Source: Thiogranum sp.
GTDB taxonomy: Bacteria; Pseudomonadota; Gammaproteobacteria; DSM-19610
Direction of reading: 5' to 3'
DNA: 64,000 nt
Assembly: GCA_030148805.1 (NCBI GenBank)
Contig: JASBSS010000035.1
Coordinates: 124,001-188,000 of the forward strand
The notes below the pieces were generated by a model. It ran no database searches. It saw nothing but the letters and a program-made list of their open reading frames with translations, and had not been told where the DNA came from. Made by a program: the position numbers and the translations under genes. Shown here in pieces: positions 1 to 64,000 of this stretch. How positions within the stretch are numbered: the first letter of the stretch is position 1; every line of letters begins with the position of its first letter.

Positions 1-333
1 CCTTGGGCGCCCTGCAAAAAGACGTGGAATGATACCCCATTTTGACATGCTCCACGTGAAGTGGCGCCGCCACCCCCTCGCGTACTCCCAGGGACGGATC
101 ATGTTCCCGCCGGCGATCGAGACGCGACCGCAATGGCCCGGAACCAGAGGGCGCAGGTCGCCGACGGGCGCAAGCCATCGGCAGCCAAAAACCGAATGTG
201 GGCGAAAGCGTCGGTGGCCGAGACCGGCGGTCTGCGGCGGCGGCAAGGGTAATTTTGCCGCCGCAGACGCCTAGCGGATTCCGTTATCTGAGAAAAACTG
301 GATGCTACCCTAAAAAAATACCTCACAATTTAT
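1..333. other. Non-coding stretch with GC-rich hairpin
   Basis: I find no convincing gene here. Short open frames on both strands lack ribosome sites and recognisable motifs. A strong imperfect hairpin lies at about 229-270: GTCTGCGGCGGC pairs with GCCGCCGCAGAC. No T-run follows it on either strand, so it is not a standard intrinsic terminator. From about 300 the sequence turns sharply AT-rich and stays so through the 3' end of the glycosyltransferase gene. Confidence 0.5.
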
Positions 334-1371
334 TCAGGCAATTATATTAAATATTTTATTTTCAATGAGATCTATCAATTCATCCGCACCCGCCTGAACG
401 CTATAGCGCCGAACCAAGGTTGCAAAGGCCGACTCCCGAAGCCGGGCTGCAAGGTCTGGCTGGTCCCCAAGACGGGCCAGTTGTTCGGCGGTGTCGGCGG
501 CGGCGTCGACCGCTGCAAACAGAACCTGCTCTTCGGCGGCGAACATGCCCTGGTGCCCCGGATTGGCCGCGAGCACCATGGGGACGCCGGCGCGCGCCGC
601 CTGCAGGGGGGTCAAACCGAAGGCGTCGGAGCGCGCTGGTACGCACAGGATGTCGATGCCTGCCAGAAAACGCTCCACGTCTTTCACCCAGCCGGGAAAA
701 CGCAACCGACCCGTCAAACCCCGCGCGGCAGCCCGCGCCTCGAGCCGGGCGCGCTCCTCGCCATCGCCCCCCAACCAGGCCTCGAACGGATAACCGCGCT
801 GCTGCAACAGACCCAGGGCGTCGACGAATACATCGAATCCCTTGACCGGATCGAAACGCCCCAGGGCGGCGAAGCGCACCGGCTCATGGGGCCGCCAGGG
901 CGGCAGCGTCGTCGTGGAGACCGAGATCATGTTCGGAACGACGAAATAAGGCTTGCCGCCGCTGGCCGCGCCGAAGCGGGCGCCGATATCGGCGTTCAAG
1001 GCGAGACAGACGTCCGCCGGCAGCAGCCGCTGGACTTTCGGACTATGGCTTACGGCGACCAGGGGCACCCCGGGGGGCAGGGCGCGGCGGAGCAGCGCCA
1101 CCGAGCGGCTGCAGTGCGCCAGGGCCATATCCGGCGGCGATGGCAGAAAGCGGCGCCGCTGGCGCCAGGCGGCGAGAAGATCGTAGTGACCATGGTTGGC
1201 CAGGTGCTCCACGGCCGCCCCCGCAGGCACCGCACTCAGATCCGGTCGCGTACGGGAATTGACCAGCAGCGACACGCGGTGACCGCGCCGCAGAAACAGG
1301 CGCGAATAGTCACACACCACCTGCCACCGCCCGCCCTCGGCCGGCCCCAGTACGCAGTTGAGGATATGCAT
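334..1371 (-). CDS. Glycosyltransferase family 4 protein
   Basis: A 345-residue GT-B glycosyltransferase that probably moves a nucleotide-activated sugar onto a cell-surface glycan. The N-terminus (MHILNCVLGPAEGG) is the usual GT4 opening with a glycine-rich acceptor-side loop. The second domain has the donor-binding signature of the family: GRFDPVKGFD near residue 170, LGGDGEERA near 200, and a PARSDAFGLTPLQAARAG stretch near 250 matching the E-x7-E type motif, with D and L replacing the first Glu region. The acceptor and sugar cannot be told from sequence. No other glycan gene is nearby. The last codons are AT-rich compared with the rest of the gene. Confidence 0.8.
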   Translation of the reverse strand: MHILNCVLGPAEGGRWQVVCDYSRLFLRRGHRVSLLVNSRTRPDLSAVPAGAAVEHLANHGHYDLLAAWRQRRRFLPSPPDMALAHCSRSVALLRRALPPGVPLVAVSHSPKVQRLLPADVCLALNADIGARFGAASGGKPYFVVPNMISVSTTTLPPWRPHEPVRFAALGRFDPVKGFDVFVDALGLLQQRGYPFEAWLGGDGEERARLEARAAARGLTGRLRFPGWVKDVERFLAGIDILCVPARSDAFGLTPLQAARAGVPMVLAANPGHQGMFAAEEQVLFAAVDAAADTAEQLARLGDQPDLAARLRESAFATLVRRYSVQAGADELIDLIENKIFNIIA

Positions 1372-1486
1372 CGGCTAGCTTGGGTTGCCTGTACCGGGGT
1401 TTACTATACGCCTGCGGCGCGAAAAGAGGACCGGGCGCCCAGCGAGCCTGGTCGGCCGGAATAAGTCGCTGATGGGAGAAGGGGAG

Positions 1487-1522
1487 AGAAAAAGACCGGC
1501 GGAGCTCTTAGGGCTCCGCCGG
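1487..1522 (-). terminator. Intrinsic terminator of the porin gene
   Basis: CCGGCGGAGC at 1496-1505 pairs with GCTCCGCCGG at 1513-1522. Read on the minus strand the stem is followed by TCTTTTTCTC. It lies about 15 bases past the porin stop codon. Confidence 0.85.
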
Positions 1523-1537
1523 ATGCTGCACTTAAAC

Positions 1538-2857
1538 TTAATAGATGGCCAGCAGTTGCACGGTCACACGATTGTCCACTTCGTCCAGAATCTGGTTCGG
1601 GACAGCCGAAGAGGCCGCATTCGGTGCCTTGGCGTCGCGGATTTCGTAGTTGACCAGCATACGGGTCTTCTTGTTGAAGAACCACTGGGCACCGATGGTC
1701 CAGTTGTTGAACTCGCGTTCCTGGGCATCGATGTTCTTGACCCGATCCAGGTAGTCGTAACGTAGGTCGAGTTCCAGCTTGGGCAGGACCTTGTAGCCGA
1801 TATCGACATAGTAGCCGGTGGCCTTGCCATCGGGCGAGATGTTGAACGAGGACGTGGCCGTGTCGGCATTGTTGCGGCTGCCAGGCACCGCGCCGCCGTC
1901 GGTGCCGGCGAATATCATGCCATCGGCGTCGATGTACTCGGCCGCGGCGCGCATCCGACCCTTGCGGAAAGTGGTGCCGAAGCCCCAGCGCTTGCGATCG
2001 AAGTCCTGTTCACCGGCTACGTTGTTGACGAACTGCAGAGTGCGTTTGCCGTTGATGTACCAGCCGAACAACTTCCAGCCTTCGCGCCGCGCTCCCTTGG
2101 AGTTGCCGAAGACCTTTTCCGAGGCCCAGTACAGGTAGTAATCCTTGTCGTTGTTGTTGTCCATGCGGTTGATGCCGTTGCCGTTGCCGACCATCGCCGC
2201 GTAGCTGTGTTCCCACCCCAGCCAGTTGAACCAGTCGAACACCTGGACGCCGATGTCACGGAAGGCGCCCACCGAACCGTTCGGCCGGTTCGCATCCTGA
2301 GTGTTGGAACCGTCACCGTCGAAGAAGCGCTCCAGCAGGAGATTGTCGGTCACCTGGGTGAAGTTGATGTAGTTGAAGACATGGATCGCCTGCAACCCTT
2401 CCTCGGCGCCCGGCGTCTTGAACTGGCCGATACGAATCCGCGCATAGGGGATGTGGTTGAGGGTGACGCTGGCGTCGGTGGCCGCCACCGCCGAGTCCGA
2501 CAACTCGGTGATACCGTTCTGACCCGCCTCGATCAGGAGAAAATAGTTGGTCTTGCTGTCGAGCGGGAAATTCGCGCCGCGCACGCCGATACGCGCCCGG
2601 CGCAGCTGGAAGGTGGAACTCGATTTCAGATCGGGGCCGATCTGGTTAAACACGGCGTTCTGGCCGGACCAGGGACCGGCCGGAAGCTTCGAGTTGCTGG
2701 TGTAGTTGAATTGAGGCTGGATGAACCCCCACAGTTTGAAACGATCCGTGGAGCCCGCGGGCTCGGTGCCTTGCAATTGCAGCCAGTTGGTCGCGTGGGC
2801 GGAGACGCTCAGGCCCGCCAACAGGGTTGCCGCTAACGTTAACAATGATTTCTGCAT
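1538..2857 (-). CDS. Outer-membrane porin, phosphate-selective O/P type
   Basis: A 439-residue protein with a signal peptide (residues 1-22, cut after SAHA) and no internal hydrophobic helix. Its body is rich in alternating aromatic and polar strands (FKLWGFIQPQFNYTS, RRARIGVRGANF), typical of the 16-18-stranded porin O/P family, and it ends in an aliphatic-aromatic pair (AIY) suited to BAM insertion. It should form a diffusion channel in the outer membrane. The substrate is unknown; the family name does not prove phosphate. A good ribosome site (GGGGAGAGG) precedes the ATG. It lies 47 bases after the DsrE gene on the same strand and may share its transcript. Confidence 0.8.
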   Translation of the reverse strand: MQKSLLTLAATLLAGLSVSAHATNWLQLQGTEPAGSTDRFKLWGFIQPQFNYTSNSKLPAGPWSGQNAVFNQIGPDLKSSSTFQLRRARIGVRGANFPLDSKTNYFLLIEAGQNGITELSDSAVAATDASVTLNHIPYARIRIGQFKTPGAEEGLQAIHVFNYINFTQVTDNLLLERFFDGDGSNTQDANRPNGSVGAFRDIGVQVFDWFNWLGWEHSYAAMVGNGNGINRMDNNNDKDYYLYWASEKVFGNSKGARREGWKLFGWYINGKRTLQFVNNVAGEQDFDRKRWGFGTTFRKGRMRAAAEYIDADGMIFAGTDGGAVPGSRNNADTATSSFNISPDGKATGYYVDIGYKVLPKLELDLRYDYLDRVKNIDAQEREFNNWTIGAQWFFNKKTRMLVNYEIRDAKAPNAASSAVPNQILDEVDNRVTVQLLAIY

Positions 2858-2909
2858 TAATCCTCTCCCCGAAAATCGGTGATCACTTATATTCGCTGAC
2901 TACAAACTA

Positions 2910-3362
2910 TCAGGGCTTGATAAGCGTATAGCCCTGGTCGACCAGTTCGATGATACGCACCACGCCCGCGGGTACCGGCTTGGCGTCGCGGTTGAGCTTG
3001 GGTTCATGGCCCAGCACCTTGGTCATTTTGCTCATCGTGTTCATGCAGGCGCTGAATTTCACCCCGCTGTCCTCGGCCAGGCGGTCGATGCGGCTTTGGT
3101 TGCTGTTGTCGTTGAACAGCAGACGCAGACCCGGTCCAAAGGCCACGATTTCCACGTCCACCTTGTCGGGGCCGTAGTACTTGATCAGATTGCTCGCCAC
3201 GTTCAATACAAGCGTTTGCTTATATGCGTCTTCATCGCTGATTTGTAGAACAATTTTCTTCTCGGCAAAGGGCTTGTCCTCCGGTGCTGCAAATGCCTGA
3301 CTGCCGGCGGCCAGGCAAAACAGGGCCATCAGCCAGGCCCAGGGTTTGATGAAACGTTTCAT
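2910..3362 (-). CDS. Secreted DsrE-family protein
   Basis: A 150-residue protein with a signal peptide (MKRF start, cut near AFA-A at residue 26), so it acts in the periplasm. The mature part is one DsrE/DsrF-like domain: a first strand KIVLQISDEDAYKQ, a second strand VDVEIVAFGPGLRLL, and a conserved cysteine (Cys106) in KFSACMNTM, where DsrE-family sulfur carriers keep their reactive thiol. The start at 3362 is fixed by GCAGGAGG just upstream; an earlier in-frame ATG at 3398 has no such site. It is divergent from the ECF sigma gene, whose anti-sigma partner carries a closely similar domain. A role in binding or sensing sulfane sulfur is inferred. Confidence 0.75.
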   Translation of the reverse strand: MKRFIKPWAWLMALFCLAAGSQAFAAPEDKPFAEKKIVLQISDEDAYKQTLVLNVASNLIKYYGPDKVDVEIVAFGPGLRLLFNDNSNQSRIDRLAEDSGVKFSACMNTMSKMTKVLGHEPKLNRDAKPVPAGVVRIIELVDQGYTLIKP

Positions 3363-3419
3363 TAAAATCCTCCTGCAAATGCTTGTTGATGCCATCATCC
3401 GGCAAAATTCCGGGGTCAG

Positions 3420-3452
3420 AACCTAGAGAAGTTCATCGCCGGATTTATTCCC
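3420..3452 (-). promoter_or_regulatory. Candidate ECF-type promoter of dsrE-porin
   Basis: On the minus strand GGGAATAAA (3444-3452) is followed after 16 bases by TCTAGGTT (3420-3427). This has the shape of an ECF sigma promoter and would start transcription about 50 bases before the DsrE start codon. No consensus for this sigma factor is known to me, so the call rests on position and layout only. Confidence 0.3.
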
Positions 3453-3509
3453 GAAATATTTCTGCCGAAAAAAAAGAAATAAATCGGCCCATCGGTGCAT
3501 CTATCCGTT

Positions 3510-4064
3510 ATGAAGCTAATAGAACGCCTGTGCCAGGCCACGTGCCAGCGCAAACAAATCGCCGCCGCGCGCCCACGTCTGTTCCGGGTGGCGCTGGCCT
3601 GGTGTGGAGACGCCATGCTGGCGGATGATCTGGTCCAGGAGGCGATGGCCCTGGGTCTGCAGAAGGTCCACCAGCTACGCGACCCGCAGCGTCTCAACGC
3701 CTGGCTCTACAGCATCCTGAACAACTGCTGGAAACAGTATCTGCGCTGTAACCGGCCGCACGAGGACCTGGACGAAGGACGGGCCTGCGAAGACCCCGCG
3801 CCGGATGCCGAGGTGGGCCAGCTGCAAACCGTCGCCCGGGTACGCAACGCTGTGGCCGGCTTGCCGGCCGAGCAGCGTCGGGTGCTGGCGCTGGTGGATC
3901 TCGAGGGGCTCGCTTACAACGAGGTGGCGGCCATCCTGGACATTCCGATCGGCACGGTGATGAGCCGATTGCATCGTGGCCGCAAGTCGCTGCTGGCCAA
4001 ATTGGAAGCGCAATCGAGTGCAGTAATTCCGGGGCGCGTTGCGGCCCTAAAGAGGGTGAAGTGA
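3510..4064 (+). CDS. ECF-type RNA polymerase sigma factor
   Basis: A 184-residue sigma-70 family protein with the two ECF domains. Region 2 reads ADDLVQEAMALGL and NAWLYSILNNCWKQYLR; region 4 reads LPAEQRRVLALVDLEG followed by a helix-turn-helix YNEVAAILDIPIGTVMSRLHRGR. There is no region 1 or 3. An in-frame GTG at 3495 could add five residues; neither start has a clear ribosome site. Its stop codon is one base before the ATG of the anti-sigma gene, so the two are translationally coupled. It probably drives the divergent dsrE-porin pair and possibly itself. Confidence 0.85.
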   Translation: MKLIERLCQATCQRKQIAAARPRLFRVALAWCGDAMLADDLVQEAMALGLQKVHQLRDPQRLNAWLYSILNNCWKQYLRCNRPHEDLDEGRACEDPAPDAEVGQLQTVARVRNAVAGLPAEQRRVLALVDLEGLAYNEVAAILDIPIGTVMSRLHRGRKSLLAKLEAQSSAVIPGRVAALKRVK

Positions 4065-4065
4065 T

Positions 4066-4788
4066 ATGCAATCCCAGATGCACCTGGACGACTTGACGCT
4101 CAACGCCTACGTGGACGGTCAGCTCGTCGCGGAACAGGAACGGGAAATCCTTGCGGCCATGGAGCACGATGCCGGCGTGCGCGAGCGGGTCTGTCGGCTG
4201 CGCCGCGCCAAGGACTGGATGCGCACCGGTTTCGCGGACGCCATGCCGCCCTCGCCGCAAGACGTGACGCCCATCCCCAGGTCTTTTCGCATCGGCAACA
4301 GCGTCGCCGCCTCGCTGATGGCATTGGCGCTGTTGTGCGGTGGAGCGTTGTTCGGCTATACCATTGCGGATCGCCAACCGAACGTTCCGCAACCGCTGGC
4401 GCAGCAGCAGAATTTCGACCGTGTATTGTTGCATCTGGACAAGTCGGGCGACGACAACTTCGCCGCCGTACTCGACTACGCGGAAAAGTTTCTCGCCTCC
4501 CATGCCGCCCGCGGCGCGGAAGTGGAAGTGGTGGCCAATGCCGGGGGCATCGATTTGATGCGCCAGGGGGGCTCGCCCTATGCCGAACGGGTGCGGGCCT
4601 TGCAGCAAAAATATGCCAATTTGCAATTCATCGCCTGCGCCAATGCCATCCGCAACCTGCGCCGGGAGGGTGTGGATGTCAGTCTGCTTAACGGCGTACA
4701 CGGCGGCGAAACGGCTGTCGATCACATTGTCGCCCGGCTGCAACAAGGCTGGCGCTACGTCAAAGTCAGCGATCTGCCGGGCATATAG
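4066..4788 (+). CDS. Membrane anti-sigma factor with DsrE-like outer domain
   Basis: A 240-residue membrane protein of three parts. Residues 1-60 are an anti-sigma N-terminus (LNAYVDGQLVAEQEREI) without the HxxxCxxC zinc motif of ZAS proteins. Residues 78-99 form one transmembrane helix. Residues 115-240 form a DsrE-like domain expected on the periplasmic side. That domain aligns along its length with the divergent secreted DsrE protein, including the cysteine: Cys191 in QFIACANAI against Cys106 in KFSACMNTM. The simplest reading is that it holds the ECF factor at the membrane and lets go when its outer domain meets a ligand or partner. The signal is not known. Confidence 0.75.
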   Translation: MQSQMHLDDLTLNAYVDGQLVAEQEREILAAMEHDAGVRERVCRLRRAKDWMRTGFADAMPPSPQDVTPIPRSFRIGNSVAASLMALALLCGGALFGYTIADRQPNVPQPLAQQQNFDRVLLHLDKSGDDNFAAVLDYAEKFLASHAARGAEVEVVANAGGIDLMRQGGSPYAERVRALQQKYANLQFIACANAIRNLRREGVDVSLLNGVHGGETAVDHIVARLQQGWRYVKVSDLPGI

Positions 4789-4828
4789 CGTCGCTGCGCG
4801 AACCGGTTTTCCTCCAGTCCGTATCTTC

Positions 4829-4853
4829 TCCCCGCTTCTGCGGGGATTTTTTT
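4829..4853 (+). terminator. Intrinsic terminator after the anti-sigma gene
   Basis: CCCCGC at 4830-4835, loop TTCT, GCGGGG at 4840-4845, then A and seven T. It overlaps the last bases of mnmE, which arrives from the other strand. Confidence 0.9.
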
Positions 4854-6210
4854 ATTTGCCGATACAAAAACTGGAGAAAATCTCGCCCAGCAGATCCTCG
4901 TTGGTGAACTCACCCGTGATCTGCGCCAGCTGCAGTTGCAGCAACCGCAATTCCTCGGCAAGCAACTCGCCGCTGTCGCCATCCAGACAAGCGAAAGCCC
5001 GCTTGACGCCTGCATCCGCCTCGCGCAGCGCCTGGTGGTGGCGCCGACGGGCGCTGAAGCCGTCCGCGGCGCTCTCCTGGTAGCCCATGACCGTTTTGAG
5101 ATGCTCGCGCAGGGCATTCATCCCGGCGCCGGTTCGCGCGCTCAAAGCCACCCGCGTCACCCCGTCGAGCTCGACGCTGCCGGGCTCGGCGCCGCTGAGG
5201 TCGATTTTGTTGTAGACGTGAGTGCACGGCAGCGCCTGCGGCAGCCGCGCCAGCAAGCGTTCGTCCGCTTGATCGAGTCCGACTTGAGCGTCGACCACCA
5301 GCAGAATTCGATCCGCCTGCTCAATCTGCTGCCACGCGCGGCGCACACCTTCGCGCTCGACCGGATCGACGCTTTCGCGCAAGCCCGCGGTATCGATAAT
5401 GTGCAAGGGCAGACCGTCGATCTGGATATGCTCGCGTAACACATCCCGGGTGGTACCGGCCACCGCGGTGACGATCGCCGTTTCCCGTTGCGCCAGGGCG
5501 TTGAGCAAACTCGACTTGCCCACGTTCGGCTTCCCGGCCAGCACCACGCTCATGCCGTCGCGTAGCAGGCACCCCTGGCGCGCACCGGCGAGCAATTCCC
5601 CGAGTTCGTCGGCGAATCGCTGCAGCCGCTGACGCACCTTACCGTCGCTGAGAAAATCGATGTCCTCGTCCGGGAAATCGATGGCCGCCTCGACAAAACA
5701 GCGCAGCTCCACCAGCGTCTGGGTCAAGGCGTGGACCCGCCGGGAGAACTCTCCCTGTAGAGAGCGCACCGCCGCGCGCGCGGCGCTGGCCGTGCTGCTG
5801 TGGATCAGATCGGCGATCGCCTCGGCCTGCACCAGATCCAGCTTGTCATTGTGGAAGGCGCGCGCGGAGAATTCGCCGGGCAGCGCCTGGCGGGCACCCA
5901 GCTCGAGCACGCGCGCCAGCAGCAGATCGAGCACCACCGGACCCCCGTGACCGTGCAACTCCAAGACGTGTTCCCCGGTAAAAGAGTGGGGCGCGGGAAA
6001 ATACAGGCACAGGCCGGTATCGATGGTGTCGCCGTTGGCATCGGTGAAGCAATGCAACTGCGCCTGACGCGGCGCCGGTACGGTGCCCAAAAGGTGTTCG
6101 GCCAGCTGCGGCACCCGCTCACCCGAAACCCGCACGATGCCGACGCCGCCGCGCCCGGGCGGGGTGGCGATGGCCGCGATGGTATCGGCAGCGGCGGCTA
6201 TCGCCATCAC
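4852..6210 (-). CDS. mnmE: tRNA uridine-5-carboxymethylaminomethyl GTPase MnmE
   Basis: A 452-residue GTPase that, with MnmG, builds cmnm5U/mnm5U at the wobble position of certain tRNAs. The N-terminal domain opens [22 protein letters not shown], the tetrahydrofolate-binding start. The G domain has Walker A GKPNVGKS at residues 226-233, the TTRD switch and IDTAGLRE. The last four residues are the invariant CIGK. Length is normal. An ATG pair at the start leaves 6207 as an alternative. It is the last gene of the yidC block. mnmG, rsmG and parAB, which often sit next in gammaproteobacteria, are replaced here by the ECF/DsrE module. Confidence 0.97.
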
Positions 6211-6235
6211 TCAGCTCGCGCCCCGGCCGGTCGCG

Positions 6236-7897
6236 CTATCCGGCGGCCGCTTCCACCCTGCGGGTAATGACATACTGCTGAGCGATCGACAGCGTATTGT
6301 TGACCACCCAGTAGAGCACCAGGCCGGAGGGGAAGAACGCAAAAAATACAGTGAACACGACGGGCAGCACCATCATCACTTTAGCCTGCATGGGATCCAT
6401 CGGCGCGGGATTGAGCTTCTGCTGGATCAACATGGTCACGCCCATGATCAGCGGCAGAATAAAGTAGGGGTCGGGACTGGAGAGATTCTGTATCCACAGC
6501 ATGAACGGCGCCTGGCGCATTTCCACACTCTCCAGCAATACCCAGTAGAGCGCGATGAACACCGGAATCTGCACCAGTACCGGCAAACAGCCGCCCAGAG
6601 GATTGACCTTCTCCTTTTTGTACATGTCCATCATCGCCTGGTTGAGCTTTTGCTTGTCGTCGCCATAGCGCTCCTTGAGCGCCTGCAAGCGGGGCGCCAG
6701 CTTGCGCATGTTGGCCATGGACTTGTAGCTGGTCTCGGACAATTTGAAGAAGGCCAGTTTGATCAGGATGGTAAGGAATACGATCGACCAGCCCCAGTTG
6801 CCGACCAGGCTATGGATTTTTTCCAGCAGCCAGTAGATCGGCTCGGCGATGAAGGTCAACTTGCCGTAATCGACCGTCAGCTCCAGGCCGGGCGCCACCG
6901 CTTCCATGCGATGTTGCAATTTCGGACCGACGAACAGTCGTGCCTCGCGCGTCTGCTGCGCGCCGGCCGCGACGTTCATCGAGGGCCCGATCATGCCGAT
7001 GACATAGCGCTCGCCCGGCAGGGCCCGGCTGTAATACCGCTCCGGCTGATCGCCGGGCGGAATCCAGGCGCCGACGAAGTAGTGCTGTATCATCGCGGCC
7101 CACCCACCGGTGATTTCGCGGTTGAGGTTGCCATCCTGCATGTCGGCGAAACTGATTTTCTGATATTTGTCCTGCGGACTGTAAAGCACACCCCCGGTAT
7201 AGGTGTGCAGCAGCCGGCTGGTGGTCTTCAGCGGCGTGCGCTGCAACTGGTAGTAAGGTTGCGCTTTCCAGGCTTCGCTGCCGCTGTTGCGGACCTGAAA
7301 TTCAACGTCGATGACATAGCTGTCGCGACGGAAACGGTAGATCTTGGTCACCTCCAGACCCTTGCCGTCGTTCCAGCGCAAAGGGACTTCGATCACGTCG
7401 TCCTTGGCGCCCAAGCGGTAATCCAGGCGTTCGGCGCTGAAGGTCGCGTGATGCGTGGGTTCCGGGCCTTTTGCCGCGGAGCGCAAGCCACTTTGGGCGA
7501 TGAACAGTTGTTCCTGGCCGGCCTCCATCAGCTTGAATGGCGGGCTGTCGGGCTTCAGGGAAACCGGATACTTGAGCAGATCCACTTCGCGCAGGTCGCC
7601 ACCGCGGGTGTCGATCAGCGCGCGGAACAGGTCGGTCACGACCTCGATTTTCTTGCCCTCGGGAAGAACCGGGGTCTGGCTCACGCCGGCCTGCGGCAGA
7701 CTGTCGTCATGGGTCGTGGGAAGGTCCGTTTCCGGCGCTGGGGCGCCCTCGGGTGCCGCTTGCGATACCGCGCCGCCAGGCTCGGTCGACTGCGGCTGCG
7801 GCTGCGGCTGCGGGCCATAGTCCTGCATCCAGGCCTGCCAGATGAGTAAAACCAGAAACGAAAGAGCGATAGCCAGTAAAACGCGGGGATTATCCAT
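6236..7897 (-). CDS. yidC: Membrane protein insertase YidC
   Basis: A 553-residue inner-membrane insertase, acting alone or with SecYEG. Residues 1-20 ([20 protein letters not shown]) are the first membrane helix, followed by a Pro/Gln-rich linker and the large periplasmic beta domain of Gram-negative YidC. The C-terminal half holds the conserved five-helix core: [20 protein letters not shown] cytoplasmic loop, [16 protein letters not shown], and a final [13 protein letters not shown] helix. The start at 7897 fits the family; upstream in-frame codons overlap yidD. The order rpmH-rnpA-yidD-yidC-mnmE is standard. Confidence 0.97.
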
Positions 7898-8153
7898 GGG
7901 TCTGTTCGGGGACGTCTGTTTTTCTCGAAAAGGTTTTGCGGGTTTCGGGAACCGGGTCCCAGCCCCCGGCATGCCAGGGATGACAACGACCGATACGCCG
8001 CAGCGCCAGCCAACCGCCGCGCAAGGCACCGTGACGCTCGATCGCCACCAGTGCGTAGGCCGAACAGGAGGGCGTGAAGCGGCAGTGGTTGCCGAGCCAG
8101 GGGCTGACGAGCAGCCGGTAGCACTTAATCAGCAGAATGAGTGGAGTGCGCAT
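7890..8153 (-). CDS. yidD: Membrane protein insertion efficiency factor YidD
   Basis: An 87-residue protein with the YidD hallmark [19 protein letters not shown] and [13 protein letters not shown]. It helps YidC-dependent insertion at the inner face of the membrane through an amphipathic N-terminal helix ([17 protein letters not shown]). It overlaps both rnpA upstream and the first codons of yidC downstream, so all three are tightly coupled. An ATG three codons earlier (8162) is possible. Confidence 0.93.
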
Positions 8154-8496
8154 GCGCGGCAATTGTACGCCAGTGGTTGTCCAGTGTGCGGAATATCTGT
8201 CGGTTGCTGCGGTCGCTGATGCCGGCGCGCACCAGTACCACCAGGTCGGTGCCGGCGAGCAACGCCTGTCGCAGGCGGAAGCTTTCCCGGACCAAGCGTT
8301 TTACCCGATTGCGTTTGACGGCGTTCCCAGCGGCGCGAACGGAAACCACCGTGCCGAGCCGGGGGTGCTGCAGGCCGTTACCCGCCGCCAGCACGGTGAT
8401 CAGCCGATCTCCGGCCTTGTGTTCGCACTGCTTGAAGACCCGCTGGTACTGGGCTGCTGAAAGCAAACGACAGCCGCGGGGATAACGCGTCGGCAC
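8125..8496 (-). CDS. rnpA: Ribonuclease P protein component
   Basis: A 123-residue basic protein that binds the RNase P RNA and helps mature tRNA 5' ends. The RNR-type motif [16 protein letters not shown] is intact, as is the opening [12 protein letters not shown]. It starts 22 bases after rpmH and its 3' end overlaps yidD. Confidence 0.95.
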
Positions 8497-8518
8497 CAGT
8501 GGGCTGTGCGCCGAAGAA

Positions 8519-8653
8519 TCAGGCAGAGAGGCGAGCGCGACCCTTGGCGCGACGGGCCTTGATCACCAGACGACCGTTCTTGGTCCGCATCCGGGCCCGG
8601 AACCCGTGGTTGCGCTTGCGCTTGAGGTTGCTGGGCTGGAATGTTCTCTTCAT
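8519..8653 (-). CDS. rpmH: 50S ribosomal protein L34
   Basis: A 44-residue ribosomal protein read from ATG at 8653 to TGA at 8519. It begins [14 protein letters not shown] and ends KGRARLSA, which is the full L34 sequence pattern. It is the first gene of the leftward origin operon. Confidence 0.97.
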
Positions 8654-8774
8654 GGCGCAATCGTTCCCAATGACAGTTGAAAGCCCGCTGCTGGGCGGGC
8701 CGAATCAGGCCGCGCAGATTACTGGTTTTGGCCTATCGCTGTCAACCTCGGCATCGTCGCCGCGGCCTTTTTGT

Positions 8775-8783
8775 TGTGGATAA
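8775..8783 (-). promoter_or_regulatory. DnaA box before dnaA
   Basis: TGTGGATAA, the reverse of TTATCCACA, is a perfect DnaA box in the 193-base gap between rpmH and dnaA. It lies about 64 bases before the dnaA start and may serve dnaA autoregulation, the rpmH promoter, or the origin. Confidence 0.7.
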
Positions 8784-8846
8784 CTGGGTGTGTGCGCGCT
8801 AGACTGGTCGGCCCCCACCGTAACACAGTTTTGAACAGGAACTATC

Positions 8847-10196
8847 TTGCAAGGCTCACTCTGGCAACAATGTCTGGTGCGGCTCGCTAACGAGTTGCCG
8901 GAACAACAGTTCAACACCTGGATCCGCCCGTTGCAGGCGGTGGAGAGCGGAGAGCTTCTTAAGTTATTGGCTCCCAACCGTTTTGTGCTCGATTGGGTCA
9001 ACCAGCACTATCTCGCCGAGATTCAGCAGTCGCTGGCGCTTCTCGACGGTGGGGAAAAGATTCGCATCCGCCTGGAAATCGGCTCCAGTCAGTCGGTCGA
9101 TGGCCCCACGGCCGCGGGCTGCGACACCCCGAGGGCACCGTCCAAGGAGCGACGTCAGGAGCGGCGGGGGCTGCCGCGGGGTAACCTCAATCCGGCCTTC
9201 ACTTTCGACAGTTTCGTCGAGGGTAAATCCAACCAGCTGGCGCGGGCGGCTTCCATCCAGATCGGCGAGAACCCCGGCAGCGCCTACAATCCGCTTTTCA
9301 TCTACGGTGGCGTCGGCCTGGGCAAGACCCACCTGATGCACGCGGTGGGCAACACCATCGTGGCCAACCGCCCCGAGGCCAAGGTCGTCTATCTGCATTC
9401 CGAACGCTTTGTCGCCGACATGGTCAAGGGACTGCAGCACAATGCCATCAATGAATTCAAGCGCTACTATCGCTCGGTCGACGCATTGTTGATCGACGAT
9501 ATTCAGTTTTTCGCCGGCAAGGAACGCTCCCAGGAGGAATTTTTCCACACCTTTAACGCCTTGCTCGAAGGCCAAAGCCAGGTCATTCTCACTTGCGACC
9601 GCTATCCCAAGGAAGTCGATGGCCTCGAGGAGCGCCTGAAATCCCGTTTTGGCTGGGGGCTGACCGTGGCCATAGAGCCGCCCGAGCTCGAAACTCGGGT
9701 CGCGATCCTGGTCAACAAGGCTTTGCAGACCAACGTCGAGCTACCCAGTGACGTGGCCTTTTTCATCGCCAAACGGATCAACTCCAACATTCGCGAACTG
9801 GAAGGTGCTCTGAGGCGCGTCATCGCCAGCGCGCGCTTCACCGGGCGCACCATCGATCTGGCTTTCACCAAAGAGTCCCTGCGCGATCTGTTGGCGCTGC
9901 AGGACAAACTCGTCTCGGTGGACAATATCCAGAAAACCGTCGCCGAATACTACAAAATAAGGGTGACCGATCTGCTTTCGGCGCGCCGCACGCGCTCGAT
10001 TACGCGTCCGCGTCAGATTGCCATGGCCCTGGCCAAGGAGCTCACCAGTCACAGTCTGCCGGAAATCGGTGAGTCATTCGGCGGTCGCGATCACACCACG
10101 GTGCTGCACGCCTGTCGCAAGGTCAGTGAGCTGAAGGAATCGGATCTGCGCATCGCCGAGGACTATAGCAACCTGTGCAGGAAGCTCACCACATGA
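8847..10196 (+). CDS. dnaA: Chromosomal replication initiator DnaA
   Basis: A 449-residue AAA+ initiator. Domain I starts [16 protein letters not shown], matching the usual SLWQQCL opening and fixing a TTG start at 8847; AACAGGAA lies before it. A basic, variable domain II spans about 83-112. Walker A GGVGLGKT is at 154-161 and Walker [12 protein letters not shown] from residue 212. Domain IV carries the DnaA-box-binding signature [12 protein letters not shown] from about 412. It opens the origin and loads DnaB. The rare TTG start may keep translation low. Confidence 0.97.
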
Positions 10197-10395
10197 TGTG
10201 GATAACAGGTGCACAAATTTGCCGCCCCGAGGTTTTCCGATATTATCCACAGGTGGCGAACAGGTTGCCGGCGTGCTTACCCAGCGGGCCGGACCGTTTT
10301 TAAGACTTGATTTCAAAACCGAAACGGCAAATTATCCAGCGCACCAAGGGCGCTTAACTATAACAACCAGGGATATATAAAAGGATATATATTCA
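10197..10395. other. Candidate oriC in the dnaA-dnaN gap
   Basis: The gap holds two perfect DnaA boxes in opposite orientation, TGTGGATAA at 10197-10205 (directly after the dnaA stop) and TTATCCACA at 10243-10251, plus a 7/9 copy TTATCCAGC at 10332-10340. An AT-rich run at about 10353-10395 (GATATATAAAAGGATATATA core) could be the unwinding element or the dnaN promoter. The rpmH-dnaA gap also has a box, so origin function could lie in either or both. Confidence 0.6.
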
Positions 10396-11496
10396 ATGAA
10401 ATTCACCGTCGATCGGGAAATATTGCTGAAACCCCTGCAGCAAGTTATCGGTGTTGTCGAACGTCGCCAGACATTGCCTGTGCTGGGTAATCTGTTACTG
10501 GTGACGGGCGACAACGGTCTGACAATGACAGCGACCGATCTCGAGGTGGAAATCCAGTCGCGCATCGACATCAAGGTCGAGAGCGGCGGAGAAATCACAT
10601 TGCCCGCGCGCAAGCTGGTCGACATCTGCAAGGCGTTGCCGGAGAACTCCAGCATCCAGTTCAGCATTAAGGACCAGAAGGCGCAGATCCGTTCCGGTAA
10701 GAGCCGCTTCACCCTGGCGACGCTGCCAGCGGCGGATTTCCCGCTGGTGGAGTCCATCAAGGGCGAGAGCAGCTTCTCGATTGCCCAGAACAAACTGAAG
10801 GAACTCATCGAGCGGACCCAGTTCTCCATGGCGCAACAGGACGTACGCTACTACCTCAACGGCCTGATGCTGGAGTTGGCCAAAGACCAGATACGCGCGG
10901 TTGCCACCGACGGTCACCGACTGGCTCTGTGCGACATGCCTGTCGATATCAAGCCGCAGGAGAAGCGCCAGGTCATCGTGCCGCGCAAGGGGATTCAGGA
11001 ATTGATGCGCTTGCTGGAAAGCAATGACGCCGCGGTGCAGGTGGAAGTGGGGAGCAACCATATTGGTGTCCGCAGCGCCGATATCCGTTTTACCTCCAAG
11101 CTGGTGGACGGGCGCTTCCCCGATTATGACCGTGTGGTCCCCAAGGGTGGTGACAAACGGGTGGTGGCGAACCGTGAGTTGCTGCGCCAGGCGCTGTCAC
11201 GGACGTCGATCCTCTCGAACGAGAAATACCGCGGTATCCGTTTGAATATTGATAAAAATTTTATTAAAATTCAAGCACATAATCCGGAACAAGAAGAGGC
11301 GGACGAGGAGTTCGAGGTCGAATATAACGGCAGTAACCTGGAAATCGGCTTCAATGTAACCTACCTCCTGGACGTGTTGGCCAGCGTGCGCAGCGAGAAT
11401 GTCGAAATCACCCTGAGCGACTCCAACAGCAGTTGCCTGATGCGTGAACCCGGTAGTGAGCAATACCGCTATGTGGTCATGCCCATGCGCCTCTAG
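10396..11496 (+). CDS. dnaN: DNA polymerase III beta sliding clamp
   Basis: A 366-residue clamp that dimerises around DNA and tethers polymerase III. It begins MKFTVDREILLKPLQQVIGVVERRQ-type, carries the family pattern RYYLNGLMLEL in the middle domain and ends in the invariant YVVMPMRL, which helps form the partner-binding pocket. Length is normal. Confidence 0.97.
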   Translation: MKFTVDREILLKPLQQVIGVVERRQTLPVLGNLLLVTGDNGLTMTATDLEVEIQSRIDIKVESGGEITLPARKLVDICKALPENSSIQFSIKDQKAQIRSGKSRFTLATLPAADFPLVESIKGESSFSIAQNKLKELIERTQFSMAQQDVRYYLNGLMLELAKDQIRAVATDGHRLALCDMPVDIKPQEKRQVIVPRKGIQELMRLLESNDAAVQVEVGSNHIGVRSADIRFTSKLVDGRFPDYDRVVPKGGDKRVVANRELLRQALSRTSILSNEKYRGIRLNIDKNFIKIQAHNPEQEEADEEFEVEYNGSNLEIGFNVTYLLDVLASVRSENVEITLSDSNSSCLMREPGSEQYRYVVMPMRL

Positions 11497-11531
11497 GCTC
11501 CGGCGTTGCCGGAGCCGCGCCCAAGGGGCGC
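11496..11531 (+). other. Two hairpins between dnaN and recF
   Basis: GGCTCCGGC (11496-11504) pairs with GCCGGAGCC (11508-11516), and GCGCCC (11517-11522) pairs with GGGCGC (11526-11531). No T-run follows, so they are not a classic terminator. They could pause polymerase or protect the dnaN mRNA end, giving lower recF output. Confidence 0.45.
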
Positions 11532-11543
11532 ACGTTCTTATCG

Positions 11544-12623
11544 ATGCCCATCCATTCGCTGTCGCTCAATCGTTTTCGTAATCTCGACGCCGTCGAACTA
11601 GATTTTTCTCCCCGGCTTAATCTTCTGGTTGGCGATAATGCCGCCGGCAAGACCAGCTTTCTTGAGGCCTTGTACGTCCTGGCTCGGGGGCGCTCATTTC
11701 GCTCTGCGCAACTCGATCGGCTGATCCAGTATGGCGGTGACAGTTTTCAACTCGTCGCCCGCTGGTCGGGGAGCGACGGGCGGACGGTTCCGGTGGGTAT
11801 TCAAAAGTCCGCTGACAAACTCATCTGCAGAATCGACAGTTCTCCGATCAAGCGGTTGTCTGATCTCGCGACGCTGATCCCGGTCCATTGGCTGGGAGGA
11901 AACCTGCATACCCTGGTGGAAGACGGACCTGCCCATCGGCGGCAATTCCTGGACTGGGGAATGTTTCACGTGAAACATGACTACATTCAGTTATGGAAGC
12001 GGTTTAACAAATTGCTGAAGCAACGAAACGCTGCGTTGCGCCAAGGTGCGGCCCCCGGGGAGATTCAAGCCTGGAATCCGGACCTGGCGGGGGTGGGTGA
12101 ACAGCTACATCAAGAGCGAAAGGCCTATTTGCACCGGTTGACCCAGATTCTGGATGGCACCCTTTCCGACGCTCTGCACCTGCCGGCCGTCACTATTCAT
12201 TACCGAAAGGGCTGGAAAGACGAGCTTTCCTATTTGGAAGTCCTGAATCGGGGCTTATCGACGGACCGGGAATCCCGTTTTACCCGAAGTGGACCTCAAC
12301 GAGCCGAGATGGTGTTCTCCTGTGCTGGCAAACCCGCGAGCCAGTGTTTGTCCCGCGGTCAACAAAAGCTCTATATTGCCGCGTTGCAGACGGCCCAATC
12401 GGTTTTGCTGTATCAGGCTACGGGGAAGCAGGGAATTTTTCTGTTTGATGATCTCGGCTCGGAGCTGGACGCGCAGAATCAACGGCTCTGTATCGCCATG
12501 CTAGCTGAGGCTCCAGTTCAAGTATTTGTTACTGTTATAGATTCGTCTTCACTGTCCAGGCTATCACGCGAACAAGCCAAATGGTTTCACGTGAAACACG
12601 GGACGGTTGCAGAGGTGGTATAA
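11544..12623 (+). CDS. recF: DNA replication and repair protein RecF
   Basis: A 359-residue SMC-like ATPase that helps load RecA at gapped DNA with RecO and RecR. Walker A GDNAAGKT is at residues 30-37, the ABC signature reads CLSRGQQKL, and Walker B is IFLFDDLGSELD. The peptide FHVKH occurs twice, at residues 141-145 and 348-352. Both copies come from the DNA word TTTCACGTGAAACA, a parS site, so chromosome-segregation DNA signals constrain the protein here. The second copy is eight residues from the C-terminus. Confidence 0.96.
   Translation: MPIHSLSLNRFRNLDAVELDFSPRLNLLVGDNAAGKTSFLEALYVLARGRSFRSAQLDRLIQYGGDSFQLVARWSGSDGRTVPVGIQKSADKLICRIDSSPIKRLSDLATLIPVHWLGGNLHTLVEDGPAHRRQFLDWGMFHVKHDYIQLWKRFNKLLKQRNAALRQGAAPGEIQAWNPDLAGVGEQLHQERKAYLHRLTQILDGTLSDALHLPAVTIHYRKGWKDELSYLEVLNRGLSTDRESRFTRSGPQRAEMVFSCAGKPASQCLSRGQQKLYIAALQTAQSVLLYQATGKQGIFLFDDLGSELDAQNQRLCIAMLAEAPVQVFVTVIDSSSLSRLSREQAKWFHVKHGTVAEVV
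11962..11977. promoter_or_regulatory. parS site 1 inside recF
   Basis: TGTTTCACGTGAAACA is a perfect 16-base match to the bacterial parS consensus bound by ParB, located about 1.6 kb from the candidate oriC. It is read through as M-FHVKH in RecF. Confidence 0.9.
12583..12598. promoter_or_regulatory. parS site 2 inside recF
   Basis: GGTTTCACGTGAAACA matches the parS consensus at 15 of 16 bases (first base differs). It lies 621 bases from site 1 and 57 bases before the gyrB upstream gap ends, encoding W-FHVKH near the RecF C-terminus. Confidence 0.85.
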
Positions 12624-12648
12624 TCCGTTGACTTAGCCCAGAGCGTGA

Positions 12649-15867
<3,219 letters not shown>

Positions 15868-15887
<20 letters not shown>

Positions 15888-16212
15888 GAAATTCGGATAC
15901 CCGGATACGCCCGTCGACCATCCGCGACTGGCGCTTCATCAGCACGTCCATCTTCTTCCAGAATGCGGCGCGCAAATCGAAATCGGCGGCAATCGCGGTG
16001 CCGATGAGCAGGATGAGCAGATCGGCGGTTTCTTCACCCAGCTGGGCCTTGTCCTTGCCCTTGGTCACGCAGGCCGAAATCTCGCCCAGTTCCTCGGCCA
16101 TCAGCGCGACGCGGTAGGTCATGTCCTCGCCGCCGGTGTTCTTGAAGTCGTGTTTATCGTGAAACGCCTGCACCGCCGCAAGCATCGCCTCATAGGAATC
16201 GTCGTCACTCAT
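15868..16212 (-). CDS. MazG-like nucleotide pyrophosphohydrolase
   Basis: A 114-residue all-alpha NTP pyrophosphatase-like protein. The metal-binding pattern AEELGE then EETADLLILLIG (ExxE...ExxD) is present once, as in short MazG-like and dCTPase-like members, which clear non-canonical nucleotides. The start at 16212 (MSDDDSYE) follows GAGG. In many relatives a heptose bisphosphate phosphatase gene (gmhB) sits between glyS and plsC; this gene takes that place. Substrate is unknown. Confidence 0.75.
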
Positions 16213-16219
16213 GCGCACC

Positions 16220-18295
16220 TCAACTTTGCAGCCGCGACAGATCCGCCACCCGCAAGAACAAATCGCCAAGACTCTTTAGCAGCGCCAGTCGGTTGGCGCG
16301 CAGCTTGTCATCGTCGACCATCACCATGACGCCGTCGAAGAATCCGTCGACGCTTTCACGCAGCGCGGCCAGCCGTGTCAACGCCGACCTGTAGTCACCC
16401 GCTTCCATCAGCGGGATCACCTCTGCTTGTAGCGTGTTCAGCTCCGCGGCCAGCTGTTGCTCGGCCGGCTCACGGAGCAGGCCGGGGTCGACATCCGGCG
16501 CCACCTCTGCGGTGTTTTTACGCAGAATGTTGCTGATGCGCTTGTTGGCGGCGGCGAGACTTTGCGCCTGCGGCAGTTCCCGGAAGGCGCGGCAGGCCTG
16601 GATACGGCGGTCGATATCGAGCAGGCGCGTGGGGGCCGTGGCGAGCACCGCGTCGACCAGGTCGATGGCGACATCCTGCTCCTGATAATAGCCCCGCAGC
16701 CGGTCCATGATGTAGGAGACGACATCGTCGATCGCCGCCTGCGCCTTGAGCTGGCCGTCGTAGGCCGCGGCGGCGGCTCGCAACAGTTCCACCAGATCGA
16801 CGTCGAGCGACCCCTCCACGCAGATGCGGATGACGCCCAGCGCGGCGCGGCGCAGCGCAAAGGGGTCCTTGTCGCCGCTCGGCTGCTGGCCGATGGCGAA
16901 TATTCCCAGCAGGCTGTCGAGGCGGTCGGCCAGCGCCACCGCCTGGGCGAGGCCTGTCTGCGGGAGTTCGTCGCCGGCGAAACGCGGCTGGTAGTGCTGC
17001 TCGATGGCCTCGGCCACCAGCTCGTCCTCGCCGTCGTGCAGGGCGTAGTAGCGACCCATGACGCCCTGAAGCTCGGGGAACTCGTAGACCATGCTGGTCA
17101 ACAGGTCGCACTTGCACAGGCGGGCGCAACGCTCGGCCTGGGGGGCGGAAGCGCCGATGGCGCCTGCCACGCGCGCGGCCAGGACCGCGACCCTTTCCTG
17201 TTTGTCATACAGGCTGCCGAGTTTTTTCTGAAAGGTCATGTGGCGCAGATCGTCGCGGCGCTGCGCCAGGGACCGCTTGCGATCCTGATCCCAGAAGAAT
17301 GCCGCGTCCGCCAGACGCGGACGGATCACCCGTTCGTTGCCCGCCTTGATCTGCGACGGATCTTTGCTCTCCAGATTCGCCACGGCGATGAACCGGGCCA
17401 TCAACGTCCCCTTGTCGTCCACCACCGGGAAATATTTCTGATGGTCCTGCATACTGGAGATCAGCGCCTGCGCGGGGACTTTGAGAAACCCGCGATCGAA
17501 CTGCCCGGACAGCGCCACCGGCCATTCCACCAAAGCGGTCACTTCATCCAACAACGCCTCGTCGATCAGCGCCGTTCCACCGAGCTGTTGTGCTTGCGCG
17601 ATCACTTGCCGCCGGATGCGCTCGCGCCGTGACTGATAGTCCGCCAGGACGCAGCCCTCCTGCTCCAGCAGCGGCAGATAAGCCTCGGGGTCGGGCAGAG
17701 GCAAGGCCTGGGGGCGCATGAAGCGATGACCATAGGTATTGCGACCGCTTTTCACGCCGAGGATTTCGGCGTCGATCACCTCCTCGCCGAACAACAGCAC
17801 CACCCAGTGCACCGGGCGCACAAACTCGTCTTCCCGCGCGCCCCAGCGCATGCGCTTGGGGATGGGCAAGGCGGCCAGGGTTTTGCTTAGGATCTGCGGT
17901 ATCAGCTGCGAGGTGTTCTGGCCGGGTTCCAGGGCGCGGAAAGACAACCAGCTGCCTTTCGGCGTTTCCAGTTGGTCGAGTTCCTCGACACTCACGCCGC
18001 AGGAGCCGGCAAAACCGACCGCCGCCTGGGTCGGGCAACCTTCCTCGTCGAAGGCGGCCGCCAACGCTGGACCCCGGCGCACGGTTTCGCGATCGGGCTG
18101 CGCTGTCGGCAGCGCGTTGATCCGCAGCGCCAAGCGCCGGGGCGCGGCATAGAAATATACCGTCTCGGGCACCAGTCCCGCTGCGCGCAGCGCCCGATCC
18201 ATGCCATCGGCGAATGCCTGCGACAAGCCGCGCAGCGCTTTCGGCGGCAACTCCTCGGTGCCGATTTCAATCAGCAGGTCGCGGGTGGCGCTCAT
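16220..18295 (-). CDS. glyS: Glycine-tRNA ligase beta subunit
   Basis: A 691-residue subunit of the alpha2-beta2 glycyl-tRNA synthetase. It opens with [18 protein letters not shown], the family start, and keeps the HD-like region and the C-terminal anticodon-binding part typical of GlyS. It recognises tRNA-Gly while the alpha subunit activates glycine. The ATG overlaps the glyQ stop by four bases, so subunits are made in step. Confidence 0.97.
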
Positions 18296-19215
18296 GCGCT
18301 CGCCGACTCCGCTGCCGCCAAGGGGAAGCCCAGCGCCTCGCGCCGCTGGTAATAGGCCTGGGCCACGGCGCGCGCCAGTGTACGTACCCGCAGGATAAAG
18401 CGCTGCCGTTCGGTCACCGAGATCGCGCTGCGGGCGTCCAACAGATTGAAGGTGTGCGAGGCCTTGAGCATCAGTTCATAGGCTGGCAGCGGCAAACCGG
18501 CGTCGATCAGGCGCAGGCTGTCCTTTTCGCACACGTCGAACCAGTGGAAAAGCGCCTCGACATTGGCGTGTTCGAAGTTGTAGCCCGACATCTCCACCTC
18601 GTTTTGGTGAAACACGTCGCCATACAAGACCTTTCCTTGCGGACCTTCGGTCCAGACCAGATCGTAGATGCTTTCCACGCCCTGCAGGTAGAGCGCGATG
18701 CGCTCCAGGCCATAGGTGATTTCGCCGCTTACCGGCCGGCAGTCCAGTCCGCCGACTTGTTGGAAATAAGTGAACTGGGTGACTTCCATACCGTTGAGCC
18801 ACACCTCCCACCCCAGTCCCCAGGCGCCGAGGGTGGGGGATTCCCAATTGTCCTCGACGAAGCGGATATCGTGCACCAGCGGATCGACACCCAATTCGCG
18901 CAACGAGCCCAGATAGAGGTCTTGAATATCGTCGGGGCTGGGTTTGAGCAGCACCTGGAATTGGTAGTAATGCTGCAGCCGGTTGGGATTGTCGCCATAG
19001 CGCCCATCGGTCGGACGCCGCGAGGGCTGCACATAGGCCGTACGCCAGGGTTCCGGACCCACGGCGCGCAAAAATGTGGCCGGGTGGAAGGTGCCGGCGC
19101 CGACCTCCATATCGTAGGGTTGCAGCAGAACGCAACCCTGGCGCGACCAGTAATCCTGCAGGGCCAGGATCAGACCCTGAAAGGTGCGGACATTAACGGA
19201 TTTTGTGGCTGTCAC
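18292..19215 (-). CDS. glyQ: Glycine-tRNA ligase alpha subunit
   Basis: A 307-residue class II synthetase catalytic subunit. The conserved stretches [30 protein letters not shown] and [19 protein letters not shown] mark the glycine- and ATP-binding site of the bacterial alpha subunit. First gene of the glyQ-glyS-mazG-plsC run, divergent from the gene at 19391. Confidence 0.97.
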
Positions 19216-19326
19216 AACGGTTGGGACTTATCGTTTTTCAGTGCATCGAAGGCGCGCAGTATAGCTTGGGCAGACCGGGGGATGTAGCGCGCGGGCGGAA
19301 TAATTAAGACAATAGGGGAAGCGTCA

Positions 19327-19379
19327 GTTTTCAAGAACTGCAGTCTTGACGTCGATAAGACGCAAGAGGGACTGAAAAC
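19327..19379 (+). other. Long imperfect stem-loop before 19391 gene
   Basis: An outer stem GTTTTCA (19327-19333) with TGAAAAC (19373-19379) encloses an inner stem TCTTG-a-CGTC (19344-19353) with GACG-CAAGA (19359-19367), loop GATAA. It ends 11 bases before the ATG at 19391 and would cover most of a short leader. It may be an RNA control element or a protein operator. Confidence 0.3.
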
Positions 19380-19390
19380 CGGGGTGGTCT

Positions 19391-19957
19391 ATGACAGCAT
19401 TGGTACTGCAACCCACGGATACCGCCCAGTGGCACGCACTGGTGGCGGAAGCGCAGCTGGCCTGCCAGCTGGATCTGGAAGAAACCGTTGAATCCTATCT
19501 GGTTTTCATGTTGATGCGCTTCACCGAGCGGGCCGACCTGGTGGCCAGGGCCATGGCGCTGGAATTTCTCGACGCGCAAACGGAGGATTGTCAACAGCCC
19601 GACCGATTGCGTGATGTTGGCGACAAATGCCTGCTTTTTTCCGGATTTTTCCCCAAGATCGCCGAAAAACGCCTGGTCCGCGTGAGTTATTTCGTGCGTT
19701 TGGGCCGTAGTGCCTACCAGCAATTGGCGCAATTGGTCGACCGCGACGACGACCCGCTGTATACCCGTCTGGCGGCCGCCTTCGTACCGGTAATGGACGT
19801 GCTCCAGGCCATGCGCGGGCTGTCCGGTGAGCCCGCCCTGGCGCCTCTGGCGGCCGCGGAGTTGTGGGCCGACACCGGCAGCCGCGCGGCGTTTCGGGCC
19901 CTCGACGCGGCCTGCGACGGGTTGCCCGCGCCCGCCGACAGCCGCGGCGACCACTGA
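19391..19957 (+). CDS. Conserved protein of unknown function
   Basis: A 188-residue soluble protein with no signal peptide and no membrane segment. It looks mostly helical and is rich in Ala, Leu and acidic residues (EETVESYLVFMLMRF, LVARAMALEFLDA). Two cysteines lie near DVGDKCLLFSGFFP. GGGGTGG precedes the ATG. I do not recognise a family and cannot give a function. It stands alone between the divergent glyQ and the PP-loop gene, with a structured leader upstream. Confidence 0.65.
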   Translation: MTALVLQPTDTAQWHALVAEAQLACQLDLEETVESYLVFMLMRFTERADLVARAMALEFLDAQTEDCQQPDRLRDVGDKCLLFSGFFPKIAEKRLVRVSYFVRLGRSAYQQLAQLVDRDDDPLYTRLAAAFVPVMDVLQAMRGLSGEPALAPLAAAELWADTGSRAAFRALDAACDGLPAPADSRGDH

Positions 19958-20059
19958 GCGCCGCGCCGCGGCAAAAGGCCGTGGCAAGCGTAGCGTATCC
20001 CCCACGCCCGCTTGCGCTACAATGAAGGTCGTTTTCCGAGCCTGATCGTCAAAATCCGT

Positions 20060-21103
20060 ATGAACCAACCGCGCAAAGCCGTCGCCCTGATCTCCGGAGG
20101 CCTCGACTCCTTGTTGGCCGCCAAGGTGATCCTCGAGCAGGGCGTGCACGTCGAGGGCATCAACTTCTTCACCGGCTTCTGCGTCGAGGGGCACACTCAC
20201 GCCATCCGCAAAAAGGAGCGCAACCGCCCCAAGCGCAACAACGCTCTCTGGGTGGCCGAGCAGCTGGGTATCAAGCTGCACATTGTCGATATCATCGAGG
20301 AATACAAAGACGTCGTGCTCAACCCCCGCCATGGTTACGGCGCCAACCTCAATCCCTGCCTGGATTGCAAGGTCTTCATGGTGCGCAAGGCGCGCGAGTG
20401 GATCGAGCGCAAGGGATTCGACTTCATCATCACCGGTGAGGTGATCGGCCAGCGCCCCAAGTCGCAGCGCAAGGACACCATGCCGGTCATCGCCGTGGAA
20501 TCGGGCGCCGATGATCGCCTGTTGCGCCCCTTGTGCGCCCGCAATCTGCCGCCGACGTTGCCCGAGCGCGAAGGTTGGGTGGATCGGGAGCGCCTGCATG
20601 GGTTCGAGGGCCGCAGCCGCAAGCCGCAGATGGCGCTCGCCGAACGCTTCGGTTTCAGCGAGTATGCGCAACCCGCCGGAGGTTGTTGCTTTCTCACCGA
20701 TGCCCAGTATTCGCGCAAACTGGCCGATCTGTGGCAGGCCCGCGGCGAGCGTCGCTACGAACTGGACGACATCATGCTGCTCAAGGTCGGGCGCCACCTG
20801 CGGCCGCGGCCGCACTTCAAAATGATCATCGGTCGTGAAGACGGCGAAAACCGTTTTCTGGAGGGGTATCGTAAACAGTTCACGCATCTGCTGACGCGTA
20901 GCCACAACGGGCCGCTGGTGCTGATCGATGGCGAGCCGGCGGACGAGGATCTCGACCTGGCCGCGCGGATCACGGCTCGCTTCAGCCAGGGACGTGACGC
21001 CGAGGCGGTCGACGTGGAAATCCACACCCGCGACGGCGCCACCCTCACCCGCCAGGTCAAACCCATCAGCGGCGAACAGATTCCGTCGCATTGGTACTTG
21101 TGA
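20060..21103 (+). CDS. PP-loop tRNA thiolase-like protein
   Basis: A 347-residue protein with an ATP-pyrophosphatase loop SGGLDS at residues 12-17, as in ThiI and MnmA, which activate a tRNA base for sulfur insertion. Two cysteine pairs stand out: NPCLDC (Cys100, Cys103) and GGCC (Cys209-Cys210), good candidates for a thiol relay or an iron-sulfur site. Relatives are often labelled tRNA 2-thiouridylase/methyltransferase, but the RNA target is not shown. The ATG at 20060 fits better than an upstream one at 20012. Its stop overlaps the GTG of the TusA gene, linking it to a sulfur donor. Confidence 0.7.
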   Translation: MNQPRKAVALISGGLDSLLAAKVILEQGVHVEGINFFTGFCVEGHTHAIRKKERNRPKRNNALWVAEQLGIKLHIVDIIEEYKDVVLNPRHGYGANLNPCLDCKVFMVRKAREWIERKGFDFIITGEVIGQRPKSQRKDTMPVIAVESGADDRLLRPLCARNLPPTLPEREGWVDRERLHGFEGRSRKPQMALAERFGFSEYAQPAGGCCFLTDAQYSRKLADLWQARGERRYELDDIMLLKVGRHLRPRPHFKMIIGREDGENRFLEGYRKQFTHLLTRSHNGPLVLIDGEPADEDLDLAARITARFSQGRDAEAVDVEIHTRDGATLTRQVKPISGEQIPSHWYL

Positions 21104-21327
21104 GCGAAGTCCAACTCGACGCCCGTCGGCTGTTGTGTCCCCTGCCGGTCATCCGCACGCAGGATCGCATCGAACAACTGCAACGCGGCGATCGTCTCAC
21201 GGTATACTGTACCGATCCCGGCGCCATTCACGATATTCCCGCCTGGTGCCGGGTGCACGGTCATGCGGTGTTGGAGATCGTGCGTCACGATGAAGAGATC
21301 AGGATACGTATCGAAGTGCAGGGTTGA
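21100..21327 (+). CDS. TusA-family sulfur carrier
   Basis: A 75-residue sulfurtransferase of the TusA/SirA fold. The family motif is intact: LDARRLLCPLPVIRT with the persulfide cysteine Cys13 and the CPxP signature. The GTG start overlaps the TGA of the preceding gene. It probably hands sulfur to that PP-loop protein. General TusA for mnm5s2U usually has TusBCDE partners, which are not seen here. Confidence 0.85.
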   Translation: MSEVQLDARRLLCPLPVIRTQDRIEQLQRGDRLTVYCTDPGAIHDIPAWCRVHGHAVLEIVRHDEEIRIRIEVQG

Positions 21328-21335
21328 TACTGTTG

Positions 21336-22502
21336 ATGAGCACCACCGCCGACAAAACACTGGAGAACAACACCCGCTACAGCCAGGTCCGCAAGGTCAC
21401 CTTGATCGGTTCGCTGGTGGATTTTCTGCTAGGCGTGGCCAAGATCGCGGTCGGTTGGCTGGCGCATTCCCAGGCGTTGATCGCCGACGGCTTGCATTCG
21501 CTGTCCGATCTGGCCACCGATTTCGTCGTGCTCTACGCCGCCAAGCACTCCCATCGGGAGGCCGACGAAGACCATCCCTATGGCCACGGACGGATTGAAA
21601 CCCTGGCGACCGTCGGGCTGGGGATCTCGCTGGTGGGCGTGGCCCTGGGCATCGGTTACGACGCGGTAAGCCATATGAACGAGCCCGAGCGCCTGGTGGT
21701 GCCCGGCGTTCTTGCCCTGGTCGTGGCCGTCATTTCGGTGCTCTCCAAGGAGGCTATCTATCAGTATACCCGCAACGCCGCCCGCCGCCTGCGCTCGAAC
21801 ATGCTGATGGCCAATGCCTGGCACAGTCGCAGCGATGCGATCTCCTCCATCGTGGTGATCATCGGCATCGTCGGGGCCATGATGGGGCATGCGTATCTCG
21901 ATGCGGTCGCCGCCATCGCGGTGGCGGCCATGATCGCCAAAATCGGTTTCGATCTGGTGCGCGACAGCACCAAGGAGTTGATCGACACCGCGCTGGAACC
22001 GGCGGTCGTCGACAGCATTCGCCAAGTGGTGTTGGGTGTGGACGGCGTGCGCGCGCTGCACATGCTGCGCTCGCGGCGCAGCGGCAGTGACGCCCTGGTG
22101 GACCTGCACCTGCAGGTGGATCCGCGTATCAGTGTCTCCGAAGGTCATCAGATCGGCGATACCGTGCGTCGCCGTCTGCTCGAGCGGGTCGAGGAAGTCA
22201 CGGACGTGACGGTACACATCGATCCCGAGGACGACGAACAGCGTTCGCCCTGCGACCAGTTGCCCCTGCGCGGAAAAGTGATCGACAGACTGAAGCAGTA
22301 TTGGGCTGAAATCGGCATCAGTGACATCGAGGACAGTCAGATAACGCTGCACTATCTCAGCGGACGGCTGCTCATCGATCTGTATCTGCCGCTCTCGGCA
22401 TTGGATAGCCGGGGCAACGCCGGCGCGTTCATTCGCGCCATAGAGCGGGCAGCGAAAAACGTGCCCGAAGTGAAATCGGTCCAGGTAAGCTTCCGGCCCT
22501 AG
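21336..22502 (+). CDS. Cation diffusion facilitator efflux transporter
   Basis: A 388-residue CDF-family exporter. The first metal site is HSLSD in membrane helix 2 and the second HSRSD in helix 5, the two HxxxD pairs that bind Zn, Fe or Mn. A conserved HPYGHGRIE lies between helices 2 and 3. The cytoplasmic tail is longer than usual and holds two ferredoxin-like blocks (residues about 210-290 and 310-388), each of CDF-dimerisation type. The metal is not predictable. The ATG at 21336 follows the tusA stop by 8 bases. Confidence 0.88.
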   Translation: MSTTADKTLENNTRYSQVRKVTLIGSLVDFLLGVAKIAVGWLAHSQALIADGLHSLSDLATDFVVLYAAKHSHREADEDHPYGHGRIETLATVGLGISLVGVALGIGYDAVSHMNEPERLVVPGVLALVVAVISVLSKEAIYQYTRNAARRLRSNMLMANAWHSRSDAISSIVVIIGIVGAMMGHAYLDAVAAIAVAAMIAKIGFDLVRDSTKELIDTALEPAVVDSIRQVVLGVDGVRALHMLRSRRSGSDALVDLHLQVDPRISVSEGHQIGDTVRRRLLERVEEVTDVTVHIDPEDDEQRSPCDQLPLRGKVIDRLKQYWAEIGISDIEDSQITLHYLSGRLLIDLYLPLSALDSRGNAGAFIRAIERAAKNVPEVKSVQVSFRP

Positions 22503-22503
22503 T

Positions 22504-22518
22504 GCACCTGAAGGGGGC
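22504..22518 (+). promoter_or_regulatory. Weaker NtrC site upstream of glnA
   Basis: GCACC-N5-GGGGC matches the NtrC consensus GCACY-N5-RGTGC at nine of ten defined bases. Its centre is 31 bases, three helical turns, from the next site. Confidence 0.55.
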
Positions 22519-22534
22519 GCGACGGAGTTTATGC

Positions 22535-22549
22535 GCACCAAAATAGTGC
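22535..22549 (+). promoter_or_regulatory. NtrC site upstream of glnA
   Basis: GCACC-AAAAT-AGTGC is a perfect match to the NtrC consensus. It lies about 75 bases before the sigma-54 -24 element, a normal enhancer distance. Confidence 0.85.
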
Positions 22550-22615
22550 GCCTAGCGGTTATACGGGTGCTGTTTTTTGCTACAACTTATTGTAAGTAAA
22601 AAATTTTCACCCATG

Positions 22616-22631
22616 GCATAATTCGTGCTCT
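22616..22631 (+). promoter_or_regulatory. Sigma-54 promoter of glnA
   Basis: TGGCAT-N5-GTGCT has the -24 GG and -12 GC with exactly ten bases between, the fixed sigma-54 spacing. Transcription would start near 22642, about 90 bases before the glnA ATG. A dyad GTGCTC...GAGCAC (22627-22645) covers the -12 and start region. Confidence 0.75.
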
Positions 22632-22730
22632 AACAGTGAGCACTTTATTTTGTTACCCGGTCTACGCCCCTGGTGCGAGGCGCCGGGAGCGAGTGTTAAC
22701 TGACCCAGCCTAAATCTCGGAGGAAGGTAA

Positions 22731-24140
22731 ATGACGGCAGCCAAGGTTACAAAACTGATGAAGGACAACGGCGTTAAGTTCGTTGACCTGCGTTTCACCG
22801 ACACGCGCGGCAAAGAACAACATGTGACGCTGCCGGCCGGCGAGATCAACGCCGGTTTTTTCAAGGACGGAAAGATGTTCGACGGTTCGAGTATTTCCGG
22901 TTGGAAGGGCATCAACGAATCCGACATGATTCTGATGCCCGATACCGCCACCGCGGTTCTCGACCCGTTCGCCGACGAGTCGACCATGAACCTGCGCTGT
23001 GACATCCTCGAACCGAGTACGATGAAGGGTTACGATCGCGACCCGCGCTCGATCGCCCAGCGCGCCGAAGCCTATCTGAAATCCACCAAGATCGCCGACA
23101 CCGCCTACTTCGGCCCCGAGAACGAATTTTTCATCCTCGACGACGTCCGCTGGGGTGCCAACATGGGTGGCGCCTTCTATAAGGTGGATTCCGACGAGGC
23201 CTCGTGGAATGCCGAACGCGTTTACGAGGACGGCAACATCGGTCACCGCCCCGGCATTAAGGGCGGCTACTTCCCGGTGCCGCCGGTCGATTCGCTGCAC
23301 GACATCCGCTCCGCCATGTGCCTGGCATTGGACGAAATGGGTTGCCCCACCGAGGTGCACCACCACGAGGTGGCCACCGCCGGTCAGTGCGAAATCGGCG
23401 CGGCGTTCAACACGCTGGTGCGCAAGGCCGACGAAGTGCAGATATTGAAATACGTCGTCTGGAACGTGGCCCACAGCTACGGCAAGACGGCGACCTTCAT
23501 GCCCAAGCCGCTGGTCGGCGACAACGGTAACGGCATGCACGTGCACCAATCGCTGGCGAAAAACGGCAACAATCTGTTCACCGGCAAGAAGTACGGCGGG
23601 CTGTCCGATATCGCGCTCTATTATATAGGTGGCATCATCAAGCACGCGCGGGCGCTCAACGCCTTCACCAACGCCTCGACCAATTCCTATAAGCGACTGG
23701 TGCCGGGTTTCGAGGCGCCGGTGATGCTGGCTTATTCGGCGCGCAATCGCTCGGCGTCGATCCGTATCCCCTTCGTCTCCAATCCGAAGGCGCGCCGCAT
23801 CGAGGTGCGGTTCCCGGATTCGACCGCCAATCCGTATCTGGCGTTCTCCGCCATGCTGATGGCCGGCATCGACGGCATCCAGAACAAGATCCATCCGGGC
23901 GATGCCATGGACAAGGACCTGTACGATCTGCCGCCCGAAGAGGAGGCCAAGATCCCGCAGGTCTGCTACTCCTTCGATCAGGCCCTGGACGCGCTGGACA
24001 AGGATCGCAAGTTCCTTACCGCCAGCGGCGTGTTCACCGACGATATGATCGACGCCTATATCGGCCTGAAGATGGAAGAAGTCACCCGTTTGCGCATGAC
24101 CACGCATCCGGTGGAGTTCGACATGTACTACAGCCTCTAG
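22731..24140 (+). CDS. glnA: Glutamine synthetase type I
   Basis: A 469-residue dodecameric enzyme that joins ammonia and glutamate using ATP. It has [16 protein letters not shown] at the start, [11 protein letters not shown] and [13 protein letters not shown] in the metal site, and NRSASIRIP in the substrate site. The adenylylation tyrosine sits in [11 protein letters not shown] near residue 400, so the enzyme should be turned off by GlnE. A good ribosome site (GGAGGAA) precedes ATG. It is driven by a sigma-54/NtrC promoter and ends in a strong terminator. Confidence 0.98.
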
Positions 24141-24161
24141 CCGGCCGACAAGCGGTAGCGA

Positions 24162-24187
24162 AACGCCCCCGAACGGGGGCGTTTTTT
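24162..24187 (+). terminator. Intrinsic terminator of glnA
   Basis: AACGCCCCC (24162-24170), loop GAAC, GGGGGCGTT (24175-24183), ending in a run of T. It lies 22 bases past the glnA stop. Confidence 0.93.
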
Positions 24188-24248
24188 GTTGCGTGTCCTT
24201 CGCACCCACAGTAAGGTGGCAGGCAGCAGAACCAGTGGGGGTTCCCCG

Positions 24249-24860
24249 ATGAAGGGTAAAGCCGGCATTCTATTCGCAGCGCTGCTTTGGGCGGCGGCTT
24301 CCCCGGCCTGGGCCGCTGTCTACAAGACCGTCGATGAACAGGGAAACGTGGTCTACACCGACGATCCGGCCGGTCACGGCGAGCCGCTCAAACTCCCCCC
24401 CCTGTCGACCGTGCCGCCACCGAAGTATCGTTCCAGCACGGCGAGCGCGCCACGCGAAAAAGCCGCCGTTGCCGCGGGCTACGAAACCGTCCAGATTGTC
24501 GCGCCCCAAGCGGACGAAACGCTGCGCGACAACACCGGCAATGTCGTGGTCAAGGCGCTGGTGCAGCCGCCGCTGAATGTCGCCGCGGGCGACAGGTTGC
24601 AGTATTTTCTCGATGATCAACCCGTGGGCGAGCCGAGCGTAGCCACCCAGACGCTGCTGCCCAATCTGGACCGGGGGGCCCATAGCGTGGCGGTGGCGAT
24701 AGTCGCGGCCTCCGGCTCGCAAACTCAGCGCAGCAATAGTGTGCGTTTCTATCTGCACCGCCAGTCGATCAACTTCCCCCGTGGCCCGCAATCGACCAAC
24801 GCGCCACCCCCGCCCGCACCAAAACCCCCGCCCGCACCAAAGTCCACGCTGTCGCGTTGA
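24249..24860 (+). CDS. Secreted DUF4124-domain protein
   Basis: A 203-residue exported protein. The signal peptide (residues 1-22) is cut after AWA. The next 25 residues, VYKTVDEQGNVVYTDDP, are the DUF4124 motif, a small beta unit found in many gammaproteobacterial envelope proteins. The rest resembles an immunoglobulin-like beta domain and ends in a Pro-rich tail with two copies of PPPAPK. The function is unknown. Its place between glnA and ntrBC is common in related bacteria, but a nitrogen role is not established. GTGGGGG precedes the ATG. Confidence 0.8.
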   Translation: MKGKAGILFAALLWAAASPAWAAVYKTVDEQGNVVYTDDPAGHGEPLKLPPLSTVPPPKYRSSTASAPREKAAVAAGYETVQIVAPQADETLRDNTGNVVVKALVQPPLNVAAGDRLQYFLDDQPVGEPSVATQTLLPNLDRGAHSVAVAIVAASGSQTQRSNSVRFYLHRQSINFPRGPQSTNAPPPPAPKPPPAPKSTLSR

Positions 24861-24882
24861 CCGGCGCCCCCACGGGTGAGGC

Positions 24883-24907
24883 GATATGCACTATAATGGT
24901 GCATATC
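24883..24907 (+). promoter_or_regulatory. NtrC operator over the ntrBC promoter
   Basis: GCACT-ATAAT-GGTGC (24888-24902) is a perfect NtrC site set in a longer dyad whose arms are GATATGCAC and GTGCATATC. The centre holds TATAAT (24892-24897), a perfect sigma-70 -10 box. NtrC binding here would block that box, as at the E. coli glnL promoter. The ntrB start is about 185 bases on. Confidence 0.7.
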
Positions 24908-25090
24908 GTGCTCTAGCCTGTGCATCTGCACTTATTGGGATCATTCCAGCCGCTTGATGAATCCCGCGAATTCTATCGAGTAATAGATATTAGTTGTTTT
25001 AACTCAGTTAGTTAAGCCCGCCTAGCTGTCCCGCTCGCGGAATGTGCGGGAAGCCAGGAGAGCTGGTTTGGTTTTTGCACTCGGTTGAAC

Positions 25091-26158
25091 ATGACAATGC
25101 CCGACGATCTGTTGCAGGCCTGGCCCGGCCAATTGCTGGAAACGCTCAACACGGCGGTGATTCTGCTCGACGACGCCCTGCGTCTGACGTACCTGAATCC
25201 AGCGGCGGAGAATCTGTTCGAAATCAGCCGGCGCCAGGTCAGTGGCCAGTACTGGCCGGGAATGTTGCAGGCCGAGAAGTCGCTCGGCGACCGCTTGCGC
25301 GGTGCGCTGCACGCCCAGGAGCCGTTCACCGAACGCGAATTGGAGCTGCACACCGCCTACGGCCGGCACATCACCGTCGACTGCACCGTGACACCCCTGA
25401 GTAACGGAGATTTGCTGTTGGAAATAGTACGGGTAGACAGGCACTTGCGAATCGCGCACGAAGAGCACCTGTTGACGCAACAACGGGCCGCGCGCGATCT
25501 GATGCGCGGCATGGCCCATGAGATCAAGAACCCGCTGGGTGGCTTGCGCGGCGCGGCGCAGTTGCTCGAAAGCGAGCTCGAACAACCGGAGCTGACCGAA
25601 TACACCCAGGTGATCATCGGCGAGGCCGATCGTTTGCGCAATCTCGTCGATCGCATGCTCGGCCCCAACAATGTGCCCGACAACCGTACGGTGAACATCC
25701 ACCAGGTGATCGAGCATGTGCGCAGTCTGGTCGACGCCGAAGCGCATCCCGGTCTGGAGCTCAAGCGCGAATACGACCCCAGTATCCCCGAGCTGCAGGC
25801 CGACGCCGAGCTGCTGGTGCAGGCGCTGCTCAATCTGGTGCGCAACGCCGCCCAGGCGGGCGCGCGCTGCATCACTTTGCGCAGTCGCACCCAACGACAG
25901 TTCACCATAGGCCACACCCGCTACAAGCTGGTCATACGCCTGGACGTTATCGATGACGGTCCCGGTATCGCTCCCGACATGCAAAACAAGATCTTCTATC
26001 CCATGGTCAGCGGCCGCCCCGACGGGACCGGGCTGGGGTTGTCGATCGCCCAGTCGTTGATCAATCAACACAACGGAATCATCGAGTTCACCAGTGAACC
26101 GGGAAACACCCGGTTCACGGTTCTTTTGCCTTTGGAGGTCGCGAATGACACAAGCTGA
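25091..26158 (+). CDS. glnL: Nitrogen-regulation sensor kinase NtrB
   Basis: A 355-residue cytoplasmic kinase/phosphatase that sets the phosphorylation of NtrC under PII control. An N-terminal PAS domain (LNTAVILLDDALRLTYLNPAAENLF) is followed by the H-box AHEIKNPLGG with His143, the N-box LLNLVRNAAQA and the ATP-lid DDGPGIAP / GTGLGLSI. No membrane helix. Start codons ATG 25091 and 25097 and TTG 25085 are all close; none has a strong ribosome site. It overlaps ntrC by 14 bases. Confidence 0.95.
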   Translation: MTMPDDLLQAWPGQLLETLNTAVILLDDALRLTYLNPAAENLFEISRRQVSGQYWPGMLQAEKSLGDRLRGALHAQEPFTERELELHTAYGRHITVDCTVTPLSNGDLLLEIVRVDRHLRIAHEEHLLTQQRAARDLMRGMAHEIKNPLGGLRGAAQLLESELEQPELTEYTQVIIGEADRLRNLVDRMLGPNNVPDNRTVNIHQVIEHVRSLVDAEAHPGLELKREYDPSIPELQADAELLVQALLNLVRNAAQAGARCITLRSRTQRQFTIGHTRYKLVIRLDVIDDGPGIAPDMQNKIFYPMVSGRPDGTGLGLSIAQSLINQHNGIIEFTSEPGNTRFTVLLPLEVANDTS

Positions 26159-27557
26159 AAGCGTCTGGGTGATTGACGACGATCAGTCCATACGCTGGGT
26201 ATTGGAGAAAGCCCTGGAAAAAGCCAGTATGGACGTGAAGAGTTTCGCCTCCGCCAGCGGGATCCTGGAAACCCTGGAGCGGGGTCAGCCCGATGCGCTG
26301 ATTACCGACGTGCGGATGCCGGGCATGGATGGTTTCGAGCTGCTGGGGAAGATCCAACAGCGGTATCCGGATCTTCCGGTGATCATCATCACCGCGCATT
26401 CCGATCTCGACAGCGCGGTGACCGCCTACAAAGGCGGCGCGTTCGAATACCTGCCCAAACCCTTCGATGTCCAGGAAGCCGTCGAGCTCACCCGGCGCGC
26501 GGTCGATCACAGCCGTGCCAACAAACACGACGCCCACGCCGCCGCCAAGGAGGAGGTGCCGGAAATCATCGGCGAGGCACCGGCGATGCAGGAAGTGTTT
26601 CGCGCCATCGGCAGGTTGTCACGCTCGAACATCACGGTATTGATCAACGGCGAATCGGGCACTGGCAAGGAGCTGGTGGCGCGGGCGCTGCATCGTCACA
26701 GCCCACGGGCCGACAAGCCGTTCGTGGCGCTGAACATGGCCGCCATTCCGCGCGACCTGCTGGAATCGGAACTGTTCGGTCACGAGCGCGGTGCCTTTAC
26801 CGGCGCGCAGACCCAGCGGGTCGGTCGCTTCGAGCAGTCCGACGGCGGCACCCTGTTTCTGGACGAAATCGGCGACATGCCGGCGGAGATGCAGACGCGC
26901 CTGCTGCGGGTGCTTTCCGACGGCGAGTTCTATCGTGTCGGCGGGCATACACCGATAAAGGTCAATGTGCGCATCATTGCCGCCACGCACCAGAATCTGG
27001 AACAACGCGTCAAGGAAGGCAGCTTCCGTGAAGACCTGTTCCACCGCCTGAACGTGATCCGCATCCACTTGCCGGCGCTGCGCGAGCGGCGTGAGGATAT
27101 CGGTCTGCTGATGCGTCACTTCCTGAACAGCGCGGCGCGCGAACTCAACGTCGAGAGCAAGACCTTGCTGGCGGAGACCGCGGCGCATCTCAAGCAGCTC
27201 GACTGGCCGGGGAATGTCCGGCAAGTGGAGAATCTGTGCCGTTGGCTGACGGTCATGGCTTCCGGCAAGGAAGTCCGTATCGACGATTTGCCAGAAGAGC
27301 TTCACCAGCGCCAGAGCGGCGAACTGGCGACCGGACAGGGTTGGGAAGTGGCGCTGAAAAACTGGGCCGATCTGCAGTTGGCCGACGGGCGTGAGGCGCT
27401 GCTCGACGAAGCCCTGCCCGCGTTCGAACGCATTATGATCGAATCGGCGCTGGCGCGTACCGGCGGTCGGCGGCAGGACGCGGCGCGCCTGCTCGGTTGG
27501 GGGAGAAACACGCTGACCAGGAAGATAAAAGAACTGGCGATGAACGTGGCGCGCTAA
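26145..27557 (+). CDS. glnG: Nitrogen-regulation response regulator NtrC
   Basis: A 470-residue sigma-54 activator. The receiver domain has acidic residues IDDD and the phospho-acceptor Asp55 in ITDVRMPG. The AAA+ domain has Walker A GESGTGKE, the sigma-54 contact loop GAFTGA and Walker [13 protein letters not shown] Fis-type helix-turn-helix ([20 protein letters not shown]) closes the protein. The ATG follows TTTGGAGG within the end of ntrB. It should act at the glnA and ntrB sites in this window. Convergent with mshI, only two bases apart. Confidence 0.97.
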
Positions 27558-27559
27558 GC

Positions 27560-28486
27560 CTAGAGTTGTGCCGGTTCACAGCGCAAGGCCGCGCCGATGG
27601 CCAACAGGCAATGCGCCAGTTCGTCCTCCTCGATGCCGGCCGGGATGTCGACGACCCCGGCGATATCCAGGACCTGCACCTCGATCCCGGTCAGTTGCAG
27701 CAACTGCTCGGTAAGCGCCCCGACGCCGCGCGGCGATGCGCACAGCGTCAATTGAGTGATGGGTGCCTGCTGGAAGTGACGGTCGTAATAATCCATCGAG
27801 CGTTGCAGTTCCAAGGCCAGTCGTTCGGCCAGTGCGGAGGAGTCGAGCAGTTGCGACCAGCCGAATTCCATGCCCCGGGCCAGATATAGCGTCGCGTCGC
27901 GGGTCAAGGTGATCAGGCCGTGGTTGGCGCCAAAGTGCAACAGTGCCTGCCCGTTGGCATCCTGCGGCACCCGCGCGGCGAGGTTGCGCAATGCCAGCTC
28001 CGGTATGTCGATCACGCTCAGCTCCACGCCCGCCTCCTGCAACAGCTGGGCGCGCTCCTCCACCACCGAGGCACGCGAGACCACGACGTACAGGCTCTCC
28101 TGCACGTTGCGCGCGCCACTGGGTGGTACGTCGAACACGTCCAGGACGGCGTCGTCGATATGGAAATCGATCAGATCGCGCACCTTCCAGCGAATGGCGG
28201 CTTTCAGCTCAGCCGCCGGCACCTCGGGCGCCTCCACCAACAGCAGCTGATAGTCTTGCGCCGCGAGCAACGTGGAACAGCGGGTTTTGTCCAGCCGGTA
28301 CTGGGCCACGGTCTTCTTCAGCAGCGCCGCCAGGCTCTGCTCACCTTCCAGCGGATGAAAGGCGCAATACTCCAGCACCGGTTTTTCGAGTTTGGCGTGG
28401 TCGACACAGGCCAGGGCGACGCCCTCGTCATCGGCCACCAGAGCACAGAGGCGACTGCTACGGGACTTGCTGTTGAGTCGAAACAC
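27560..28486 (-). CDS. mshI: MSHA biogenesis protein MshI (PilM-like)
   Basis: A 308-residue actin-fold protein of the PilM/MshI type, expected on the inner face of the membrane where it would bind the N-terminus of the PilN-like subunit. It has the family run of strands LCALVADDEGVALACVD, a central WKVRDLIDFHIDDAVLDVF and a late LELQRSMDYYDRHF. The GTG at 28486, after AAGGATCGAGG, gives a normal N-terminus; the frame stays open far upstream over the adhesin gene. In most MSHA operons mshI is first; here it is last. Confidence 0.8.
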   Translation of the reverse strand: MFRLNSKSRSSRLCALVADDEGVALACVDHAKLEKPVLEYCAFHPLEGEQSLAALLKKTVAQYRLDKTRCSTLLAAQDYQLLLVEAPEVPAAELKAAIRWKVRDLIDFHIDDAVLDVFDVPPSGARNVQESLYVVVSRASVVEERAQLLQEAGVELSVIDIPELALRNLAARVPQDANGQALLHFGANHGLITLTRDATLYLARGMEFGWSQLLDSSALAERLALELQRSMDYYDRHFQQAPITQLTLCASPRGVGALTEQLLQLTGIEVQVLDIAGVVDIPAGIEEDELAHCLLAIGAALRCEPAQL

Positions 28487-28539
28487 CCTCGATCCTTTGT
28501 CGATAAGTGCGCCAAGCGTCGCCGATGTTCGCGCCGCTG

Positions 28540-29886
28540 TCAATTCGCCACCTGTTCGCGCCAGCGCACCAGCGAGACCCCGCTGGCGCCGCCCCCGCCG
28601 CTCAGATAGACGTCGTTGAGATTTTCGCCCCCGGGCGCCGCCGCGCCGATGTAACTCCAGCTGACCCCGTCGTAGTGGATCAGGTTCCAGCCGTTGCGCT
28701 GCACCCCGACGGCCCAGCAGTCGGTCGGCAGGCTGCAGTGAACACCCTTGAGGTCGGCACGATGCTTGCCGCTTTTGAGCGAATTTTCTGTCCAACCGCT
28801 ACCGTTCCAATGCACCAGGACATAGTTGTTTTTTTCCCGGTCGCCGACCGCCCAGCAGTCGTCCACGGCCGCGCAGGACACTGCATTGAGGTTGGCGCGC
28901 GCCTTCTTCGGGGCCGGCTCCGTGACCGGCGACCAGGTGCCGCCGCTGTAACGCACAAAGAAATAATCGTTGCCGGAAAGCGCGCCCACGGCCCAACATT
29001 GATCGTCGGCCGGACAGTCGATGCCGTTGAGCGCGGACGCGCCGAACCCGGACGGATAGACCTGGGCCCAGGACAAGGAAGCATCGCGCACCGCACCCCA
29101 CTGGGACACCCCGAAGCAGGTGGCGCTGGTACAGGCCACATCGTTGAACTGGTTGAAGGGCATGAAGACCCAGGTATCCTGCCAGTTGGCGCCGTTCCAG
29201 CGTAACGCGGCTCCGAGTTGAAAGAAGGGTCCGATGGCCCGGTAGCCCACCGCCTGACAGGCCGTCGCCGTCAGCGGCGGGCAGGCGACGCCCTGGAGAT
29301 GTCGATTGGGGGTCACCGAGTACGGCGACCAGGCGGCGCCGTTCCAATGCAGCACGACGCTGTTGTCCCCGACCGCCCAGCAATCGTTGGCGTCGACGCA
29401 ATGCACGCTGTTGAGGTTTTGGGTGGTGACGCTGGCCACGGCGTTCCAGCTGGTGCCGTTCCAGCGCAGCATGGCGCCGTTGTCGCCGACCGCCCAGCCG
29501 TCGCTGCCGGCCAGCCGCAGATCCGCCTGCACCGTGCGTGCGGCGCTGCTCGCCCCCGGACTCAGGGGGGTGATGGTCGCACGGACCTCGATCCGGCAAT
29601 CGCCGCCGACCAGGAACGCATTGGTGAGCTCGAAACTGCCGCGGCCGACCGCGATGGAGCCCGATGGGCTGAGCGCGACACAGGCCGTGCCCGCGGCGTA
29701 GAGCGAGGAGGCGTATTCAACCCCCGATTCCGCCAGGAACAACGCCTCGACGGTATCCTGCTGCGCCGCGGTGTCGATCAAACCGGAGGCGCTCAAACGG
29801 TTCAGGGTCTGCGCCAGCGCCGCCATGACGACCAGAATGAACACCGCCCCGAGCAGGGTCACGACCCCTTGCTGCGAGCGGTTCAT
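28540..29886 (-). CDS. Minor pilin fused to cysteine-repeat propeller (MshP-like)
   Basis: A 448-residue protein. Residues 1-120 look like a PilX/MshP minor pilin: an uncleaved-type start QQGVVTLLGAVFILVVMAAL, one hydrophobic helix, then FLAESGVEYASSLYAAG. From about 125 to the end there are seven to eight repeats of roughly 40-50 residues with the core L-x2-V-x-C-x4-DCWAVG and a later LxWNGxxW. The first repeat lacks its opening strand and the last lacks CWAVG, as in a ring-closed beta propeller. Paired cysteines suggest disulfides in each blade. A tip adhesin is the likely role. ATG overlaps the stop of the upstream pilin gene. Confidence 0.7.
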   Translation of the reverse strand: MNRSQQGVVTLLGAVFILVVMAALAQTLNRLSASGLIDTAAQQDTVEALFLAESGVEYASSLYAAGTACVALSPSGSIAVGRGSFELTNAFLVGGDCRIEVRATITPLSPGASSAARTVQADLRLAGSDGWAVGDNGAMLRWNGTSWNAVASVTTQNLNSVHCVDANDCWAVGDNSVVLHWNGAAWSPYSVTPNRHLQGVACPPLTATACQAVGYRAIGPFFQLGAALRWNGANWQDTWVFMPFNQFNDVACTSATCFGVSQWGAVRDASLSWAQVYPSGFGASALNGIDCPADDQCWAVGALSGNDYFFVRYSGGTWSPVTEPAPKKARANLNAVSCAAVDDCWAVGDREKNNYVLVHWNGSGWTENSLKSGKHRADLKGVHCSLPTDCWAVGVQRNGWNLIHYDGVSWSYIGAAAPGGENLNDVYLSGGGGASGVSLVRWREQVAN

Positions 29887-30398
29887 GAGCGGTTCCTCAA
29901 TGCGACCCGGCCGCGTTGAGCGTAACGGTTGCCGTTGTCGAGCACCACTTCGAACTCGATGTAGGCGACATCCGCCGTGGTGCTGGCAGGCAGCCCGTCG
30001 CTGCGGTAATAGCTGAAACTGAGGCTGCTGAGCTGGTCGGCCAGGGTGAAGACGCCGCCCGGCAGGGTATCGTAGCTGATCTGCAGCAGCGGTGGCGCGG
30101 CGCTGAGCGAAACCGTGACGCCGTCGGTCTTGGTGAAGGTGATACTGTCGCCGGCGGTATTCACCGGGGTGGCGATGGCGAACACGCCGCCGCTGTTGTC
30201 GATAGCGCGCAGCTCCCTGGCGATGCGTTCGCTGGTGTAGCGCAGATTGTTGACCGTGTACAGCGCCGCATGGGTGTTGTTGTAGGCACGCGCGCCGTTG
30301 CTCAGATAAGGCGCGGCCACCGCCGCGAGCAGACCGAGCACGCTGAGGCCGATGACCAGCTCGATCAAACTGAAGCCTTGCAGCCGGCGGCGCGCCAT
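29883..30398 (-). CDS. Type IV minor pilin, MshO position
   Basis: A 171-residue prepilin. The cleavage site is intact: RRRLQG-FSLIELVIGLSVLGLL, with Glu5 of the mature protein. One hydrophobic helix is followed by a beta-rich head (DGVTVSLSAAPPLLQISYD). It probably forms part of the priming or tip complex of the MSHA pilus. It overlaps both neighbours by a few bases. Confidence 0.8.
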   Translation of the reverse strand: MARRRLQGFSLIELVIGLSVLGLLAAVAAPYLSNGARAYNNTHAALYTVNNLRYTSERIARELRAIDNSGGVFAIATPVNTAGDSITFTKTDGVTVSLSAAPPLLQISYDTLPGGVFTLADQLSSLSFSYYRSDGLPASTTADVAYIEFEVVLDNGNRYAQRGRVALRNRS

Positions 30399-30808
30399 CA
30401 GTAGTCCACCAGAACAAAAGTGACGGCGGCCCGCGGCTGGCCGGCCTGGTCCACGCTCACAGCCACCTGCTTGCACACGGCGGTACCGGGACAGGCGGCG
30501 CCGGCAAAGGGGGTGATGGTGGTGGTGCGGGTGTAGCCGGCGTAGTCGCCGGTGAGATTTTCCACCAGGTTGGTGGAAACCTCGGCATCGGCGTAGCCGC
30601 GATTACGGCGTATCGCCAGCAGGGTCTCGGCCCGCTCCTGCGCCAACTGGGTCGCGGTCTGAATGCGCTCGTCGCCCAACAGACCGATGCCCGCCTGACT
30701 GAACAGGCTGAACAGCGGCACCGAGGCGATGGCGACGATCAGCAGCACCGCCACCAGTTCGAGCAGGGTGAAGCCGCGCGCCGCCGGCTGTGGGGCGTAG
30801 CGCTTCAT
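30398..30808 (-). CDS. Type IV minor pilin, MshD position
   Basis: A 136-residue prepilin with cleavage site AARG-FTLLELVAVLLIVAIA. The head has the ERAETLLAIRRNRGYAD helix typical of PilV/GspI-like proteins and a CPGTAVCKQ cysteine pair. The ATG overlaps the stop of the preceding pilin gene, and its own TGA overlaps the next ATG. Confidence 0.8.
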   Translation of the reverse strand: MKRYAPQPAARGFTLLELVAVLLIVAIASVPLFSLFSQAGIGLLGDERIQTATQLAQERAETLLAIRRNRGYADAEVSTNLVENLTGDYAGYTRTTTITPFAGAACPGTAVCKQVAVSVDQAGQPRAAVTFVLVDY

Positions 30809-31269
30809 TTCACCTTGACCCAGCCGCTGACGGGCGAGACGCTGACCGTGGCGCTGTTGCCGGCGGCGCTGAGAACCCAGTCCCGCGGGGCGGTGATGAG
30901 CGCGCCGCTGGGCTCCAGGGGACGACCCAGGCTGTCGTAGTCGAGATTGGTGCCGCTCAAGGTGACACCGTCTGCCAGCTGGAAGCTTTGGCGGATGCCC
31001 TGGGGATCGGTGATCACGGCGCCGCCGGCGGTGATGGCGTAGCCGGTGGCGCTCTGGACTTCGACCCGCAGCCGGCGACCCTGACTGAGCGCCAGGCTCT
31101 GGGCGTGGCGCAGCGCGCGGGCCACTTCCTCGGCCTGCGGCCCCAGGGTGGCGCCGCCCGGCGACCAGCGCACGGCCAAGGTGGCGCCGAGCATCCCCAT
31201 CAGCAGCACAACCGCGACCAGCTCAAGGAGGGTGAAGCCGTTTTCTCGTTTGCCGCAACTGGGGCGCAT
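30805..31269 (-). CDS. Type IV minor pilin, GspH/FimT-like (MshC position)
   Basis: A 154-residue prepilin with cleavage site KRENG-FTLLELVAVVLLMGML. The pattern EVARALRHAQSLALSQGRRLRVEV is the GspH/FimT signature. It should be a low-abundance pilin near the pilus tip. The ATG at 31269 gives a normal 18-residue leader; the frame is open further upstream without a ribosome site. Confidence 0.82.
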   Translation of the reverse strand: MRPSCGKRENGFTLLELVAVVLLMGMLGATLAVRWSPGGATLGPQAEEVARALRHAQSLALSQGRRLRVEVQSATGYAITAGGAVITDPQGIRQSFQLADGVTLSGTNLDYDSLGRPLEPSGALITAPRDWVLSAAGNSATVSVSPVSGWVKVK

Positions 31270-31336
31270 TTCCCTGCCCGAAACAAAAAGGGGCGGGCAT
31301 CCGCCCACCCCGCCTGGTGTGCGTGTGACCGTTGGC

Positions 31337-31711
31337 CTACAGGATGCCACCGACGCAGCCGACCGTGTCGGTCGCGGCGGACGTCGCCGTCTGGCAGGTG
31401 GTGTCCGTATACGTGCCGATGGTATAGGTCTGATTGTTGATCACCACGTCGATGCCCGTGCCGCCGGCGTTCATTGAGACCTGTTGACCGCCGACAAAGT
31501 TGATCAGCTGATTGAGGCGCGGCAACGCTCTGAGTTCGGCGATGGCCATGGCGTGTCCGGTGCGCACGGCGGCGATCGAACCGTTCTGCGCGGCAGTGAG
31601 CGCGTCCTGGGACATGTTGACGAAGCGCGGCACCGCCATGGCGCCCAGCAGTGCCAGGATGACCAGCACCGCGACCAGTTCGATTAGAGTAAAACCGCCA
31701 TGTTTTTTCAT
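31337..31711 (-). CDS. mshA: Major MSHA-type pilin
   Basis: A 124-residue prepilin with a short basic leader MKKHGG cut before FTLIELVAVLVILALLGAMAVPRFVNM, the MshA/MshB pattern. A C-terminal disulfide loop (CQTATSAATDTVGC) closes the head. AGGAG lies before the ATG. An AT-rich gap of 268 bases upstream suggests its own strong promoter, fitting a major subunit. Only one such gene is seen, whereas many MSHA operons have both mshB and mshA. Confidence 0.82.
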   Translation of the reverse strand: MKKHGGFTLIELVAVLVILALLGAMAVPRFVNMSQDALTAAQNGSIAAVRTGHAMAIAELRALPRLNQLINFVGGQQVSMNAGGTGIDVVINNQTYTIGTYTDTTCQTATSAATDTVGCVGGIL

Positions 31712-31979
31712 CTGTTAATCTCCTGATTAAAGCCCGCTGCCCGCGCGTGGCTACCCTTGTATCGTCAGTTGCTCCTGAGGACTTGAGTTTCTGGGAAGAA
31801 CGGCTCTTCTCCTCAGAGGCCCTAGCGATGAATCTAACTAATTAATATTAAATGCATATGTAGTAATATAGAATTATAAATTAACCCACCAATATTGGCT
31901 TCTATAGAAAAAACCGCTTTTTTTCTGAGAAAGTCATTACAAATTGCGCAATTCGCGTTGGTCCTGACGTGGCGGCGTG
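31712..31979 (-). promoter_or_regulatory. AT-rich upstream region of the major pilin
   Basis: This gap in the pilus operon is far more AT-rich than its surroundings, mainly 31840-31930. On the minus strand it holds TTTATAATTC, a good -10 candidate, but no clean -35 at the right distance and no sigma-54 element. I infer an internal promoter for the pilin genes. Confidence 0.35.
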
Positions 31980-33200
31980 CTAGTGCAGCGCCACGCTGGC
32001 CAGATCCCACATCGGCAGGAAAATCCCGGCGGCGAGCAGGAACACCAGCCCGGCCAACACCAGCGTCAGGGTGGGTTCGATCGAGGCGCTGAGTTTTTCC
32101 ACCGCGTAATCCACTTCGGTGTCGTAATAGTCGGCGACTTCGCGTAGCAGCTCGTCGGTGGCCCCGGACTCTTCCCCCACTTGCAGCATCTGCAGCACCA
32201 GCGGGTCGAAAATGCCGGCGCTGGCGGCCGTCCTGCTGAGCGACTCGCCGCGCTCGATCCCATCGCGCATCGACAGCACGCGCTCCTGGATATAGTCGTT
32301 GCCCAGCGCGCGCGCCACCACCGACAGGCCGGTGACGATGGGGATGCCGGAAGCCTGCACCAGGGCGAACAGGCGGCTGAAGCGCGCCAGCGTCGCCCGA
32401 TACAGCACCCGGCCGATCAGCGGCAGCCGCAATTGCAGTTTATGCCAGCGATAACGCCCGTCTTCGGTGTTCAGGTAGAGGCGCGTGCCCACCGTCGCGG
32501 CGACCACCAGCGCCAGCAGCAATTCCCAGCGATGGACGGTGAAATCGGAGATTGCCACCAGGATGCGGGTGGGCAGCGGCAGGTCGGCGCCGAATTGGGC
32601 GAACATATTGGCGAACGCCGGGACCACCACCACATTGATGATGCCGATGGCGGCAACAATGGCCAGCAGCACGAACACCGGATAGCGGGTCGCCGACTTC
32701 ACCCGGTCCCGGGTGGTCTTCTCCCGCTGCAGATAGGTCGCCAGTTGACGGAAGATCAGGTCGAGCTGACCGCTGGTTTCACCCACCCTGACCAGGCTGA
32801 CGTAGAAGGCCGAGAAGATCTCCGGATATTGAGCCAGCGAGCTGGACAGATCGCGGCCCGACTCGAGGCTCTGCATCACCCCGCCAAGGCTGGTGGCCAG
32901 GGTGCGGTTGGCGCAATTGGCGCTCAGCCCGCCCAGCGCGCTGAGTATCGGGACACCGGCCTTGAGCAGGCTGTGCATTTGGCGGCTGAATTGGATCAGA
33001 TCGGACAGTTGCACCCGCGGCGGAAACAGCTCGCCGATGTCCATCGACATGCCGCTGGTCGGGGCCACCGGCTGGATATCCACCGGTGTCAGGCCACCCT
33101 CGATCAGGCGGGTCGCCGCGAGATCGCTGCTCGCGGCCTCGATGACGCCCTCGATGGCGTCGCCGCGCTGGCCGCGGGCTTTGTAGTGGAAAGAGGGCAT
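31980..33200 (-). CDS. mshG: MSHA platform protein MshG (GspF-like)
   Basis: A 406-residue inner-membrane platform of the PilC/GspF family. It has two repeated cytoplasmic domains (LIQFSRQMHSLLKAGVPIL and LARFSRLFALVQASGIPIV) and three membrane helices, the last near the C-terminus (LVLAGLVFLLAAGIFLPMW). It couples ATPase motion to pilin assembly. It follows mshE by six bases. Confidence 0.93.
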   Translation of the reverse strand: MPSFHYKARGQRGDAIEGVIEAASSDLAATRLIEGGLTPVDIQPVAPTSGMSMDIGELFPPRVQLSDLIQFSRQMHSLLKAGVPILSALGGLSANCANRTLATSLGGVMQSLESGRDLSSSLAQYPEIFSAFYVSLVRVGETSGQLDLIFRQLATYLQREKTTRDRVKSATRYPVFVLLAIVAAIGIINVVVVPAFANMFAQFGADLPLPTRILVAISDFTVHRWELLLALVVAATVGTRLYLNTEDGRYRWHKLQLRLPLIGRVLYRATLARFSRLFALVQASGIPIVTGLSVVARALGNDYIQERVLSMRDGIERGESLSRTAASAGIFDPLVLQMLQVGEESGATDELLREVADYYDTEVDYAVEKLSASIEPTLTLVLAGLVFLLAAGIFLPMWDLASVALH

Positions 33201-33206
33201 GGCCGG

Positions 33207-34916
33207 CTAGTCGCCCGCGCCGCCCAGGCGCATGACTTCTTCCAGGCTGGTCAGGCCCTCGCGGGCGTAGTCCAGCGCGTTGAGGATCAGCGGGCGATAG
33301 CCGGTCTGGGCGCGCGCCGCGCGCTCGAAATCTGCGGGGTTGTTGCGCCGCAGCGCGTCGGCCAGGGTGTAGTCGATTTCCAGCAGCTCGTAGACCCCCA
33401 TGCGACCGTGATAGCCAGTGTGATTGCATTGATTGCAACCCTCGCCGCGCTGAAAATCTGCGGTGGCGGCATCTTCGCCGTCGAGGTTTTTCAGCCAGGC
33501 GGTTTCACTGGCGTTGGGTGCCTGCGGCTGCTTGCAGTGGGCGCACAAGCGTCGAATCAGTCGCTGTGCCATGATCGCCTGAGTCGAGGCCGCCACCAGA
33601 TACGGTTCTACACCCATGTCGATCAAACGCATGGCAGTGCTCACCGCGTCATTGGTATGTAACGTCGACAGCACCAGGTGCCCGGTCAGGGCGGCGCGCA
33701 GGGCGATTTCTCCGGTCTCCAGGTCGCGCATCTCGCCCACCAGAATGATGTCCGGATCGAGGCGCAAGGCGGAGCGCAGGACGCGCGCGAAGCTCAGATC
33801 GATACGCGGATTGACCTGTACCTGGTTGACGCGGGGCAGCTGATACTCGACCGGATCCTCCACGGTGATGATTTTCTTCTGCGGTTTGTTCAGCTCGCTC
33901 AGGGCCGCATAAAGGGTGGTCGTCTTGCCGCTGCCGGTCGGCCCGGTGACCAGCACCAGCCCGTGCGGCTTGTGGATCAGCGCGCGCAGGCGGGCGAGCA
34001 TCGCCTCGGGCAGACCCAACTGGGGCAGTTTTCTGATCGACGACCCCTGATCGAGCAGACGCATCACGACCGTCTCGCCGGTTTGCGTGGGGATAGTGGC
34101 CAGACGCACGTCGATGTTCTTGTCCAGCACCCGCAGCGTGAAGCGCCCGTCCTGGGGGAGGCGGCGTTCGGAGATGTCGGCATCGGCCATCAGCTTGAGG
34201 CGCGAGACCACCGCCGGCGCGATCCGCGTGTCGTCCATCACGGTTTCGTGCAGCACGCCGTCGATGCGCCGGCGGATGCGCAGCACGTCTTCGTCTGGCT
34301 CGATGTGGATATCCGAGGCGTCGGCGCGTACCGCGTCCTCGAACACGGTCTGGATCAGCCGCACCACCGGCGCATCGCTCTGGCTGCTGGAGGCGCCCAG
34401 CGCGTGCAGATCGAAGGAGCTGTCGGCGAGGTCCTGGCCGACTTCGGTGGCCAGGGTGCGCAGTTGCTCGTGATTCTGGTAGAGCCGGTCGATGTTCTGC
34501 AACAGCATGCTCTCTTTCACGCAGGCGATCTGCACCGGTGATTTCAGAATGCGGACCAATTCATCGAACGCGAAAATATCGGTCGGATCGCCCATGCCCA
34601 CCAAAAGACCCGAGGCCGTTTCCTTGAGTATCAGCGCGCGATAGCGACGCGCATGGGTCTCGGGCAGGCGGCTGACCAGATCCGGGTCCAGATCGAAACG
34701 GCTGAGGTCGATATAAGGGATATCCAGCTGTTCGGAGAGCAGCTGCAGCAGTTTCTCCTCGTCGACGAAGCCGCTCTCGACCAACACCCGGCCCAGCTTG
34801 CGGCCACTCTTTTTCTGTTCGGCCAGCGCTTGCTGCAGCTGGCTCTCGGAAATCATTTTGTGCTCGACCAGCAGGTCGCCGATGCGCACACGTTTGCGAG
34901 AGGGGATGGCTGACAT
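33207..34916 (-). CDS. mshE: MSHA assembly ATPase MshE
   Basis: A 569-residue GspE/PilB-type ATPase. The N-terminal MshEN domain (RIGDLLVEHKMISESQLQQAL) is a known c-di-GMP-binding module in this family. The catalytic half has Walker A GPTGSGKTT, an Asp box, Walker B LDPDIILVGEMRD and a zinc motif CAHC...CNQC. It powers pilus extension. The ATG at 34916 gives the right N-terminus and lies 4 bases after the mshN stop. Confidence 0.95.
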   Translation of the reverse strand: MSAIPSRKRVRIGDLLVEHKMISESQLQQALAEQKKSGRKLGRVLVESGFVDEEKLLQLLSEQLDIPYIDLSRFDLDPDLVSRLPETHARRYRALILKETASGLLVGMGDPTDIFAFDELVRILKSPVQIACVKESMLLQNIDRLYQNHEQLRTLATEVGQDLADSSFDLHALGASSSQSDAPVVRLIQTVFEDAVRADASDIHIEPDEDVLRIRRRIDGVLHETVMDDTRIAPAVVSRLKLMADADISERRLPQDGRFTLRVLDKNIDVRLATIPTQTGETVVMRLLDQGSSIRKLPQLGLPEAMLARLRALIHKPHGLVLVTGPTGSGKTTTLYAALSELNKPQKKIITVEDPVEYQLPRVNQVQVNPRIDLSFARVLRSALRLDPDIILVGEMRDLETGEIALRAALTGHLVLSTLHTNDAVSTAMRLIDMGVEPYLVAASTQAIMAQRLIRRLCAHCKQPQAPNASETAWLKNLDGEDAATADFQRGEGCNQCNHTGYHGRMGVYELLEIDYTLADALRRNNPADFERAARAQTGYRPLILNALDYAREGLTSLEEVMRLGGAGD

Positions 34917-34920
34917 AGTG

Positions 34921-36069
34921 TTATCCCTTGGCCGGCATGGCGTGCGCGTCAAGCGCACGGATGCGTTGTTGGACATAGGCGTCGACCGAAGCCGGTAACG
35001 CATAACGGGCAGCTTCGCGGTAGGCAGCGAGGGCCGCGCCCAAACTTCCGCCATGCTCCAGCGCCACCCCCAAACCGGTCCACCACAGAGCCTGGGCCGG
35101 ATCCAGCTTCAGCGCGGCCTGGTAGGTCTTTGCCGCTTCGCCATAGCGCGCGAGCCGGTTGAACAACTCGGCGCGCAGCGCCAGCGTGCGGGCGTCATGG
35201 CTGCTGTTCACCGGAGCCAGTGCCTCGAGCGCTGCCTGCAAGGCGTTGCGCTGCGCCAGCAACCGCGCGTAGCGCCGCGCCAGGTCCGCGTCTCCCGGAG
35301 TCAGGTTGAGCCCGGCTGCCAGTACCGCTTCCGCTGCGGCGCTATCGCCTCGGGCGACCAGCAGCGCGGACAACTGCAGCCGCGCCCGTTTGTGGGCGGG
35401 TTCGGCCGCGAGCACCGCGGTGAGCAGCCGGCGCGCCGCACGCGGTTGGCGTTCAGCCAGTGATTGCTGCGCCTGATTGAAAAGCGTCGCCGTCTCCTGT
35501 GACGGGTCGGCCGTACTGCGCGCGACGGGAGGCAAGGGCTCCGGTTTCCCGGCTGCGGCGCCTGAAGAGATGGCCGTAGCCGGCGCCGTGCCTGCTGCGA
35601 AGGCACCCGGAGCGGATACCGCCAGGGCGGTTAACGCCGGCAGGGATGAAGCCGAAGCCGAAGCAGACGAAGCAGACGAAGCAGACGAAGCCGGCGCCGA
35701 TGCCGTCTCCCGTGCTGCCGCGACCGTCTGCGTCCGGTGTCGATCGGACGTCGCCGCGTCCGTGGATGTGGCCCCGGCTCGAGACCGGCGACTGTGGGGC
35801 GTTTGCGGCGGCAGCGCCAGGGACAGCGGCTGATGCACGGTGAGAACCGCCTCCGCGGTGCGCTGTCCGGGGTCCTGCCCCTGGCGCAGGAACAGGCCGG
35901 CGAAAAGGATCAGCGCCGCCAGGCCGGCGCCGAAGATCAGGGGATAGGCGATGTCCCTCCTCGCCGCCGGTACCTGCGCCTGCACGCCCCCGACGGCCGC
36001 CAGCGCCAGGTCGCTGTCCGGTCCGTGACGCCGATCCAGGTCACGCAACATTTGATTGATCACGCTCAT
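34921..36069 (-). CDS. mshN: MSHA biogenesis protein MshN (TPR)
   Basis: A 382-residue bitopic membrane protein. It starts MSVINQMLRDLDRRHG, the usual MshN N-terminus, has one membrane helix at about 41-62 and a long Ser/Ala/Pro-rich linker, then tetratricopeptide repeats from about residue 190 (NQAQQSLAERQPRAARRLL). The linker contains a simple Ser/Ala stretch coded by 9-base DNA repeats (35660-35686). It probably joins inner-membrane and outer-membrane parts. It overlaps mshM by four bases. Confidence 0.88.
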   Translation of the reverse strand: MSVINQMLRDLDRRHGPDSDLALAAVGGVQAQVPAARRDIAYPLIFGAGLAALILFAGLFLRQGQDPGQRTAEAVLTVHQPLSLALPPQTPHSRRSRAGATSTDAATSDRHRTQTVAAARETASAPASSASSASSASASASSLPALTALAVSAPGAFAAGTAPATAISSGAAAGKPEPLPPVARSTADPSQETATLFNQAQQSLAERQPRAARRLLTAVLAAEPAHKRARLQLSALLVARGDSAAAEAVLAAGLNLTPGDADLARRYARLLAQRNALQAALEALAPVNSSHDARTLALRAELFNRLARYGEAAKTYQAALKLDPAQALWWTGLGVALEHGGSLGAALAAYREAARYALPASVDAYVQQRIRALDAHAMPAKG

Positions 36070-36977
36070 AGACTGCAGGCCATCATCAGGCTTGCACCGG
36101 TCAACGCCAGCGTCCCGAGCAAGGTAGAGGCCGATTTCACCCAGCGCCGCGCCGGATGCCGGACCGCTTCGGTGTCCCTGAATGCGCTCAGCAGGTGCTT
36201 GCGACTGACGCGCTTTGCGTTGCAGCCGTAGGCGAGCATCAAGGATTTATGACATAGCAGATTGACCAGGCGCGGTACACCGCCGCTGGCTCGATACAGG
36301 CACCTCATGGCACGCCGGTCGTAGAGATCCGCGCCGCGATAACCGGCGATGCTCAAGCGATGGCGCACGTAGCGCTCCAGCGCCCCGGCGTCGAGGGGGC
36401 GCAATTGGTAGGAGAACGCAACTCGCTGCCTGAGCTGGCGGAATTCCTCGCGTTGCAGGCGACGGTCGAGTTCCGGCTGCGCGAACAACACCACTTGCAG
36501 CAGCTTGCGCTTCTCGGTCTCCAGGTTGGTGAGCAGGCGCAGGGCTTCCAGGCTGTCGTCGGGTATGGTCTGGGCCTCGTCGACCACCAGGACCACGCGG
36601 CGACCCTCGGCGCTGTATTGCGCCAAGCGTTCGTAGATCAACTGCAACAGTCTGTGCTGACCAATATTGCGAGCGAACTCGATCCGCAGTTCTCCGGCCA
36701 GCGCCATGCGCAGACCGGTCGGGTTGAGAAATGGGTTGGGGAGATAGGCGGTGACGGCGTGCGCCTGCAACAGGTTCAGCAGTTGCCGGCACAGCAGGGT
36801 TTTTCCGGTGCCGACCTCGCCGGTGACCTTGATGAAACCCTCGCCGTTGTGAAGCGCGACCAGCAGTACGTTGAGCGCCTCCTGATGACTGCCCTGATTA
36901 AAGAAAAAACCGGTATCCGGGGTCAGCGTGAAAGGCGGTTCCGACAACTGAAAATGTTGCAGATACATAACGCTCAA
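36066..36977 (-). CDS. mshM: MSHA biogenesis ATPase MshM (ExeA-like)
   Basis: A 303-residue AAA ATPase of the ExeA/GspA type. It opens with YLQHFQLSEPPFTLTPD, has Walker A GEVGTGKT near residues 53-60 and Walker B VVLVVDEAQ. The C-terminus ends in a single hydrophobic helix. It may help place the secretin through peptidoglycan. A second ATG three codons on (36968) is possible. Confidence 0.92.
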   Translation of the reverse strand: MSVMYLQHFQLSEPPFTLTPDTGFFFNQGSHQEALNVLLVALHNGEGFIKVTGEVGTGKTLLCRQLLNLLQAHAVTAYLPNPFLNPTGLRMALAGELRIEFARNIGQHRLLQLIYERLAQYSAEGRRVVLVVDEAQTIPDDSLEALRLLTNLETEKRKLLQVVLFAQPELDRRLQREEFRQLRQRVAFSYQLRPLDAGALERYVRHRLSIAGYRGADLYDRRAMRCLYRASGGVPRLVNLLCHKSLMLAYGCNAKRVSRKHLLSAFRDTEAVRHPARRWVKSASTLLGTLALTGASLMMACSL

Positions 36978-36983
36978 CCGCCT

Positions 36984-38681
36984 TCACGGCAGATCCATGT
37001 GGCGCACATCACGAAAGCGCTGCTGGGTCTGCTCCAGCTGTGTCGACCAGGCGCGCTCGCTGTCGACGACCACGGGTCGTAACAGAATGACCAGTTCGGT
37101 CTTGTTGGAAACCTTTCGGGTCTGCCGAAACAGGTGTCCGACCAGGGGCAGGTCACCAAGCAGCGGCGTGGCGCTGAGCTCGTCCTGGGTAAGGTCCTGC
37201 ATCAGGCCGCCGATGACCACCACCTGGCCGTTGCGCGCGCGCACCACGGTATCGGATTCCCGAATGGTGCTCGCGGCCAGCGGAAGGTTAAACTGGGTCT
37301 GGGTCGAGATCTTGACCTGCTTGTCGTCCTGTTTGACATCACTGATCGCCGGATGAACGTGTAGCGTGATGCCGCCCTCCTCGTCGATCTGCGGGGTCAC
37401 GTCCAGGGCCACGCCCGAGAAGAAGGGTGTCAGGGTAAGGTCGGCCGACTGATTCTGCACGCCGCTGGCGGTGTCGGTGTTGACGTCGACGTCGGTAATG
37501 AAATACCGATCCGTGCCCACCTTGATAATGGCCTTCTGGTTGTTGACCGTCGACACCCGCGGGCTCGACAGAACCTGCACGTCACCCTGGTTCTTCAACA
37601 GCTCCAGCAGCGCGTCGAAGTCACCGAGATGGGCCTCCAGGGCGAACACGCTGCCCAGTGCGTCGGCGGGCGCATCGTTGATGTTGCGCAGCGGCGCGGC
37701 CAGTCCGGTGCCGAACACACCCGCGGTGAGCTCCCGACTGCCGCCGCGCAGGTCGATCAGCGAACTCCAGTTGATACCTGCCTGAAACTGGTCGTTGAGG
37801 CGGACTTCGACGATTTTCGCTTCGATGATCACCTGCCGGTTCACCGACAGCTGCAGGCTTTCGAGATAATGCTGCACGTCGACCAGCTCGCGCGGCATCG
37901 CGCGAACCAGTACGGTACCGGAAAGCGGGTCGGCGATGATTTTGTGGCCGTCCTCTTCGCCGATCAGCAACCGCAGGGATTTCTCCAGATTGTTCCAGAA
38001 ATCGGTCTCCGAGCGGGTGGTCACCTGAGCGCCGGAAATGGTGTCCTGTTGTTGCTGTTGCGACGGACCGCCGGTTTGGGCGGGCGTGGGGGTCGCGCCG
38101 CGAGCGTTCGCTCCGCTCGTGTTGCCGCCTCCATTGTGGGCCTGGCTCACCTGGCCCGAACTCACCCGGGTTCTGGAGCCGCCCTTGCGTTCGATGTCCA
38201 GGTAGTTGACCTTGAAGACCTGAGAGCGCATCTTCGCCGGAAAGACTTGATAGATGCCCTGGCTGTAACGGTATTCGTAACCGTACACGTCGCGCACCGT
38301 GTCCATGACTTCGGTGGTGGTGACGTTCTTGAGGTTCAGTGTCAAGGTGCCGGAAACGTCGGGATGCACGATCATGTTGTCGCCGGTTCCCTGCACCAGA
38401 CTCATAAAGAATTCGCGCGCCGGCACCTCGTTGACGGATACATCGAATCTGGGCAGCAGTGGGCTCAATGCGCTGTCACCGCCGCTCGGCGACAACAGTG
38501 CCTGTTGTACCTCGGGGGGCGGAGTGGGCGCTGCCGCCGGTGCGGGCGTCTGCCATTCTCGCAGTGTCTGGTGGACCTGGGGAACGTCCGGTCTGTCCTT
38601 CTGCGGCATGGTCTGACAGGCGCCGAGCGACAGCACGGCCATAGAGAGCGCGATGCGCATGCTAGAGAACTTCCTGTTCAC
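36984..38681 (-). CDS. mshL: MSHA secretin MshL
   Basis: A 565-residue outer-membrane secretin. The GTG start overlaps the mshK stop (GTGA). It is a lipoprotein: lipobox LGAC with Cys22. N-domains follow, then a linker rich in Gly, Gln and Pro (NNGGG-like, QQQQQ), and the secretin core with DVTPQIDEEGGITLHVHP and VVIGGLMQDL, ending near VSNKTELVILLRPVVV. It forms the gated ring through which the pilus leaves. Confidence 0.94.
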   Translation of the reverse strand: MNRKFSSMRIALSMAVLSLGACQTMPQKDRPDVPQVHQTLREWQTPAPAAAPTPPPEVQQALLSPSGGDSALSPLLPRFDVSVNEVPAREFFMSLVQGTGDNMIVHPDVSGTLTLNLKNVTTTEVMDTVRDVYGYEYRYSQGIYQVFPAKMRSQVFKVNYLDIERKGGSRTRVSSGQVSQAHNGGGNTSGANARGATPTPAQTGGPSQQQQQDTISGAQVTTRSETDFWNNLEKSLRLLIGEEDGHKIIADPLSGTVLVRAMPRELVDVQHYLESLQLSVNRQVIIEAKIVEVRLNDQFQAGINWSSLIDLRGGSRELTAGVFGTGLAAPLRNINDAPADALGSVFALEAHLGDFDALLELLKNQGDVQVLSSPRVSTVNNQKAIIKVGTDRYFITDVDVNTDTASGVQNQSADLTLTPFFSGVALDVTPQIDEEGGITLHVHPAISDVKQDDKQVKISTQTQFNLPLAASTIRESDTVVRARNGQVVVIGGLMQDLTQDELSATPLLGDLPLVGHLFRQTRKVSNKTELVILLRPVVVDSERAWSTQLEQTQQRFRDVRHMDLP

Positions 38682-39025
38682 GGTGTCACCTTCTTGATAT
38701 TGTCGTTCCACAGGCGCAGCGTCAGTGAACCCTTGCCGGTGCGCAGAACCACGTGAGTGGGCTCGATGCTGAGTACTTTTGCCTCGCCGATGCGCGCGCC
38801 CTCGGTCACGCGCTCGCCATTGATCACCGCGACCCGCCGTTGCGGCGAGGAGAGTATCGATTGCAGTACCCAGGGCGAGGAGCCACCACTGGACGACTCG
38901 AAGAAACGCGTCGGGTCGGTCGGTCGCGTCGGGTCGGTCGGTCGCGTGGGGTCGTGCAGCGCCCAGGCCGGGGCGATGAGCGAACCGTTCAGCAGGTATA
39001 TCGCGAGCTTTGCCAACTTAGGCAT
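38678..39025 (-). CDS. mshK: MSHA biogenesis protein MshK
   Basis: A 115-residue periplasmic protein with a signal peptide (cut after AWA, residue 22). The mature N-terminus has a run of the hexapeptide DPTRPT. The rest, LQSILSSPQRRVAVINGE and VLRTGKGSLTLRLW, is an HlyD/GspC-like beta unit similar to PilP, which docks on the secretin. The ATG at 39025 overlaps mshJ. Confidence 0.8.
   Translation of the reverse strand: MPKLAKLAIYLLNGSLIAPAWALHDPTRPTDPTRPTDPTRFFESSSGGSSPWVLQSILSSPQRRVAVINGERVTEGARIGEAKVLSIEPTHVVLRTGKGSLTLRLWNDNIKKVTP
38907..38956. repeat. 18-base tandem repeat in mshK
   Basis: CGCGTCGGGTCGGTCGGT occurs twice exactly (38907-38924, 38925-38942) with a partial third copy. It encodes DPTRPT units. 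Copy number may vary by slippage without breaking the frame. Confidence 0.8.
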
Positions 39026-39671
39026 CCCCGGCCCCCAGCGTGTATAACTGCAGGCGTGTCTGTGCCTGCGGGTAACCGGTGGATTGAAAATTGATTTGTT
39101 GCCAGAAGAATTTCCACGGCAAGCTTTCCAGTTTCCGCAGATACCGCAGCACCTCAAGGTAATTGCCGTCGATCAGCATGTCGACCTGATAGCGTGTCAG
39201 ACCGGCTGCGTCGTTGTCGCTGGCCTCGGGGGCCACTTGCAGCGGCTCGCTGCTGGCCTTCAAGGAGGCCAGCTTCAAGCCGGAGCTGTTTTCCAGCAGG
39301 CGTTCGAGCACGTGTGCGGCTTGCGACGGCGCGACCAACACGCCCAGCTGACTGACGATTCGCTCATCCAGTGCCGCCAGTTGCGATTGCAGCTGCGCGC
39401 GCCGTTCGCCGCGCGAGCGCAGCAGCTCGTCGCTGTCGCCATAGGAGAGCAAACGGGCGTTCTGGCGCAATGCGTTGAGTTGGGTCTCGAGTTCCGCGAT
39501 ATGGGATTCGGCCACCTGCTGGGCCTTGAAGGCTGGCCGAAGCCACAGGGTATCGATCAACATGAACATGACCGCAATCACGGCGGTCATCAATAACAGG
39601 CGTTCGCGCAACTGCATGGCGTCGATGCGCAGCTGCCAGGCTTGCAGGCGCGATTTGAGCGTCGTTACCAT
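39018..39671 (-). CDS. mshJ: MSHA biogenesis protein MshJ (PilO-like)
   Basis: A 217-residue bitopic inner-membrane protein. It has a short cytoplasmic start, one membrane helix (LLLMTAVIAVMFMLIDTLWL), a coiled coil (about 55-120) and a ferredoxin-like end (LTRYQVDMLIDGNYLEVLRYLRKLE) as in PilO/GspM. It pairs with the PilN-like subunit. The ATG at 39671 overlaps that gene's 3' end. Confidence 0.85.
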   Translation of the reverse strand: MVTTLKSRLQAWQLRIDAMQLRERLLLMTAVIAVMFMLIDTLWLRPAFKAQQVAESHIAELETQLNALRQNARLLSYGDSDELLRSRGERRAQLQSQLAALDERIVSQLGVLVAPSQAAHVLERLLENSSGLKLASLKASSEPLQVAPEASDNDAAGLTRYQVDMLIDGNYLEVLRYLRKLESLPWKFFWQQINFQSTGYPQAQTRLQLYTLGAGDA

Positions 39672-40276
39672 GCGGGCGTCCCCTTGAAATTGCGCAGCAC
39701 GAATTGCAACTGGGGTTGGTCTGAGTCGAGGCGCGTTACCGACACCGTGGCAAAGGACTTCTTGCCGCCCTTCTCGGTGGCCTCCAGTTGTTGTAGATAG
39801 CGGGGCACGAGCCTGGCATCGAGGGCCAGCCCGCGTAACTCGACATGCTGTTCGTTGTCGATGGAAATGCCATCCAGCCACAGGCCGCTCAGGCGAAGCC
39901 CGGCCAGATTTTCGAACCAGGAGGCGAAACCGTTTTCCTGTTGCAGCAACAATTGGTCGAACTGGGTCAACAGACGATTACGCTGATCGATATTGGCGCG
40001 CAGCTCGGAAATCTGCTGGTCGATCGCCGCGGTGTCCGGGGTACGGCGCTTGGCTTCCAGCGTGCTGAGTTGCCCGCTTAGGTGGGCGACCTGTTGTTGC
40101 AACGATTGCGCCGCCTGGTCCATCCCCGCGAGCGTCCAGTGCGCGTGTACCGCGATCGCCAGCAGTAGCAGCGCAACCGCGCCGCCGATCATCAGCAGGG
40201 TGGCGGCGCCGAAGATTTTCTCCTGTTTGCGGAAGACCGGCTGATAGAGATTGATTTGCTGATACATGGCGCTCAT
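39665..40276 (-). CDS. PilN-like MSHA biogenesis protein
   Basis: A 203-residue bitopic membrane protein. The N-terminus MYQQINLYQPVFRKQEKIFGA is the PilN/MshI2 pattern that binds the PilM-like protein. A membrane helix (about 25-45), a coiled coil and a PilN head (LSGLWLDGISIDNEQHVELRGLA) follow. The ATG at 40276 overlaps the stop of the ABC ATPase gene; ATG 40267 is an alternative. Confidence 0.82.
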   Translation of the reverse strand: MSAMYQQINLYQPVFRKQEKIFGAATLLMIGGAVALLLLAIAVHAHWTLAGMDQAAQSLQQQVAHLSGQLSTLEAKRRTPDTAAIDQQISELRANIDQRNRLLTQFDQLLLQQENGFASWFENLAGLRLSGLWLDGISIDNEQHVELRGLALDARLVPRYLQQLEATEKGGKKSFATVSVTRLDSDQPQLQFVLRNFKGTPAW

Positions 40277-41015
40277 GCCGCACTGTGCCATTCATGCTTG
40301 CCGTCGATGGCGCGCAGATAAGCACGCTCCAGGTCATCGGCGTGAAAATGCTCACGGCATTCGCCGCAGCTGCCGACGAAGCGCACGCGGCCCTCGTGGA
40401 GTATCGCCAGCCGGTCACACAGCGCTTCCACGTCGTGCAGCAGATGCGTGGAGAAGAACAGGGTCAGTCCGGGATCCCGGTATTGTTGCAGATAGTCCTT
40501 GAACCGCGCGCGTGCCTGCGGGTCGAGACCGCTCGTCGGTTCGTCCAGCACCAGCAATGATCGCTGGCTGAGAAAGCACGCCGCCAGGCCAAGTTTCTGC
40601 GCCATGCCTTTTGAATAGGTGCGCACCGGGCGCGACAGCGCGGCTGGGTCGAAATCGAGTCGTCCCAGGATCCGCATCGTGGCATCCGGCTGGAGGCGAC
40701 GCCGTGCAGGCTCGCCATGGACTCCAGGAATTCCTGGCCGCTGAGATAATACGGTGGCGTGAAGCGTTCCGGCAGATAGGCCAGATGGCTGCGGGCGGCA
40801 TTGAGGCGGTGCTCGGTGTCAAAAATTTGTATGACGCCCCGTTCGATCTGACAAAAATCCAGCAGTGATCTGATCAGCGTGGTCTTTCCCGCGCCGTTCA
40901 TTCCCATCAGGGCGAAATATTCGCCAGGTTTTACCTGTAGATTTACGTGCTTAAGCACCGACCGGTCCTTGAAGCCCTTATCCAGGCGTTTGATGTCAAT
41001 GGCATTTTTTTGCAT
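40273..41015 (-). pseudogene. ABC transporter ATPase, frameshifted
   Basis: The N-terminal half (from 41015, MQKNAIDIKRLDKGF) has Walker A GMNGAGKT and runs to LHGVASSRMP. The C-terminal half (ending at 40273) is in another frame and has the signature TYSKGMAQKLGLA, Walker B LLVLDEPTSGLDP and the switch His in STHLL. The break is at about 40680-40690; one missing base (or two extra) explains it. All motifs are otherwise intact, so this is a recent mutation or a sequencing error. The stop overlaps the ATG of the pilN-like gene. No permease gene is beside it. ABC ATPases in pilus clusters exist (PilH of Myxococcus). Confidence 0.75.
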
Positions 41016-41030
41016 GGACAATAAACAAGC

Positions 41031-41088
41031 AAAAAACAGGCCGTCTTGTGACGGGTCACCGCAAAGCCCGCAGGTGCGGGCTTTGCGG
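41031..41088 (-). terminator. Terminator region after pyrD
   Basis: On the minus strand a 14-base perfect stem (41059-41072 with 41075-41088, CCGCAAAGCCCGCA) is followed by a second hairpin CCGTC-ACAA-GACGG (41041-41054) and then TTTTTT (41031-41036). The pair probably ends pyrD transcription before the ABC/MSHA operon. Confidence 0.7.
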
Positions 41089-41260
41089 GGTGTTCCAACG
41101 CGGAGGACGTTGGTATGACCGAGGGCCGCCCTGCGTTTCCGGCGGCAGGCGAAAGGATGCACGGTCGCGGCCGAAGTGCTCGTAATACATGTCAGAATAC
41201 CGTCCCTGGCTAAGAGGCGTTACCCATCACGCAATTAGCGCGCCAAGGCCGGATTTCGCT

Positions 41261-42217
41261 TCACGAGCAGGCGATAGGACCGTTGAGCTCCAGGGCGCCG
41301 GTCAGGGCGGCGGGATCGGGGAGATTATGGCGTTGCAGGTAGGCTAGGATGCCCGTGTTGATGCGCTGGCAGATCAGCGGGTCGTAAAACAACGCGGTAC
41401 CGACGCCGAGCGTCGTGGCGCCGGCGAGCAGAAACTCGATGGCATCCGTGGGGCCGGCGATTCCGCCCTGACCGATGATGGGGATGCCGTGGGGTTTGCA
41501 GACCTGATGGACCTGATGGACCTTGAGCAGGGCGATGGGCTTGATCGCCGGCCCGGACAGACCGGCTTGGTTGTTGCCGATGACCGGGCGGCGGGTTTCG
41601 CTGTCGATCGCCATTCCCATCAGGGTATTGATCACGGCGAAGCCGTCGCTGCCGGCATCGATACAGCGGCGCGCGTTTTCGGCAATATCGGTCTGATTGG
41701 GCGAAAGCTTGGTGATCAGCGGCTTTTGGGTCGCGCTGCGGCAGGCGGCCACCACCCGTGCCGACATGTCCGGATCGTTGCCGAATGCCACCCCGCCTTC
41801 CTTGACATTGGGGCAGGAGATATTGATTTCGATCGCGTCAATGGGTGAGTCGTCAAAACGGCGGGTGACCTCGTGGTATTCCTCGATCGTCGAACCGGAA
41901 ACATTGGCGATAAAGCGCGTTTCACTGAAATCCAGCGTCGGCAGTATCTCGCCCACCACGTGATCGACGCCGGGGTTCTGCAGACCGATCGCGTTGAGCA
42001 TTCCGGCCGGCGTTTCGTAGACCCGGTGGGGCTGATTGCCCAGGCGCGGCGCCAACGTGGTCCCCTTGAGACAGATGGCGCCCACGTCCCGATTGGAAAA
42101 ACCGCTCACGCGGGTGTACTCCTCGCCAAAACCCACGCAACCGGAAAGCAATACCAGGGGCGAGGCAAGCTGGAGGCCGCAGAAATCGACGGCGAGCGTG
42201 GCATTCGAATGGCTCAT
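41261..42217 (-). CDS. pyrD: Dihydroorotate dehydrogenase class 1B
   Basis: A 318-residue FMN enzyme of pyrimidine synthesis. It is soluble, with no N-terminal membrane helix. The catalytic base is Cys135 in NISCPNV, marking class 1, and the SGCVGFGEEY and GMLNAIGLQNPG runs fit class 1B. Class 1B enzymes normally need PyrK, an iron-sulfur/FAD partner that uses NAD. No pyrK lies in this window. Most gammaproteobacteria use the quinone-linked class 2 enzyme. The start at 42217 gives the normal N-terminus; the frame is open far upstream over trmL. Confidence 0.9.
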   Translation of the reverse strand: MSHSNATLAVDFCGLQLASPLVLLSGCVGFGEEYTRVSGFSNRDVGAICLKGTTLAPRLGNQPHRVYETPAGMLNAIGLQNPGVDHVVGEILPTLDFSETRFIANVSGSTIEEYHEVTRRFDDSPIDAIEINISCPNVKEGGVAFGNDPDMSARVVAACRSATQKPLITKLSPNQTDIAENARRCIDAGSDGFAVINTLMGMAIDSETRRPVIGNNQAGLSGPAIKPIALLKVHQVHQVCKPHGIPIIGQGGIAGPTDAIEFLLAGATTLGVGTALFYDPLICQRINTGILAYLQRHNLPDPAALTGALELNGPIACS

Positions 42218-42322
42218 GGGTTGTGTATTTGACCTCAAGCGCGGGCGAAAGAAAAGCGCGCCGCGCAGTGGCGCCAGTGGGCGCCAGTGGGCGTAAGCGG
42301 CGCTGCGCGCTACACTGGCGGC

Positions 42323-42784
42323 ATGTTCCATATCGTACTCTTCCAGCCCGAGATTCCACCCAACACCGGCAATGTGATTCGTCTTTGCGCCAACACCGGT
42401 AATCATCTGCATCTCATTCAACCGCTGGGGTTCGCCATGGACGATAGCCGTCTGCGCCGGGCGGGGCTGGACTATCGCGAATGGGCCAGTGTGGCGCTGC
42501 ACGAGTCGCTCGACGCTTTTCGCGCCGCCGTCACGCCGGGGCGCATCTGGGCGCTGTCCACGCGCGGGCGCCGCCGCTACACCGATATCGCTTATCAGCC
42601 CGGCGATGCGCTGTTGTTCGGCCCCGAAACCCGTGGCTTGCCACAATCGCTGTTGGACTCGCTGGGCCCGCAGGTCGTGCGGTTGCCGATGCAGGCGCAA
42701 AGCCGCAGCCTGAATCTCTCCAACGCCGTGGCGGTGCTGGTCTACGAGGCCTGGCGGCAGCAGAATTTCTCCGGTGGCGCGTGA
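42323..42784 (+). CDS. trmL: tRNA (cytidine/uridine-2'-O-)-methyltransferase TrmL
   Basis: A 153-residue SPOUT methyltransferase that methylates the 2'-O of wobble C34/U34 in tRNA-Leu using S-adenosylmethionine. Motif 1 is FQPEIPPNTGNVIRLCANTG, and the knot contains LFGPETRGLP and RSLNLSNAVAVLVYE. Length is normal. The ATG at 42323 gives MFHIVLF; the gene is divergent from pyrD. Confidence 0.95.
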   Translation: MFHIVLFQPEIPPNTGNVIRLCANTGNHLHLIQPLGFAMDDSRLRRAGLDYREWASVALHESLDAFRAAVTPGRIWALSTRGRRRYTDIAYQPGDALLFGPETRGLPQSLLDSLGPQVVRLPMQAQSRSLNLSNAVAVLVYEAWRQQNFSGGA

Positions 42785-42809
42785 CGCCGCGCGCAGCGAT
42801 CCGGTGGGT

Positions 42810-43814
42810 TCAGCTCACTTCGGGCTTGGGTTCACGCGTGAGCAGATTTTCCACCGCGCTGGCCGGGGGTTCCTGGTCGAACAACACACGCTTGACCTGT
42901 CCGGTTATCGGCATGTCGACCTGGTGGAATTCAGCCAGCGCGGCCAGTTCCTTGGCCGTGTGCAGTCCCTCGACCGCCTGACCGATAGCGGCCACGGCCT
43001 GCTCGAGCGCCTCGCCGCGTCCCAATGCCAGGCCGAGGCGGCGGTTGCGTGACTGGTCGTCGGTGCAGGTCAGTACCAGATCGCCGAGCCCCGCCAGTCC
43101 CATGAAGGTCTCGCGCAAGCCGCCCAGGTGCTTTCCCAGGCGCATGATTTCCGCCAGGCCGCGGGTGATCAGCGCGGCCCTTGCATTGGCGCCGTAACCC
43201 ATGCCGTCGGAAATGCCGGCGGCGATGGCCAGCACATTCTTGATGGAACCGCCCAGTTCCACGCCCACGATGTCCTCGCAGGTGTAGGCACGGAAATGGG
43301 GACAATGAAACAGCTCGACCACGGCTTTCGCGTAGGCGGCGTTCCGGGAGGCGACCGTCACCGCCGTGGGCAGTCCGCGTGCGACTTCAGTGGCGAAACT
43401 GGGGCCGGAAAGCGCCGCGAGAAAGCGGTTTTCGGGCAATTCCTCGGCGACCACCTGGTGCAGAAACTTGCCGCTGCCCGGCTCCAGTCCCTTGCTCGCC
43501 CAGATGAGATTGAAATCCGCGCCCAGGTGCTGCCGGGCCTTGCGCAGCACCTCGCGGAAGCCGCCGCTGGGAATCACGACGAGCACGTACTGGCTGTTAT
43601 CGAGCGCCAGGCCCAGATCGGGTTCGGGTGTTATGCCCTCGGGTAAGGGGATGCCCGGCAGGTGGCGCTGGTTGCAGCGCTCCCGCGCGAGCGTCTGGAT
43701 ATGCTGGTCGTCCCGATCCCACAGCCGGACAGCGTGCCCGTTGCGGGCCAACAACATGGCCAGGGCCGTTCCCCACGATCCGGCGCCCAGGACACAGATG
43801 TGGCTGCCGGTCAT
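42810..43814 (-). CDS. gpsA: Glycerol-3-phosphate dehydrogenase [NAD(P)+]
   Basis: A 334-residue enzyme that makes sn-glycerol-3-phosphate for phospholipids. The Rossmann motif GAGSWGTALA is at the N-terminus; the catalytic lysine region reads VELGGSIKNVLAIAAG, and a GLGDLVLTC motif follows. Downstream of secB on the same strand, the usual order. Confidence 0.96.
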   Translation of the reverse strand: MTGSHICVLGAGSWGTALAMLLARNGHAVRLWDRDDQHIQTLARERCNQRHLPGIPLPEGITPEPDLGLALDNSQYVLVVIPSGGFREVLRKARQHLGADFNLIWASKGLEPGSGKFLHQVVAEELPENRFLAALSGPSFATEVARGLPTAVTVASRNAAYAKAVVELFHCPHFRAYTCEDIVGVELGGSIKNVLAIAAGISDGMGYGANARAALITRGLAEIMRLGKHLGGLRETFMGLAGLGDLVLTCTDDQSRNRRLGLALGRGEALEQAVAAIGQAVEGLHTAKELAALAEFHQVDMPITGQVKRVLFDQEPPASAVENLLTREPKPEVS

Positions 43815-43872
43815 CGTCGGGGTTCCGATTTCCTGATGGCTGGCTCGCGCACGGATTCCGGGGCTCGAAGGG

Positions 43873-44337
43873 TCAGGCCGCTGGGCTGTTCTGCGTGCCG
43901 GTGCTGTTCCTTAGGATCTGATCGAAATTCAGCGGTGCCAGCAACAGCTGCGGAAATCCGCCTTTGGCCACCAGATCGGAGATGGCTTCGCGCGCGTATG
44001 GATACAGACTATGAGGGCAATAGGCCCCGGTCATGGATTGGAATTGTTCGGGTTCGACGCCTTCAATATGGAATAGGCCCGCTTGCTGGACCTCCGCGAG
44101 AAAGGCGACTTTATCGCCGACTTTCGAGGTCACCGTGATGGTCAAAACGATTTCATAGATGAATTGTTCGATTTCCTTGACGCTGGTGTTCAGTTCCAAT
44201 TTGATTTCTGGCGTATAGTCTTCCTGGAAAATCACCGGCGAATTCGGAGTTTCAAACGATACATCCTTCAAATAGATACGCAGAATGGCAAACTTCGTCG
44301 GGTTGTCCGCCGCGGCGTCTGGTGTGTTTTCGGTCAT
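43873..44337 (-). CDS. secB: Protein-export chaperone SecB
   Basis: A 154-residue acidic tetrameric chaperone that keeps precursors unfolded and delivers them to SecA. It has KFAILRIYLKDVSFETPNSP, the family start, and EVQQAGLFHIEG and CPHSLYPYAREAISDLV. Length is normal. The rhodanese gene lies upstream; grxC, often between them, is absent. Confidence 0.97.
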   Translation of the reverse strand: MTENTPDAAADNPTKFAILRIYLKDVSFETPNSPVIFQEDYTPEIKLELNTSVKEIEQFIYEIVLTITVTSKVGDKVAFLAEVQQAGLFHIEGVEPEQFQSMTGAYCPHSLYPYAREAISDLVAKGGFPQLLLAPLNFDQILRNSTGTQNSPAA

Positions 44338-44417
44338 AGAGAGCCTGTGGTTTCAGTTCGGTTGCTGGGTGTCAGGCATCAGGGGAACCGACACAATGGA
44401 TGACAGATCCTGGGTGC

Positions 44418-44849
44418 CTATTTTTTTGTCACCGGCAGATTGGCACTTTGCCATGCCGCAATACCGCCGCCCAGATTGTACACGTTTTCAAACCCGTTTT
44501 TTTTCATCAGGCCGCCAATGCTGCCCGAGCGCGTGCCGGAACGGCAGTACGCGATCAACGGCGCATCCCTGTAGCGGTTCAATTCGTTGACGCGTTCGGC
44601 GAGCTGTCGGTAGGGGATATGGATGGCCTGTGGAATGTGGCCGCTTTGGTATTCGCTGTCTTCGCGCACGTCGAGGAAAACGGCGTTTTCACGGTTGCTC
44701 AAGCGCGTGGCCTCGACCGGCCCCAGCGTCGGCATGCCGCTGACGCGGCGGCGGACCTCACTGTACAGCAGGGCCGCAAGGGTGCCGAAAAAGGCCAGGA
44801 TCAGAAACGGGTGGTTGCCGGTAAACTCGATAATGCGGGCGAAATCCAC
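44418..44849 (-). CDS. Membrane-anchored rhodanese (YibN-like)
   Basis: A 143-residue protein with one N-terminal membrane helix (HPFLILAFFGTLAALLYSEV) and a single rhodanese domain. The active loop is CRSGTRSGS, with Cys as persulfide carrier, in IAYCRSGTRSG. The domain should face the cytoplasm or periplasm depending on helix orientation; the basic residues after the helix favour the cytoplasm. GGAGG lies 8 bases before GTG 44849; ATG 44855 is only two bases from it. It sits 35 bases after a persulfide-sensor-type repressor, so it may handle sulfane sulfur. Confidence 0.82.
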   Translation of the reverse strand: MDFARIIEFTGNHPFLILAFFGTLAALLYSEVRRRVSGMPTLGPVEATRLSNRENAVFLDVREDSEYQSGHIPQAIHIPYRQLAERVNELNRYRDAPLIAYCRSGTRSGSIGGLMKKNGFENVYNLGGGIAAWQSANLPVTKK

Positions 44850-44883
44850 GCGCATTTCCTCCAAAATACAGGGGGTTTAAGGG

Positions 44884-45213
44884 TCAGGCGTGTTCCAGGC
44901 TGCAGAAGACTTCGCGCATCATGCCGATCAGACGCAAGGTGCGCGAATCGCTGACGCGATAATAGACCCGGTTGGCGTCCTTGCGCGAAGCCAGGATGCC
45001 TTTGTCGCGCAGAATGGCCAAGTGCTGTGAAATATTGCTTTGCGATGTGCCTACGTGTTCCACGATATCCTGGACGCTGACTTCCTGGTCGCCGAGGGTG
45101 CAGAGGATTTTCAGGCGTAGGGGATGAGACATCGCCTTGAGCGAGCGGGAGGCGCGGGCGATATCTTCGTCGCGCGTAATCAACATGGTTTCACTTGCAG
45201 CAACTACCGCCAT
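44884..45213 (-). CDS. ArsR-family regulator, SqrR/BigR type
   Basis: A 109-residue winged-helix repressor. The recognition part is VSVQDIVEHVGTSQSNISQHLAILRDKGIL. It lacks the ELCVC metal motif of ArsR. It has just two cysteines, Cys38 (LKILCTLGD) and Cys104 (VFCSLEHA), 66 residues apart. That is the same spacing as the two sensing cysteines of SqrR and BigR, which form a sulfur-bridged link with reactive sulfur species and leave DNA. It probably controls itself and the downstream rhodanese gene. Confidence 0.8.
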   Translation of the reverse strand: MAVVAASETMLITRDEDIARASRSLKAMSHPLRLKILCTLGDQEVSVQDIVEHVGTSQSNISQHLAILRDKGILASRKDANRVYYRVSDSRTLRLIGMMREVFCSLEHA

Positions 45214-45284
45214 CAGTCTACCTACGCTGTTGAGGGATTGGCCAAAAACTTAAAGGGTTTTGCGAGCCCAGAAGCCCTGCCCTT

Positions 45285-45302
45285 TATAATCAAAACATTA
45301 TA
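45285..45302. promoter_or_regulatory. Dyad operator/promoter upstream of the ArsR gene
   Basis: TATAAT-N6-ATTATA is a perfect inverted repeat in the gap between the ArsR gene and gpmI. Each arm reads as a -10 box on one strand. It is a likely operator for autoregulation by the ArsR protein. Confidence 0.45.
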
Positions 45303-45425
45303 CAATAATACGCCATTGAAGAAAGCGCTATTTGCCGCCACGGCCGGAAACGGCGTGGTGTCACCCAGGCTTTCAGGTTAGAATCAGTCTAAATATCACC
45401 GCCGCGCAAAAAAGTCTTTCAAGTC

Positions 45426-47015
45426 ATGTCTAATCTCGCCAAGCCTGTCGCGCTGATCATCCTCGACGGATGGGGTTACAGCGAAGACTCGGACGATAAC
45501 GCCATCGCGGCGGCCAACAAACCCCACTGGGATCGGCTGTGGCGGCAATACCCGCACGGTTTCATCCGCACCTCTGGCGCTTCCGTGGGATTGCCGGGTG
45601 AGCAAATGGGTAACTCCGAGGTCGGGCATCTCAACATGGGGGCCGGGCGGGTGGTCTATCAGGAGTTCACCCGTGTCAGCCGCTCCATCAAAACCGGTTC
45701 GTTTTTCACCAATGCCACCCTGACCGACGCGGTGGATCAGGCGCTGGCGGCCGACAGCGCGGTACATATTATTGGGCTGTTGTCCCCCGGCGGCGTGCAC
45801 AGCCACGAAGAGCATATCCACGCCATGGTGCAGCTGGCCGTCGAGCGTGGCGCGGAAAAAGTCTACCTGCACGCCTTTCTTGATGGCCGCGACACCGCGC
45901 CGCGCAGTGCGGCGGCCTCGATCCAGGCGATGGAGGACAAATTCCGCGAACTCGGGGGCGGGCGCTTCGCGTCCATGATAGGCCGTTACTATGCCATGGA
46001 CCGGGATCACCGCTGGCCGCGGGTGCAGGCGGCCTACGACCTGATCACGCGCGGTGAAGCCGACTATCAGGCCGCCGATGCCATGGCCGGGCTGGAGATG
46101 GCCTATGCCCGCGGTGAAGGCGACGAGTTCGTCAAGGCCACGCGCATTGCCGCGCCCGGAGCCGCGCCGGTGTGCGTCGAGGACGACGACGTGGTGGTGT
46201 TCATGAATTTCCGTTCCGATCGGGCGCGGCAGATCACGCGGCCGTTCATCGAACCGGCCTTCGACGGTTTCGAACGCAAGGCGACGCCGCGGCTGCGAAG
46301 GTTCGTCAGCCTCACGGAATACAATTCCGAATTCGATATCCCGGTGGCCTTTCCCCCGGAACGCCTGCAGAACGTCTTCGGCGAATATGCCGCCGGCTTG
46401 GGCTTGCGCCAGCTGCGCCTGGCCGAAACCGAGAAATATGCCCACGTCACCTTTTTCTTCAATGGCGGCGTCGAGGAACCCTTCGAGGGCGAAGACAGGA
46501 TTCTGGTGCCGTCGCCGCTGGTGGCCACCTATGACCTGCAGCCCGAGATGAGCGCGGCTGAAGTCACGGATCGCCTGGTCGAGGCGATCGAGGGCGATAA
46601 ATACGATGTCATCATCTGCAATTACGCGAATCCCGATATGGTCGGTCACACCGGTAACTTCGACGCCGCGGTGCGCGCCATCGAGGCGATAGACGAGAGT
46701 CTCGGGCGGGTGTTCGCCGCGCTCGAAGCGGTCGGGGGCGAGGCGTTGATCACCGCCGATCACGGCAACGCCGAGCAGATGCGCGGCAAGAAGACCGGTC
46801 AGGCGCATACTGCGCATACCTCCAATCCGGTGCCGCTGCTCTACATCGGCCGACCGGCGAGCTTGCAAGAAGGCGTGCTCGCCGATATCGTGCCTTCGCT
46901 GCTTGCGATTATGGGCTTGAGCCAACCCGCCGAAATGACTGGCCACTCTTTGATCGAATTTCTCCCGGCGACCGAGCAGGCGCGAACCGGCGTCGGCGAG
47001 GAGCTCGGGGTCTGA
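45426..47015 (+). CDS. gpmI: 2,3-bisphosphoglycerate-independent phosphoglycerate mutase
   Basis: A 529-residue Mn-dependent enzyme that interconverts 3- and 2-phosphoglycerate. The first metal site is [10 protein letters not shown] (Asp14) and the phosphoserine is Ser64 in [10 protein letters not shown]. Later metal ligands are in [13 protein letters not shown] and [11 protein letters not shown]. The order gpmI-envC-ctpA-yibQ is common in gammaproteobacteria. Confidence 0.97.
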
Positions 47016-47017
47016 AG

Positions 47018-48214
47018 TTGAGGCCGGCGCAGACCGCAGGCCTGGCTCAGGTCGCACGGCTGCTCATCTGGCCGCTACTGTCTCTGCTCCTGGCAGCTCC
47101 GGTTCCGGCGGCCGACCAGGCCACCCTCAAGCAGGCCGAGTTGCGCCAGCTGCAGGCCAAAATCACCAAGCTGCAGGCGGGCCTCGAGGCCGATCGTGAG
47201 AAAAAAAGTCGTGCCGAGCGGCAGCTCGAGCGGATCGAGGAGCAGGTCAACCAGACGAGCAAGGGACTGCGTCGCACGCAGCGCGAGCTGGCGGCGATGC
47301 GCGCGCGCATCGGCGAGTTGGAACGGCAACAGCACACGACGCAGGCCACGCTCAAGCGCCAGGCGAAGCAGCTTGCCGGCGAAGCCCGCGCCGCCTATAT
47401 CATGGGGCGGCAGCAGCAGATCAAGTTGCTGCTCAATCAGGAAAGCCCCAGCGAAGTCGGTCGCATGTTGGCATACTTTTCCTATTTCTCCCAGGCGCGC
47501 AAGGACAGCATCGAGGACATGCGTCGGGCGATGCAGACCGCGACCGAGCTGAAAACCCGCATCGAACTGAAGACCCAGGCATTGCGCGATCTGCAGGCGA
47601 CCCAGGAGGCGCAGGCGGCGCAACTGCTCAAGCGCAAGCAGCAGCGGATCGATGTGCTGGCGCAGCTGCAGCAGCGTTTGCGCCGACGGGGCGATGCGCT
47701 CAAAGGTCTGCAAGCGGACAAGAAACAGCTGCAGGCCCTGGTCGACTCGCTGCGCCACCTGTTGGCGGATATTCCGGCCGATTCAGGCCGCGACAAACCC
47801 TTCAGGCAGCTCAAGGGGCGGCTGCACTGGCCGGCCAGGGGAAAGTTGGAGCGCCGCTTCGGCACCACCCGGGGCAAAAGCGGCCTGAAATGGCAGGGGG
47901 TGTTCATCGCCGCGCCGGAAGGCGGGCAGGTACGCGCGGTCTCGCAGGGTCGGGTGGCCTTCGCCGACTGGATGCGCGGTTTCGGCCTGCTGCTGATCGT
48001 CGATCACGGCGACGGCTATATGACTCTGTATGGTCATAATCAGGCGCTTTATAAGGAAGTGGGCGAATGGGTCGATAGCGGGGAGGTGGTGGCAACATTG
48101 GGCGCCAGCGGCGGTCATAGTCAGGCAGGCTTGTATTTTGAGATCCGTCACAACGGTCAGCCGATCAACCCGGTGGCCTGGTGTGCGGGCACGCCGGCGG
48201 CGGTTTCGGGATAG
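47018..48214 (+). CDS. envC: Murein hydrolase activator EnvC
   Basis: A 398-residue periplasmic protein. A TTG at 47018, with GAGGAG upstream, gives a signal peptide ending near APVPAA. A long coiled coil (about 35-265) binds FtsEX in the family. The C-terminal LytM/M23 domain is degenerate: the usual zinc residues are incomplete (RFGTTRGKSGLKWQGVFI, SAGGHSQ-type GGHSQAGLYFEIRHNG), so it activates amidases rather than cutting peptidoglycan. Confidence 0.93.
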   Translation: MRPAQTAGLAQVARLLIWPLLSLLLAAPVPAADQATLKQAELRQLQAKITKLQAGLEADREKKSRAERQLERIEEQVNQTSKGLRRTQRELAAMRARIGELERQQHTTQATLKRQAKQLAGEARAAYIMGRQQQIKLLLNQESPSEVGRMLAYFSYFSQARKDSIEDMRRAMQTATELKTRIELKTQALRDLQATQEAQAAQLLKRKQQRIDVLAQLQQRLRRRGDALKGLQADKKQLQALVDSLRHLLADIPADSGRDKPFRQLKGRLHWPARGKLERRFGTTRGKSGLKWQGVFIAAPEGGQVRAVSQGRVAFADWMRGFGLLLIVDHGDGYMTLYGHNQALYKEVGEWVDSGEVVATLGASGGHSQAGLYFEIRHNGQPINPVAWCAGTPAAVSG

Positions 48215-48228
48215 CTCTCCGTGCCATC

Positions 48229-48259
48229 TTGCCCCCACCTATGGTATGGTCGCTATAAT
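48229..48259 (+). promoter_or_regulatory. Candidate sigma-70 promoter of ctpA
   Basis: A perfect TATAAT (48254-48259) lies 80 bases before the ctpA start. TTGCCC (48229-48234) is the best -35, but the 19-base spacer is long. Confidence 0.4.
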
Positions 48260-48339
48260 TCGACAGGTCAATTCTTTGTAAGCCTTTCATTAACTTAACT
48301 TAGTGGCGGTGGTGACACTGCTGGACCGGACGTTACTAG

Positions 48340-49662
48340 ATGAACATCAAGAGACAAAACATTGTGTTGGTTCTGATCGGCATTCTGACGGGTGTGTCGA
48401 TTTCGATTGGTAGCGGGGTGTTCGCCGAGCGCGAATCCGCCGCCACGCCCGTGCTGCCGGTCGAGGAGCTACGCACCTTCAGCGACGTTTTCGGGCGGAT
48501 CAAAAACGACTACGTCGAAGATGTGCCCGACAGTAAACTGCTCGAAAGCGCCATTCGTGGCATGCTCTCCGGTCTGGATCCGCATTCGGCCTATCTCGAT
48601 CAGGAGCAGTTCAAGGAATTGCAGGTGGGCACCTCCGGCGAGTTCGGCGGTCTCGGTATCGAAGTGGGTATGGAAGACGGTTTCGTCAAAGTCATCGCCC
48701 CCATCGACGACACGCCGGCCCAGCGTGCCGGAATCCAGGCGGGCGATCTGATCATCCGTCTGGACGACACGCCGGTCAAGGGCCTGTCGCTGAACGACGC
48801 GGTCAAGATCATGCGCGGCAAGCCCGGGACCGTGCTCAAGCTGACCGTGGTCCGCGAAGGGGTCGAGCAGCCGCTGAAAATCGACATCAAGCGCGACATC
48901 ATCAAGGTGAAAAGCGTCAAGCAGCGAATGTTGGAGAAAGGCTTCGGCTATGTGCGCATCTCCCAGTTCCAGTCGAAAACCGCGGAGAACATGGTCGATG
49001 CGATCGACAAGCTGAAGAAAGAATCCGGCGGTTCTTTACGTGGACTGGTGCTGGATCTGCGCAACAATCCCGGTGGCGTGCTCAACGGGGCGGTGGCGGT
49101 TTCAGACGCGTTCCTCAAGAAGGGGCTGATCGTCTACACCGAAGGCCGGGTCAGCGATTCCAAGCTACGGTTCAACGCCACCCCGGACGACATCCTGGAC
49201 AGCGCCCCCATGGTGGTGCTGGTCAACCAGGGTTCGGCCTCGGCGTCCGAGATTGTCTCGGGTGCGCTGCAGGACCACAAACGGGCCATCATCGTCGGCT
49301 CGCGCACCTTCGGCAAGGGTTCGGTGCAGACGATTCTGCCCTTGAGCAATGGTACGGCGGTGAAACTGACCACGGCGCGCTACTACACGCCCTCGGGCCG
49401 CTCCATCCAGGCCGAAGGCATCGAGCCGGACATCCGCCTCGACCCGGTGCGGGTGTCGGCGGTGGAAAATGCGTTCGATCCCATCAAGGAGGCCGATCTT
49501 TCCGGTCATTTGATGAACGGCGATGCCAAGAAGCCAGTGCCCAAGCCGGGTGAGTCGGCCGACGAAAAGGCCGAGCAGTCGTTGGCGCAGAGCGACTATC
49601 AGTTGTACGAGGCGCTGAATCTGCTCAAGGGGCTGGCCATCCAGCGAGAGCAGATGCAATGA
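48340..49662 (+). CDS. ctpA: Carboxyl-terminal processing protease (S41)
   Basis: A 440-residue periplasmic serine protease with an N-terminal membrane helix (NIVLVLIGILTGVSISIGSG). A PDZ domain (GGLGIEVGMEDGFVKVIAPI) covers about 95-180. The catalytic serine is in NQGSASASEIVSG near residue 300 and the lysine in SRTFGKGSVQ near 328, the S41 dyad. It trims or destroys envelope proteins, in some species murein hydrolases. Its stop overlaps the yibQ start. Confidence 0.94.
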   Translation: MNIKRQNIVLVLIGILTGVSISIGSGVFAERESAATPVLPVEELRTFSDVFGRIKNDYVEDVPDSKLLESAIRGMLSGLDPHSAYLDQEQFKELQVGTSGEFGGLGIEVGMEDGFVKVIAPIDDTPAQRAGIQAGDLIIRLDDTPVKGLSLNDAVKIMRGKPGTVLKLTVVREGVEQPLKIDIKRDIIKVKSVKQRMLEKGFGYVRISQFQSKTAENMVDAIDKLKKESGGSLRGLVLDLRNNPGGVLNGAVAVSDAFLKKGLIVYTEGRVSDSKLRFNATPDDILDSAPMVVLVNQGSASASEIVSGALQDHKRAIIVGSRTFGKGSVQTILPLSNGTAVKLTTARYYTPSGRSIQAEGIEPDIRLDPVRVSAVENAFDPIKEADLSGHLMNGDAKKPVPKPGESADEKAEQSLAQSDYQLYEALNLLKGLAIQREQMQ

Positions 49663-50471
49663 GGCAGAGAGCCGGTCTGTCCAGGCCGGTTCTTTTTTTC
49701 TGTGCGTTGATTTTCCTCGCGCCGGCGGTTGCCGCCGCTGCGGGGCGGCCGGTCATCAGCATCATTCTCGACGACATGGGTAAAACCCTGGATAGCGGCC
49801 GCCGTGTGATCGCGCTGCCCGGTCCGGTGGCCTGCGCATTCCTGCCGCGGGCCGCGCACAGCCGGGAACTGGCCGGCGCCGCGCACGCCGCCGGCAAGGA
49901 GGTCATGCTGCATTTGCCCATGGACAGCGTCGATGGCCGGCCGTTGGACGCCGGCGCGGTAACTCTGGACATGACGCGCGCGGAATTCGCCAAGGTGGTG
50001 GAGTCGAATCTTGCCGCCCTTCCCTATGTGCGTGGCGTGAACAATCACATGGGCAGCTTGCTGACACGCCATCCCGGGCATATGCTTTGGCTGATGCAGG
50101 AATTGCGGCGTCACGCACCGATGTTTTTTGTCGACAGTCGCACCACCGTGGCGACCGTGGCCCGACAGGTGGCCGAGGAAAACGGGGTCCCGAGTACCCA
50201 GCGGAACGTTTTTCTGGACAATACGCTGGATATGGCAGCGCTCGACCGGCAATTCGATCGTTTGCTCTCGTTGGCGCGCAAACACGGAAGTGCCGTGGCC
50301 ATCGGTCATCCGTACCCGCAGACGCTGGCGTTGTTGGAACGGCGTCTGCCCGGCCTGCGCCGCGAAGGTATAGAACTGGTGCCCGTCGCCAGCGTGATCC
50401 ACGTTCAGCAGGAGGAGGCGCAGACATGGCAAGCGTCCTGGTCCCCCTCGCACAAGGCTGCGAAGAACTAG
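49659..50471 (+). CDS. Divergent polysaccharide deacetylase (YibQ family)
   Basis: A 270-residue secreted protein with a signal peptide (VLFFCALIFLAPAVAAAAG). The deacetylase fold shows ISIILDDMG, EVMLHLPMDSVDG and GVNNHMGSLLT, which keep the Asp and His positions of divergent polysaccharide deacetylases. Its substrate is not known. It always follows envC and ctpA in many gammaproteobacteria, which hints at peptidoglycan. ATGA overlap with ctpA. Confidence 0.88.
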   Translation: MRQRAGLSRPVLFFCALIFLAPAVAAAAGRPVISIILDDMGKTLDSGRRVIALPGPVACAFLPRAAHSRELAGAAHAAGKEVMLHLPMDSVDGRPLDAGAVTLDMTRAEFAKVVESNLAALPYVRGVNNHMGSLLTRHPGHMLWLMQELRRHAPMFFVDSRTTVATVARQVAEENGVPSTQRNVFLDNTLDMAALDRQFDRLLSLARKHGSAVAIGHPYPQTLALLERRLPGLRREGIELVPVASVIHVQQEEAQTWQASWSPSHKAAKN

Positions 50472-50986
50472 AAGCCGTAACCATTATCGACCTGTTGCGT
50501 CGCGCCGGTATCGGTGTGCTTACCGCGGGTCTGGACGACCGACCGGTGCGGGCTGCGCGCGGCACGGTGCTGATTCCCGATGTCGACCTCAATCAGGCGG
50601 CGACCCAGACCTTCGACATGATCGTACTTCCCGGTGGCCAGCCCGGCGCCGACAACCTGGACGACGATCCACGCATTCACGGTCTGCTCAAGCAGATGGC
50701 GGAAACCGACCGTTACACCGCGGCCATCTGTGCCGCGCCCAAGGTGCTCGCCAGCCAGGGCCTGTTGCAGGGCCGGCGTGCCACCAGTTTTCCCGGGGTG
50801 CTGGACGGTTACGAGGATATTGATTACCGCCCCGACGCGGTGGTCCAGGACGGGCGGCTGATCACCTCCAGAGGGCCGGGCACGGCCATGGATTTCGCGT
50901 TGGTGCTGATCGAGAATCTGGTGGGCCGGGAAAAGCGCGAGCAAGTCGAGGCCGCCCTGCAGCGCCCCGGATCGCCGGTTCGCTGA
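50426..50986 (+). CDS. DJ-1/PfpI family protein (YajL-like)
   Basis: A 186-residue cytoplasmic protein of the DJ-1 superfamily. The nucleophile-elbow cysteine is Cys102 in AAICAAPKVLA, with Glu14 (GCEELEAV) placed to tune its acidity. This matches the YajL/ThiJ subgroup, linked to protection against oxidative or carbonyl stress. AGGAGGAGG lies before ATG 50426, inside the end of the yibQ-like gene, so it is coupled to it. Confidence 0.9.
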   Translation: MASVLVPLAQGCEELEAVTIIDLLRRAGIGVLTAGLDDRPVRAARGTVLIPDVDLNQAATQTFDMIVLPGGQPGADNLDDDPRIHGLLKQMAETDRYTAAICAAPKVLASQGLLQGRRATSFPGVLDGYEDIDYRPDAVVQDGRLITSRGPGTAMDFALVLIENLVGREKREQVEAALQRPGSPVR

Positions 50987-51497
50987 CCCGCGGTTGTCCG
51001 GGCTCGGTTCTGCAAGGTGGCAATCCTGTCTGTCACGCCGCATTCATCCCGATACGCGCTGTCGGCAAGCGCCTGCATTTTGTCGAGAAAATTAACAGAG
51101 TGTGTTATTTCAGGATCTTCTGCGAGCCTCGGTAACTGATTAATAACCCTGATATATAAGGCAGTTCTTATGTGCCGGGGTTGTCGGAATGATTTACAGC
51201 GAGCGTTTCGGGCTTCGAAATTCGAGGTTATCTTGTTGTTAATTCAGGAGAATGTTGAACAGGCATATGTCTTGCTAACTGTATCCTCACCAATGCCGCT
51301 CAGTAGCGAAACGACTACTGGGCCGAAGTGAGCAAAGTCACAAACAGGTGTTGGAGGAGACGATTAGAATAAGCGCTGAGGGTGAGGGGTACAGCGTACT
51401 GGTACAACAAAAAGAGGCTCGACAATAACTCGAACAACACCACAAAGCAGAGCCAGATTTAACCCGCTTCAAAGCGGGTTTTTTATTGGCGGTCGCC
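50987..51497. other. Gene-poor stretch with orphan terminator
   Basis: No recognised gene. The stretch is less GC-rich than its surroundings. One 53-codon open frame (51170-51331, plus strand, starting MCRGCRND) has no good ribosome site and uses codons unlike the neighbours (TTA, CTA, CGA). A hairpin CAGTAG...CTACTG lies at 51301-51320. A strong rightward terminator ends the region although the last plus gene stops 475 bases earlier. A small RNA or decayed foreign DNA are both possible. Confidence 0.4.
51461..51487 (+). terminator. Orphan intrinsic terminator
   Basis: AACCCGCT (51461-51468), loop TCAA, AGCGGGTT (51473-51480), then more T residues to 51484. It points rightward. It could serve an unseen small RNA; it may also stop ubiB transcription weakly from the other strand. 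Confidence 0.85.
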
Positions 51498-53150
51498 TTA
51501 GCGTTCGCGGTCTCGAGCCAGCAGCAACACGATGGCCGCCAGCGCTGTCAGCAACCAGGTGAGCAGGGGCGCGTTGCCGAGCATCAGAGGTGAGCGGCTG
51601 TCCAACGAATAGATGATGGTCGCGCAGATCAACAGGGCACTGGCCAGCACGACGGCGCAGGTCCGCCGTCCGGAGCGCCGCAACTGCCGGCGCAGTTTTT
51701 CCAGTTCCCGCGACTCCCATTGGACCCGCAGCTTGCCGTCGGCGGCCTGTTGCAGCGCGTGATGCAACAGGCCGGGCAGCTGCGGCAACTGTTCGCTCCA
51801 TTGCGGCAGACTGTGGCGTAGCCTGCCGGCGAAAGCGCGGGCGCCGACCTGTTCGCTCATCCAGCGCTCGAGGAAGGGCTTGGCGGTTTGCCACAGGTCC
51901 AGATCGGGATAGAGCTGGCGCCCGAGGCCTTCGATATTCAGCAGCGTCTTCTGCAACAGGACCAGTTGCGGCTGCACCACCATGTCGAAGCGCCTGGCGG
52001 TCTGGAACAGCCGCAACAACAAGTGCCCGAACGAGATTTCCTTCAGGGGGCGTTCGAAGATCGGTTCGCAGACCGAACGGATGGCGGCCTCGAATTCGTC
52101 CACCCGGGTGCCGGGCGGCACCCACTCCGACTCCACGTGCAGTTCGGCGACGCGGCGATAGTCGCGGCGGAAAAAGGCGAGGAAGTTCTCCGCCAGATAG
52201 CGCTGGTCCTGCGGGCTGAGCGTGCCCATGATGCCGAAGTCGACGGCCATGTACTGGCCGCGGCGCGATACGAAGATGTTGCCTGGGTGCATGTCGGCGT
52301 GGAAGAAATTGTGGCGAAAGACCTGGGTGAAAAAGATCTCCACCCCCCGCTCCGACAGGCTTTTCAGGTCGATGCCCGCTTCGCGCAGGGCGGCGAGGTC
52401 GCTCACGGGTATGCCGTAGATGCGCGCGATGGTCATGATGTTGCGCCGGCAAAGCGGCCAGTAGACCTCGGGTACGTGCAGCAGTCCAGAGGCGCTGAAA
52501 TTACGCCGCAACTGCGAGGCGTTGGCGGCTTCGCGCAGCAGGTCCAGCTCGTCGAAAAGCGTTTTTTCGAATTCGCTGACCACTTCGCGCGGCCGCAGCC
52601 GGCGCCCCTCGCTCCAATACCGCTCGGCCAGACCGGCGATGGTCTTCAGCAGGCCGACGTCGCGCCGGATCACCTTTTCGATGCCCGGTCGCAGCACCTT
52701 GACGACCACGTCGTCACCGCTGTTGAGGGTGGCGGCGTGCACTTGGGCGATGGACGCCGAGGCCAACGGGCGGGTGTCGAAACTGGCGAATATCTGGTCG
52801 ATGGGTTTCTGGAACGCCTGCTCGACCAGGCCGCGGGCCTGGGCGCCGTCGAATGGGGCGACCCGATCCTGCAGCAGGGCCAGTTCCGCGGCGATGTCCT
52901 CCGGCAGAAGATCCTGCCGGGTGGAGAGTATCTGACCGAATTTGACAAATATCGGACCGAGTTCCTCCAGGGCCCGGCGGATACGCACCGCGCGCGGCGT
53001 CTTGCGCACAATCCGGTGCCAGGGGGCCAGGTAGCCGAGGAAGCGGATCGGCCGGAACAGGTGGGTGGCGAGGACCACCTCGTCGAGCCCGTTGCGTACC
53101 AGCACCCAGTTGATATACAGCAGGCGCAAAGCCTGCGCGCTACGGATCAT
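51498..53150 (-). CDS. ubiB: Ubiquinone biosynthesis accessory protein UbiB
   Basis: A 550-residue atypical kinase-like (ABC1/ADCK) protein of the inner membrane. It has the KxGQ motif variant [16 protein letters not shown], the Ala-rich nucleotide loop [19 protein letters not shown] with the ATP lysine and HADMHPGN in the catalytic loop. Two C-terminal membrane helices follow. It supports ubiquinone synthesis through ATPase action on lipid intermediates. Four-base overlap with ubiJ. Confidence 0.96.
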
Positions 53151-53761
53151 GAGGCGGTGTCCACGCCTCGGAGCAGGCGCTCCACCCGTGCCTGCAGGCG
53201 CTCGCCGTCGTCACGCAGGCGATCGACAGCGGCTAGAAAATAGTCGACTTCCACCCGGGTCGGCAGCACCCGTGCCTCTTCCTGCAGGTACTCGCCGCAG
53301 TCGCGAGTCAGCGTCTCGCGGGTGTCATCGAGCGCCTGTCGCAGGCGCGCGGCCAGGCGCCCCGCCTGGTGGGCGACGACATCGCCGGTCAGTCGCGACA
53401 ACTGCTCCTCCCAATCCCAATCGGTGCCGGCGAGAAGCGCTTGCAGTTGCCGCCCGACTTCGGTGTCGCCTTCTACTTTGACCGCGCCCTGGAACAGCGC
53501 GTCCTCGCGATTGTCCAGTGTCAGACGGGCAAAGCCCATGGGTGATCCCAGTAAGCGCGTATCGACCGGCCCCTCGTACTGGCTCAGTACCGTGATTTTG
53601 TCCGCGTCGCCGAACAGATAAAACCTGATGTCCAGACCGGTGACTTCCAACGCCACCACCCGACCCTGCAGCTCCTTGGCGCGCCGCAGGTTGTCAGGGT
53701 CCTGGCGCAGGTAAAGGTTGAGAGCGGTCTCAAGCGCGCTGGCCAGTGTCGATGCGTGCAT
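53147..53761 (-). CDS. ubiJ: Ubiquinone biosynthesis accessory factor UbiJ
   Basis: A 204-residue protein with an N-terminal SCP2 lipid-binding domain ([41 protein letters not shown]) and a C-terminal coiled coil ([25 protein letters not shown]). It joins with UbiK to hold lipid intermediates for the Ubi complex. The ATG at 53761 gives the usual start; 53782 is an alternative. Confidence 0.9.
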
Positions 53762-53789
53762 GGATGGCTCCTGGCTCGACACGGCGAGT

Positions 53790-54536
53790 TCAGTAGCGGT
53801 AGCCGCGGTGCAGGGCGACGATGCCGCCGCTCAGGTTGTGGTAATCGCAGTCCTCGAATCCCGCGCCTTGCATGAGCTGCAACAGCTGATGCTGGTCGGG
53901 GTGCATGCGAATCGATTCGGCCAGATAGCGATAGCTGTCCGCGTCGCGCGCAATCAAACGCCCCATGAGCGGGAGCAGCTTGAAGGAATACAGATCATAG
54001 GCCTGTTTCAAGCCAGGAAGCACCGGCTGCGAAAATTCCAGAACGAGCAGGCGCCCGCCGGGCTTGAGCACCTGATACATCGAAGTCAGCGCCTTGGCCT
54101 TGTCGGTGACGTTGCGCAGGCCGAAGGCGATGGTGACGCAGTCAAAACTGGCGTCCGGGAAGGGCAGGATTTCGGCATTGGCCTGCACGAACTCGACGTT
54201 GCCACTGATGCCCTGGTCGAGCAGCCGGGCGCGCCCCACGGCGAGCATCCTGGCATTGATATCGCCGAGCACGATGCAACCCTCGCTGCCCACTCTGCGT
54301 GCCAGGCCGGCGGCCAGATCGCCGGTGCCGCCGGCCAGGTCGAGAATGCGCTGACCGGGACGGGCCCCCGACTGTTCAATGGCGAAACGCTTCCAGAGGC
54401 GGTGTATGCCCAACGACATGACGTCGTTCATCAGATCGTAGCTGTCGGCGACCGAATCGAACACACCCGCCACCCGACGTTGTTTTTCGTCCCAGTCGAC
54501 CTGCTGGTAGCCGAAGTGTGTGGTCTTGTCCGTCAT
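53790..54536 (-). CDS. ubiE: Ubiquinone/menaquinone methyltransferase UbiE
   Basis: A 248-residue SAM-dependent C-methyltransferase. It begins [26 protein letters not shown] and has motif [13 protein letters not shown] ([10 protein letters not shown]) and the UbiE signature [18 protein letters not shown]. It methylates demethylmenaquinol or the benzoquinol intermediate. Only the ATG at 54536 gives the family N-terminus. Confidence 0.96.
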
Positions 54537-54606
54537 GATGGTGTCAACCCCTGGATTGTAGGCGGTGTGCGACAAGCTTAGCGCAGCCGGTAGCACGCCG
54601 CATGGA

Positions 54607-54987
54607 TCAGGCCTTGGTGCCGAAGGCCGAGTGGGGCGCGCCCGCGGCCTGCAGACGTTCCAGGTAGGCCTGCCAGTTCCTGTCTTTCTCGGCGCCGAGT
54701 CGGTAAAGCGTATCCCAGGAATAAATGCCGGTATGATGCTCGTCATCGAAGTAGATCTGAATGGCGTAATTGCCCACCTGCTCGATACGCTCGATGCCGA
54801 CATCCTCCTTGCCCACCTGCAGCACACCCTCTCCCGGTCCGTGACCCTGGACTTCGGCCGACGGCGAGTGGACGCGCAGATATTCGCAGCTCATTTCGAA
54901 ACGCGCGCCGTCGTCGAAGGCGATCTCTAGCATCTTCGACTTCTGGTGCAGGTTGATTTCAGTCGGGTGCGGGTTTTTCTTGGCCAT
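54607..54987 (-). CDS. DUF971-domain protein
   Basis: A 126-residue protein with the DUF971 (gamma-butyrobetaine hydroxylase N-terminal-like) fold. The pattern [26 protein letters not shown] and [22 protein letters not shown] is complete. In eukaryotic enzymes a related domain binds zinc; here the function is unknown. The gene sits between hslU and ubiE in many gammaproteobacteria. GCCAAGAA-type start at 54987; 54999 is possible. Confidence 0.85.
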
Positions 54988-55008
54988 AGCGTGTCTCACT
55001 CGCGATAC

Positions 55009-56349
55009 TCAAAGTATATAGCGGCTCAGGTCTTCATCCTGCGCCAGGTCTGACAGTTGACGATCGACATAGTCGGCATCAACACTGATATGGTTGCCGC
55101 CGCGATCGGAGGCCTCGAAAGACACCTGCTCCAGCAGGCGCTCCATGACGGTATGCAGACGGCGTGCGCCGATGTTTTCCGTGCGCTCGTTGATGCCCCA
55201 GGCGACTTCGGCGATGCGTTCGATGCCGTCGCTGCTGAAGCTCAGCTGCAGACCTTCGGTTGCCATCAGCGCGCTGTATTGTTGCGTCAGCGAGGCATCG
55301 GTTTCGGTGAGAATGCGAACGAACTCCTGAATGCCCAGCGCCTTGAGTTCCACCCGTATCGGCAGCCGGCCCTGGAGTTCGGGGATCAGGTCCGAGGGCT
55401 TGGAAAGGTGGAACGCCCCCGAGGCGATGAACAGGATATGGTCGGTTCGCACCATGCCGTGCTTGGTGGTAACGGTGCTGCCCTCGACCAGCGGTAGCAG
55501 GTCGCGTTGCACGCCCTCGCGGGATACCCCGGGGCTGCTGCCCTGGTCGCTGCGCTGGGTGACCTTGTCGATCTCGTCGATGAAGACGATGCCGTTTTGT
55601 TCCACCGCATGTAGCGCGCGCAGTTTGAGGTTTTCCTCGTTGATCAGTTTTCCCGCCTCTTCCTCGGTCAATACCTTGAGCGCGTCGACCACGGTGAGCT
55701 TGCGTGTCTTGGTCCGCCCGCTGCCGAAATTCTGAAACAGGCCCTGCAACTGACTGGTCATCTCCTCCATGCCGGGCGGTGCCATGATCTCCACCCCCAC
55801 GGGGGTGGCCGAGACCTCGACTTCGATTTCCTTGTCGTCAAGGCGGCCTTCGCGTAGCATTTTGCGAAACTTCTGCCGGGTTTCGCTGCTCTCGCCGCTG
55901 TCGTCCTGCTCACCGCTGAAACCCATGCTGCGCGGTCTGGGCAACAGGACATCCAGAATGCGTTCCTCGGCGGCGTCTTCGGCGCGATGGCGCACCTTCG
56001 ACATCTCCTCTTCGCGTACCATCTTGATGGCCACGTCCATCAGGTCACGTATGATGGATTCCACGTCACGCCCGACGTAACCCACCTCGGTGAATTTGGT
56101 CGCCTCGATCTTTATGAACGGCGCGTTCGCCAGGCGCGCCAGGCGACGGGCGATCTCGGTCTTGCCGACACCGGTCGGACCGATCATGAGAATGTTCTTC
56201 GGTGTGATCTCGTTGCGCAGCGGTTCCTCGACCTGCTGGCGGCGCCAGCGGTTGCGCAGCGCGATGGCCACCGCACGTTTGGCCTCATCCTGGCCGATGA
56301 TGTGCTTATCCAGTTCCTGAACGATTTCGCGAGGGGTCATTGAAGACAT
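55009..56349 (-). CDS. hslU: HslUV protease ATPase subunit HslU
   Basis: A 446-residue AAA+ unfoldase. It opens [33 protein letters not shown]-like, has Walker [10 protein letters not shown], the pore loop GYVGRD, the inserted I domain (about 110-240), Walker [12 protein letters not shown] and a C-terminal hook ending SRYIL that docks into HslV. It feeds folded proteins to HslV. Confidence 0.97.
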
Positions 56350-56355
56350 GACGAT

Positions 56356-56895
56356 CTAGTACTCGAGCGTTTCCAAAGTCAGATTGTGGTTGGTGTAGAC
56401 ACAGATGCTGGCGGCGATGTTGAGCGCCTTCTCCACGATCTGGCCGGCGTCCAGCTCAGTGGTGTCCAGCATGGCGCGCGCCGCGGCTTGCGCATAGGCT
56501 CCGCCGGAGCCGATCGCCATCAGGCTGTCTTCCGGTTCGATCACATCGCCGTTGCCGGTGATGATCAACGAGGCCTCGACGTCGGCCACCACCAGCAGCG
56601 CCTCCAGCCGGCGCAGCATGCGGTCGGTGCGCCAGTCCTTGGCCAGCTCCACCGCCGCGCGCACCAGATTGCCCTGATGCTTTTCCAGCTTGGCCTCGAA
56701 GCGCTCGAACAAGGTGAACGCATCGGCGGTGCCGCCGGCGAATCCCGCCAGGACCTTGCCGTGATAGAGCGTGCGCACCTTGCGCGCGTTGCCCTTCATG
56801 ATGGTGTTGCCCAGCGAAACCTGGCCGTCGCCGCCGACCACGACACGGCCGTTACGGCGCACGGAGAGAATGGTTGTGCCGCGATACTGGTCCAC
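56356..56895 (-). CDS. hslV: HslUV protease proteolytic subunit HslV
   Basis: A 179-residue proteasome-like peptidase. The propeptide MDQYRG is removed to expose the catalytic threonine of [17 protein letters not shown] and [11 protein letters not shown] follow. The start is GTG (56893-56895). It overlaps nothing and lies six bases before hslU. Confidence 0.97.
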
Positions 56896-57020
56896 GCCGA
56901 ATCCTTAGATAGTTGAACGGGAGCGGGTCCAGATTGTACACCATGTCCCGGGCGGGCATCAGGGCAAAACCCCTGAGCTACTCGGGACAAGCCGCCGGCG
57001 AGACGCGCCGCGGGCGTCGC

Positions 57021-57923
57021 TCAGCGGGCTTTCTTGCGCGCGCGCGGATGGGCCTGGTCGTAGACCTGCGCCAGATGTTGGAAGTCGAGGTGGGTGTAGA
57101 CCTGGGTGGTGCGCAAATTGGCGTGCCCCAGCAGCTCCTGGACGGCGCGCAGATCGCCGCTGGATTCCAGGATATGGGTGGCGAAGGAGTGGCGTAGCGC
57201 GTGGGGGTGCAGCCGGCCGTCAAAACCGGCCTGCAGCGCATGGCGACGAAAGCGCTGTTGCACGCTGCGCGCGCTCAGACGGGTGCCCCGGCGATTGATG
57301 AAAAGCGCGTTCTCCCCGGCGGTGCGATAGACGTCGCGCACCGGCAGCCAGGCTTCTACCGCCGCCAGGGCTTTGCGGCCCACGGGAACGATGCGGGTTT
57401 TGCTGCCCTTGCCCAGAACGCGCACTTCGGCGGTTGTCCTGTCCACGTCGTCCACGTCCAATCCCGTCAGCTCGGCCAGTCGCAGGCCACAGGAGTACAT
57501 CAACTCCATCATGGTGATGTCGCGCTGCGACAGCCAGTTGCTTGCACGGGATTCCAGCAGAGGTTGCAGCGAGTCGATGTCGAGGCTGTGCGGCAGCGTG
57601 GCTGGGCTGCGGGGGGCGCGTATGTCCTGGGCCGGGTTGCGGCTGAGCACGCCCTCCCCGATAAGATAACGACACAGTGCGCGCAGCGCACACAGGCTGC
57701 GCTGGATGCTGCGCCCGGAAAGCCCGTTGCGATGCAGGTGGGCGGCCCAGGCTCGGACGTCGGCCGGCTGCAGTTGCGGCCATTCAGCGATATTCCGCGC
57801 GCGACAGAAATCGATGGCGCTGGCGAGGTCGCGGCGGTAGTTGTACAGGGTATGTGCCGAGAGCTGGCGCTCGCGCAGATGGGTTTCGAAACGTTCCGCC
57901 CAAGCGACCTGCGAGGCGTGCAT
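57021..57923 (-). CDS. xerC: Site-specific tyrosine recombinase XerC
   Basis: A 300-residue recombinase that with XerD resolves chromosome dimers at dif. All catalytic residues are in place: Arg148, Lys172, His241 and Arg244 (HPHALRHSFATH), His267 (LLGHANL) and nucleophile Tyr276 (TTQVYTHLD). Its ATG overlaps the DUF484 stop. No dif-like site was noticed in this window. Confidence 0.95.
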   Translation of the reverse strand: MHASQVAWAERFETHLRERQLSAHTLYNYRRDLASAIDFCRARNIAEWPQLQPADVRAWAAHLHRNGLSGRSIQRSLCALRALCRYLIGEGVLSRNPAQDIRAPRSPATLPHSLDIDSLQPLLESRASNWLSQRDITMMELMYSCGLRLAELTGLDVDDVDRTTAEVRVLGKGSKTRIVPVGRKALAAVEAWLPVRDVYRTAGENALFINRRGTRLSARSVQQRFRRHALQAGFDGRLHPHALRHSFATHILESSGDLRAVQELLGHANLRTTQVYTHLDFQHLAQVYDQAHPRARKKAR

Positions 57924-58624
57924 CAGGCCGGGAAACGGCGCAGCATACAGGCCACCAGTTCCCCGAGCTGGGACAGAAACAGGGTACCCATGCAGGCGTT
58001 GAAGCGGGTGCTCTCACGGCTGCCGATGCTGAGAAGTCCCTGCTCGCCATAGTCGCCCAGCGGCACCACCGCGGCCGATTCGATGGCGGCGTACTGGTCG
58101 CCGAAGAGGAATTCGGTCTGTTCGTGTTTGAGTCGGCCGCACTGCGGTTTGTTGTCCACCAGGGGGGTGGGCAGCAGCGCCTTGAGCGCGTCATCGATCT
58201 GCAGCGCCCGGGCACCGGTTTCACGTTGCCGTTGTTCGTCCAGCGCGCGCAAGTGCACGACGGTGGCGTCGGCCATGAACTCATTGCGCAGGCCGTGGTC
58301 CAGATTTTCCAGCAGTTCGACCAGAGAGCCCGCGCGCAACAGATCGAGCGTCAGCCGATGGATGCGTTCGCTGAGGCGATCATTGTCGCGGGCCACTTCC
58401 ACCAGCTCCAGCAAGCGTCTTCTGAGGTCGTGGTTCTGTTCCCGCAGCACCTGAACCTGGCGCTCGATGAGCGACACGGCGCAGCCGCTGTCATGGTTCA
58501 GCTTGAGCGTGGAAAGCAACTCGGGGCGGCTGTCAAAGAATTCCGGATGGCTGGAAAGGTAATGGCTGACCTGTTCGGCGTCAGGCGCAGGGACGCAATC
58601 TTCGGCATTGGCCTGTGTTGTCAT
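57923..58624 (-). CDS. DUF484 (GAF-like) protein
   Basis: A 233-residue cytoplasmic protein of the DUF484 family. VSHYLSSHPEFFDSRPELLSTLKLNHDSGCAVSL is the family opening, a coiled coil follows (VLREQNHDLRRRLLELVEVARDN) and the C-terminal part is GAF-like (VVPLGDYGEQGLLSIGSRESTRF). The function is unknown; its fixed place between dapF and xerC suggests only co-expression. Confidence 0.9.
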   Translation of the reverse strand: MTTQANAEDCVPAPDAEQVSHYLSSHPEFFDSRPELLSTLKLNHDSGCAVSLIERQVQVLREQNHDLRRRLLELVEVARDNDRLSERIHRLTLDLLRAGSLVELLENLDHGLRNEFMADATVVHLRALDEQRQRETGARALQIDDALKALLPTPLVDNKPQCGRLKHEQTEFLFGDQYAAIESAAVVPLGDYGEQGLLSIGSRESTRFNACMGTLFLSQLGELVACMLRRFPA

Positions 58625-59451
58625 AGCTCTATTGTGCCCTCGAATACAAAGGTGGCGGGCCCGGTCATCAGGACCGGCTCATTCCCGCCCCGCCAGCTTA
58701 CCACAAGATTGCCTCCTGTCAGTTCGGCGGTAACGGTTTCCTCCAGCAGACCCTGCACCCGGCCGACCACCACCGCGGCGCAGGCCCCCGAGCCGCACGC
58801 CTGGGTTTCGCCGGCGCCGCGCTCGAACACACGCAGGCGGATGCGTCGGGGCTCGAGAACCTGCATGAAACCGACATTGACGCGCGCGGGAAACCGCGGG
58901 TGGGTCTCGATCGCCGCGCCCAGGCTGGTCACGGGTGCCTCATCCACCGACCCGACCCGCAGGACCGCGTGCGGATTGCCCAGGGAAACCGCGCCGATGG
59001 TGTAAGTCCGGCCGTCTACGCTCAGCGCGTAATCGGGCGCCTGTCGGTCCGCCTGGAAGGGGATTTGCGCCGGAATCAGCTTGGGGCGTCCCATGTCCAC
59101 GGTCACGCTGTCGTCTTCGTTCACCGTCAGGTTGAGCCGTCCGGCGGCCGTGTAGACCGGTATTTCGACGGCGACGGTCAGCCCGCGGGCGCGGACGAAA
59201 CGGGCGAAACAGCGCGCCCCGTTGCCACACTGATCCACTTCGCCGCCGTCGGCATTGTAGATCCGGTAACGAAAGAGGCAGTCGGGCCGCTGCGAGCGTT
59301 CGACCAGCAACAGTTGATCACAGCCCACACCGCGGCGGCGATCGGCGATATGCCGGATCTGTTCCGCCGTCAGGGGAAGGGGCCGGTCGGTGGCGTCGAT
59401 GACGACAAAATCGTTGCCCAGACCGTGCATTTTGGTGAAAGCGATGCGCAC
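58621..59451 (-). CDS. dapF: Diaminopimelate epimerase
   Basis: A 276-residue cofactor-free epimerase turning LL- into meso-diaminopimelate for peptidoglycan and lysine. The two catalytic cysteines are in DQCGNGARC and ACGSGACAA. FTKMHGLGNDFVVIDA is the usual N-terminus, giving a GTG start at 59451. The next gene of the pathway, lysA, is 0.6 kb away on the same strand, split from dapF by a plus-strand gene. Confidence 0.95.
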   Translation of the reverse strand: MRIAFTKMHGLGNDFVVIDATDRPLPLTAEQIRHIADRRRGVGCDQLLLVERSQRPDCLFRYRIYNADGGEVDQCGNGARCFARFVRARGLTVAVEIPVYTAAGRLNLTVNEDDSVTVDMGRPKLIPAQIPFQADRQAPDYALSVDGRTYTIGAVSLGNPHAVLRVGSVDEAPVTSLGAAIETHPRFPARVNVGFMQVLEPRRIRLRVFERGAGETQACGSGACAAVVVGRVQGLLEETVTAELTGGNLVVSWRGGNEPVLMTGPATFVFEGTIEL

Positions 59452-59557
59452 CTGGTCAGGGTACGTGTTGGACGCCGATTTGCAAGAGGCACGCCGGGTG
59501 GGGAAAATCCGCCTGCCAGACCAGATCTGGCAGGGGAAAGAATCCAAAGGGAAACCG

Positions 59558-60070
59558 ATGTCACGCACGCCGCCGCCACCGCAAGTATTGACCGTCGCGC
59601 AAGTGGATCTCGGGCCGATACGGGAACTGCTGTCGCGCTATGGGCTGCGCTGTGAATTGACCGGTGCCGCGGCACCGATTCCGGGCAGTTTCTGGGGCGA
59701 GAGCGAGGCCGGCCTGATCGGTGACCGTGTCTGGTTGAGGCCGGATACTCCGGTGCACTCGCTGCTGCACGAGGCCTGTCATTACATCTGCATGAGCCGC
59801 GCGCGCCGCGACCGCCTGCATACCGATGCCGGTGGCGACTACGCGGAAGAAAACGCCGTTTGTTATCTTCAGCTTCTCCTGGCCGCCGAGATCGAGGACG
59901 TGGGTGTGCAGCGCCTGCTGAGCGATATGGATGCCTGGGGATATAGTTTTCGTCTCGGTTCCGCGGCGGCCTGGTTTGCCGAGGACGCCGCGGATGCGCG
60001 TCAGTGGTTGTTCGATCAGGGGCTGATCGACGCGCAGCGGCGCCCCACCTACCGCCTGCGCCAGGCCTGA
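59558..60070 (+). CDS. Uncharacterised protein with HExxH motif
   Basis: A 170-residue soluble protein. It carries LLHEACHYICM with His71, Glu72 and His75, a zinc-metalloprotease HExxH motif, and a glutamate pair at 97-98 (YAEENAVCY) in the right place for a third zinc ligand. There is no signal peptide or membrane helix. AAAGGG precedes the ATG. I do not recognise a named family. It is inserted on the opposite strand between dapF and lysA. Protease activity is an inference from the motif. Confidence 0.7.
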   Translation: MSRTPPPPQVLTVAQVDLGPIRELLSRYGLRCELTGAAAPIPGSFWGESEAGLIGDRVWLRPDTPVHSLLHEACHYICMSRARRDRLHTDAGGDYAEENAVCYLQLLLAAEIEDVGVQRLLSDMDAWGYSFRLGSAAAWFAEDAADARQWLFDQGLIDAQRRPTYRLRQA

Positions 60071-60074
60071 ACGG

Positions 60075-61322
60075 TTACCCCTGGGGAATGCTTTCCGCGG
60101 CGAAGAGTTCCTCCACGGTTTCGCGGCGACGTACCAGGTGGGCGTGCTCGCCGTCGACCAGCACCTCGGCCGCCCGGGGCCGGCTGTTGTAGTTGGAACT
60201 CATGCTGAACCCATAGGCGCCGGCCGAGAGAACCGCCAGCAGATCGCCCTCGGCGAGGGCGAGTTGCCGCTGTTTGCCGAGGAAATCGCCGGTTTCACAG
60301 ACCGGGCCGACGACGTCGTATTCGAGCGTGTCGCCAGAGCGCGGAATCACCGGGACGATGTTCTGCCACGCGCCGTAGAGCGACGGGCGCAACAGATCGT
60401 TCATGGCACCGTCGACGATAGCGAAGTGCTTGCCTTCATTGGTCTTCAGGTACTCGACCCGGGTCAGCAGAACACCGGCATTGGCGGCAATGGCGCGTCC
60501 GGGTTCGATCAGGATCTCCTTGTTGCTGTTGCCCAGCCGCGCCAGCAGGGGACGCACATAGTCCTGGGGGGAAGGCGGGTGCTCGTCGCGGTAACCCACC
60601 CCAAGACCACCGCCGAGGTCGAGGTGATCGATGGCGATCCCCTCGGATTCGATCCTGTCGACGAGTTCCAGCACGCGTTCCAGGGCGTCGACAAAGGGCG
60701 CGATAGTGGTCAGCTGGGAGCCGATGTGGCAATCGATGCCGGTGATTCGCAGATGCGCGCAGTCGGCGGCCCGCCGATAGGCCTCGAGCGCGGCGCCGAT
60801 GCTGATACCGAACTTGTTTTCCTTCAGGCCGGTGGAGATATAGGGATGGGTGTGGGCGTCGACATCCGGATTCACCCGCAAGGAGATGGGCGCGCGCGTC
60901 CCGTTGGCGCCGGCCACGCGGTCGAGGCGACGCAATTCGGCGCTGGATTCCACGTTGAAGCAGCGGATCCCCGCGGCCAGCGCGCTTTCCATTTCCGCCC
61001 CGGTTTTGCCGACCCCGGAAAAGACCACGCGGGAGGGATCGGCGCCGGCGCGAAGCACGCGCGCCAGTTCACCGCCGGAGACGATGTCGAAGCCGGAGCC
61101 CAGGCGCGCGAGCAACGCGAGCACCGCCAGATTCGAATTGGCTTTGACCGCGTAGCACACCAGATGGGGGTGGTCACCCAAGGCCTGATCGAACGCGTGC
61201 CAGTGACGCTCCAGGGTGGCACGTGAATAGACATACAGCGGCGTGCCGTGCTGTTGCGCCAGTGCCTGGAGATCGACGCCCTCGGCCAGCAGGCGGTTGT
61301 CCTGGTAGTTGAAGTGGTCCAT
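60075..61322 (-). CDS. lysA: Diaminopimelate decarboxylase
   Basis: A 415-residue PLP enzyme making lysine from meso-diaminopimelate. The cofactor lysine is Lys60 in VCYAVKANSN, the glycine loop is DLGGGLGVGY, and CETGDFLG supplies the substrate cysteine. It starts MDHFNYQDNRL at 61322, five bases after the lptM stop. The frame is open upstream over lptM but without a start signal. Confidence 0.96.
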   Translation of the reverse strand: MDHFNYQDNRLLAEGVDLQALAQQHGTPLYVYSRATLERHWHAFDQALGDHPHLVCYAVKANSNLAVLALLARLGSGFDIVSGGELARVLRAGADPSRVVFSGVGKTGAEMESALAAGIRCFNVESSAELRRLDRVAGANGTRAPISLRVNPDVDAHTHPYISTGLKENKFGISIGAALEAYRRAADCAHLRITGIDCHIGSQLTTIAPFVDALERVLELVDRIESEGIAIDHLDLGGGLGVGYRDEHPPSPQDYVRPLLARLGNSNKEILIEPGRAIAANAGVLLTRVEYLKTNEGKHFAIVDGAMNDLLRPSLYGAWQNIVPVIPRSGDTLEYDVVGPVCETGDFLGKQRQLALAEGDLLAVLSAGAYGFSMSSNYNSRPRAAEVLVDGEHAHLVRRRETVEELFAAESIPQG

Positions 61323-61327
61323 CGCGC

Positions 61328-61549
61328 TCAGGGTTCCACCAAGGGCTCGGAGGAACTGTCGAGCGGGCTGTCCGAAGGCGCCCCCATGGGGGCGCCGGTG
61401 CTGGTGCCCTTGTCGGCCGGCGGCGCCTGCGTTTGCGGCTTCTCGGGTAGATAAAGGTCGCCATACTGGCCGCATGCCGGCAGCTGGAGCGCTGCGGCCA
61501 GCAACAGCCCGATGAGGACAGACCTGTAGTGGACCTTGTCGATAGCCAT
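61328..61549 (-). CDS. lptM: LPS-assembly lipoprotein LptM
   Basis: A 73-residue lipoprotein. The signal peptide ends in lipobox LPAC with Cys at residue 45-46 region (QLPACGQYGDLYLP), and the CGxxGxLYLP motif is the LptM/YifL mark. LptM helps LptD form correct disulfides. A Pro/Ser/Thr-rich tail follows. lptM-lysA is the standard order. Confidence 0.9.
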   Translation of the reverse strand: MAIDKVHYRSVLIGLLLAAALQLPACGQYGDLYLPEKPQTQAPPADKGTSTGAPMGAPSDSPLDSSSEPLVEP

Positions 61550-61667
61550 GGGGGTACCCCGAACAAAGAAAGCACGCAGTATACGAAGCCGGCGCGCAAA
61601 GCCCAAGCGCGCAGGTGCGAAGGGCGGACTCAGGCGTTACCATGGGCGAAACGCCTGCGGGGACGCC

Positions 61668-62327
61668 ATGCTGGAACAACTCGAGATCGAACCGCGCGCG
61701 GCGGCCCGGGGGTCGCTGATCTGGCTGCACGGGCTGGGTGCGGACGGACACGACTTCGAGCCGCTCCTGCGCCAGTGGAACCTGGCCGATGAACTGGCGG
61801 TTCGCTGCGTACTGCCGCACGCACCGATACAACCGGTGACTTTGAACGGCGGCATGCGGATGCGGGCCTGGTATGATATCTACAATCTGGACTTCGACGG
61901 TCGCGAGGACAGCGAAGGACTGGAGCGTGCCCGGGGGCATCTTTTGGGCCTGATCGAGCGCGAACAGCAGCGCGGCATCGACAGCCGACGGATTCTGCTG
62001 GCGGGCTTCTCCCAGGGCGCGGCGGTAGCGTTACACACCGCCCTGCGCGATGCGCGCCCCCTTGCCGGCGTTCTGGCGCTTTCCGGTTATCTGCCCCTGG
62101 CGGCGCGCCTGGGCGAGCAGCGGCAGGCCGACCCGGAATCGCTGGTGGTGCGCATCGATCACGGGGAACAGGATCCGGTCGTTCCGCTGCGCGCGGCGCA
62201 ACTGACTCGTGACTGCCTGCAGGCGCACGGTTTCCGGGTCGAGTTCAACACCTATCCGATGGCGCATGGTCTGTGCCCCGAGCAGCTGCCCGGCTTGCTC
62301 GAGTGGTTGCGCGAGCGCTTTGCCTAA
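61668..62327 (+). CDS. Carboxylesterase/phospholipase, alpha/beta hydrolase
   Basis: A 219-residue hydrolase of the Abhydrolase_2 family. The triad is Ser115 (GFSQGAA), Asp169 (HGEQDPVVP) and His200 (MAHGLCPEQ), with the oxyanion strand LIWLHGLGADGHDF. It cleaves short-chain esters or lysophospholipids; the natural substrate is unknown. ATG 61668 is divergent from lptM. Confidence 0.92.
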   Translation: MLEQLEIEPRAAARGSLIWLHGLGADGHDFEPLLRQWNLADELAVRCVLPHAPIQPVTLNGGMRMRAWYDIYNLDFDGREDSEGLERARGHLLGLIEREQQRGIDSRRILLAGFSQGAAVALHTALRDARPLAGVLALSGYLPLAARLGEQRQADPESLVVRIDHGEQDPVVPLRAAQLTRDCLQAHGFRVEFNTYPMAHGLCPEQLPGLLEWLRERFA

Positions 62328-62336
62328 GTAGCGACG

Positions 62337-62392
62337 GTCTGGGGTGCCGCGCAGTGGAAAAGCGGGGTGATGGGGCGCGGCGTGCCCCAGAC
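62337..62392. terminator. Shared hairpin between convergent genes
   Basis: GTCTGGGG-TGCCGCGC (62337-62352) pairs with GCGCGGC-GTGCCCCAGAC (62375-62392) with a two-base bulge. It separates the ends of the esterase gene and cyaA. No clear T-run follows on either side, so it may only slow polymerase or protect RNA ends. Confidence 0.45.
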
Positions 62393-62397
62393 TGGGA

Positions 62398-64000
62398 TCA
62401 AGCGGACGCGGATTTCTGCAACGCGCCGTTCAGCAGGCTCTCCACCCGTTTCTTGTAGTTCAGAAAATGTACGGTTTGCACCCCGCTCGCCTGGTCGTTG
62501 ACCAGCATCGAGGGCTTGACGTCGATGTCGGTTATGTAGATCGGATAGTGGCTGCCGCTGCGTCGCCGGCGGGTGATGAAACGGGCGACCTCCGAGAACA
62601 GGCGCTCGCCGTATTCCAGCGCTGAGAATTCCTGTTGATCACAGAATATGCTGATCGAGCCATGCTGTTGGTCGTCGATATCGCCGATCACCTGCACGTG
62701 CATGAAGCCGTCCCGGGCGCCATAGGGCGGTGTACTGCAAGCCTCGAGGCAGTACTGGTCCTGATGGTCGCGCGTCACTTGAAAATATTCACACTCGATG
62801 TCGCTGGGGCTGTCGGGCCCGGACATGTTACGCAGGCGATAGACCACCGCATCGAGGAATTGCCGGAATTGCCCCAGGAGTGTCTGCCGGCTGTGGAAAA
62901 CAACGCTCTGATGAAACAAGGAGCCGCGTTCGTCGAGGATGTAGACATAGGCGCGCGGCCCGCGAACCTGGAAGAAAAGTTGAATACGATCGGCCTTGTT
63001 ATGATCGAGAATGAAGGCCAGCGGTGAATCATCCAGCGTCTGTCGGTCGATTTTTATGGGGCTGAAGGACGCCTGGGGGCTGCCGAGGTGTTGCAACAGC
63101 GCCTGCGGGGAGTCAAAGGCCTGATAGCGGGGTATGTCGTGCTCACACTGCAGAACATAGTACTGTTGCCCTATGCGCAGCGCGTATCGCGCATGGCGTC
63201 GCCAGTAATTGCGATAGAAATAGTCGTTGATCTCGCAGAACAACTCCTCCACGCGCCGGGCGATAATCGGACCCCGGGGCGAAGAGAAACTGAAGCACGG
63301 CACCGGCACGGGGACGCGGCCGCTGTTGACCGGAGACCAGGCGAAATAGTCGCACAAACAGTCGAGCAGCGCGGTCTCGCCCTTGTAGCGGAATGTCAGC
63401 GCCTCTCCCCAGGACGTCACATTGATCATCTCGAAACTGGTGGCCAGATTTTCCCACTGCCCCCCATAACTGAGCGGATCGATGCGCTCGCTCACCAGTT
63501 GCATGCCGTTGCGCGTAAGCTTGGACATCGGGTCGCGTCCCAGGTTGATGAACAAGCCGGCCTGGCGCACACTTTGTGGCTCTGCCAGCGACTGCATGTC
63601 GTTCTCGGGTATTTTGCCTTGCGGAAACAGCTGTTGCAGGCAGTCCAGGACGCAGCTCAATTCCCATTGACCGAGCGCGCAGTCGGCGGGATGAATGCTG
63701 ACGGTGGCTGGATCGTGGTTGATCAGGCCGTTGAAATGGCACCAGGCCAGTAGTTCGAGCAGTCCGGCGCAGCGCTTCAGGGGCGGCTGGGCGGCGGCCT
63801 CGTGCTGGCCGACGGCGCCGCGGTAGATGGCCCAACCGCGCTGGTCGGCCTCTTCCACCCGGTGTAACGACAGCCGCTCTTCGGACAGGTTGTCCGAGAT
63901 CCCCGGGTTGATCAGTTCAACCTTGCCCGCCTTGCGTTCAAAAGCCACATACAATTTTCTTCCCAGCAGATTGAGATCTTCGGAGCGAATGGCGTGAGTG
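62398..64000 (-). CDS. cyaA: Class I adenylate cyclase, C-terminal part
   Basis: The 3' 534 codons of a gene that continues past the right edge. The window starts inside HAIRSEDLNLLGRKLYVAFERKAGKVELINPG, the conserved join between the catalytic and regulatory parts of enterobacterial-type CyaA. Other family stretches are WGEALTFRYKGETALLDCLCDYF and VEELFCEINDYFYRNYW. The N-terminal catalytic domain lies outside. It makes cyclic AMP for Crp-type control. Confidence 0.92.
   Translation of the reverse strand, partial: THAIRSEDLNLLGRKLYVAFERKAGKVELINPGISDNLSEERLSLHRVEEADQRGWAIYRGAVGQHEAAAQPPLKRCAGLLELLAWCHFNGLINHDPATVSIHPADCALGQWELSCVLDCLQQLFPQGKIPENDMQSLAEPQSVRQAGLFINLGRDPMSKLTRNGMQLVSERIDPLSYGGQWENLATSFEMINVTSWGEALTFRYKGETALLDCLCDYFAWSPVNSGRVPVPVPCFSFSSPRGPIIARRVEELFCEINDYFYRNYWRRHARYALRIGQQYYVLQCEHDIPRYQAFDSPQALLQHLGSPQASFSPIKIDRQTLDDSPLAFILDHNKADRIQLFFQVRGPRAYVYILDERGSLFHQSVVFHSRQTLLGQFRQFLDAVVYRLRNMSGPDSPSDIECEYFQVTRDHQDQYCLEACSTPPYGARDGFMHVQVIGDIDDQQHGSISIFCDQQEFSALEYGERLFSEVARFITRRRRSGSHYPIYITDIDVKPSMLVNDQASGVQTVHFLNYKKRVESLLNGALQKSASA

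Follow-up and report, generated by a model that had tools for sequence, protein, structure and literature searches.

Modular pilins are already known, as are tip pilins with inserted domains (ComZ and GspK). In ComZ of Thermus thermophilus, a beta-solenoid separates the last strand of the pilin sheet from the penultimate one, and the protein has been proposed to act as a DNA receptor at the tip of the competence pilus (PMC6561018). GspK of the type II secretion system occupies the K position after H, I and J, carries an alpha-domain inserted in its pilin sheet and is also proposed to lie at the tip. The PilB and PilC proteins of Streptococcus sanguinis are minor pilins with a proposed tip location, in which a linker joins an adhesive vWA or lectin module to the C-terminus of the pilin (PMC8179133, PMC9934059). 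More generally, the subunit that caps a minor-pilin tip complex lacks Glu5 (PMC10191384). The MSHA pili are among the least characterised of the bacterial type 4 pili and have been omitted from a comparison table for that reason (PMC10191384); in Vibrio cholerae, MshQ has been called a putative MSHA adhesin, and pili without MshQ still retract (PMC7096442). MshQ is encoded after mshP and is a separate, non-pilin protein, usually of about 900-1800 aa, for which the DUF6701 domain is a marker.

In the window analysed here (the whole stretch of 64,000 nucleotides), the product of a minus-strand gene (28540-29886) is a 448-aa protein that combines a pilin module with a propeller. The MSHA pilus operon in which this gene lies is complete, and the gene, whose start ATG at 29886 overlaps the mshO stop codon, is the last of the minor pilin genes, occupying the mshP position after mshA, C, D and O and accompanied by the genes for MshE, G, L, M and N. 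This position, together with the pilin and pseudopilin matches of the structural model given below, bears out the assignment as an MSHA minor pilin made in the preliminary description. In the order of the operon, the genes are:

39665..40291, minus strand, PilN-like gene
38678..39088, minus strand, mshK-like gene (T2SSB match)
36984..38711, minus strand, mshL, secretin
36066..36977, minus strand, mshM (AAA)
34921..36069, minus strand, mshN (TPR)
33207..34970, minus strand, mshE, extension ATPase (T2SSE and MshEN domain)
31980..33200, minus strand, mshG, platform protein (T2SSF)
31337..31711, minus strand, major pilin, mshA-like
30805..31350, minus strand, mshC-position minor pilin, GspH family
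30398..30808, minus strand, mshD-position minor pilin
29883..30443, minus strand, mshO-position minor pilin, Glu5 present
28540..29886, minus strand, mshP-like gene for a 448-aa minor pilin with an inserted propeller (open reading frame; single copy in the genome)
27560..28660, minus strand, mshI (PilM-like), start codon uncertain, directly downstream of the mshP-like gene, where mshQ would be expected

Almost every one of the 23 inspected loci preserves the synteny mshE-G-A-C-D-O-P-I, regardless of the cassette that MshP carries. Convergent with the operon end, an NtrB/NtrC-like kinase and sigma-54 regulator are encoded at 25088-27557 (plus strand), and a similar pair adjoins mshI in several relatives. 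Within the mshP-like gene, the following parts are distinguished:

29866..29886, minus strand, type III leader MNRSQQG; the mature protein starts VVTLL and has no Glu5 (sequence)
29512..29865, minus strand, pilin module with a long N-terminal helix and three antiparallel strands (83-93, 96-105, 115-125)
28588..29508, minus strand, seven-bladed Ycf48-like propeller, residues 127-433 (model, Foldseek, VIA-align, profile search)
29437..29508, minus strand, blade 1 strands b-c-d, residues 127-150 (DSSP)
28597..28620, minus strand, blade 1 closing strand a1, residues 423-430, 1+3 closure (DSSP)
28579..28596, minus strand, glycine-rich linker, residues 431-436 (pLDDT under 50)
28543..28578, minus strand, conserved tail, predicted strand 437-445 with a W-x-E motif, probably the returning last pilin strand

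The protein begins with a type IV pilin leader, in which the Gly-ending MNRSQQG is followed by the hydrophobic helix VVTLLGAVFILVVMA. When the model of residues 1-126 was submitted to Foldseek by itself, only chance matches were returned, none of them significant. VIA-align run on the Foldseek candidates placed type IV pilins or pseudopilins in all of its first seven rows (Z 9.7 to 5.9), with 6qvf, EpsI and XcpV at the top (Z 9.7-7.5) and Thermus PilA2 (Z 9.7) and EpsI (Z 8.3) as the best matches, in agreement with a helix packed on an antiparallel sheet. No Pfam family reaches its cut-off at the N-terminus of the 448-aa protein, N_methyl and PilX_N included, and PilX_N appears only below threshold, in five relatives (best 1.6e-4); the missing match is a limit of the models' reach and not of the fold. 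Of the PilX/MshP-like N-terminus that had been described, the pilin-like character is therefore upheld by the model, while the PilX likeness stays at this sub-threshold level. The survey of modular pilins that included the S. sanguinis proteins required the IPR012902 N-terminal motif, the Pfam counterpart of which, N_methyl, misses the present protein, and ComZ is likewise without recognised pilin motifs. Furthermore, the family profile (A4) matches the short MshP of locus L084 (4.5e-6) and other short forms, and is thus common to MshP proteins encoded next to MshQ. Residue 5 of the mature protein is Leu; in the A, C, D and O pilins of the operon it is Glu. A comparison of GspK with the pilin part by hhalign did not demonstrate sequence homology, the probability being 16% over 35 N-terminal residues only.

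The AlphaFold2 model, built from ten aligned sequences (mean pLDDT 78.6), consists of the long helix and three pilin strands, seven blades, the glycine linker, which is modelled with low confidence, and, set apart from the blades, strand 437-445. According to DSSP, strands b1-c1-d1 are followed by six full four-strand blades, and strand a1 returns to complete the first, such that seven closed four-strand blades are obtained; the match to a seven-bladed designed propeller has a VIA-align Z of 31.4 over 273 residues. The closed beta propeller anticipated in the preliminary description is consequently what the prediction gives. The top Foldseek matches of the model are Ycf48, and a profile of the family alignment finds Ycf48 chains in the PDB at E 4e-14; the alignment profile was needed, as a PDB sequence search with the single 448-aa protein gave no matches. 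Ycf48/HCF136 shares the seven-bladed propeller and differs in being a photosystem II assembly factor that is not joined to a pilin. WAVG-type repeat cores are found at residues 130, 169, 210, 257, 297, 344 and 390; shuffling leaves 0.02 such cores on average, and none of 20,000 shuffles did equally well. Seven repeats, where seven to eight had been suggested, are thus supported by both DSSP and the repeat cores, and there is no eighth; the proposed complementarity of the first and last repeats holds for strand 423-430, which closes blade 1, and fails for LVRWREQVAN, which is not a repeat fragment. The description of the repeats as cysteine-rich applies to blades 2-7 only, where 12 of the 14 cysteines form strand-a/strand-b pairs (163/169, 202/210, 252/257, 291/297, 338/344 and 384/390), probably giving six disulfides. 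In a rough pattern count over the blades of relatives, cysteines occupied both positions in 87 cases and one position in 12.

The PilC/PilY1 domain (PF05567) was not found in the 448-aa protein, and the PilY1 of this genome is encoded on another contig (C28). PilC/PilY1 is also a propeller-bearing protein of the pilus tip, and differs in being a non-pilin with a propeller of another family. The statement that the present protein has a different fold from PilY1 was too strong, given that PilC/PilY1 itself has a C-terminal beta-propeller domain (PMC8179133).

The propeller is placed ahead of a conserved tail, SLVRWREQVAN, the predicted last strand, and so probably lies within the pilin and not at its end, where the preliminary description had joined it. 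In the draft genome of a relative within the genus (G015), the same pilin and tail occur without any insert, DADLRLAAG running straight into NSAVTLIRWQEIIAN; at this locus (L009, 1501-1911) the propeller is absent in frame. Among the genomes of the genus, the propeller is present in eight, another domain of about 180 residues in three (G002, G005 and G007), and no insert in G015, and the W-x-E tail ends all of these proteins, whatever the insert. In more distant gammaproteobacteria the same slot pattern is seen, with the propeller, beta-rich inserts or inserts of another class, which contain SFTGVDQ. The short MshP forms, that of L084 among them, stop at the pilin strand preceding the insert and have no tail. 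Because the tail is common to relatives without the propeller and to those with unrelated cassettes, the simplest reading of the sequences would be an insert inside the pilin, the slot probably falling between the final two strands of its sheet. The resulting topology, supported by the no-insert relative and the common tail (from DSSP and alignments only), would be that of ComZ. The two proteins differ in that ComZ has a beta-solenoid and binds DNA in a competence pilus, whereas here an acidic Ycf48-like propeller is found in an MSHA operon and is subject to cassette exchange; GspK differs in the nature of its insert.

Exchangeable inserts with a conserved SFTGVDQ-like core ahead of the W-x-E tail were seen at L066, L068, L069, L070 and L108, and Pfam searches of the cassettes gave no family for L010 and no credible one for L066 or L068. 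Long MshP/PilX-like matches at L112, L114, L079 and L128 end in (P)GSWRDF or similar, and PilX-type minor pilins may in general share a W-R-D/E tail. In the relative G016, the propeller is bounded on either side by short GCCGGC-like stretches, which may have been the route of the deletion seen in G015.

On a tree of mshE-G-O-D-I, the cassette label has to change seven times, and the well-supported branches by themselves imply five or more changes for the propeller; on the operon tree reconstructed from these genes, cassettes must therefore have been exchanged repeatedly. The loss of the propeller in G015 appears to be recent, since this genome adjoins two propeller bearers on the tree. Ycf48-like propellers on MshP-like pilins were located in 12 of 370 gammaproteobacterial genomes, and the protein is hence not isolated.

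A further difference from the canonical MSHA system concerns MshQ. In the canonical operon of L084, a short mshP is followed by a gene for a DUF6701 protein, the MshQ of this locus, which also has PA14 domains. DUF6701 was found neither in the 448-aa protein nor elsewhere in its genome, in none of the searched genomes of the window's family, and in none of the 12 with a propeller-type MshP. Across the 370 genomes, the MshP profile matched 62 places, 22 of them short and 40 long (some of the long ones, ending in PGSWRDF, may belong to other pilus systems), and DUF6701 co-occurred in the genome with 20 of the 22 short forms versus 2 of the 40 long forms (Fisher p=5e-12, in a count that ignores kinship). 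Only in G092 do a cassette-bearing long MshP and DUF6701 lie close together, about 9 kb apart (C1 379115 and 388552), which is possibly an intermediate. The likeness to MshQ suggested previously would go further than comparison, DUF6701 being absent from every checked genome with the propeller architecture.

Taken as a whole, the data favour an MshP that is a tip-capping (K-position) MSHA minor pilin with an effector domain slotted between its last two pilin strands, and that replaces the pair of MshP and MshQ, a reading to which we assign a probability of roughly 0.62. Following export and leader cleavage, the pilin would fold and the tail would return to complete its sheet, while the propeller would close on itself and be stiffened by the six predicted disulfides. 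MshP, without Glu5, would cap the MshC-D-O complex and start assembly, and would leave first via the MshL secretin, with the propeller displayed at the tip and one of its faces binding a surface or partner; a single chain would thereby do the job performed elsewhere by MshP and the separate adhesin MshQ. Binding of a surface or partner by the propeller is proposed because of its expected position, the analogy with tip adhesins and the replacement of the domain while the operon is unchanged. The tip location and adhesin-like role put forward in the preliminary description are thus supported as likely, and we infer both, as well as the existence of a ligand, from these considerations.

The main rival to the adhesin reading, which we consider unlikely, is that the propeller serves mainly in assembly or docking, capping the priming complex or recruiting a periplasmic or secreted protein without being an adhesin itself. 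Consistent with this, the closest solved relatives are Ycf48 bound to a D1 peptide, tip pilins prime assembly, and CofB is an adaptor for CofJ (PMC8179133); however, the operon is kept without an insert in G015 and with unrelated cassettes in others, which indicates that no particular fold is needed for assembly. That the propeller is a simple C-terminal fusion, with LVRWREQVAN as an eighth, partial repeat, is improbable: the tail can be aligned with the strand-c segment LxxW of the repeat (by eye and with MAFFT), but the model closes seven blades without it, and we discount an eighth repeat here, since the tail occurs where there are no repeats or an unrelated cassette is present. A tip receptor for DNA uptake, as proposed for ComZ (PMC6561018), would fit the shared insertion topology and is nevertheless very improbable, DNA binding being made less likely by the acidic nature of the propeller (net -7, pI 5.4), which most propellers of the relatives share. 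That the domain has no function, being in decay or newly shuffled, as the loss in G015 and the single genome copy might suggest, is scarcely credible in view of purifying selection (dN/dS about 0.22 for the pilin part and 0.18 for the propeller, against a 76%-identical relative) and retention of the propeller-bearing mshP in several other families and, within the genus, in eight species or more.

Beyond the single protein, and in keeping with a tip-capping MshP that carries an effector domain, MshP-type tip pilins probably constitute a general tool holder, in which one slot, between the last two strands, accepts exchangeable effector domains (the propeller or other beta-rich ones) or nothing, with repeated swaps in evolution, and in which a filled slot makes MshQ dispensable; we hold this to be somewhat better than an even bet. 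If so, current domain-based surveys would be overlooking the adhesins of a large group of MSHA pili, and one pilin scaffold would accept different folds at a single site. With MshP as the adhesin holder of lineages without MshQ, attachment targets would be directly testable using purified cassettes and cassette deletions, for which the natural no-insert relative is a model. A pilin with an inserted propeller and an analysis of MshP architecture were not found in the open-access literature, nor were the MSHA setting, the one-slot cassette exchange and the exclusion of MshQ. The protein has the build of a modular pilin, comprising a pilin module and a domain that is not specific to pili, and its close relatives carry the label Thiogranum. 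In Legionellaceae and three other genomes (L039 5230-6906; L106; L113; L143), a longer pilin module is followed by a WAVG propeller, within an MSHA-like operon at L039 and after other minor pilin genes at L106 and L113. Finally, Patescibacteria (Parcubacteria, Uhrbacteria and others; L023, L024, L027 and L031) encode pilin-like N-termini joined to long, cysteine-free WAVG repeat arrays in proteins of about 1000-1580 aa, which suggests that the pairing of a pilin with a WAVG propeller may have arisen more than once.

Follow-up and report, generated by a model that had tools for sequence, protein, structure and literature searches.

The window, which is the whole 64,000 nt stretch of DNA analysed (G000:C30:124001-188000, from a genome of 3.78 Mb in 38 contigs that is 95.9% complete), raises the question of why a broken ABC ATPase gene with no permease beside it stands at the head of an MSHA-type pilus operon. 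The gene (41015-40273, minus strand) lies between pyrD (41261-42220, minus strand) and the operon (27560-40276, minus strand), which encodes PilN, PilO, MshK, MshL, MshM, MshN, MshE, MshG, prepilins, an MshQ-like and a PilM-like protein, several of these names being the ones we presume to apply. The next operon gene after the ABC gene is PilN-like (39665-40276, minus strand; PF05137). The MshQ-like protein (28540-29892, minus strand) has a prepilin-like N terminus and repeated CWAVGD-type motifs and may be a tip protein of the MSHA pilus with a propeller-like form. We compared the locus across 95 genomes, made up of the window's own genome and others of the same genus, the same family and the same class. 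In our judgement the ABC gene is very probably the stranded relic of a second filament-like cluster with an ABC exporter, most of which has been deleted.

A single -1 shift near 40690 divides the reading frame of the ABC gene in two. The N-terminal half (40690-41015, minus strand), in the frame of the start codon, is 90% identical to the intact copy in G014, a genome of the same genus, and contains Walker A (GMNGAGKT). The C-terminal half (40273-40692, minus strand) is 78-79% identical to the same copy and is read in a frame whose codons start one base earlier; it contains a YSKGM signature, Walker B (LLVLDEP) and an H loop (STH), which are the motifs we take these four stretches to be. Each half matches the ABC transporter ATPase domain (ABC_tran, PF00005; 1.2e-11 for the N half and 3.5e-7 for the C half), both above the 25-bit cut-off but in different frames. 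The frameshift site (40687-40698, minus strand) has no single-base run longer than 3, and the distance between the SLH and RLDF codons, counted by eye, is 41 nt in the window and 42 nt in G014. The first stop in the start-codon frame is at 40466 and the last upstream stop in the C frame is at 40821, and a single -1 step anywhere in 40821-40466 joins the halves without a stop. At its 3' end the gene overlaps the PilN-like gene by ATGA (40273-40276). The sequence-only reading of this DNA had described one frameshift, nucleotide-binding motifs that are all kept across the two halves, and the ATGA overlap, and all three descriptions were borne out.

In G014 and in a second genome of the genus, G002, the ABC gene is the last gene of a second type IV filament-like cluster of about 14 kb, which lies between pyrD and the MSHA operon. 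The cluster begins with an ExeA/MshM-like ATPase, an MshL-like secretin, an MshN-like protein, E and F (T2SSF, 1.4e-54), and continues with a 512-aa PilM/PilN-like protein, PilO-like and PilP-like proteins and two prepilin-like proteins of 388 and 241 aa. It ends with an ABC-2 permease (PF12679, 1.3e-7), a 249-aa partner, a prepilin, a hairpin and the ABC gene, after which comes the MSHA PilN. The 512-aa protein, which has no Pfam match, would be PilM/PilN-like to judge by its size, its place and its central hydrophobic stretch. There is no Pfam or NCBIfam match for the partner and no NCBIfam match for the permease. The order of the genes from E to ABC is similar in G071, a genome of another family, and an ABC-linked type IV filament cluster is present in G014, G002 and G071 but not in the window. 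The arrangement gpmI-secB-gpsA-trmL-pyrD-[cluster]-MSHA is shared by G014, G002 and, without the ABC module, G008; in the window it reads pyrD-ABC-MSHA. In G009 (L199; G009:C118, 6475-18783) the second cluster likewise follows pyrD, and the MSHA and ABC genes are missing there, with ntrC/ntrB/glnA directly adjoining the cluster; deletions around this locus therefore run both ways.

The distance from the pyrD stop to the ABC start is 13,977 nt in G014 and 245 nt in the window, and about 13.7 kb is missing from the window relative to the cluster-bearing relatives. Positions 41330-41126 align with G014 DNA that runs from the end of pyrD through the intergenic stretch into about the first 21 codons of the first cluster gene. 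They include a 5' stub (41127-41190, minus strand; about 21 codons, with its ATG at 41190) of the ExeA/MshM-like ATPase. The stub is followed by the deletion junction, about 40 nt (41089-41126, minus strand) with no convincing match in the G014 cluster, and then by a 13-pair hairpin (41059-41088, minus strand). G014 and G002 have a hairpin of similar sequence between their last prepilin gene and the ABC gene, and from the hairpin on the window DNA aligns with the G014 DNA immediately 5' of the ABC gene. With both alignments in place, both ends of the cluster are still visible in the window, as the footprint of the deletion.

The permease and the partner were found in the same 13 of the 95 genomes, and all 13 also carry the ABC orthologue, for which we set the cut at E <= 2.6e-27 (the next matches, from 1.7e-24, lie in longer frames). 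These 13 are the strong matches to the permease; a weak one in G045 (2.9e-5) was left out. Outside the 13, the ABC orthologue occurs at this cut only in the window genome and in G015, where the contig with the cluster breaks off within the 388-aa prepilin-like gene and the contig with ABC begins within the ABC gene. The PilM/PilN-like protein is present in 21 of the 95 genomes, the window's own not among them, and three genomes of the same genus (G008, G009 and G010) have it while the permease and partner are absent. Outside the genus there are nine ABC orthologue loci, six with genes of the second cluster and three (G051, G075 and G085) with none of the genes tested. The ABC gene is on a different contig from the permease in G051 and G075 and about 80 kb from it in G085 (G085:C35); in these three genomes, co-occurrence of permease and ABC gene is stricter than linkage.

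The window's own genome, at 95.9% completeness, yielded no partner in a genome-wide search and no permease of this family in a profile search. The cognate permease that a functional ABC-2 exporter calls for was thus not found in G000, although at this completeness the assembly could lack a copy of the cluster located elsewhere. Two weak matches to the permease profile proved to be other ABC-2 permeases, each beside its own ATPase gene. It had been noted from the sequence that no permease is beside the ABC gene, and a distant one had been suggested as something to look for. The permease is indeed absent at the locus, but in relatives it sits in the adjacent second cluster, deleted here, so the 'missing' permease is that neighbour's; the search for a distant one came back empty.

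There is a sigma-54-like -24/-12 element, GGCCTGTTTTTTGCTT (41027-41042, minus strand), which ends 11 nt before the ABC start codon. All 11 same-genus genomes that are readable here have the element, GG-N10-GC with TTGC, conserved 5' of ABC or of PilN (the upstream region of G015 is unreadable). Its distance to the ABC start is about 30 nt in the window, G014, G002, G006, G016 and the G001 stub, and in G012, G005, G004, G007 and G008 it is found 206-295 nt 5' of PilN. The pattern occurs once in the window against an expectation of 0.01, a figure that is descriptive only because the pattern was drawn from these very sites. RpoN is encoded in the same genome, and by pattern, conservation and the presence of rpoN the element is a predicted sigma-54 promoter at the sequence level. 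No sigma-70-type promoter pattern was found in 40200-41300. The usual spacing of sigma-54 promoters would put the transcription start 1-2 nt before the ABC start codon. Such a start leaves almost no leader, so the promoter may suit PilN onward better than ABC, and the near-leaderless start would speak against a simple operon reading for the ABC gene.

Directly 3' of the same element there are remnants of the ABC gene in three further species: about 80 broken codons in G001 and about 10 each in G012 and G008. Their alignment scores were 105, 58 and 54, respectively, against shuffle maxima of 28, 28 and 27. No convincing stub was found 3' of the element in G004, G007 or, with a score of 29 and shuffles reaching 28, G005. 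The presence of such remnants in three species besides that of the window indicates repeated loss of the ABC gene. Full clusters are spread across a tree built from five MSHA proteins; the scatter and the stubs fit repeated loss, which would be simpler than repeated gain at the same place.

Taken together, the data are consistent with the following history. In an ancestor, the space between pyrD and the MSHA operon would have held the cluster of a second type IV filament-like machine, with an ABC-2 exporter of its own consisting of the ATPase, a membrane permease and a membrane-anchored helical partner. The ATPase, which presumably energised the permease of the cluster, would have been encoded by the gene that closed the cluster, although the MSHA operon's sigma-54-like promoter lay on its 5' side. 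A deletion would then have taken about 13.7 kb, starting near codon 21 of the first cluster gene and stopping just short of this promoter, and would have spared only the ATPase gene. Had it reached further, the MSHA promoter would have gone too, and we infer that retention of this promoter fixed where the deletion stopped; the position of the ABC gene, with the conserved element on one side and PilN on the other, is probably what spared it. The ATPase would have been left partnerless, and a single-base frameshift would since have broken its gene, recently.

How recently depends on the frameshift itself. Between the window and G014 copies of the ABC gene dN/dS is 0.138, so the halves are on average still constrained and decay is slight. 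Over 188 columns invariant in four outgroups there are 12 window-only and 7 G014-only changes in the ABC gene; the corresponding values are 0 and 5 for PilN (101 columns), 5 and 7 for PilO (127) and 3 and 2 for pyrD (252). The excess in the ABC gene is small and suggestive only. From these substitution patterns the frameshift would be young, with relaxed selection at most brief, or else a consensus error. If it were an error, the orphan ATPase would be an intact protein that the cell still makes, in the service of another permease or of the MSHA machine. The low dN/dS and few window-specific changes favour this explanation, as do the intact motifs, the position of the gene, by layout, still inside the MSHA transcription unit and the assembly of the genome in 38 contigs. 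We nevertheless consider it unlikely. There is no homopolymer longer than 3 near the break, and all 21 other window genes compared with relatives have a single open frame, so the contig is not generally indel-ridden. Additionally, six other genomes of the genus have MSHA without an intact ABC gene, and the genome has neither partner nor permease of this family.

It would also be conceivable that the ABC ATPase truly belongs to the MSHA pilus, as its PilH-like ATPase. PilN was matched in 32 of the 95 genomes, 12 of them of the same genus with the window included. Close matches to the C half lie directly 5' of PilN in G014 (79%) and in G006, G015, G016 and G002 (66-72%), each in one open frame (the G015 contig begins inside the gene). 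The ATGA overlap or tight spacing with PilN and the promoter-like element common to both genes are what an MSHA component would lead one to expect, and the placing of the ABC gene in the MSHA transcription unit by layout stands, given the element 5' of it and the close spacing to PilN in relatives. However, there is no intact full-length ABC gene 5' of PilN in 7 of the 12 same-genus genomes: the window, and G001, G004, G005, G007, G008 and G012, in which it is missing or a stub. Outside the genus the MSHA PilN adjoins none of the nine orthologue loci. On comparative grounds the ATPase does not look like an MSHA component, and a PilH-like role in the MSHA pilus is highly improbable. A C-half match in G030 (L070, 3090-3824) was reported with one internal TAG, which is apparently the gene's own end, so that the protein is probably just slightly shorter.

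Programmed -1 frameshifting or slippage that yields a full ATPase, which had been put forward for testing, is very improbable: a single -1 step does connect the halves without a stop, but the joinable stretch 40821-40466, junction included, contains no heptamer of the form X XXY YYZ, and the intact copies in same-genus relatives use one reading frame throughout, with no conserved shift.

The parent cluster of the stranded gene extends well beyond this genus. When genome contigs were scanned with the partner alignment, 163 relatives were obtained, of which 80 were kept, mostly from Beta- and Gammaproteobacteria with one labelled Desulfobulbaceae; the cluster is widespread in the first two groups. 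The permease is present at 78 of the 80 partner loci. An ABC orthologue (at least 40%) is within reach at 34 of the 80, and at 29 of the 59 loci that have at least 4.5 kb after the partner, so by sequence ABC linkage to the partner and permease is not universal. The AlphaFold model of the partner (mean pLDDT 86) has one N-terminal helix and a helical solenoid, and the partner is predicted to be a membrane-anchored helical solenoid; Foldseek gave only weak TPR-type resemblance, with nothing at E<=0.001. The permease had no match among solved structures at E<=0.1. No description of the parent cluster was found in the literature covered, subscription journals being outside it. We tentatively suggest, as a possibility that we would not rate higher, that the parent cluster encodes an undescribed type IV filament machine of many Beta- and Gammaproteobacteria with a dedicated ABC-2 exporter, which would supply the filament with a substrate, either a prepilin or a cargo of lipid or peptide. 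If so, the scattered losses in the genus would be natural knock-outs that reveal which parts depend on each other. What had been a lone pseudogene can be recast as a deletion scar, which would account both for an ATPase without a permease in a pilus operon and for its break, and which points to a widespread, apparently unstudied pairing of type IV filament and ABC-2 exporter, the parts of which disappear together when deletions occur in nature.

The lost cluster resembles the MSHA pilus operon in having E, F, secretin, ExeA/MshM-like ATPase, MshN-like and PilO-like genes, with identities of 41% to MshE, 32% to MshG, about 30% to MshL and 47% to MshM. Unlike MSHA, it adds the ABC-2 permease, the helical membrane partner and the ABC ATPase, and its 388-aa and 241-aa prepilin-like proteins share a GRLPW stretch. 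The ATPase resembles those of ABC-2 exporters of the DrrA/NosF/ABCA type: the intact G014 protein matches NosF at 1.3e-30 and ABCA-type domains more strongly, and the best model for the C half is DrrA, below its curated cut-off (neither half reached an NCBIfam cut-off among the matches listed). It differs from that type in its linkage to filament genes. The closest parallel to such linkage is PilG-PilH-PilI of Myxococcus xanthus, an ABC-type trio encoded among type IV pilus genes. PilGHI is essential for pilin translocation across the inner membrane according to PMC3724824, and supporting experimental data for such transport are not available according to PMC6060248. The module described here differs in being part of a separate, MSHA-like machine that includes a 512-aa PilM/PilN-like protein, and in having been deleted in the window except for the broken ATPase. 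We regard the comparison as a fair analogy, and on the PilGHI model (PMC3724824, PMC6060248) the ABC module may act on a filament-related substrate, by exporting or by inserting it. What PilGHI-like ABC modules do in pili, a long-standing question, would in this way become testable in another lineage.
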